Assembly (NCBI GenBank): GCA_022564475.1
Contig: JADFLJ010000005.1
Coordinates: 1 to 34,342, forward strand
Reading direction: 5' to 3'
DNA from: Pseudomonadota bacterium
GTDB taxonomy: Bacteria > Pseudomonadota > Gammaproteobacteria > Steroidobacterales > Woeseiaceae
DNA: 34,342 nt
A program made the translations under genes and the position numbers. Positions within the stretch are counted from its first letter, which is position 1. The number at the start of each line of letters is the position of its first letter. Under the pieces are notes generated by a model that saw nothing but the letters and a program-made list of their open reading frames with translations, ran no database searches and was not told where the DNA came from. Shown one piece after another: positions 1-34,342 of this stretch.

Positions 1-1
1 A

Positions 2-349
2 GAGCATGGCAAGGAAAAGTTGGCGCGCGGCATTTGGGTGTCTGTATTCCCCGAAGGCACGCGCATGCCGCCGGGCGAGACGCGTAGATATGGTTCCAGC
101 GGTGCGGCTTTAGCCCGCGAAGCGGGCGTGAAAATTCTGCCCATCGCGCATAACGCCGGCGATCTCTGGCAGCGGCGCAGCTTCATCAAGCGCCCTGGAA
201 CCGTGCGGGTCAGGATAGGACCGCTCATCGACCCTGCTGAGCGGCCACCCAAAGAGGTCAACCTGATTGTACAACGGTGGATTGAAACTCAAATGCACGA
301 GATCAGCTCGGCGTACAAAGACAAGTACGCCCAGCCGTCTCCGGATTAA
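2..349 (+). CDS. plsC: 1-acyl-sn-glycerol-3-phosphate acyltransferase, C-terminal fragment (5' end outside window)
   Basis: The frame is open from the first bases of the window, so the gene starts upstream; only the last 115 or so residues are present. The fragment carries the FPEGTR motif typical of the PlsC/LPLAT family (the block that binds glycerol-3-phosphate), followed by G-x-x-x-LAREAGVKILPIAHN, which matches the family's usual region after that motif. PlsC enzymes acylate lysophosphatidic acid to phosphatidic acid at the inner membrane. The HxxxxD catalytic motif would lie upstream and cannot be checked. The gene is convergent with the metallopeptidase gene, with only 3 bp between their stop codons, and no terminator hairpin is visible between them. 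Confidence 0.88.
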   Translation, partial: EHGKEKLARGIWVSVFPEGTRMPPGETRRYGSSGAALAREAGVKILPIAHNAGDLWQRRSFIKRPGTVRVRIGPLIDPAERPPKEVNLIVQRWIETQMHEISSAYKDKYAQPSPD

Positions 350-352
350 CGC

Positions 353-2404
353 TTACCAGATCTTGACGCGATCCTCGGGGGCGAGATAGAGCTCGTCGTC
401 CTCACTGATATCAAACGCCTCATACCACTCCGGTACGTTACGAACAGCACCGTTGGCTCGATACATCGACGGCGCGTGCGGGTTGGTTTGAATCAGGTTA
501 CGCAGTGCGTCGTCACGATACTTGTTGCGCCAGACCTGCGCATAACCGAGGAACACGCGCTGCACGCCCGTGAAGCCATCTATGACGGGTGGCTCTTCGC
601 CCTTAAGTGACATCTTGTAAGCCAGCAAACCGATCGTAATTCCACCGAGATCACCAATGTTCTCGCCCAGCGTGAATTCGCCGTTAACATTCAGGTCGTC
701 GAACGGTGCGAACGCTGCGTACTGTGCAACAAGTCGGTCCGTCCGCTTCTCGAACTCGGCACGATCTTCATCGGTCCACCAGTTACGCAATACGCCGTCG
801 CCATCAAAGCGACTACCCGAATCGTCAAAACCGTGACCAATTTCGTGGCCGATTACAGCGCCGATCGCGCCGTAATTGACGGCATCGTCTGCATCGAGGT
901 TGAAGAACGGTGGTTGCAGGATGGCGGCCGGGAAAACGATCTCGTTAAGCGGCGGATTGTAATACGCGTTCACGGTTTGCGGCGTCATGCCCCATTCAGT
1001 GCGATCGACCTCATCGCCGCGGCGGTTCGCATCGCGTTCGAAATCGACCAGCGCGGCGCGCTGCATGTTGCCGAAGTAATCGTCCACCTCGATGTTCAGC
1101 GCCGAGTAGTCCTGCCATACATCGGGATAACCCACTTTTGGCGTGAACTTCGACAGCTTGTCGAGCGCCTGGGCCTTGGTCTCGTCTGTCATCCACTCCA
1201 GCTCGCTGATGCTTTTCTCGTAGGCTTTTACAAGATTGCCCACGAGCTCGAGCATGCGCTCCTTGGCCTCCGGCGGAAAATGCCGATCGACGTATACCTT
1301 GCCAACCACCTCGCCTAGCGAGCCGTTTACGGCGGCTGTCGCGCGTTTCCACGGCTCTTCCTGTTCTTCGGTGCCGGACAATGTCGTGCCGTAGAACGCA
1401 AAGTTTTGCGCGTCGAGTTCGGCCGTCAGCCTGCTCGCCGTTTGGTTCAGCGCGACCCACTTGAAATAGGTTTTCCAGGTATCAAGCTCGGTATCCAGAA
1501 TGATGGCGTCCAGCGCCTCCAGGTAATCCGTCGTCAGGACGATAATTCCGTCTACGTCACTGATTTTCGTCTCGGCAAGATACAGATCCCAGTTAAAATT
1601 CGGCATCAGGCCTGGCAGGTCATCAAGCGCAATCTTGTTGTAATTAACATCCCACCTCCGCGTGTCTTCCTTGAGCATTTGTTCGCCAGCCAGGCGGGTC
1701 TCGAGCGCCATGATCGTCTGAGCGGCGCCCGTGCCGTCTTCGAAGCCCGCGAGATCAAACATTTTTTCGATCTGTGCGACGTATTCCCTGCGAATTTCCA
1801 CCGACTTGTCGTCTTCATTGAAATAGAACTCGCGGTCCGGCAAGCCGAGTCCGGACTGTGCTGCATACACACCGTAGTGCGTCGGGATTTTGAAGTCTGC
1901 AAACTGGAATACGGCAAATGGTGCATCGAGTCCACGGCGAACAACCGAGCCAAAATGGGCAGCGAGATCGTCGTAGCTTTCGATCGCATCGATGCGGTCC
2001 AGTTCAGGCTGCAGCGGGCTGATGCCTTTTGCATTGCGTGTCTCCATGTCCATGTAGGACTTGTACAGGTCGCCCACTTTTTGCTCGTCGCTGCCTTTGG
2101 CGAAATCGCCGGTCGTGGACTCCTCGATAATGGCTTTCACGTTTTCGGTCGATTCGTCGCGTAACACGGTAACACCGCCGTAAGACGACTTGTCGGCCGG
2201 TATTTCTGTTTCTTCGATCCATGCTCCGTTCATGAACATGAAAAAGTCATCGCCGGGCCGGACGCTCTTGTCCATGGCGTCAATATCGATGCCTGAGACC
2301 CGCTCGACGGGTGCCGTTTCTTCGACAGCGGCCTCTGTGCTTTGCTTTTGCCCGCAGGCGGTCAATGCCGCCAGCGTTATGGCGGCAATTACATAATGTT
2401 TCAC
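353..2404 (-). CDS. M13 family (PepO/neprilysin-like) zinc metallopeptidase, lipoprotein
   Basis: This is a 683-aa zinc endopeptidase of the M13 family. The sequence shows HEIGH (about residues 520-524) and the downstream ExxxD motif ENIGD (about 581-585), which together supply the zinc ligands, plus the NAYYNP substrate-binding motif upstream of them. The N-terminus is a lipoprotein signal peptide ending in the lipobox LTAC, so the mature protein is expected to be lipid-anchored and to face the periplasm. I chose the GTG at 2404 because an AGGGGA ribosome site lies 7 nt upstream and the signal peptide starts there; an ORF 11 codons longer exists but has no such support. It is the last gene of the leftward block below gyrB and probably degrades oligopeptides. 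Confidence 0.95.
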   Translation of the reverse strand: MKHYVIAAITLAALTACGQKQSTEAAVEETAPVERVSGIDIDAMDKSVRPGDDFFMFMNGAWIEETEIPADKSSYGGVTVLRDESTENVKAIIEESTTGDFAKGSDEQKVGDLYKSYMDMETRNAKGISPLQPELDRIDAIESYDDLAAHFGSVVRRGLDAPFAVFQFADFKIPTHYGVYAAQSGLGLPDREFYFNEDDKSVEIRREYVAQIEKMFDLAGFEDGTGAAQTIMALETRLAGEQMLKEDTRRWDVNYNKIALDDLPGLMPNFNWDLYLAETKISDVDGIIVLTTDYLEALDAIILDTELDTWKTYFKWVALNQTASRLTAELDAQNFAFYGTTLSGTEEQEEPWKRATAAVNGSLGEVVGKVYVDRHFPPEAKERMLELVGNLVKAYEKSISELEWMTDETKAQALDKLSKFTPKVGYPDVWQDYSALNIEVDDYFGNMQRAALVDFERDANRRGDEVDRTEWGMTPQTVNAYYNPPLNEIVFPAAILQPPFFNLDADDAVNYGAIGAVIGHEIGHGFDDSGSRFDGDGVLRNWWTDEDRAEFEKRTDRLVAQYAAFAPFDDLNVNGEFTLGENIGDLGGITIGLLAYKMSLKGEEPPVIDGFTGVQRVFLGYAQVWRNKYRDDALRNLIQTNPHAPSMYRANGAVRNVPEWYEAFDISEDDELYLAPEDRVKIW

Positions 2405-2487
2405 TTTATATTCCCCTGTAAATGGCGCCGCCGACAATCGCGGAGCCGCTAAAATCAGACCTCTGAATAGTTGTACTTGTTGCTGAA

Positions 2488-2916
2488 TTAATCTGCGTCC
2501 GGGAGAAATATTTCGTCGCCCGGTGCGTCGCCGAGCGCCTTCAGCTCTTCGCGCTGCTCCTCTGTTATTTCATATATCGTGGATATTCGACAGCCGCGGA
2601 TTGTATCGAATCGAGCACGCAAGTAATTATTGTCTCTGCGGATATCCACCATTTCCGCTGTGATCTGGTTTTGACGCAGTTCCCAGCAGTTGCGCAGGAA
2701 CTCGACGAGATAGTCGCCCCTGCGTGTGTCGATCGATACGAAGCGATCATTGACGTAAGTGTAATGAAGCTGCTCGCGCAGACGAATCTCGGTCACCTCT
2801 TCAAGCTCGGCGGCGGCGACGTAGTCTCTAACCGCCTCTATTTCCTGCGGCATCTGCGTCGTTGAGGAACAGCCGACGATACTCAGTGCCGCTGTCAGTA
2901 CCAGTGCTTTGTTCAC
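2488..2916 (-). CDS. Small lipoprotein, tandem paralogue 3 (DUF6491-like)
   Basis: This is a 142-aa predicted lipoprotein with lipobox IVGC (Cys16). Function unknown; the pattern resembles the DUF6491 family of small gammaproteobacterial proteins, but I recall this rather than having searched. It shares a layout with the next two genes upstream: a charged alpha-helical segment (EIEAVRDYVAAAEL), an aromatic strand (LHYTYVNDRFVSI), LVEFLRNCWEL with a conserved Cys, and a final FDTIRGCRISTIYEI with a second conserved Cys. The two cysteines could form a disulfide in the periplasm. The start is GTG at 2916 with an AGAGGG ribosome site about 7 nt upstream. It lies 16 nt after paralogue 2, so the genes are probably co-transcribed. 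Confidence 0.82.
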   Translation of the reverse strand: MNKALVLTAALSIVGCSSTTQMPQEIEAVRDYVAAAELEEVTEIRLREQLHYTYVNDRFVSIDTRRGDYLVEFLRNCWELRQNQITAEMVDIRRDNNYLRARFDTIRGCRISTIYEITEEQREELKALGDAPGDEIFLPDAD

Positions 2917-2932
2917 GATTCAGCCCTCTGGT

Positions 2933-3397
2933 TTATTGCTCGTGTGATTCTGCTGCATCTATTTCGACCGCTTTAACCTCTGGTAGTTTGTAAAACATTT
3001 TGACTTTGCAGCGTCTTATCGTGTCATGAACCCGGAGAACACCTCTGTTCGCTCGTACGTCCGTCATATCAATATTAAGCCGGTCGGGATGAAGGTCTTT
3101 GCATTCCGAGACCATTTCAACGAGATGTGGCCCATTACGACCTTCTAACAGCACGAAATAGTCGTTTAGGTAGGTCCATCTTAGTGGTTCTCTGAAGAGC
3201 ACGATCCGCACTGCTTTCGGTTGGAGGTGTTCAATATAGTCACGCAACTCCTCCGCGGATGTCTTTGTCTTTTGACTGGGTGGCTGTCGCTCGTCTTGAG
3301 TTGTGCATCCAGGCATCAAGGCCATTGCCGCAAGCAGCATAAGGCCCGCTTTGCTGCGGCCAATCGAGCGCTCTCTTATGTCGTTACGGAGGCGCAT
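2933..3397 (-). CDS. Small lipoprotein, tandem paralogue 2 (DUF6491-like)
   Basis: This is a 154-aa predicted lipoprotein with lipobox MPGC (Cys31) after a long basic n-region. It is paralogous to both neighbours: LRWTYLNDYFVLLE, LVEMVSECKDL and HDTIRRCKVKMFYKL line up with the same segments of the others, including both conserved cysteines. The ATG at 3397 is preceded by AAGGAA at a 5-nt spacing and sits inside the last codons of paralogue 1 (14-nt overlap), which suggests translational coupling. A longer ORF reading from 3430 would run further into paralogue 1 and lose the signal peptide position, so I rejected it. Function is unknown. Confidence 0.8.
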   Translation of the reverse strand: MRLRNDIRERSIGRSKAGLMLLAAMALMPGCTTQDERQPPSQKTKTSAEELRDYIEHLQPKAVRIVLFREPLRWTYLNDYFVLLEGRNGPHLVEMVSECKDLHPDRLNIDMTDVRANRGVLRVHDTIRRCKVKMFYKLPEVKAVEIDAAESHEQ

Positions 3398-3821
3398 TTG
3401 GTTCCTTGGTCGGTTCGGGCAGCCCGTCACTTTCTGGTAGTACGTAGATCATCTTGATCCGGCAGCCTCTAATCGTATCGCGACGTGCGCGTATGATGTC
3501 GCGCTTGGATCGCCGGTCTACCATGTCCGTGTAAAAGATTTTCGCGCGCAGATCCACACACTCTGTATTCATTTCGATCAGGTGGTCGCCATCGTTTGCT
3601 TCCACCGTTACAAAATAGTCATTCAAATATTTCCACCGCAGCGAGTCTCTAAAGTGAATAAAGGGCAGCTCCGCAAGCATCGCTTTGTCCAAATACATGC
3701 GTACTTCCTTTTCGGACTCGCGGCTTAGCTCGCGAGCGCTTTGCTGATCTTCTTCCTGTGAAGCACACCCAAACAGCAGCGTCATACACAGCAAAAGTGA
3801 AATACTAGCGTTCATTTGCAT
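3384..3821 (-). CDS. Small lipoprotein, tandem paralogue 1 (DUF6491-like)
   Basis: This is a 145-aa predicted lipoprotein with lipobox LFGC (Cys19) and the shared family segments LRWKYLNDYFVTVE, LIEMNTECVDL and RRDTIRGCRIKMIYVL. The open frame extends upstream to 3962, but those extra residues are arginine- and cysteine-rich and overlap the real 3' coding of the GST-like gene, so I place the start at the ATG at 3821; an ATG two codons later (3815) is equally possible. No clear ribosome site precedes either. If the GST frameshift is repaired, the GST stop codon (3805-3807) overlaps this start, which would couple the two genes. Function is unknown. Confidence 0.78.
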   Translation of the reverse strand: MQMNASISLLLCMTLLFGCASQEEDQQSARELSRESEKEVRMYLDKAMLAELPFIHFRDSLRWKYLNDYFVTVEANDGDHLIEMNTECVDLRAKIFYTDMVDRRSKRDIIRARRDTIRGCRIKMIYVLPESDGLPEPTKEPNAPP

Positions 3822-3940
3822 ACATCTGTTCAACCCACGCAACGGTCCGTGGGTGGTCTTCACTCCAGCGCGCAACATCCGTCTGCATCGCTGTCGGCAG
3901 CGCGTCACGGGGCACACGCACGTCGTCCGCATGGCCTGGC
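3805..3940 (-). other. Out-of-frame continuation of the GST-like gene
   Basis: In the +1 frame after the Q-P-R-E-Y residues this segment reads PGHADDVRVPRDALP, then TDVARWSEDHPRTVAWVEQ, and ends MYANER followed by TAG. This composition suits a soluble GST C-terminal helix, unlike the arginine-rich tail of the annotated frame. Removing one base within 3930-3946 would give a 311-aa protein whose stop overlaps the first lipoprotein's start. Seen directly: the open frame and its composition. Inferred: that it belongs to the upstream protein. Confidence 0.75.
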
Positions 3941-4740
3941 GTATTCGCGTGGCTGCAACCACAGACCCGTCATCGCTGCGAATGCGATGTCCGTGAAATT
4001 GGTCGCCTCGCCGCCAAGTATAGATGCACGCCCATCCGAGAGCGTTGCTTCGGTCTCCGCCAGCAGCTCATCAATGCTGTGTTGCGCCCTGGCGTAATTT
4101 TCCGCCGTTATACGAAACGACTTTCGGATCAGAAATGCCTGCAGAGGAAATAATATTCGCAACAAGACTCGCTGCCAAACCGGCACGTCCGCGCAATGCA
4201 TGCCCCAAAGCCGTAGCGTCAGAGTGCGGTCCGCAAGCACATGATAATAAAGCCATACCTGCAGATTCACGCCGTAACGGTCGAGTCGTTTTTCCAGCTC
4301 CAGGCGTTCTGGCGTGGGTTCAAGGTGCGACACGTCAACGTCTGCGACTCCAGAATACGCGCCCCAGAGAAAACGCAGAATTTCCGGCGAGTTAGCAATT
4401 TGCGCGCGCGTGGCTCCGGTCCGAATTCTCAGCCGTGGCACGGTGCGCCCTGCAAAGTATGCGCTGAGAGTGCCACCCGAGGGTTTTTCCACATACTCGA
4501 GACCGGTTCGATCCAGGTTCCAGCGCACTTTTTCCACAAAGTGGCTTGCTGAAATCGTCTCGAGAACCAGCGCCGGAACGCGCTCCGGAAACACAAAGGC
4601 GCTGAGTGAAATCATCCAGCGCCACAACAGCATGAACAGAACCAGGCCGATCGCCGACACTACCGACAGGCCCCACACAGCAACAACGAGCGGCAGAAGA
4701 AACAGGAACGTCGTGTGCAGCAGGATTCGCTTGTCGATCA

Positions 4741-4741
<1 letters not shown>
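3905..4741 (-). CDS. Membrane-anchored glutathione S-transferase-like protein (apparent 3' frameshift)
   Basis: The protein begins with two hydrophobic helices (about residues 7-50), then a GST-like thioredoxin-fold domain (ETISASHFVEKVRWNLDRTG from about 61, cis-Pro-type segment TVPRLR near 100) and an alpha-helical C-terminal domain ending in NFTDIAFAAMTGLWLQP. GST-like proteins usually conjugate or reduce electrophiles with glutathione; the substrate is unknown. The ATG overlaps the gyrB stop by one base (TGATG), so it is translated as part of the gyrB transcript. The annotated frame gives 278 aa with an arginine- and cysteine-rich tail that looks wrong. Reading one base further along from about 3930-3946 continues a natural C-terminus to 3805. 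The gene is therefore frameshifted or carries a sequence error. Confidence 0.82.
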
Positions 4742-7182
<2,441 letters not shown>

Positions 7183-7209
7183 TCAAATTACTCAAGCGAT
7201 AACCGGCAT

Positions 7210-7218
7210 ATTGTAACA
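7210..7218 (-). promoter_or_regulatory. gyrB promoter, extended -10
   Basis: On the minus strand the sequence TGTTACAAT gives an extended -10 (TGn plus TACAAT) about 28 nt before the gyrB ATG, leaving a 5' leader of roughly 20 nt. No good -35 hexamer is seen at 16-18 nt, which is acceptable for an extended -10 promoter. This is inferred from sequence alone. Confidence 0.45.
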
Positions 7219-7297
7219 AAAGGGTGACCAGGAAGGTACGTGAAAGCCTTATTTTGTAAGGGTTTCGGCTGTTTTTTTTGGTGCCACGTCCAGCGCG

Positions 7298-8356
7298 CTA
7301 GATCCTTGTCAGAACACCGTGTTTCACGTGGAACATCGCAGGCTTTTCCGGGAAACTAAGGACGTCGGGCGCGAGGCTCGTCGCTACGATCTGAGCACGC
7401 AGGGCAAAGACCTGGCCCATTAATCGAGCCAGCGAATCCTGGTCCAGCTCTGCAGCCGGATCGTCGAGCAATAGCAACATTGGCCGCTCGAGGTGCGTTT
7501 GTACGACCTCGGTCGCCGCCAGCACCATCGAGCATGCCAGCAGTTTTTGCTGGCCCCTCGACACCAGCCTGCGCGCCTGACGCTCATCGTAGATCAGCCT
7601 GATGTCTGCGCGATGCGGCCCCACCTGCGTGCTGCCCTGCTGCAGGTCCCGCTCATACGAATCCTCGAGCGCCTCCGCAAGATTCTTTTCGCTTGGCCAG
7701 CCCGGGCGATACTCAAACCGAACCACGCCCTCCAACAATGCCGCCCCTTGTTCTTCCAGGCTCCCCCGGCAAATCTCCAGCACAGCCCGCCGCGCCTTAT
7801 CGACGCGCATGCCCAGGTCCACGAACTCAGCATTCCAGGCTTCGATGCCGGCTCCGCCGCCTTTTAACGACGCATTTCTTTGTTTCAGCGCGCGACGGAA
7901 GCGCCGCCAGCACCGTAGAAAATCATGTTCCACGTGGAACGCGATCCAGTCCAGATAGCGACGCCGCTCCTCAGGGCCGCCACCCACCAGGTTGTGGATA
8001 TCCGGATCAATGATCTGTAACGGCAGTGTTTCGGCCAGCGACGCGCTGCCCCCTGTTGCATCGCCGTCTACGCGCAACTCAAGGCCCTCGCGGCTGTTGC
8101 GCACACCGATGCTGCACAGCTGTTCGCCGCGATCCACTTTCGCGAACAACACGAATTCCCGCTCACCGTGTCGCACAAGGCTGGTCAGAGGCGCGCCGCG
8201 AAAAGACTTGCCGCGCCCCAAATACGCCAACGCCTCCAGCAAGCTCGTCTTGCCGGAGGCGTTGGCGCCGTAAATCACATTATAGTGCGCGTGGAGATTC
8301 AGCTCGGCTTTTTCAACACAGCGGAAATTTTCTACCCGGAATTCCCTGACGGCCAT
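7298..8356 (-). CDS. recF: DNA replication and repair protein RecF
   Basis: RecF is an SMC-like ATPase that helps RecO and RecR load RecA at single-strand gaps. The 352-aa protein has Walker A GANASGKTS (30-38), the signature region LVSRGQQKLLACSMVLA and Walker B LLLLDDPAAELD. I chose the ATG at 8356 because the N-terminus then reads MAVREFRVENFRCVEKAEL, as in the family; a longer frame to 8458 overlaps dnaN and adds unrelated residues. dnaN ends 19 bp upstream, so the two are co-transcribed. Two parS-like sites lie inside the coding sequence, encoding FHVKH at the C-terminus and FHVEH in the middle. Confidence 0.97.
   Translation of the reverse strand: MAVREFRVENFRCVEKAELNLHAHYNVIYGANASGKTSLLEALAYLGRGKSFRGAPLTSLVRHGEREFVLFAKVDRGEQLCSIGVRNSREGLELRVDGDATGGSASLAETLPLQIIDPDIHNLVGGGPEERRRYLDWIAFHVEHDFLRCWRRFRRALKQRNASLKGGGAGIEAWNAEFVDLGMRVDKARRAVLEICRGSLEEQGAALLEGVVRFEYRPGWPSEKNLAEALEDSYERDLQQGSTQVGPHRADIRLIYDERQARRLVSRGQQKLLACSMVLAATEVVQTHLERPMLLLLDDPAAELDQDSLARLMGQVFALRAQIVATSLAPDVLSFPEKPAMFHVKHGVLTRI
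7320..7335. promoter_or_regulatory. parS site 1 (ParB binding)
   Basis: The 16-mer TGTTTCACGTGGAACA equals the reverse complement of the widely conserved parS consensus TGTTCCACGTGAAACA at all 16 positions. ParB nucleates at parS near the origin to segregate chromosomes. It lies in the last codons of recF, about 2.2 kb from the candidate origin. Confidence 0.92.
7926..7941. promoter_or_regulatory. parS site 2 (ParB binding)
   Basis: The 16-mer TGTTCCACGTGGAACG is the fully palindromic form of parS (GTTCCAC half-sites) with one outer base changed. It lies mid-recF, 606 bp from site 1. Two sites near oriC is a normal arrangement for ParB systems. Confidence 0.8.
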
Positions 8357-8375
8357 TATAACGGCCCTGCGGCCT

Positions 8376-9473
8376 CTAAAGCCGCATTGGCATAACCACA
8401 AATTTACTGTTGTCGTTTCCGGGCTCCCGGACCAGGCAACTTGAATTACTGTCCACAACCGACAATGTCACGCTGTCTCCCTCCACGGCCCCAATCGCGT
8501 CCAGTAAATAATTGACGTTAAAGCCAATTTCAATATCGTCACCTGAATACTCAACCTCTACCTCTTCCTCGGCTTCTTCCTGTTCCGGATTGTGGGCTTG
8601 CAGGACGACACCGCTGTCGCGAATCACCAGGCGAATACCACGGTATTTTTCGTTCGACAGGATCGCTGTTCGCTGTAATGCGCTGCGTAAAGCTTCCTTG
8701 TCCGCCGTCAGTTCATTGTTCGACTCCTTGGGAATCACGCGCTCATACTCCGGGAAACGACCATCGATCAACTTCGAAGTGAAGCGAATTCCGCCTAGCT
8801 GGATCCGAATGTGATTTGTACCCAATTCAATATTCACGTTTCCTTCGCCACCCAGGAGGCGTTGCAGTTCGAGTACCCCTTTACGCGGCACGATGACCTG
8901 TTGGTCCTCCAGTTTCTCGCCATCGAGCTCGGCCTGCGACAAGGCAAGTCGGTGACCATCGGTTGCAACAGCCCTGAGAAAATTCCCATCCGTTTCCAGC
9001 AACATGCCATTGAGGTAATAACGAACATCTTGCTGTGCCATCGAAAAATGTGTTTTTTCGATCAATCTCGCCAGGACCTCTTGCGGCACCGTAATTACCT
9101 GACCGGCCTTTATGTCCTCAACGGTCGGAAACTCGGCTGCTGGTAATGTCACCAGAGAAAATTTACTGCGGCCCGATCTGATCGACAGTTTTTCCCCACT
9201 CACATTGATGCTGATCTCAGCGCCATCTGGCAGCGCCTTACATATATCCAGCAGCTTCCGACCAGAAACCGTAATCTCACCCTCCGACTCAACCGAAACC
9301 TCCGCTTTCGCAACCAGCTCGACTTCAAGATCCGTTGCCGTCACGGAGAGCTCCCCGTCTTTGGCCACCAACAAAATATTTGAAAGAATGGGCATCGTCT
9401 GCCGACGCTCAACGACGCCAATTACAGCTTGAAGGGGCTTCAGGAGCACATCGCGTGCGGCGCTCAATTTCAT
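8376..9473 (-). CDS. dnaN: DNA polymerase III beta subunit (sliding clamp)
   Basis: DnaN forms the ring-shaped dimer that tethers DNA polymerase III to the template. The 365-aa product has the usual N-terminus MKLSAARDVLLKPLQAVIGVVERRQTMPILSN and ends in the conserved FVVMPMRL, part of the clamp's partner-binding region. I placed the start at the ATG at 9473, which has AGGTGGA about 6 nt upstream; a GTG three codons earlier overlaps that ribosome site. dnaA lies 207 bp upstream across the candidate origin, and recF follows after 19 bp. There is also an insert-like acidic stretch (EQEEAEEEVEVEYSGDD) in the last third. Confidence 0.98.
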   Translation of the reverse strand: MKLSAARDVLLKPLQAVIGVVERRQTMPILSNILLVAKDGELSVTATDLEVELVAKAEVSVESEGEITVSGRKLLDICKALPDGAEISINVSGEKLSIRSGRSKFSLVTLPAAEFPTVEDIKAGQVITVPQEVLARLIEKTHFSMAQQDVRYYLNGMLLETDGNFLRAVATDGHRLALSQAELDGEKLEDQQVIVPRKGVLELQRLLGGEGNVNIELGTNHIRIQLGGIRFTSKLIDGRFPEYERVIPKESNNELTADKEALRSALQRTAILSNEKYRGIRLVIRDSGVVLQAHNPEQEEAEEEVEVEYSGDDIEIGFNVNYLLDAIGAVEGDSVTLSVVDSNSSCLVREPGNDNSKFVVMPMRL

Positions 9474-9538
9474 AGGTTCCACCTGTTAATAAATATTGAA
9501 GATATTATATTATTGTTATTATTAAGGCCCTGAAGGCC

Positions 9539-9547
9539 TGTGAATAA
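9539..9547 (-). promoter_or_regulatory. DnaA box (TTATTCACA)
   Basis: TGTGAATAA on the plus strand is TTATTCACA on the minus strand and fits TTATNCACA. It is the isolated box next to the AT-rich stretch on the dnaN side. Confidence 0.65.
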
Positions 9548-9636
9548 CTATTTTTTTCTATTTTAAATCAACTGCTTATAAGTTAAAGACAGGTCTGATA
9601 AAAACGGTATCCTTAGGCCCGGAGCTGTGTGTAAAC

Positions 9637-9680
9637 TGTGGATAAAACTTATACACCTATTTATACACTGCTTATTCACA
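9637..9680. promoter_or_regulatory. Cluster of four DnaA boxes
   Basis: Four 9-mers lie within 44 bp: 9637-9645 is TTATCCACA on the minus strand (perfect consensus); 9649-9657 TTATACACC and 9661-9669 TTATACACT on the plus strand (one mismatch each to TTATNCACA); 9672-9680 TTATTCACA on the plus strand (match). Starts are 11-12 bp apart, about one helical turn, so bound DnaA molecules would face the same side. The last box ends next to the dnaA stop codon. Confidence 0.75.
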
Positions 9681-11033
9681 CTATCCTGTCAGAGTTCTTA
9701 ACAAATTCAAATAATCGTTGTCGATGCGCTTTTCGGTTTCCCGCAAGGACTCAATTCTACGACAACCGTGCAGGACCGTTGTATGGTCCCGACCACCAAA
9801 GGCATCACCAATTTCCGGCAGGCTGTGGCTCGTTAATTCTTTTGACAGCGCCATGGCAAATTGTCTGGGTCGTGCAATTGACCGATTGCGCTTCTTGGAT
9901 AACAAATCGGCAACGCGAATCTTAAAATAGTCTGCAACTGTTTTCTGTATGTTTTCAATGGATACAAGGCGATCTTGCAGCGCCAGCAAATCACGCAGCG
10001 CCTCTTTCGCAAAGGCCACGGTAATTTCGCGACCTGTGAAACGAGAGTTGGCGATTACGCGCCGCAAGGCTCCTTCGAGTTCACGAACATTTGAGCGAAT
10101 TCGTTTCGCAATAAAAAAAGCCACCTCATTCGGTAGTTCTACATCATCGGCGGCTGCCTTACTCATTAATATAGCCACGGATGTTTCCAGCTCGGGCGGC
10201 TCGATGCAGACCGTCAGCCCCCAGCCAAAACGTGACTTGAGCCGCTCTTCAAGGCCGTTGACCTCTTTGGGGTAACGATCACAGGTTAAAACGATCTGCC
10301 GGTGTCCCTCGAGCAAGGCATTAAAGGTGTGAAAAAATTCTTCCTGGGAGCGCTCCTTGCCGGCGAAAAACTGAATGTCGTCAATCAGCAAGGCATCGAG
10401 CGATCTGTAAGAGCGCTTGAACTCGGAAATTGAATTGTGTTGCAGGCCTTTCACCATGTCCCCAACAAAGCGCTCGGAGTGCACATAGGCAACGCGGGCG
10501 TTTGGCTTGTGCGCAAGAATGGCGTTGCCGATGGCATGCATCAGATGGGTCTTACCCAGCCCGACGCCACCGTAGATAAACAGCGGATTGTAGGATTTAC
10601 CGGGATTCTCGCTTACCTGGGTGGCCGCAGCCCTGGCGAGCTGGTTGCTCTTGCCCTCGACAAAACTATCAAACGTAAAGATTGGACTCAGGCGAGAAGC
10701 GACCTTTGGCGGCAGCGGGGCCGTTGCCTCAAAAACGACAGGCCGCACCGATGTTGTAGCCGGACCCTCGGGTTTCTGCCGGGAGCCGACCTCCAGCAGG
10801 ACTTTGATGTTGCGGCCGGAGCCATCAACGAGCTCCAGAATACGCTCGATGTAATGTTCCTGCAGCCAGTCAACGACGAAACGATTCGGCGCCAGCAACC
10901 GCAATTCAAACTCGTTTTCTTCGGCCTGCAGGGGCCGAATCCAGGTATTAAACTGTTGTTCGGGCAGCTCCGCCTGCAGCGATCGCACGCAGCGGCTCCA
11001 GAGCGTTTTTTCGGTCGGTAACGAAGTCCCCAC
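9681..11033 (-). CDS. dnaA: Chromosomal replication initiator protein DnaA
   Basis: DnaA binds DnaA boxes and opens the origin. The 450-aa protein has domain I ([22 protein letters not shown], about 11-32), a linker near 85-115, the AAA+ domain with Walker A GGVGLGKT (155-162) and Walker B LLIDDI (215-220), and the C-terminal DNA-binding helix with [14 protein letters not shown]. The start is GTG at 11033 (GTG GGG ACT); no strong ribosome site is visible upstream, so the start could differ by a few codons. The gene is divergent from rpmH across 211 bp and leads the dnaA-dnaN-recF block. Confidence 0.98.
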
Positions 11034-11157
11034 AGAACACCAGAAAAGAGGTTGGCGAGAAAGCAGATCGGGCAGTCTATACGGCTTTTAGCGGTGCCGC
11101 CACAGTCCACGATGCTTGTTGGCAAATCAGCTAAAAGACTAACCGCCACGTTCTCTA

Positions 11158-11186
11158 TTGACAGCTTGCAGGCTGCCACGTACCCT
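11158..11186 (+). promoter_or_regulatory. Probable rpmH promoter
   Basis: TTGACA at 11158-11163 is a perfect -35 hexamer. A 17-nt spacer leads to TACCCT at 11181-11186, a weak -10. A second TTGACC at 11201 with CATAAA at 11223 is possible but would leave a leader of only about 10 nt. Confidence 0.4.
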
Positions 11187-11244
11187 TGCCGCCCTTTTGT
11201 TTGACCGGGTTTTTTTGCCCGACATAAATCCAGGTACCAGGCAG

Positions 11245-11379
11245 ATGAAACGTACGTATCAGCCCAGCAAATTGAAGCGCGCCCGCACGCACGGTTTTCG
11301 TGCCCGCATGGCGACCAAGGCAGGTCGCCTCGTTATCAAGCGCCGCCGGGCAAAAGGCCGCGCGAAGCTGACGCCGTAG
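11245..11379 (+). CDS. rpmH: 50S ribosomal protein L34
   Basis: L34 is a 44-aa basic protein of the large ribosomal subunit. The sequence [20 protein letters not shown] is the conserved family start, and the rest reads [22 protein letters not shown]. The ATG at 11245 is chosen by homology; an AGG-containing ribosome site lies a few nt upstream, and the open frame that continues back to 11158 is not part of L34. It heads the conserved rightward rpmH-rnpA-yidC-mnmE block. Confidence 0.98.
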
Positions 11380-11389
11380 TCGGCCACTA

Positions 11390-11812
11390 TTGGCATCAAG
11401 CGCCAACGCGGCCGTCTTGCCGGCAAGCAAAAAATCCGATTTGGAACGCAACCCTCGGCACCGATTCAGCAAAGACTGTCGGTTGCTGGATGCTGCGTCG
11501 TTCGGCCGCGTGTTTGAGAAAGCAACGCGCAGCCGTGATAAATGGTTTACGGTGCTGTGCCGTAAAAACGAACTCGATAAATCCCGACTTGGTTTGGCGA
11601 TATCGAAGAAACAATGCAAGAAGGCAACAGCGCGCAACCGCCTCAAACGAATTATCCGGGAATCGTTTCGCCACCATCAGGCGGCTCTCGAAGGCCTGGA
11701 CATTGTAGTAATGAACAAGATGTCGGCAGCGCACGAGCGCAACGACATTCTCGTGGATAGCCTCGAGAAACACTGGCAACAATGCCGCAGCAAAACGGCC
11801 GGGCAGGAATAA
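11390..11812 (+). CDS. rnpA: Ribonuclease P protein component
   Basis: RnpA is the protein cofactor of RNase P, which trims the 5' leader of tRNA precursors. The product has the family core: RFSKDCRLLDAASFGRVFEKATRSRD, then RLGLAISKKQCKKATARNRLKRIIRESFR, where the RNxxKRxxRExFR motif binds the RNA. The start is uncertain. The longest frame opens with TTG at 11390, giving 140 aa; TTG codons at 11417 and 11441 would give shorter forms closer to the common family start, and none has a clear ribosome site. It lies 10 bp after rpmH and 7 bp before yidC. Confidence 0.95.
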   Translation: MASSANAAVLPASKKSDLERNPRHRFSKDCRLLDAASFGRVFEKATRSRDKWFTVLCRKNELDKSRLGLAISKKQCKKATARNRLKRIIRESFRHHQAALEGLDIVVMNKMSAAHERNDILVDSLEKHWQQCRSKTAGQE

Positions 11813-11819
11813 AGGAAGA

Positions 11820-13523
11820 ATGGACAATCAACGACTGATTATCTGGGGATTCTTCGCCGTCATGGCGTATCTGACCTGGCAAACGTGGATGGAGGAATAC
11901 GGATCCAAAGCACAGGCGCCCATAGCGACGACAGAGGGCGCTGCTTTGCCGGTTGATAAGCTCGACGCGCTGCCCGAGCTCGGCATCGAGGACGGCGAGC
12001 TGCCATCGGTAACGGCCGCCACGGGGCCCGTAAACACCGCAGAGACGGGAACCGAACAGGGCAGCATAATCGTCGTTACAACCGATGTTCTTGAGCTCGA
12101 AATCAACACGCGCGGCGGAACAATTCAAAAGGCGACGATGCTCGAGTATCCGGTTGCGAAAGACCGGCCGGACGAAAAGGTTAAACTGCTCAACACGGAG
12201 CCAGGCGATCACGGCGCCATACGCAGTTGGCTGCGCAGCGCAAATGGCGCCGCGACGGATGCCAACACGCTTTATGCGGCATCAGCAAGAAATTTCGACC
12301 TTGGTGATCAGGACGAACTCGTTGTATCGCTGACAATGACCGATGCGTCGGGGTTGAGCTTCGAGAAGCGCTTCATTCTGACACGAGGCAGCTACGCGAT
12401 CGCGCTGCAACAGGACGTACGCAATAATAGTGAGACCACCTGGCGCGGCGACCAGGTCACACAATTACAGCGCCGGTCTTATGAGCAAGAGCGCTCCATG
12501 TTCGACGTTGATTCCTACTCTTTCGACGGCGCGCTGGTTTTCTATGGCGATAAAGCTGAAAAAATCAAACGCAAGGAGCTGCTTGACGAGGAGCCGCTGA
12601 ATTTCACCAGCGACAATGGCTGGTACGCATCCATTCAGCACCATTTCCTGACGGCAATTGTCCCGACGGTCGGCAGCACCCACATCTTCCAGGTTCGCAT
12701 CGACGGCAACAACCTCACGGCCAGCGTCATTAGTGCGGCGCAATCAGTCGCGCCAGGCGAATCCGCGAGCTTCGATGAAACCTTGTTCATTGGACCGAAG
12801 TTGCAGTCGCAGCTGGACGAGCTGCACCCGAAACTAAAACTTAGCGTCGATTATGGCTGGCTCGTCATTCTGTCGCAGCCGATGTTCTGGTTGCTGTCGT
12901 GGATCCACGGCTTTGTCGGCAACTGGGGCTGGTCGATTATCGGCGTCACGATCCTGATCAAACTTGCGTTTTACAAGCTGACCGAAGCCAGTGGCCGCTC
13001 GATGGCGAAGATGCGCGAAATTCAGCCGCGCATGAAAGCCCTGCAGGAACGTTACAAAGACGACAAGCAGGCGCTGTCACAGGCCATGATGGATCTCTAC
13101 AAACGAGAGAAAGTGAATCCTGCGGCGGGGTGTTTGCCGATTCTTATCCAGATGCCGTTTTTCCTTTCGTTCTACTGGGTGTTGGTCGAATCGGTGGAAA
13201 TGCGTCAGGCGCCGTTCGCACTTTGGATTACCGACCTGTCATCGCGCGATCCGTTTTTTATCCTGCCCCTTATCATGGGTGCAGCGATGCTGTTTCAGCA
13301 AAGGCTGAACCCGGCGCCCGCGGATCCCGTGCAGGCTCGCGTCATGCAAATCATGCCGATCATGTTCACAGGCTTCTTCGCCTTCTTCCCGTCGGGCCTC
13401 GTACTCTACTGGGTGACCAACACACTGTTGTCGATCGCTCAGCAGTGGAAGATCAACAAGGTCGTTCACGCAGAGACCGCCGCGCGCAAACAGCACAAGG
13501 GTAAAAAGAAAAAGGCCGACTAG
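11820..13523 (+). CDS. yidC: Membrane protein insertase YidC
   Basis: YidC inserts and folds inner-membrane proteins with or without SecYEG. The 567-aa protein has an N-terminal membrane helix (about 6-22), a large periplasmic beta domain (about 60-340), and the Oxa1-type core with further helices from about residue 348, including GWSIIGVTILIKLAFYKLTEASGRSMAKM, then NPAAGCLPILIQMPFFLSFYWVL and FFPSGLVLYWVTNTLLSIAQQW. It ends in a lysine-rich tail that may contact ribosomes. An ATG with a GGAAGA ribosome site 7 bp after rnpA marks the start. The yidD gene usually found between rnpA and yidC is absent here. Confidence 0.98.
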   Translation: MDNQRLIIWGFFAVMAYLTWQTWMEEYGSKAQAPIATTEGAALPVDKLDALPELGIEDGELPSVTAATGPVNTAETGTEQGSIIVVTTDVLELEINTRGGTIQKATMLEYPVAKDRPDEKVKLLNTEPGDHGAIRSWLRSANGAATDANTLYAASARNFDLGDQDELVVSLTMTDASGLSFEKRFILTRGSYAIALQQDVRNNSETTWRGDQVTQLQRRSYEQERSMFDVDSYSFDGALVFYGDKAEKIKRKELLDEEPLNFTSDNGWYASIQHHFLTAIVPTVGSTHIFQVRIDGNNLTASVISAAQSVAPGESASFDETLFIGPKLQSQLDELHPKLKLSVDYGWLVILSQPMFWLLSWIHGFVGNWGWSIIGVTILIKLAFYKLTEASGRSMAKMREIQPRMKALQERYKDDKQALSQAMMDLYKREKVNPAAGCLPILIQMPFFLSFYWVLVESVEMRQAPFALWITDLSSRDPFFILPLIMGAAMLFQQRLNPAPADPVQARVMQIMPIMFTGFFAFFPSGLVLYWVTNTLLSIAQQWKINKVVHAETAARKQHKGKKKKAD

Positions 13524-13580
13524 CGCTCACCCGGTCGCGCGGACCTGCAGCGCGGCTCCGGCTGTGGTCTTATTGTCATC

Positions 13581-14909
13581 ATGATTGGTCCGACGGACAC
13601 CATCGTCTCAGCAGCTACCCCGCCGGGGACGGGCGGAATCGGCATCGTGCGAATATCCGGAAACGACGCACCGCGGATCGGTCAGCTCATGCTGGGTGAC
13701 CTGCCGCAACCGCGCGTTGCCACGCTGTGTGACTTCATCGCGCCCGATGGCGAGCCCATTGATAACGGCATCGCGCTGTATTTTCCGGCGCAGGCCTCGT
13801 TTACGGGCGAGCCCGTCGTTGAGCTGCACGGCCACGGCGGGCCCGTTGTCGTGTCCCTGGTTGTCGACGCAGCCGTCGCCAATGGTGCGCGCCTCGCGGA
13901 GCCGGGGGAGTTTTCCAAGCGCGCATTCCTGAACGGCAAGCTGGACCTCGCACAGGCAGAGGCTATCGCGGACCTCATTGCAAGCGGAACGTCACAGGCC
14001 GCGCGCGCCGCGCTGCGCTCATTGAGCGGCGAGTTTTCCGACGCCGTTAATGCGCTCGTCAGCCAGATTACGGATTTGCGAGTACACGTTGAGGCGGCGA
14101 TCGACTTTCCTGAAGAAGAGATCGATTTCCTGTCCGACAAAAAACTGCAGCAGCGCGTAAGCGATTGTGCGAAAGCATTCGAAAAATTACTGGCAACTGC
14201 GACGGTCGGTCGCGTACTGCGAGATGGCTATCAGGTCGTGTTGGTTGGCAGGCCCAACGCGGGCAAGTCCAGCCTGATGAACCGGCTGAGCGGAGAGGAC
14301 ACGGCAATCGTCACCGAAATAGCCGGTACCACGAGGGACATCCTGCGTGAAAACATCAACATTGATGGCCTTGCCGTCGAGCTGATCGACACGGCGGGCC
14401 TGCGCGACAATCCCGACATTATTGAACAGGAGGGCATGCGACGTGCGCGCGAAGCGATGGCGAGCGCTGACGCCGTGCTCTGGATTCAGGACGCCAGCGA
14501 CACCGACGCCGAAGACTTGTGCGAGACGCTCCCGGAGGGCGTGCCGGTCATCGTCGTGCGCAACAAGTCGGACCTGGTGGATGAAGATCTGTCGGGCGAA
14601 GGCGTGGTTGTGTTGTCGGCGAAGACCGGAGACGGCATAGAACAGCTTCGCGACAGCATCCGCACACTTGCGGGTTACAAGAATCTCGGGGAGGGGTCAC
14701 TTACTGCACGGCGACGGCATGTCGACGCGCTGCAACGCGCCGCCGAGCATTTTTACGCGGGGCGAAAGGCATTAAGTGAAAACGCTGCCGGTGAAATACT
14801 CGCCGAGGAGCTGCGCATCGCACAGCAGTCGCTGGGTGAAATAACCGGGGCGGTCTCGTCCGATGACTTACTGGGTCGAATATTCGCGGATTTCTGTATC
14901 GGCAAATAA
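13581..14909 (+). CDS. mnmE: tRNA modification GTPase MnmE (TrmE)
   Basis: MnmE acts with MnmG to add the 5-carboxymethylaminomethyl group to wobble uridine 34 of certain tRNAs. The 442-aa protein has the N-terminal folate-binding domain (DTIVSAATPPGTGGIGIVRISG), an alpha-helical middle, and an inserted G domain with G1 GRPNAGKSS (223-231), G2 GTTRD (249-253), G3 DTAG (270-273) and G4 NKSD. It ends in FCIGK with the catalytic cysteine. The gene is 57 bp after yidC. The partner gene mnmG is also in this window but more than 4 kb away, beyond an oppositely oriented operon. Confidence 0.98.
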   Translation: MIGPTDTIVSAATPPGTGGIGIVRISGNDAPRIGQLMLGDLPQPRVATLCDFIAPDGEPIDNGIALYFPAQASFTGEPVVELHGHGGPVVVSLVVDAAVANGARLAEPGEFSKRAFLNGKLDLAQAEAIADLIASGTSQAARAALRSLSGEFSDAVNALVSQITDLRVHVEAAIDFPEEEIDFLSDKKLQQRVSDCAKAFEKLLATATVGRVLRDGYQVVLVGRPNAGKSSLMNRLSGEDTAIVTEIAGTTRDILRENINIDGLAVELIDTAGLRDNPDIIEQEGMRRAREAMASADAVLWIQDASDTDAEDLCETLPEGVPVIVVRNKSDLVDEDLSGEGVVVLSAKTGDGIEQLRDSIRTLAGYKNLGEGSLTARRRHVDALQRAAEHFYAGRKALSENAAGEILAEELRIAQQSLGEITGAVSSDDLLGRIFADFCIGK

Positions 14910-15036
14910 TCAGTGCGTTAAGCGCGCCCCGGCGGACTCAAAAGGGGAATCATTCGCTATTCATCTGTCGTACATCATGTATGTGCATCCTGTGTGGCGC
15001 ACGATTATCTTGGGTAAATTCAGGAAGGAAAATCAC

Positions 15037-15609
15037 ATGTTCAGATCTATCGGTATTATTTCGCTGCTGGCGCTGACGGCGCCCGCACTGGCAGAGGGTC
15101 CCAGCTACAATTACTTCGAAGGCGCGTATCAACGCGTCGATATTGATGACAATTTCATCAATGTTGATGGCGACGGCTTTAGCATTGGCGGTTCGATTGA
15201 GCTCGCTGAAAACTGGCACTTCTTCGGCGGCTACGGTAGCACCGACTTTGATTTCGGTATCGACCTTGACGAACTGTCGATTGGCGGTGGTTTTCATACT
15301 GACCTGACGCCGACGCTCGACTTCGTCGCCAACCTTGCCTATGTGCGTCTCGACGCGAGCGCGAACGGCTTCTCACTCGACGACGATGGCATCGGTGCTG
15401 AAATTGGCTTGCGCTCGATGCTGTCCGACAGCCTCGAGCTTGCAGGCTTCATTCAGTACATCGATCTGGGCGACAGCGGCGATGAGACATCGCTCCGTGG
15501 TGAGGCGTGGTACAGCTTCACCGAAAACTTTGCGGTCGGATTGAATGTGGGCGCGGGTGACGACGTACTGCGCTATGGTATCGGCGCGCGGTTTTACTTC
15601 GGTGACTAG
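15037..15609 (+). CDS. Small outer-membrane beta-barrel protein, function unknown
   Basis: The 190-aa product begins with a clear signal peptide (MFRSIGIISLLALTAPALA, cleavage near 19-20). The rest alternates polar and hydrophobic residues in short strands separated by acidic glycine-rich turns (for example FSIGGSIELAENWHFFGGYG and LSIGGGFHTDLTPTLDFVANLAY) and ends in an aromatic strand, YGIGARFYFGD. This fits an eight-stranded OmpA/OmpX-like barrel. I chose the ATG at 15037 because AGGAAGGA lies 7 nt upstream and the signal peptide begins there; the frame is open further back into mnmE. The role may be structural or small-molecule passage, but nothing in the sequence decides it. Confidence 0.85.
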   Translation: MFRSIGIISLLALTAPALAEGPSYNYFEGAYQRVDIDDNFINVDGDGFSIGGSIELAENWHFFGGYGSTDFDFGIDLDELSIGGGFHTDLTPTLDFVANLAYVRLDASANGFSLDDDGIGAEIGLRSMLSDSLELAGFIQYIDLGDSGDETSLRGEAWYSFTENFAVGLNVGAGDDVLRYGIGARFYFGD

Positions 15610-15625
15610 TCTGGCGTGTTGGCGT

Positions 15626-15651
15626 CCCGGCCGCGCACCGTCGCGGTCGGG
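15626..15651. terminator. Hairpin between convergent genes
   Basis: CCCGGCCGCG (15626-15635) and CGCGGTCGGG (15642-15651) form a 10-bp stem (one G-T pair) with a 6-nt loop. It lies between the barrel gene and the convergent NatB-like gene. The following T-rich tract is short (GCGGTATTT), so Rho-independent function is uncertain. Confidence 0.5.
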
Positions 15652-15660
15652 GCGGTATTT

Positions 15661-16842
15661 CTAGCCGAGCAGGCCCTCGCGGCGATAAAGGCGTGCGCAC
15701 AGCCACGTTAACAAGCCGCCGAGGAGCAGCGTACTCGTCACCGAAATAACGACGTGCAGCACGTTGACGGGCTCATTCTTAACCATGTTGATCAGTAACA
15801 GGTGTTGACTCAGGCTGGGCACGAACATGAATTCGAGTCGCGGCCGTAAGGTGAGAAGGCTAACAATAAGAATTGGCAGCGTTGGCGCGAGCAACACGAC
15901 GCTAAGCCAGGTTTGCGCTTCCTTGTAGCTCTTCGTAAACGACGCCACCAGAGTCATTACTGACGCACCCAGGAGAATAAAAGGTGCAAGCAGGAAAAAC
16001 GCGGCAACAACGACCTTCGGCCCGAAGTTCGGCGTCATTCCCAGTTCCTGCAGCGGTATGAACTTCAGCGCGAAGAAAAACGATATCAGGCTTAGCATCA
16101 GTGACAGGGCCATGAACAAACAGGTGGCAATAATTTTCCCGAGGATGAGGCGGTCGCGCGTGACGGGCAGCGCAAGCAAGGGCTCAAGCGAGCCGCGTTC
16201 GCGTTCGCCCGCCGTCGTGTCGATCGCGAGATACATGCCGCCCATGAGCATCGCGAAAATAAAGAAGTAGCTCATCATCCCGAGCAGAATGCCCGAGCGA
16301 CCCGAGGCCGTTGATACGTCAATGTCGTCGATATTGAGAGGCCGCAAGACCAGCGGGCTGACGCCCCGCGCCGACAAGCGAATTGCAGCAAGCTCCTGGT
16401 TGTAGGCATACAACACGTTTCTTACGCGACGCGCGTCGCGATCGGCCGCGGTGTTCGCCCGGTCCGAGACCAGCTCAACTTTCGCCGGTATGCCGTTTGC
16501 CATTTGTTCGCCGTAGCCCCCCGGAATTATGATGACAACATCGTGCAGGCCGCTCTTGACGCTTGCGACGGCCGCCTCGCGGTCTTCGGGCGCCTCGATA
16601 ATTTTCAGGTTGCGGCTTTTCAGGTAATCGATGAGCGTAGGTGCATACTCGACGCCGAGGACCGGCAGCTCCAGCGTCTTTTCGACGTCCGACAAGGAGC
16701 GCTCTATCGAAAGATTGATGACAAAAGCAAACAACAGCGGACCGAACAACGGACCCATGAGCAGAGCTGAGGCGAGCGTGCGACGATCGCGAAAGTTATC
16801 GAGTACCTCTTTGCTGAAAACCGTGAATATCGTTCTTATCAT
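15661..16842 (-). CDS. NatB-like ABC transporter permease
   Basis: The 393-aa protein has one membrane helix near the N-terminus (about 22-45), a large extracytoplasmic domain (about 50-185), and a cluster of helices from about 187 to the end. The motif LAIDTTAGERERGSLEPLLALPVTR is typical of the ABC-2 type NatB (sodium export) permease subfamily. It would pair with the ATPase encoded just upstream: the ATG overlaps its stop codon (ATGA). NatAB exports sodium in Bacillus; in proteobacteria the substrate is usually unproven, so I assign only the family. Confidence 0.88.
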   Translation of the reverse strand: MIRTIFTVFSKEVLDNFRDRRTLASALLMGPLFGPLLFAFVINLSIERSLSDVEKTLELPVLGVEYAPTLIDYLKSRNLKIIEAPEDREAAVASVKSGLHDVVIIIPGGYGEQMANGIPAKVELVSDRANTAADRDARRVRNVLYAYNQELAAIRLSARGVSPLVLRPLNIDDIDVSTASGRSGILLGMMSYFFIFAMLMGGMYLAIDTTAGERERGSLEPLLALPVTRDRLILGKIIATCLFMALSLMLSLISFFFALKFIPLQELGMTPNFGPKVVVAAFFLLAPFILLGASVMTLVASFTKSYKEAQTWLSVVLLAPTLPILIVSLLTLRPRLEFMFVPSLSQHLLLINMVKNEPVNVLHVVISVTSTLLLGGLLTWLCARLYRREGLLG

Positions 16843-17567
16843 TCCGGCGACACCCGGTGAATTGCAGCAACAAAGGCATCTTCCAGGTCGTCGCAGCCCG
16901 TTTGCTCCCGAATGCCCTCGGCGGTGTCGTCAATTGCGACGCGGCCATCGGCGATGATGACGATGTCATCACAGAGCGCGGCAACTTCCTGCATCACATG
17001 ACTTGAGAACAACACGCAACGGCCCGCGTCTTTGAGTTTCAATATCAGCTCACGCAAAGAGCGCGTAGCCATGACGTCGAGGCCGTTCGAGGGCTCGTCG
17101 AGAATGACGTTTTGCGGATCGTGTACCAGCGCGCGCGCTAATGCGACCTTGGTGCGCTGGCCTTGCGAAAAGCCCTTGGTGCGCCGGTCCGCGAAGTCCT
17201 TGATCTCCAGCAGATCAACAATGTTTTCGACACGCTCTTCGATGTTGCCACGCTCGATGCCGCACAGACTTGCGAAGTACGCAATGTTCTCGCGTGCCGT
17301 CAGGTGAGGGTAAAGCCCCGCGCCGTGTGGCAGCGTGCCCGTGCAGCGCCGCGCATCCAGGCTGCTCTTGACGACGTCATGGCCGTCGATGCTCGCGCTG
17401 CCTGCGTCCGGCTTCATGACCGTGTACAAGATTCGCAAGGTCGTCGACTTGCCGGCGCCGTTCGGTCCAAGCAAGCCCGTCACCCTGCCGTCGGGGGCCT
17501 CGAAGCTGATGCCGCGCACAGCACGAACCGAGCCGAAGGACTTGTGAATCCCGTCAACCCTGATCAT
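16839..17567 (-). CDS. NatA-like ABC transporter ATPase
   Basis: The 242-aa ATPase has Walker A GPNGAGKST (about 34-42), the phrase LPHGAGLYPHLTARENI typical of NatA-type ATPases, signature FSQGQ in place of LSGGQ, Walker B VILDEPSNGLD and a switch His (FSSHVMQE). It energises the permease encoded immediately downstream. The start codon overlaps the stop of the hydrolase gene by 4 nt (ATGA), so all three are one translationally coupled operon. The FSQGQ variation is common in this subfamily. Substrate unknown. Confidence 0.9.
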   Translation of the reverse strand: MIRVDGIHKSFGSVRAVRGISFEAPDGRVTGLLGPNGAGKSTTLRILYTVMKPDAGSASIDGHDVVKSSLDARRCTGTLPHGAGLYPHLTARENIAYFASLCGIERGNIEERVENIVDLLEIKDFADRRTKGFSQGQRTKVALARALVHDPQNVILDEPSNGLDVMATRSLRELILKLKDAGRCVLFSSHVMQEVAALCDDIVIIADGRVAIDDTAEGIREQTGCDDLEDAFVAAIHRVSPE

Positions 17568-19027
17568 GGCGCTGGCCCCGAGAAGTCGAGGAAAAACGGC
17601 ATGACGAAGCTAGCTCGCAAACACGCCGCGTCGCTGATTTCAAAAGTCGCGTTATCGATAAATTGCTCTACGATGCGCGGCATGCAGCCAACAGCGAGCT
17701 GACCGTGGCCCTGATGTTCACCGTTTAACAGCCATGCTTTTTTCAGGTTGCGTGCCGCCATGTCCGCGTAATGAGGTGGTGTGCTCGGGTCCGCCGTGCC
17801 CGAGAGCAGCAGCGTCGGAATGGCCGTGGACAGGGGCTGTTTGAAGTCCTCATCTATCGGTCCGGCGGGCCACACTGAACAAATGGCCTCGATGGCCCGG
17901 AGTTGCATCGTGCCCATGAAACTGCCCTCGAGAGCGGCCATATCGAACGCGGCCGGATTGAAGAAGGGCGCGTCTTCGGTACACAAGATGGTGTTGTGCA
18001 TGCCGATCGCCAGCGTTTCGGACAGCCTCATTAAGGTCATTTGATATTGCGCGACGAGCGGCGGGTAATTGCTATTTGATGCCTCGGAAACCAGCAACGG
18101 CAGCATGGCAATGGAGCGCGGCGAATACGCCAGCAAGCGAACCGTGGCGGCCAGCTCGGCTTGACCGAATTTGACCGACTCCACGCGGCCCGTGACCGGG
18201 TGCGCAACGCTGACGTTTACGGCTTTCTTGCTGAGCGTGTTCCTGAGTTTGACGAACGACGCGGCGACGTCAGGAAAGGCCGCGTCACATGCGGGGTCCG
18301 CCGCACAGCGGGCAAAGATGTTGTCGATCGCTTTTTGCGATTCGATCGCGATTTCAGGGCCGAGCGAGAGCTGCGGTGGCACCACGCCATCGAGGATTAT
18401 CGTGCGCGTCGAATCAGGATAACGCCGTGCGTAATGTTGTGCGACGCGCGTGCCGTAGGAAGCGCCGTACAAATTCAGTGTCGGATAACCCAGCGCTTTG
18501 CGGACGGCCTCGAGGTCTTGGACGGCGATACTGGTCGTGAAGTAACGCGGGTCGTAGGGCAGCGCATCCAGGCATTCCTGTGTGTACTTGATCGTGAGCT
18601 CGGCATCGAACTCATACTCATCGAGATCGTCGTCGATGGGGCAATCCATGCGCGCCGATTCGCCCGTGCCGCGCTGGTCGACGAGCAGGATGTCACGATT
18701 GCTGCGAACCCGCTCAAAGGCCGCGGCATAGCCCGAATAAAACTGCACAGCGCTTTGTCCAGGCCCACCCGCGAGCGGCACCAGCGGGTCTGCGTGTGGC
18801 TGAAGGTTTAGCGCAGGGACAACAGCGACGCGTAAGGAAATTGTCGGCGAGTCGGGATCGTCAGGATTCAGGGGGCGCTCAAAGCTGCCGCAGCGCGCTT
18901 TGATGCCCGGAAACGCCTCTCCGGCACTGATGCGGCACTCTTCCAGCTCCAGCTCCAGCGCAGCAACGGCAGGGCAGGAAAAGACGAACAAGAAGCTGAC
19001 CAGAACGCGCGTGCCGCTACGAAGCAT
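17564..19027 (-). CDS. Exported alpha/beta hydrolase (S33 tripeptidyl-aminopeptidase-like)
   Basis: The 487-aa product has a signal peptide ending near AVAA and an alpha/beta-hydrolase fold. The oxyanion loop is LAGGPGQS, the next conserved element is LVDQRGTGES, and the nucleophile elbow is GASYG with Ser190. The C-terminal part holds SGTADPSTPP (acid) and EHQGHG (His), as in the TAP-like family that releases N-terminal peptides or proline. Several cysteines suggest disulfides in the periplasm. I chose the ATG at 19027 because the signal peptide starts there; a TTG 7 codons upstream is less likely. It is the first gene of the operon with the NatAB-like transporter. Confidence 0.86.
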   Translation of the reverse strand: MLRSGTRVLVSFLFVFSCPAVAALELELEECRISAGEAFPGIKARCGSFERPLNPDDPDSPTISLRVAVVPALNLQPHADPLVPLAGGPGQSAVQFYSGYAAAFERVRSNRDILLVDQRGTGESARMDCPIDDDLDEYEFDAELTIKYTQECLDALPYDPRYFTTSIAVQDLEAVRKALGYPTLNLYGASYGTRVAQHYARRYPDSTRTIILDGVVPPQLSLGPEIAIESQKAIDNIFARCAADPACDAAFPDVAASFVKLRNTLSKKAVNVSVAHPVTGRVESVKFGQAELAATVRLLAYSPRSIAMLPLLVSEASNSNYPPLVAQYQMTLMRLSETLAIGMHNTILCTEDAPFFNPAAFDMAALEGSFMGTMQLRAIEAICSVWPAGPIDEDFKQPLSTAIPTLLLSGTADPSTPPHYADMAARNLKKAWLLNGEHQGHGQLAVGCMPRIVEQFIDNATFEISDAACLRASFVMPFFLDFSGPAP

Positions 19028-19082
19028 ACAGATAAGGGGCGATCCCAAGACGTTAGCTGAGGCGCGACATCTTGAGACCTGC

Positions 19083-19122
19083 GCCGCGGCAAGTAAAGAA
19101 GGGCCGCGGCAAGCGAAGAAGC
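19083..19122. repeat. Two 20-bp direct repeats
   Basis: Two adjacent copies of a 20-mer beginning GCCGCGGCAAG (19083-19102 and 19103-19122) differ at three positions. They lie in the 212-bp gap between the divergent hydrolase and mnmG genes. Confidence 0.65.
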
Positions 19123-19130
19123 GCGGCCCT
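19100..19130. repeat. 9-bp inverted repeat upstream of mnmG
   Basis: AGGGCCGCG (19100-19108) and CGCGGCCCT (19122-19130) pair perfectly around a 13-nt loop. The hairpin overlaps the second direct repeat and has no T-run after it, so it is more likely regulatory or structural than a terminator. Confidence 0.5.
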
Positions 19131-19177
19131 GTGTTGGCCCGGCGGCAGGGATTGTGGCACCAGGGCGCCAGAGCGAC

Positions 19178-19183
19178 TAAAAT
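19178..19183 (+). promoter_or_regulatory. Possible -10 of the mnmG promoter
   Basis: TAAAAT (five of six bases of TATAAT) lies 57 nt before the mnmG ATG. The best -35 match, TTGTGG at 19152, is 20 nt away, which is too long, so this is a weak call. Confidence 0.25.
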
Positions 19184-19239
19184 GCGCCGCCTTCACTGCT
19201 CAAAAAACAAGCTTACCCACGCCCGATGACAGGCCCTCA

Positions 19240-21156
19240 ATGACAGAACACTACGACGTCATAGTGATCGGTGGCGGTCACGCCGGTACGGAAGCCGCTC
19301 TGGCTGCCGCGCGCTCGGGTGCGCGGACACTGTTGGTCACGCAAAGCATCAACACGCTGGGACAGATGAGCTGCAATCCGGCGATCGGCGGCATCGGCAA
19401 AGGCCACCTCACAAAAGAGATCGATGCGCTGGGCGGCGCGATGGCAGTGGCAATCGACCACGCCGGCATCCAGTTCCGCACGCTCAATGCGAGCAAAGGC
19501 CCCGCCGTCCGCGCGACGCGCGCGCAAGCGGATCGGCAGCTGTACCGCGTTGCGATTCGCAGCATGCTCGAAAACCAGGCAAATCTGTCGATCTTCCAGC
19601 AGTCGGTTGAAGACCTGATTGTCGAGGGAGAGCGCGTTACGGGAGTTGTAACGGGGCTGGGGCTCAAGTTTTTTGCGAACAGCGTTGTTCTGACGGTTGG
19701 CACCTTTTTAGGTGGCCGCATCCTGATTGGTCGTACCGAGAAATCGGGTGGCCGAGCCGGTGACCCGCCGGCCAATCGCCTGGCACAGCGCCTGCGCGAA
19801 ATGCCCTTTCGTGTGGCGCGCCTGAAGACCGGTACGCCGCCACGCCTGGATGGCAGAACACTCAATTACTCGCTGATGCAGGAACAACCAGGCGATACAC
19901 CGATACCCGTGTTTTCATTCATGGGCAGGCGGTCGCAACATCCGCAGCAGATCTCCTGCCACATCACGCGGACGACCGAAGAAACCCACGACATCATTCG
20001 CAGTTCGCTCGACGAATCGCCGATGTACACGGGCATGATCGAGGGCGTGGGTCCGCGTTATTGTCCGTCGATCGAAGACAAGGTCGTGCGTTTCGCGGAC
20101 AAGGCATCTCACCAGCTTTTTGTGGAGCCGGAAGGCCTGCAAACGCAGGAGATATACCCGAATGGCATATCGACCAGCCTGCCGTATGCGACACAGCTGC
20201 GTTTTGTTCGATCGATCGTGGGCTTCGAGAAGGCGCACATTACGCAACCCGGTTACGCGATCGAATATGACTACATGGATCCGCGCGACCTCAAGCCGAC
20301 GCTGGAGACAAAGTTCGTGGCGGGCCTGTACTTCGCCGGACAAATCAATGGCACGACGGGCTACGAGGAAGCCGGCGCGCAGGGCCTGCTCGCGGGCATC
20401 AACGCTGCGCGGCGTGCCGCGCAGCGGCAAGAGTGGTTTCCACAGCGCCACGAGGCCTACATCGGTGTTCTGGTTGACGATCTCGTGACCCGGGGCGTCA
20501 GCGAACCGTACCGGATGTTCACGAGCCGCGCCGAATATCGCCTGACGCTGCGCGAAGACAACGCGGATCTGCGCCTCACGGCAGTCGGGCGAGAGCTTGG
20601 ACTCGTCGACGATGCGCGCTGGGCCCTGTTTGAGCAAAAAAGAGAGGCTGTATTGCGTGAGCAAGCACGGCTGCAAGGCATTATCGTGCGGCCAACGTCC
20701 ATGAATAGCAATGATCGTGACGCTATTGGCGTCGAACTCAAAAAAGAGGCCACGGCGGCCGAGCTTTTGCGGCGTCCCGAGATTTCTTACGAGAAAATCG
20801 AGAAACTGTCAAATGTAGGCGCGTTCGATGCTGATGAGGTAGTTTTCGACGAACTTCGCGAACAAATCGTGCTGCAGGTCGAGGTTCAGGCTAAATACGC
20901 GGGCTATATCGCCCGCCAGGCGCGCGAGATCGCCAAACACAGCAAGCAGGACTCGCTGCGCCTGCCCACCGATATTGATTACGCACAGGTCGACGGGCTA
21001 TCGACCGAGGCGCGGCAACGCCTTGAGAGCGCGCGCCCCGTCACGCTGGGTCAGGCATCTCGCCTGGAGGGCATGACGCCCTCGGCCGTGTCCTTGTTGC
21101 TCGTGTACCTCAAGAAACGACAGCTCAAGAAGCAGCAACTCAAGAAATCGGCCTGA
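19240..21156 (+). CDS. mnmG: tRNA uridine 34 modification enzyme MnmG (GidA)
   Basis: MnmG is the FAD- and NADH-dependent partner of MnmE in wobble-uridine modification. The 638-aa protein begins [20 protein letters not shown], with the FAD-binding GGGHAG at 11-16, followed by the conserved [16 protein letters not shown] and, later, [28 protein letters not shown] and TSRAEYRL. The ATG at 19240 starts the conserved N-terminus; the frame is open upstream but those residues are not family sequence. The C-terminus is unusual: three imperfect QLKK units extend it. The next gene is not rsmG but a peptide-binding lipoprotein 13 bp on. Confidence 0.98.
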
Positions 21157-21169
21157 TGAAGCCAAGGAA

Positions 21170-22765
21170 GTGACGCCCATCAGAAGAACCTGCCTGGTGG
21201 TCCTGTGGCTCCTTGTAGTTGCCTGTGGCACGGAGAACGTCGGGCAAAGCGATTCAACGCTGCACCGCGGCCTGGGGACCGATCCGGAATCATTGGATGC
21301 ACAAAAAGCGCGCAGCGTGCAGGCAGCCAACCTGCTGCGCGATATAGGCGAGGGCTTGCTCGCGTATTCGGCAGACGGGAAGCTTGTACCCGCAGCCGCG
21401 GAGCGCTGGGAAATAGCCGACGACGGACTCACCTATACCTTCACAATCCGGGCAGACGCGCGCTGGTCCAACGGCGACCCGCTGACGGCAACGCATTTTG
21501 TGCTTGGTTTGCGTCGCTTGGTCAATCCGGCCAATGCGGCGTTCTACGCGAACACGATTACCGACATCGTCAACGCCGAAGCAATTATTGCGAGTGACAT
21601 GTCAGCAGACGAGCTGGGCGTTGCGGCGATCGACGCGCAGACGCTGAGAATCGAGCTGACGCAACCGGTACCGTATCTGCTGAGCCTGTTAACACATCCA
21701 AGTACGTTTCCCGCACACAGCAAACTCGGCAATGTCGATACAGCGAACTCCGCACGGTCGCTGCTTTCCAACGGGGCGTACAAACTGCTGTCCTGGGAGC
21801 CGGGTTCACTGCTGCGCCTGCAACGCAATGAACATTACTGGAACAACGCCGCGACGGCGATCGACCTTGTGCATTATCACGTCATTGTTGAAGAGACTGT
21901 CGAGCTGAATCGCTATCGTGCGGGCGAGCTGCATACGACCGACAATGTTCCGCCGGAAAATTTCGCCGCGATCAAAGAAGAGCGCGGCGATGAGTTACGC
22001 ATATCGCAGTACCTTGGAACCTACTATTTCGGCTTTAATCTCACGCGCCCGCCGTTCAAGAACAACCCGCATTTGCGGCAGGCGTTATCGATGGCGGTGG
22101 ACCGCGATGTTCTTGTCGAAAAAATTACGGGTCGTGGCGAGTCCGCCGCATATAGCTGGGTGCCGCCCGGTACCGACAATTACGCTCCACCGCAACTTAG
22201 TTACACCAACCTGGAACAGGAAGAGCGCAACGCGATTGCGCGCAGTCTTTATCATCAGGCAGGCTACAGCGACGACAATCCCGTGCAGGTCGAGCTGCGT
22301 TACAACACCTCCAACACACAACGCCGCATCGCACTGGCCGTGCAGGCAATGTGGCGCGAGGCACTGGGTTTTGAGGCGACACTGGTCGGCGAAGAGTTTC
22401 AGGTTTTGCTGACGAACATACGAGAAGCGCAGATTACCGAGATTTTCCGCGGCAGCTGGATTGGCGATTACAATGATGCAGCGACGTTTTTAAATTTGCT
22501 GCTGAGCAATAACCCGGCCAACATGATGGGCTACGCAAGCGAAGAATATGACTCGCTAATGCAGCGTGCTGCAGCGCAGGTAGAACCGCGCCGCAGACGT
22601 TTGTACCTTGAAGAAGCGGAACGTGCGTTGTTGGCCGATCATGCGATCATGCCGGTGTATTTTTACGTCAGTAAACATCTTGTGCGGCCCGAAGTGCGGG
22701 GCTGGGAGGACAATGTGCTGGATTACCATTACAGTCAGCACCTGAGTCTCGACGTGGCGCAATAG
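21170..22765 (+). CDS. oppA: Peptide ABC transporter substrate-binding lipoprotein
   Basis: The 531-aa protein has a lipoprotein signal (RRTCLVVLWLLVVAC, lipobox LVVAC at the Cys near 19) and the extended SBP_bac_5 fold typical of OppA, including LHRGLGTDPESLDAQKA, a YTFTIRADARWSNGDPLTA segment and RQALSMAVDRDVLVEKI. It captures oligopeptides and hands them to the permeases encoded next. The start is taken as GTG at 21170, but the AAGGA upstream is only 1 nt away, and a five-codon frame (21156-21173) overlaps both the mnmG stop and this start, so translational coupling to mnmG is likely. Exact peptide specificity cannot be read from the sequence. Confidence 0.92.
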   Translation: MTPIRRTCLVVLWLLVVACGTENVGQSDSTLHRGLGTDPESLDAQKARSVQAANLLRDIGEGLLAYSADGKLVPAAAERWEIADDGLTYTFTIRADARWSNGDPLTATHFVLGLRRLVNPANAAFYANTITDIVNAEAIIASDMSADELGVAAIDAQTLRIELTQPVPYLLSLLTHPSTFPAHSKLGNVDTANSARSLLSNGAYKLLSWEPGSLLRLQRNEHYWNNAATAIDLVHYHVIVEETVELNRYRAGELHTTDNVPPENFAAIKEERGDELRISQYLGTYYFGFNLTRPPFKNNPHLRQALSMAVDRDVLVEKITGRGESAAYSWVPPGTDNYAPPQLSYTNLEQEERNAIARSLYHQAGYSDDNPVQVELRYNTSNTQRRIALAVQAMWREALGFEATLVGEEFQVLLTNIREAQITEIFRGSWIGDYNDAATFLNLLLSNNPANMMGYASEEYDSLMQRAAAQVEPRRRRLYLEEAERALLADHAIMPVYFYVSKHLVRPEVRGWEDNVLDYHYSQHLSLDVAQ

Positions 22766-22789
22766 TCGCCGCCGACAACCGGAGTGGCC

Positions 22790-23713
22790 TTGGTCAAGTA
22801 CAGTTTGCGCAGACTGTTAGGCGCGATACCGACGCTAATGGTGGTCGTCGTGCTCGCGTTTCTGCTCGTGCATGCGGCGCCCGGCGGACCCTTCGACAGC
22901 GAGCGTGTGCTGCCCGAAGCCATCAAGGAAAACATCGACAAGTACTATCACCTTGACGAGCCTTTGCCGCAGCAGTTTTTTCGCTATATCTCGAACGTCG
23001 TGCGCGGTGATTTTGGGCCATCCTATCGCTACCGCGATCACACGGTTACACAATTAATTGCAGGTTCGCTGCCGATCTCCATGCTGCTGGGTTCGCTGGC
23101 GATGTTGCTGGCCGTTGTCGTCGGCATCGCGGCGGGCACCGTCGCGGCCTTGCGGCAGAACTCGGTCGTCGATCGTGTCGTGATGGCATTTGCAATGACG
23201 GGTATTTCGATCCCGGTCTTCGTTATCGCACCCGTGTTGGTCCTGTTTCTGGCCGTGAAGCTACAGTGGCTACCTGCAGGGTGGAGCGGCTCTACGGGTG
23301 CGGCGCGTTTGTTGTTGCCGGTTATTTCATTGGCGCTCCCGCAGATCGCATACATCGCACGCCTGACACGGGCGAGCATGATCGATGTTCTTGCGAGCCC
23401 ATTTATCAGAACAGCGCGCGCGCAGGGACTGGGTACCTATGCGGTAATTCGTTACCACGCGCTGAAGCCTGCGATGCTGCCGATCGTGTCTTACATGGGC
23501 CCGGCGATTGCAGGGATTCTGACGGGCTCAGTGGTGGTCGAACAGATATTCGGCATTCCAGGTGTCGGCCAGTTCTTCGTCACGGGCGCGCTGAATCGTG
23601 ATTACACACTCGTGCTCGGTATTGTCATCGTTTACGCGGTGATGATCGTTACGATGAACCTGATCGCTGATCTCATTTACGGCGTCATCGATCCGCGGGT
23701 GCGCTACCGGTGA
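22790..23713 (+). CDS. oppB: Peptide ABC transporter permease OppB
   Basis: The 307-aa inner-membrane protein has about six hydrophobic helices and the EAA-type loop with ARLTRASMIDVLASPFIRTARAQGLG, the region that docks the ATPase. I set the start at TTG 22790 (MVKYSLRRLLGAIPTL) because GGAG lies 5 nt upstream; a GTG two codons earlier overlaps that site and is less likely. It pairs with OppC to form the transport channel. The stop codon overlaps the oppC start (GTGA), so translation is coupled. Confidence 0.93.
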   Translation: MVKYSLRRLLGAIPTLMVVVVLAFLLVHAAPGGPFDSERVLPEAIKENIDKYYHLDEPLPQQFFRYISNVVRGDFGPSYRYRDHTVTQLIAGSLPISMLLGSLAMLLAVVVGIAAGTVAALRQNSVVDRVVMAFAMTGISIPVFVIAPVLVLFLAVKLQWLPAGWSGSTGAARLLLPVISLALPQIAYIARLTRASMIDVLASPFIRTARAQGLGTYAVIRYHALKPAMLPIVSYMGPAIAGILTGSVVVEQIFGIPGVGQFFVTGALNRDYTLVLGIVIVYAVMIVTMNLIADLIYGVIDPRVRYR

Positions 23714-24564
23714 TCACGATCTCGACAGCGAGCAACGCGATCGGGCGCGCGCGAGTCAGTCGCCTGATAAGCATAAGCGGCGGCATTCTTGTTGCCATCG
23801 CGGTCATCGCGATCGTGGTGCCGTGGCTCAGCCCGAACAATTACCTGGATACCGACTTCGACAATATCCTGGCCGCACCCGGCCTCGCCGGCGCGCACTT
23901 GTTCGGAACAGACGACCTGGGCCGTGACCTGTTTGTGCGCACCATGATGGGCATACAAGTGACCTTGCTTGTCGCGCTGGTTGCGAGCTTCGTAAGCCTT
24001 GTGATCGGTGTTCTTTACGGCGCCATCGCGGGTTATGTGGGTGGCCGGGTCGATGCGGTCATGATGCGCATCGTCGATACGCTGTATGCCTTGCCGTTTA
24101 TTTTCATCGTCATCTTGCTCATGGTCGTGTTCGAGCGAAACTTCCTGCTGATATTCGTGGCGATCGGCGCGATCAACTGGCTGGACATGGCACGCATTGT
24201 CCGCGGCCAGACGCTAAGCCTGAAAGAGAAGGAATACGTTGAGGCCGCACGACTTACGGGCGTATCCACGCCACGCATAATCCTTCGACATATCGTGCCC
24301 AACCTCATCGGCATCGTTATCGTCTACGTCACGCTGACGATACCGCAGGCAATCCTCGTCGAGTCTTTCCTGAGCTTTCTTGGCCTGGGGATACAGGAAC
24401 CGCAAACCTCGCTTGGCGCGCTCGTCGATGCGGGCGTCAACCAAAAAGAAAACGCTGCGTGGATGTTGTTGATCCCGGGCGGCCTGCTTGCACTTATTCT
24501 CATGTGCTTTAATTTTCTCGGCGACGGGCTGCGGGATTTGTTCGACGCGAGGCAGTCGCCGTGA
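23710..24564 (+). CDS. oppC: Peptide ABC transporter permease OppC
   Basis: This 284-aa permease begins with GTG overlapping the oppB stop by 4 nt. It has an N-terminal helix, the FGTDDLGRDLFVRTMMGIQVTL motif typical of OppC/DppC, further helices, and the coupling loop EYVEAARLTGVSTPRIILRHIVPNL. It dimerises with OppB in the membrane. The end overlaps the start of the fused ATPase gene by 4 nt. Nothing unusual is seen. Confidence 0.94.
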   Translation: MITISTASNAIGRARVSRLISISGGILVAIAVIAIVVPWLSPNNYLDTDFDNILAAPGLAGAHLFGTDDLGRDLFVRTMMGIQVTLLVALVASFVSLVIGVLYGAIAGYVGGRVDAVMMRIVDTLYALPFIFIVILLMVVFERNFLLIFVAIGAINWLDMARIVRGQTLSLKEKEYVEAARLTGVSTPRIILRHIVPNLIGIVIVYVTLTIPQAILVESFLSFLGLGIQEPQTSLGALVDAGVNQKENAAWMLLIPGGLLALILMCFNFLGDGLRDLFDARQSP

Positions 24565-26309
24565 GCTTGCTCAACATTGAATCCCTGTCGGTGAGTTATG
24601 CTGATGAAAAGGTAATCGACAGGCTTAGCTTCTGTGTGAACACGGGCGAGTCTGTCGGGTTGGTCGGCGAATCAGGCTCAGGCAAAACGCAGACAGCGCT
24701 CGCGATTCTTGGCCTGCTGCCGGGAAATGCGAAAACGGCCGGCAGCATCAGCTTCGACGGCAAGGAGTTGCTGGGGGCTCCGGAGCAAGAGCTAAACCGC
24801 ATTCGTGCGCGGCGCATATCAATCGTATTCCAGGACCCGATGCTTGCGCTGAATCCCTATTTGCGAATTGGCGAGCAGATTGGCCGGATATTGATTGCGC
24901 ATGGATTGTGCGGCGGGGCTGAGGCAAAAGAGCGTGTTATCGAGATGTTGAATGCCGTGGGCCTGCCCGATCCGGAGCGACAAAGCCGGGCGTACCCACA
25001 CCAGCTGTCGGGCGGGATGCGGCAACGCGCGATGATCGCATCTGCACTGATCACCAAGCCGGATTTGTTGATCGCCGACGAGCCGACGACGGCGCTGGAT
25101 GTCACGGTGCAGGCGCAGATCCTCGAATTGCTGAACGCAATTCGCAAAGACACGGCGTTGTTGCTGATTACACACGATCTTGGTGTGGTCGCCGGGCATT
25201 GTGAGCGCATGCTCGTGCTTGAGCGCGGCCGGCTGATCGAGTCGGGTACGACGCGCGAGGTTTTCGGCGCACCGCAGCACGCACATACGAAAGCAATGCT
25301 GGAAGCCGCGCCGCGAATCCGTCGCGGCGACATTCCGTCGCCAGTGGATGGCGAGGTCTTGCTCAAGGCTGACGGCGTATCGGTCAGCTACCGCGAAGCC
25401 GGACACGGGCAGCTACACGCGGTGCGCGATGTTGACCTGACACTGAAGCGCGGCGAAACCCTGGCCATTGTGGGTGAGTCCGGTTCGGGCAAGTCGAGCC
25501 TGGTTCGCGCCATTTTGGGACTCATACCGATGCGTGCGGGCACGGTCAGCTTCTATGGCGAGACGCTTGCGAAGGAGGCCGGCGCCCGCGCTGCGAAAAC
25601 ACGCCGTGATTTGCAAATGGTATTTCAGGATCCCGTTGGCTCACTCAATCCGCAAATGTCCGTGGTCGATATCGTTCGTGAGCCGCTGCTCGTACATGAG
25701 CCATTGCTGACGAACGCGGAGGGCGTGCAGCGTGTGTCAGAGATGCTGCAGCAAATCGGTTTGAACGATGTCTTCCTGGGTCGCTATCCGCATGAGTTGT
25801 CGGGCGGACAGGCACAACGAGTGGCGATCGCGCGCGCGCTGATATTGAAACCGAAAGTGCTGGTGTGCGATGAGGCTGTCGCGGCGCTGGATGGCTCGGT
25901 GCGCGAACAAATTCTCGATCGCTTACGGGCGCTGCAAGCGTCAAGCGGGCTGTCGATCCTGTTTATCAGCCATGATCTCGGTGTCGTTCGCGCGATCAGC
26001 CACCGCGTGCTCGTCATGTATCTGGGCCGACTCGCAGAACTCGCGGACAATGAGTCTCTGTTCACGCGGCCGCAGCATCCCTATACGAAGGCGCTGCTCG
26101 ATGCCGTGCCCGTGCCGGACCCGAACCTGCCGCGCAAGGAATACATCCTGAGCGGCGAAGTGCCGTCGATTCTGACGCCGCCGTCGGGCTGCGCGTTTCA
26201 CCCACGCTGTGCATACGCCGTGAGTCGATGTGCACGTGAGCGACCCGCCGCGCTGGGTACAAACTCAAGCGTCGTCGCCTGTCACCGAGCAGACGAACTG
26301 AGCCTATAA
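24561..26309 (+). CDS. Peptide ABC transporter fused ATPase (OppD-OppF type)
   Basis: The 582-aa protein fuses two ABC ATPase domains, each with Walker A (GESGSGKT at 36-43, and GESGSGKSS in the second half), an LSGGMRQR or LSGGQAQR signature, Walker B ADEPTTALD or CDEAVAALD, and a switch His. It ends with the PSGCAFHPRCAYAVSRCARERP segment found at the C-terminus of OppF/DppF. The fused arrangement is also known from YejF and GsiA. In the second domain Walker B reads CDEAVAALD rather than the usual DEPTSALD, a change that still keeps the catalytic Glu. Start is GTG overlapping the oppC stop. It powers the OppBC channel. Confidence 0.93.
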   Translation: MSLLNIESLSVSYADEKVIDRLSFCVNTGESVGLVGESGSGKTQTALAILGLLPGNAKTAGSISFDGKELLGAPEQELNRIRARRISIVFQDPMLALNPYLRIGEQIGRILIAHGLCGGAEAKERVIEMLNAVGLPDPERQSRAYPHQLSGGMRQRAMIASALITKPDLLIADEPTTALDVTVQAQILELLNAIRKDTALLLITHDLGVVAGHCERMLVLERGRLIESGTTREVFGAPQHAHTKAMLEAAPRIRRGDIPSPVDGEVLLKADGVSVSYREAGHGQLHAVRDVDLTLKRGETLAIVGESGSGKSSLVRAILGLIPMRAGTVSFYGETLAKEAGARAAKTRRDLQMVFQDPVGSLNPQMSVVDIVREPLLVHEPLLTNAEGVQRVSEMLQQIGLNDVFLGRYPHELSGGQAQRVAIARALILKPKVLVCDEAVAALDGSVREQILDRLRALQASSGLSILFISHDLGVVRAISHRVLVMYLGRLAELADNESLFTRPQHPYTKALLDAVPVPDPNLPRKEYILSGEVPSILTPPSGCAFHPRCAYAVSRCARERPAALGTNSSVVACHRADELSL

Positions 26310-26356
26310 ACAGGGGTCGGATCCAGGTTAGCTAAACTTGATCCGACCCCTGTTTA
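26307..26356. repeat. 50-nt near-perfect palindrome, probable terminator or REP-like element
   Basis: A 17-nt arm beginning TAAACAGGGGTCGG (26307-26323) pairs perfectly with 26340-26356, and the 16-nt centre is itself palindromic around TTAGCTAA with two mismatched pairs: 23 of 25 pairs overall. It lies between the convergent opp operon and the DUF945 gene, only 4 bp from the latter's stop codon. The GGGGTCGGATC core is reminiscent of short dispersed repeats in environmental gammaproteobacteria. Bidirectional termination is likely despite the lack of a strong T-run. Confidence 0.8.
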
Positions 26357-26360
26357 GAAT

Positions 26361-27653
26361 TTATAGAATGGGTATGGCTACCGGGAGCCCGTTAATCGTC
26401 AGCAGCGCTTTCTTATACGCCACGTCCATTTCGTAGACGTCGCCATTTTTCTTCAAAAAGCTCCTGGCGATTTCCAGCTCCGCACGCATCATCACCGCCA
26501 TATCGACGAGTGATTCGGAAAACTCGAAAGTTGCATCGGCTTCCATCGCGAGTAACACCGATGTCCAGCCAAAATCTGCGCGGTCGCTTTCGAGAAAGCG
26601 AATATTCATTACAGCCTTGATCGTACCCATCGGTAGTGAAACCTCCAGGCGCTCGATGTTCAGGTCGGCACCGGCCGCAATAAGCTCGAGGACGCTCTCA
26701 TTGATGAGCTCTTGTATCGCCGTGTAATTGCCGCCGTTTTGCGCGAGCTGCAGATTCTCCACGAGTCGCCGCAGCGCATGCCCGTCGACGCCGGCAAGTA
26801 CCACCCTGGTGTCGATACGGAGCAGGTCAAAGGCCGGAATGCCGCCGATGGTCAGCTGTAGCTCGGATTCAGAGTTGAGCCGGCCGTCGTTAATCGATGA
26901 GTGGGTATTGAAAAACACGGGTCCGACAGACACTTTCCGGGCGCCGTCTGCAGACGAAAAAAGACTGTCCAGCGCCAGCTGCAGGTCCCCGACAGCGAAA
27001 CCAAATTCGGACATTTCCAGGTCACCGGCGAACGAAGCGCCCTGCAATACGATCAGGTCCTTATCGTGAGTGAACCGCAAGGATTCGACAGTCCCGTCAT
27101 AGGAATGGTCGCCGCCCATCGCCGCCGACTCGAAATTGATCTCGATGTCGCCCCAGCTTGCGGGGCCCTGTGAGCCCGCCGCGGTCGCGTAGCTCGAGCT
27201 GAGGTCGCCCGTCAGGCTCAGAGAGCTGTATACCTTGCCGGGCAGCGCAACAATACTGCCATCGTGCATTTCCAGGCTCAGCGTGGATACGGCCCTGCCA
27301 AGGCCCGGCATCAACGAGCCGTTTTCGTCACCCAGCGCCGTCAATGCGATGAGGCCGTGACTGAGTTCGGTGTCGACGATCAACACGGGCAAGTCGTCGT
27401 CATCGCCCAGCCCGAGAAACGGCCTGATCGACGCGGCGCTGTTTGCGTCCTGTAGTTCTATGCGGTGTCGTCCCTGGGAGGAAAACCAGCCTCGATCAAA
27501 GCGTTCCGCTGTGATCGACAGGCCCTGATCTCGGCTTGTTGCCCGTTCAATTTGCTCATCAACGGATTTCTCGGCCAGCATGCCGACGATGCCGGGTGAG
27601 ACCATAACGACCAGCGCAAGGCCGACCAGTAGAACAAGAACGCCTTTTTTCAC
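26361..27653 (-). CDS. DUF945/YdgA-like exported protein, function unknown
   Basis: The 430-aa protein begins with an uncleaved-looking hydrophobic segment (KKGVLVLLVGLALVVMV) and then the pattern AEKSVDEQIERA...ITAERFDRGWFSSQGRHRIEL, which is typical of the DUF945 (YdgA) family of periplasmic or outer-membrane-associated proteins. The GTG at 27653 has GGGAG 5 nt upstream and starts the membrane segment; the frame is open 13 codons further back but that would put the segment away from the N-terminus. It is divergent from the cytochrome gene. Its job is unknown. Confidence 0.85.
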   Translation of the reverse strand: MKKGVLVLLVGLALVVMVSPGIVGMLAEKSVDEQIERATSRDQGLSITAERFDRGWFSSQGRHRIELQDANSAASIRPFLGLGDDDDLPVLIVDTELSHGLIALTALGDENGSLMPGLGRAVSTLSLEMHDGSIVALPGKVYSSLSLTGDLSSSYATAAGSQGPASWGDIEINFESAAMGGDHSYDGTVESLRFTHDKDLIVLQGASFAGDLEMSEFGFAVGDLQLALDSLFSSADGARKVSVGPVFFNTHSSINDGRLNSESELQLTIGGIPAFDLLRIDTRVVLAGVDGHALRRLVENLQLAQNGGNYTAIQELINESVLELIAAGADLNIERLEVSLPMGTIKAVMNIRFLESDRADFGWTSVLLAMEADATFEFSESLVDMAVMMRAELEIARSFLKKNGDVYEMDVAYKKALLTINGLPVAIPIL

Positions 27654-27806
27654 AGTGACTCCCGGGTGGCTACCGTCCTTTGACGCGGGCATGCTAGCAA
27701 AGTGCGGTGGACGGGCGTGTTATTACGTCTGGAATTTGCCGCCAACACTCTCTACCATAGCGCCCTCTGTTGCTCCGCTCTTGTGGCTGTAAATCACAAA
27801 ACCCAT

Positions 27807-27812
27807 TATAAT
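27807..27812 (+). promoter_or_regulatory. Possible -10 of the cytochrome promoter
   Basis: TATAAT (perfect) lies 9 nt before the cytochrome ATG at 27822. A transcript from it would begin about at the start codon (leaderless or nearly so), and no -35 is visible at 16-18 nt, so this may be chance. Confidence 0.25.
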
Positions 27813-27821
27813 CAACTGCTT

Positions 27822-28430
27822 ATGAAGATGAAATCCGCTGCCATTCCTGCGACGCTGCTCACGCTTTGCGCAATTTTCGCGCCGCCCGCCCTTGCCGAGG
27901 GCAACATTGATCGCGGCAAGACGCTCGCGTACACCTGTTTGGGCTGCCACGGGATCGAAGGCTATCGGAATGCCTACCCGTCGTATCGTGTGCCGAAGCT
28001 TGGCGGCCAAAAGGCGGCCTATATAGCAGCCGCGATCAAGGGCTACCGCGATGGCATGCGCACGCATCCGACGATGTCTGCCCACGCCGGCAGCCTGTCC
28101 GATCAGGACATTGACGATGTAGCAGCATTCATCGCGTCGATTGGCACAGCGACCGTCGCAGCCGGGGGCTCCAAAAACACCAACCTGGAAGCGGCACAAA
28201 CTTGTGTTGCCTGCCACGGGCAGAACGGCATCAGCGTGAACCCGACCTGGCCGACGCTGGCCGGACAGCACGAGGATTACCTCGTCAAGGCGCTCAATCA
28301 GTATCGCGATGGCACGCGCAAGGAAGCCGTCATGACACAAATGGCCGCGGCATTGACCGATGCTGACGTCGATTTGCTGGCGCGCTATTATTCGAGGCTG
28401 AAAGGACTTGAGACCACGCTGCCGGACTAA
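27822..28430 (+). CDS. Di-haem cytochrome c (cytochrome c4-like)
   Basis: The 202-aa product has a signal peptide ending ALA-EG and two CxxCH haem sites, CLGCH (39-43) and CVACH (128-132). Met85 in THPTMSAHAG and Met171 or Met174 can serve as axial ligands. The two repeated domains and the length match cytochrome c4, a periplasmic electron carrier to terminal oxidases. The start is the first ATG of the MKMK pair (27822); a second at 27828 is possible, and the ribosome site is weak. It is followed after 21 bp by an MBL-fold gene. Confidence 0.93.
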   Translation: MKMKSAAIPATLLTLCAIFAPPALAEGNIDRGKTLAYTCLGCHGIEGYRNAYPSYRVPKLGGQKAAYIAAAIKGYRDGMRTHPTMSAHAGSLSDQDIDDVAAFIASIGTATVAAGGSKNTNLEAAQTCVACHGQNGISVNPTWPTLAGQHEDYLVKALNQYRDGTRKEAVMTQMAAALTDADVDLLARYYSRLKGLETTLPD

Positions 28431-28451
28431 GCAGGCAGGAACACCAGCAAC

Positions 28452-29438
28452 ATGAATCGGCCATCAGCACACACCATAGAGTTCAGCGATGGCGTTTTCG
28501 CGATCGATACCGAGTACGCGCGTCCCATGCAGGACGCAAGCCATCTAATTGTTGAAGGCAGCAAAGCGGCGTTCGTCGACACAGGCGCGAACGACAGCGT
28601 GCCGCTGTTGCTCGACGCACTTGATCAGTGCGGACTGACGCCCGCCGACGTTGACTACGTTTTTCTAACGCACATTCATCTTGATCACGCGGGTGGCGCC
28701 GGCCTGCTTATGCAGCAATTGCCGGCCGCGCGTTGCGTTGTTCACCCGCGCGCTGCGCGCCACATGATCGACCCCTCGAAACTGATCGCCGGCACGATCG
28801 CCGTGTACGGCGCGGAAACGACACAAAAAACATATGGCGACATTCAGCCGATCGACGAGCAGCGAATTGACATCGTCGAAGACGGACAGTGGATAGACTT
28901 CAATGGCCGCAAGCTGCAAACGATATTCACCGAAGGACACGCGAGGCATCACTACGTGTTGAACGACCCGACGTCACGCGGCGTGTTCACGGGTGACGCG
29001 TTCGGTGTTTCCTATCGTGAAACGGACACGGACAATGGCGCGATCATTTTTCCGACGACAACGCCGATCGACTTCGACCCCGAAGAAGCACACAAGTCCA
29101 TCGATCGCATCATGGCGTGTAAGCCCGAGCACGTATATCTAACCCATTACAGCAAAGTGGTGGATCTTGAGCGGCTGGCGCAGGACATGCATCAGGCTAT
29201 CGACGACTATGTTGAGATAGCACTCGCAAACGAAGATGCGGCCGATTGCGAACAAGCCATACAAGACGGTTTGTTCGACTACATGTGCGGGCGCCTGGAG
29301 AAACACGGATTTACGGGCGACCGTGACGAAATGTGGTCGATCATGAGCATCGACGTAAGGCTGAACGCGCAGGGCCTGGATGTCTGGCTTAATCGACGCC
29401 GGAAAGCGCAGGAAAGAGCCGGCGCTGCGCATGGATAA
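28452..29438 (+). CDS. MBL-fold metallo-hydrolase
   Basis: The 328-aa protein carries the metallo-beta-lactamase metal motif HIHLDH (His74, His76, Asp78, His79), a later TEGHARHH histidine, and GDAFG with the metal-bridging Asp. These imply a di-metal (usually zinc or iron) hydrolase. The family covers glyoxalase II, lactonases and other hydrolases, and the C-terminal half does not decide among them. It starts 21 bp after the cytochrome gene and overlaps the next gene's start by 8 nt, so all three are probably one transcript. No signal peptide, so it is cytoplasmic. Confidence 0.88.
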   Translation: MNRPSAHTIEFSDGVFAIDTEYARPMQDASHLIVEGSKAAFVDTGANDSVPLLLDALDQCGLTPADVDYVFLTHIHLDHAGGAGLLMQQLPAARCVVHPRAARHMIDPSKLIAGTIAVYGAETTQKTYGDIQPIDEQRIDIVEDGQWIDFNGRKLQTIFTEGHARHHYVLNDPTSRGVFTGDAFGVSYRETDTDNGAIIFPTTTPIDFDPEEAHKSIDRIMACKPEHVYLTHYSKVVDLERLAQDMHQAIDDYVEIALANEDAADCEQAIQDGLFDYMCGRLEKHGFTGDRDEMWSIMSIDVRLNAQGLDVWLNRRRKAQERAGAAHG

Positions 29439-30420
29439 GTTTCGCGCGTATCGAATAGACCAGCAGGACGGCAAGATCGTCGCGGCTTTTCAGGAGCTCG
29501 ACATCGATGATCTGTCTCCCGGCAATGTTGTCGTCAGGGTCAGTCACTCGACAATCAACTACAAAGATGCGCTGGCCGCGACGGGTGCCGGAAGAATCCT
29601 GCGCCGCTATCCGCTGAACGGCGGCATTGATTTCGCCGGTAGGGTCGAGAGCTCGGACGACGCCGCATTTCAGCCGGGTACACAGGTGTTTATGAATGCC
29701 TGCGGCCTCAGTGAAACGATCGATGGTGGCTATGCCGAATTTGTACGCGTCGATAGCAAAAACCTCGAGCTTGTTCCCGCGGGAATGACCGCAGCTGAAA
29801 TAATGCAGATCGGAACGGCCGGCTTTACCGCGGCGCTCGCAATTCACCGCATGGAGGAAAACGGACAGCGACCCGAGAACGGCCCCATCGTGGTGACGGG
29901 TGCGACGGGCGGCGTGGGCAGCATCGCGATCGACATGCTGGATGCGCGTGGCTACGAAGTCGTGGCGGTGACGGGCAAGACGAGTGCAGAGAAATACCTG
30001 AAGAGCATCGGAGCGCGACAGGTTCTGGCGCGCGAGCAGATTGATTTCGGCAAGCGTCCGATGGAGAAAGCGCAGTGGGCAGGCGCCATCGATAATCTGG
30101 GCGGCGAAATCCTGACCTGGCTAACACGCACGATGGAATACGGCGGCAATATCGCGAGCATTGGTTTGGTGTCGGGCATCTCGCTAAACACGACGGTTTT
30201 GCCCTTCATCCTGCGAGCCGTTTGCCTGCTCGGCATTAACTCGGTCGATACGCCACGGGCGTTGCGAAAAACGGTCTGGTCCCGCATTGCCGACGATCTC
30301 AGGCCGCGGCATCTGGACAAGATCAGCCATCGGACCATTTCCTTCGATGAATTGCCGGGCGCGTTTCAGGCATACCTCGATGGCACGGTGACCGGACGAA
30401 CGCTGGTGGAAATATCGTAG
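29431..30420 (+). CDS. acuI: Acryloyl-CoA reductase-like oxidoreductase (AcuI/YhdH)
   Basis: The 329-aa medium-chain dehydrogenase/reductase matches the YhdH/AcuI subfamily: MDKFRAYRIDQQ start, STINYKDALAATGAGRILRRYPLNGGIDFAG, and the nucleotide-binding VTGATGGVGSIAIDML. AcuI reduces acryloyl-CoA to propionyl-CoA with NADPH and so lowers toxic acrylate. I chose the ATG at 29431 because it gives the conserved start; a longer frame exists upstream. It overlaps the MBL gene by 8 nt and lies 319 bp before prpB, whose pathway consumes propionyl-CoA. The link is an inference from family and position. Confidence 0.85.
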   Translation: MDKFRAYRIDQQDGKIVAAFQELDIDDLSPGNVVVRVSHSTINYKDALAATGAGRILRRYPLNGGIDFAGRVESSDDAAFQPGTQVFMNACGLSETIDGGYAEFVRVDSKNLELVPAGMTAAEIMQIGTAGFTAALAIHRMEENGQRPENGPIVVTGATGGVGSIAIDMLDARGYEVVAVTGKTSAEKYLKSIGARQVLAREQIDFGKRPMEKAQWAGAIDNLGGEILTWLTRTMEYGGNIASIGLVSGISLNTTVLPFILRAVCLLGINSVDTPRALRKTVWSRIADDLRPRHLDKISHRTISFDELPGAFQAYLDGTVTGRTLVEIS

Positions 30421-30432
30421 ACGCGGCTAATG

Positions 30433-30516
30433 CAGGCCGGCGCGGGTGCGCTTGTTTGCTAGCTACTCGCTGCGCTCCTCGAATGCGTCGCAAACAAGCG
30501 CACCCGCGCCGGCCTG
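30433..30516. repeat. 27-bp perfect inverted repeat (large hairpin)
   Basis: The arms 30433-30459 and 30490-30516 pair at all 27 positions, around a 30-nt loop with CTCGCTGCGCTCCTCG. The left arm begins CAGGCCGGCGCGGG. It follows the acuI stop by 12 bp. It could terminate acuI transcription or be a dispersed repeat element; no transposase is near, and there is no T-run. Confidence 0.85.
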
Positions 30517-30674
30517 TAGCTGTCTCCCTGAAAGAGCAGCAGTGCCGATAGCTGCCTCCTGAATAAAGCAGTGTTCTGCTGCGGCCGCGTAAGTGGCCGG
30601 CAGCAGTAACACGGTAATAGCCCGACCAACCTATTTGGGAAACGGGTGTCCGATGATTTAAACTCCCCTCCCTG

Positions 30675-30710
30675 CCGGATTTTAATCCAGATTAAAACTT
30701 TTGAATCCGG
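30675..30710. promoter_or_regulatory. Nested palindrome upstream of prpB, candidate operator
   Basis: The 18-mer TTTTAATCCAGATTAAAA (30680-30697) is 8-bp arms around a 2-nt spacer. An outer pair, CCGGATT (30675-30681) and AATCCGG (30704-30710), encloses it. The site ends 30 nt before the prpB ATG, where a repressor would block transcription. I did not find the sigma-54 motif used by classical PrpR. Confidence 0.55.
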
Positions 30711-30739
30711 CCAATTCGTACGCAGTCAAAGGATTCGAG

Positions 30740-31630
30740 ATGAGTGCTGGAACACGTTTCCGGGCCGCACTCGAGGCGGAACGCCCGCTTCAGATAGTCG
30801 GCACGATCAACGCATACACGGCCTTGCTGGCGGAAAAAGCAGGCCACAAGGCCATCTATTTGTCGGGTGCCGGTGTCGCCAATGCTTCATTCGGGTTGCC
30901 GGACCTGGCCATGACCACGCTAAACGACGTGTGCGAGGACATTCGCCGCATCGCCTCCGCGACCAGTCTGCCGTTGCTCGTGGACGCTGACACGGGCTGG
31001 GGCAGTGCGCTCATGATTTCGCGCACGGTTCGCGAAATGACCCGGGCCGGCGCGGCGGCCTGCCATATTGAAGATCAGGTCGCCGAAAAACGTTGCGGGC
31101 ACCGACCCGGCAAGGCACTCGTCGAGACCGGCGAGATGTGCGATCGCCTGAAGGCGGCAACCGACGGCCGGATCGACGATGGTTTCGTCATCATGGCGCG
31201 CACCGACGCGCACGCTGTCGAAGGACAGCAGGCAGCCATCGAGCGTGCCGTCGCTTACGCGGCAGCCGGGGCCGACATGATTTTTGCGGAGGCGCTCACG
31301 ACGGTCGAGGAATACAAGCAGTTCACCGACGCCGTTGACGTGCCGGTACTCGCGAACCTGACGGAATTCGGCAAGACACCGCTGTTCACAAGCGATGAGA
31401 TGACGGCCGCCGGCGTACGCATGACCCTGTATCCGCTGAGCGCGTTCCGGGCGATGTCCGCAGCGGCGCTTGGCGTTTACGAGACGATTCGCAACGACGG
31501 CACGCAGAAAGAAAGCATCGATAACATGCAAACACGCGAAGAGCTCTACGATGTTCTCGGCTACCAAGCCTACGAAGACAAACTCGACGAATTGTTCGCC
31601 GAAAGAAAAAGGAACACAAATGGCAACTAA
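30740..31630 (+). CDS. prpB: 2-methylisocitrate lyase
   Basis: PrpB splits 2-methylisocitrate into pyruvate and succinate in the methylcitrate cycle. The 296-aa protein matches the E. coli length and has DADTGWG (metal binding) and the KRCGH catalytic motif (117-121, Cys119). The ATG at 30740 is chosen because AAAGGA lies about 6 nt upstream; the longer frame from 30701 starts at TTG and adds 13 unsupported residues. It is the first gene of prpBCD; the operator-like palindrome upstream and an 11-nt overlap with prpC suggest coordinated expression. Confidence 0.97.
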
Positions 31631-32738
31631 GAAAACAGGCGGCCTGGCAGGCGTGACCGCGGGCGCAACACACATATGCACCGTAGGCAAAGAAGGCGCC
31701 GGGCTGACGTATCGTGGTTATGACATCTACGATCTGGCAGACAACGCCAGCTTTGAGGAGGCCGCGTTTCTGTTGTTGCACGGCCATTTGCCGACGCAGT
31801 CCGAACTCGATGACTACATCGCGAAATTGAAATCCAATCGTGGCCTGCCGGACGCACTCAAAAACGTTCTTGAAATGATTCCGGCCGACGCTCCGCCAAT
31901 GGACGTGTTGCGCACAGGCGTTTCGTTTCTGGGCAACATCGAGCCCGAAGGGGATTTTTCGAATCAACAAAACGTTGCCGATCGACTGCTCGCCATTTTC
32001 CCGTCGATGTTGATGTACTGGCATCGCTATCACACAGACGGTGTGAAAATCGACACCGAAACAGACGATGACAGCGTTGCGGGACATTTCCTGCACCTGC
32101 TGCACGACGAGGCGCCCAGGGAACTGCACCGCAAGAGTCTCGACACAACATTGATTCTCTACGCTGAGCACGAGTTCAATGCGTCAACATTCGCAGCACG
32201 CGTTATTACGGGCACCCTGTCCGACATGCACTCTGCCGTAACGGGCGCGATCGGTGCGTTACGCGGTCCGCTACACGGCGGCGCAAACGAAGCGGCCATG
32301 GCATTGATCTCGAAATTTGATTCGGCTGAAGCAGCGACGGCGGGTGTTCAGCAAATGCTCGCGAACAAGGATCTGATCATGGGCTTCGGCCACCGCGTTT
32401 ACACAACGTCGGATCCGCGCAACGTCGTGAACAAGAGAATGTCCAAAATGCTGGCAGACGATGTGGGCAACAGGATTCTCTACCCGGTGTCCGAGGCCGT
32501 CGAAACAGTAATGTGGGACGAGAAGAAACTATTCGCGAATGCAGATTTCTTTGCAGCGAGCGTGTACCACTTCATGGGCATACCGACCTATCTGTTCACG
32601 CCTATCTTTGTCTGCTCGCGCATCACGGGCTGGGCAGCACACATCATGGAACAGCGCGCCGACAATAAGCTCATTCGTCCCGCGGCTGACTACATCGGTC
32701 CGTCCCTGCAGGAATGGATACCGATCGATAATCGTTGA
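31620..32738 (+). CDS. prpC: 2-methylcitrate synthase
   Basis: PrpC condenses propionyl-CoA with oxaloacetate to give 2-methylcitrate. The 372-aa protein is a citrate-synthase fold with [14 protein letters not shown] and MGFGHRVY, both holding catalytic histidines, and the substrate-binding [12 protein letters not shown] near the end. The ATG at 31620 sits 11 nt inside the prpB end and is preceded by AAGGA. An open frame reaches back to 31470 but overlaps prpB and lacks a ribosome site. It is followed by prpD 11 bp later. Confidence 0.96.
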
Positions 32739-32749
32739 AGGAATCATTA

Positions 32750-34198
32750 ATGTCCAACGCAGACATACGCTCGGCCGTCCGTCCTGACTGGGACCAGGTC
32801 CTGCTCGACATCGCTGACTACGTCTGCGATTTCAACAGCAACTCCGAGCTCGCTTTTGAGACGGCGCACTACTGCCTTATGGATACCATCGCATGCGGTT
32901 TTCTGGCGCTCGATTATCCGGCTTGCACCAGGATGCTTGGGCCAGTTGTGCCGGGCGCAAGCTTTCCGGGCGGTGCGCGCGTACCGGGAACCTCTTACGA
33001 ACTCGAGCCCGTCATGGCGGCATTCAACATCGGCACCATGAATCGCTGGCTGGACTTCAATGACACCTGGCTGGCCGCGGAGTGGGGCCATCCGTCGGAC
33101 AATCTGGGCGCTATCCTCGCGGTCGCCGACTACCTGAGCCGACAACGCCGCCTCAAGGGCGACGCGCCACTGAAAATGCGCGACGTGTTGGCGGCCATGA
33201 TCAAGGCACATGAAATTCAGGGAGTGCTCGCGCTGGAGAACAGTTACAACCGTGTCGGCCTGGATCACGTGTTACTTGTGCGTGTTGCATCGACTGCGGT
33301 GATTACGCGCATGCTCGGTGGCGATCGCGAGCAGGTGCTTAACGCCGTATCGAACGCATGGATCGACGGCGGCGCTTTGCGTACCTATCGTCACGCGCCG
33401 AACACCGGGTCACGCAAGAGCTGGGCTGCCGGTGACGCCACAAGTCGTGCCGTGCGTCTCGCGCTTATCGCGATGACAGGCGAGATGGGTTATCCGTCCG
33501 CATTGAGCGCGCCGACCTGGGGTTATTACGACGTGTTATTCAAGGGCAGGGAATTCCAGTTGCACCGCCCGTATGGCGATTACGTCATGGAAAATGTGTT
33601 GTTTAAAATTTCCTACCCGGCGGAGTTCCATTCGCAGACCGCGGTCGAAGCTGCGATGACGCTGCACGCACAGGTTAAAGACCGTATCGATGACATCAGC
33701 AAGATTGTGATCGAAACGCAGGAAGCGGCCGTGCGCATCATCGACAAGACCGGGCCGCTCGATAACCCGGCTGATCGTGATCACTGCATCCAGTACATGG
33801 TTGCAGTGCCGTTGATCTTTGGTCGCCTGACGGCAGCGGATTATGAAAACGACGTTGCCAACGATCCGAGAATTGACACCCTGCGCGACAAAATGGACGT
33901 CTCAGAAAACACGCAATACACCAAAGACTATTTCGATCCCGAGCTGCGTTACATCGGAAATTCGGTGCAGGTATTTTTCAACGACGGCACGAGCACGGAT
34001 CGCGTAGAAGTACATTTCCCTATCGGTCACCGTGAGCGACGCGAAGAGGGAATACCGGTGTTGATTGAGAAATTTGAAAGCAGCGTTTCGCCCAGGCTGG
34101 CCGATAGACAATGGGAAGAGCTGCAGGCATTGTGTGTCGATCATGAAAAACTGGCCGAAACCGATGTTGATGACTTCATGGCACTGCTTGTTGCGTAG
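32750..34198 (+). CDS. prpD: 2-methylcitrate dehydratase
   Basis: PrpD dehydrates 2-methylcitrate toward 2-methylaconitate. The 482-aa protein (E. coli 483) has the PrpD/MmgE fold: [52 protein letters not shown] and [16 protein letters not shown]. The ATG at 32750 has GAAGGA about 7 nt upstream; a TTG five codons earlier overlaps that site. The operon here ends with prpD, without acnD, prpF or a regulator gene nearby, so aconitase must supply the next step from elsewhere. Confidence 0.96.
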
Positions 34199-34342
34199 CA
34201 AAAACCGCAAATCGAACAAAATCAGAGTCGCGAGTCTCGCGCTCACAAGCCTCGTGGTTTGCAGCGCGGCAGCCGACGACGTTGTGCAGACCTTTGCCAA
34301 CGATGGCAACCTGGTCATGGAAGGGGTTCCGGCCATCCCTGA
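34191..34342 (+). CDS. Probable S9 family peptidase, N-terminal fragment (runs off window)
   Basis: The frame is open to the end of the window. From TTG 34191 it reads a basic n-region ([11 protein letters not shown]), a hydrophobic segment ending VVCSAAA, and then [22 protein letters not shown], which resembles the start of the mature domain in exported S9 (prolyl oligopeptidase) peptidases. An in-frame ATG at 34170 would add seven residues and overlap prpD by 29 nt; the TTG start overlaps by 8 nt. The signal peptide is fairly clear, but the family call rests on a short fragment and is only moderately supported. Confidence 0.55.

Follow-up and report, generated by a model that had tools for sequence, protein, structure and literature searches.

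The window analysed here is a stretch of 34,342 nucleotides (contig JADFLJ010000005.1, positions 1 to 34,342) from an uncultured marine bacterium of the gammaproteobacterial family Woeseiaceae, whose genome (G000) is a MAG of 2.44 Mb and 83% completeness. Between an acuI-like gene and prpB it holds a long inverted repeat. The protein of the acuI-like gene scores above the NCBIfam cut-off for the acrylyl-CoA reductase family and below that of the AcuI equivalog model. The features of the locus are as follows.

29434-30420, plus strand: acuI-like gene of the acrylyl-CoA reductase family (NCBIfam), its stop codon 12 nt before the element
30433-30516: whole hairpin, an A-type copy (placed by model R1 at 30432-30517, 100 bits)
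30433-30459, plus strand: left arm, pairing perfectly with the right arm
30460-30489: conserved asymmetric loop of 30 nt, from the alignment of copies
30469-30475, minus strand: apical GCGCAGC, a C(GNA)G mini-hairpin motif in the sequence, its N variable in the family
30490-30516, plus strand: right arm, pairing perfectly with the left arm
30740-31630, plus strand: prpB (methylisocitrate lyase), the next gene downstream, 223 nt from the element

An earlier note on this DNA had described perfect arms of 27 bp, and these are indeed present: 30433-30459 and 30490-30516 are complementary at 27 of 27 positions and enclose a 30-nt loop. Among the inverted repeats listed for the window (at least 14 nt, at most 120 nt apart), this one is the longest and the only one free of mismatches. 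A rough calculation that gives all four bases the same frequency predicts about 1e-10 perfect 27-bp pairs within 60 nt per window-sized piece of DNA. Folded as RNA, the hairpin reaches −66.5 kcal/mol compared to −33.9 (sd 3.0) in 200 shuffles, a z score of −10.8; folded as DNA, its two strands give z scores of −11.2 and −11.8. The copy is directly followed by TAGCTGTCTC, which is not a U-tract. A consensus scan places a terminator-like site within the left arm (30439-30452; one found, 0.3 expected), and a sigma-70-type scan finds no promoter-like site around the copy. Rfam has no match in the window at its curated thresholds, the best sub-threshold scores being 26 bits against a required 124 and 15.4 against 100.

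Copies, arms and spread

One of the readings offered by the earlier note, that of a repeat element, is borne out by the genome of origin, which has 13 A-type places, the window copy included. BLAST of the 84-nt repeat against this genome gave 12 rows at 11 places, among them a copy that is 93% identical to that of the window over 80 nt and lies in different flanks. A covariance model (R1) made from an alignment of ten copies (A2) found 15 distinct places, namely the 13 of A type and two of a sister type, B, and a search with the B-type loop, allowing up to three mismatches, located 10 places. The flanks differ among the aligned copies, except for a tandem pair on contig C107. In this pair (L028/L026; G000:C107:2751-3032), two A-type elements lie upstream of aroB in a 197-nt tandem duplication that also contains a REP-like GTAGGAGCGGCTTCAGCCGC repeat.

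The earlier note had named as contrary to its reading arms that are unique to the locus and diverge in relatives with loss of pairing; the arms instead recur and covary. Nine of the 27 pairs have changed on both sides, and 17 such cells in the alignment stand against 6.0 in shuffles, a count that is no probability because the copies are related. The resulting picture is that of a covarying stem of about 25 bp around a conserved, asymmetric loop, with arm ends that are less conserved than the loop.

In the family consensus, the arms mismatch (left GGG-GTACTTGTTTGC, right GCAAACAAGCACACCC). Columns 17 and 20 of the alignment, in the middle block, are unpaired in eight of the ten aligned copies and paired in the window copy, which is the only one of the ten without any unpaired column; the C159 copy is likewise paired at these two columns, but has five unpaired columns elsewhere. 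The left arm of the window copy, moreover, holds a base that is absent from seven of the ten copies. Pairing at columns 17 and 20 where most other copies are unpaired is the pattern expected of arm correction by template switching, and such correction of quasipalindromes has been studied in Escherichia coli (PMC7202029). We infer from the alignment that the perfect arms of the window copy are secondary, and that they are most simply explained as a quasipalindrome-to-palindrome correction by template switching. The recent insertion suggested in the earlier note is not supported: no target-site duplication is visible in the flanks of the ten copies, inspected by eye and with no empty site for comparison, and the perfect arms look like correction of an imperfect pattern, not like recent arrival.

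Across the 73 genomes of the genus, own included, R1 matches 17 at E <= 1e-3. R2, a model made from 35 elements, matches 55 at E <= 1e-4, again including the genome of origin, and leaves 18 without a match. Most of the genomes searched carry one to tens of copies, where the number of matches per genome is neither exact nor complete, as it lists both strands of a palindrome and derives from at most 61-150 scored candidates in each genome. BLAST with the window copy matched its own genome only, the 39 others of the 40 searched being without a match, and a pattern for the A-type core found nothing in a collection of genome contigs, from which we conclude that the stems and the details of the loop drift. 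The B-type loop pattern matched at least 116 stretches of the genome-contig collection; the 80 of them that were listed by title are mostly MAGs of Woeseiaceae or unclassified Gammaproteobacteria, with a few of Coxiellaceae, Proteobacteria and Myxococcota. At L321, L331 (Myxococcota MAG), L272, L285 and L288 (Coxiellaceae MAGs), the B-type loop is carried on stems unrelated to those of Woeseiaceae, and its occurrence in these two groups reflects either horizontal spread or bin contamination.

At the level of the class, R2 matches ten of 369 genomes (12 candidates scored in each): G000, its congener G084, and eight genomes with a single match, which is attC-like in six of them and another long hairpin in two. 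Allowing up to three mismatches, the B-type loop occurs in two of the 369, which are again G000 and G084. Viral contigs gave no match to the A core or the B loop, and plasmids and phages, where the B loop was the search pattern, gave none to it. In the literature, a search for the loop sequences, palindromic repeats, attC triloops and Woeseia, covering titles and the opening parts of abstracts, returned nothing recognisable as this hairpin family, which on that basis is apparently undescribed; the loop sequences led only to a survey of swine Torque teno virus and to work on rpoB of Photorhabdus, both judged to have no connection with it.

The loop apex and the probable folding strand

The bottom strand of the A-type copies in G000 reads GCGNAGC at the loop apex in 12 of 13 cases, the exception, on C64, being GCTTAGC. 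In 40 B-type copies, the inner closing pair is kept in all 40, the outer one in 39 and the loop G-N-A in 38; the closing pair is C:G in 38, and the middle base may be A, C, G or T. These copies include 11 different 7-mers, between which the closing pairs are exchanged together (GC/GC, AC/GT, CC/GG, GT/AC). The counts refer to apexes of fixed length, elongated ones being left out; 28 of the 40 copies are from stretches of the loop-blind scan described below, and loci fetched by the exact apex pattern are set aside here and included in a wider set of 161. In terms of sequence, the apex thus has the C:G closing pair, the loop G..A and the free middle base of an N4-type C(GNA)G hairpin. GNA triloops are described as unusually stable DNA mini-hairpins with a sheared G·A pair (PMC6479982, citing Yoshizawa 1997). 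In the early promoters of phage N4, the 5′ G and 3′ A of the loop together with the closing pair are required for hairpin extrusion, which takes place at physiological supercoiling, and the two strands behave differently, in that SSB melts the other strand and spares the hairpin strand (PMC4496689). A DNA folding program assigns no special stability to the bare loop of the present element (z −0.02 and 0.02).

The motif also emerges from a scan for long inverted repeats that is blind to the loop and covers 1.75 Mb of sequence from the genome of origin and five others of the genus. For loops of 19-45 nt, C(GNA)G with two closing pairs is found in 9 of 13 hairpins at a score of at least 18, in 16 of 23 at 14 or above, and in 19 of 36 at 12 or above, with 0.66, 1.56 and 2.47 expected, respectively, from shuffled loops; for loops of 3-11 nt and a score of at least 14 it is found in 0 of 11. 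Most of the scanned stretches are from genomes, and partly from contigs, known to hold elements, the rest not having been chosen by element content, and since most are element-rich, the scan tells what long hairpins look like and not how frequent they are. The stretches from G000, G079 and G005 contain no positive with a loop of 19-60 nt, and 400 kb from G079 and G005 contain no loop-bearing element. Among the large-loop negatives are members of other palindrome families (ggggacagtgac..., aggggtcggatcc...).

The mismatches in the arms are distributed very unevenly between the strands. On the top strand, defined as that with the apex TNC, 150 distinct elements with a median arm of 24 have 167 A·C and 21 G·T mismatches (on the bottom strand, accordingly, 167 G·T and 21 A·C), 52 C·C and 3 G·G, and 35 C·T and 4 G·A. 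The mismatches on the bottom strand are thereby mostly G·T, G·G and G·A, those of greater stability in DNA. As the elements are related, these counts are not independent. The same lean is seen on the top strand of 98 elements that lack a common arm 9-mer (A·C 76, G·T 11) and of 19 elements from the loop-blind scan (25 and 5). The sets of 150 and 98 include a few attC-like or other sites from L061-L068, which are excluded from the counts by gene direction given below. The ten aligned copies of the genome of origin have 27 A·C, over ten columns, and two G·T, over two columns, a single column supplying 8 of the 27; the five G000 elements that enter the set of 150 under its stricter ungapped rule have one A·C and two G·T.

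The asymmetry is the same for elements whose two neighbours are read in the element's own direction (25:5) and in the opposite one (22:4), and between convergent genes it is 88:11. Since it does not change with the direction of the neighbouring genes, folding seems to take place in the bottom strand of the DNA itself. With read-through transcripts, the strand that folds should depend on which way the genes are read, which makes single-stranded DNA the simpler carrier. Part of the asymmetry could also come from a mutation bias specific to one strand, which would likewise need a bottom strand that is special. The structure of the family and its probable folding strand are well supported by sequence statistics.

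Gene ends and turnover

The genomic context was analysed for 36 R2 elements in stretches from G066, G085 and G065, which remained from 42 rows after removal of five reverse-strand duplicates and one weak match. As genes were simply taken to be the longest ORFs, some of the individual distances may be inaccurate. The elements are enriched between convergent gene ends, which hold 21 of the 35 elements whose neighbours were both called, compared to 71 of 451 intergenic gaps of at least 100 nt; a recount of the same set with each gap counted once gives 16 convergent gaps out of 28. Stop codons are close by: the median distance from an element to the nearest one in its flanks is 18 nt in a larger, selected set, where 70 of 131 have it within 20 nt. 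Seven tail-to-tail pairs of elements were found, five in G085 and two in G065. Because relatives of the window copy adjoin many unrelated genes, its description in the earlier note as a possible regulatory hairpin before the prp operon is left without support.

Closeness to stop codons, enrichment between convergent genes, a very stable fold and the terminator-like site in the left arm of the window copy are all features that one would also expect of a terminator, or of a hairpin in the 3′-UTR that stabilises the transcript before it, or brings it to an end, and presents its conserved loop to an RNA-binding protein. However, none of the 36 elements has a run of at least four T within 14 nt, and an intrinsic terminator was rejected for want of such a T-tract. 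The stable mismatches stay on the bottom strand regardless of gene direction, and a bias towards the sense orientation was likewise rejected, as co-directional contexts have the element 24 times with the genes and 22 times against them. Terminator-like sites in the same stretches, oriented by their T-tracts, lean the opposite way, as is to be expected of RNA, in small numbers (G·T 9, A·C 4). An explanation at the level of RNA hence appears quite unlikely.

Comparison of species at individual sites provides a view of how stable the elements are in place. An acuI gene was found in 65 of the 73 genomes of the genus, and the best 30 of the 65 loci, own included, were compared. Occupancy after acuI differs among species, with an element of the superfamily at six of the 30 loci: the A-type element of the window, B-type elements at L179 and L190, one at L180 whose loop contains an additional insertion, and two that are broken or degenerate at L187 and L197. 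R2 by itself finds the window element and that of L180, the others being recognised with a repeat finder and by eye. One locus, L172, has an unrelated palindrome, eleven others that keep prpB downstream have no element, and at the last 12 a scan of 320 nt showed none. As a side observation, the elements of L180 and L197 are both of B type, with a loop that contains an additional hairpin-like insertion, ATCCCGC...CGG.

Two further sites, whose gene names are our own reading and were partly checked by Pfam, tell a similar story. The position upstream of aroB holds an orthologous element in both G012 and G066, the A-type tandem pair in G000, and a reversed B-type element in another genome. The other site follows a short-chain dehydrogenase gene that faces ETF-QO; the elements found there in two genomes agree in loop and orientation and differ in their stems. 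The elements turn over at shared spots, differing in presence, type and orientation, which is no proof of transposition.

This turnover bears on whether the hairpins could be fixed structural sites in the DNA, strand-specific and non-mobile, that serve gyrase, a nucleoid protein or the absorption of supercoils between convergent genes. Such a role would account for the convergent enrichment, the tail-to-tail pairs in G085 and G065, the strand-specific folding and the retention of the orthologous copy upstream of aroB in G012 and G066. It is difficult to reconcile, however, with intergenic spots that differ among species in what they hold, with the 18 genomes of the genus that have no match, and with B-type loops on unrelated stems in MAGs of Coxiellaceae and Myxococcota. 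We therefore consider fixed sites an unlikely explanation.

Possible partner proteins and relation to known systems

When 567 ORFs near the elements were clustered, the representatives of the 20 largest clusters included no transposase; 17 of these representatives have a Pfam match, in each case to ordinary metabolism, transport or regulation, and three have none. This weighs against the elements being MITEs of an ordinary double-strand DNA transposon, with the loop and the asymmetry as by-products. They do resemble MITEs in being non-coding and dispersed, in their long inverted arms, and in the existence of a subfamily with the common outer ends GCAG...CTGC. On the other hand, target duplications are not visible in the ten copies, the loop is better conserved than the arm ends, the mismatches are strand-asymmetric, and no full-length transposon with the hairpin arms as its ends was found. 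Taken together, a MITE origin is highly improbable.

REP, BIME and REPIN sequences are the closest in kind, being short, dispersed, intergenic palindromes that occur in many copies and in inverted pairs, and the REP system with its RAYT protein also relies on strand-specific recognition of single-stranded DNA (PMC8266576). The classical form of such elements, moved by the RAYT (TnpA-REP) transposase, could be invoked here because RAYT (PF01797) has matches in 46 of the 73 genomes and REP-like GTAGGAGCGGCTTCAGCCGC repeats are present in G000. The other 27 genomes have no RAYT match at E 1e-8, some of them being rich in elements. No R2 match lies within about 1.5 kb of any of 30 RAYT loci, which represent 30 of the 46 genomes with a single locus apiece, and the number of matches does not follow the presence of RAYT (p 0.44, rank test, 73 genomes), so RAYT was rejected as the mobiliser. 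The architecture differs as well. REPs of the GTAG superfamily are described as having stems of 5-13 bp and loops of 2-20 nt (PMC3733652), limits that the window copy exceeds with its 27-bp arms and 30-nt loop, as does the stem of about 25 bp in the family; the loop here is long and conserved and contains C(GNA)G. The unpaired GTAG tag touches the arm in only one of ten own copies, judged by eye, which is the window copy itself and probably due to chance. Classical REPs or REPINs are thus a very unlikely identity for the family.

In their working principle, the elements are closer to attC sites, imperfect palindromes whose active folded form is the bottom strand (PMC8946536), as folding of the bottom strand appears to be favoured in the present family, too. 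Some attC-like sites elsewhere even share the apex motif. Six of these (L061-L065, L067), from other gammaproteobacterial families, have the apex TCGCTNCGCT, on the bottom strand by script orientation in four and by eye in the other two; they came to light through R2 and are not the outcome of a survey. An integron integrase (IntI) above the TIGR02249 cut-off is encoded in 11 of the 73 genomes, own included (G000:C62:1699-2637, L394/L395). That the hairpins are degenerate or non-canonical attC sites nevertheless has next to no probability in our view. Their arm ends lack the RYYYAAC/GTTRRRY boxes (R′′/R′; ten copies, by eye), they are scattered beside unrelated genes, and the attC-like sites near the genus's own integrases are without the apex motif. 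An integron origin of the family was rejected, as 45 of the 55 element-bearing genomes have no IntI above the cut-off and the number of matches does not follow its presence (p 0.64). In addition, the six attC-like matches were chosen by a model that scores the loop of the hairpin family itself.

Two other systems offer analogies. The hairpins of phage N4 share the apical motif and the difference between the strands, but are promoters for a phage polymerase, whereas the present elements have a stem of about 25 bp. The ends of IS200/IS605 elements and other HUH substrates are likewise strand-specific hairpins of single-stranded DNA (PMC6006769), from which the elements differ by having no transposase among their commonest neighbours. 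In kind, the family comes nearest to REPs, while its working principle is most like that of attC sites and N4 hairpins; it nevertheless lacks defining marks of both REPs and attC sites.

On the sequence evidence as a whole, the window repeat is probably a copy of an undescribed REP-like family of strand-specific single-stranded DNA hairpins in Woeseiaceae, about 85 nt in length, that would work as folded bottom-strand DNA. We propose that the C(GNA)G apex may nucleate folding of the bottom strand, either within a cruciform or while that strand is template for the lagging strand, and that the loop may then be recognised by a strand-specific enzyme or host protein that binds single-stranded DNA. 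The element would spread non-autonomously and be kept mainly at the ends of genes, presumably because it does least harm there. Both the mobility of the family and its partner protein are inferred. More tentatively, the elements may represent a new class of strand-specific single-stranded DNA hairpin, one defined by a conserved loop with apical C(GNA)G on one strand and by freely covarying stems, and moved or bound by a protein yet to be discovered. The same apex motif in some attC-like sites suggests that it may be a general device for folding one strand of long palindromes in the cell.

Palindromes scattered through genomes tend to be passed over as anonymous repeats, and the copies studied here seem to keep a record of which strand folds. 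Mismatch asymmetry could serve as a test, from sequence only, of whether single-stranded DNA hairpins fold in the cell, and might be extended to other palindromes, REPs and attC sites included. A partner protein, if one exists, would belong to an unrecognised system for handling single-stranded DNA in bacteria with a wide distribution in marine sediments (PMC7082342).

Palindromes of other kinds accompany the family. At L172, the position after acuI is occupied by an unrelated palindrome at the same 3′ site as the window hairpin; it is related to a family with ggggacagtgac arms, seen in congeners at L131:462-562, L138:8364-8438, L146:7967-8043 and L148:17477-17550. The window itself has a second inverted repeat at 26307-26356, which is loopless, with 25-nt arms that match at 92% and a AGGGGTCGGATCC core. 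A palindrome resembling it lies in G065 at L259:91-186, and the two look like members of another dispersed palindrome family.
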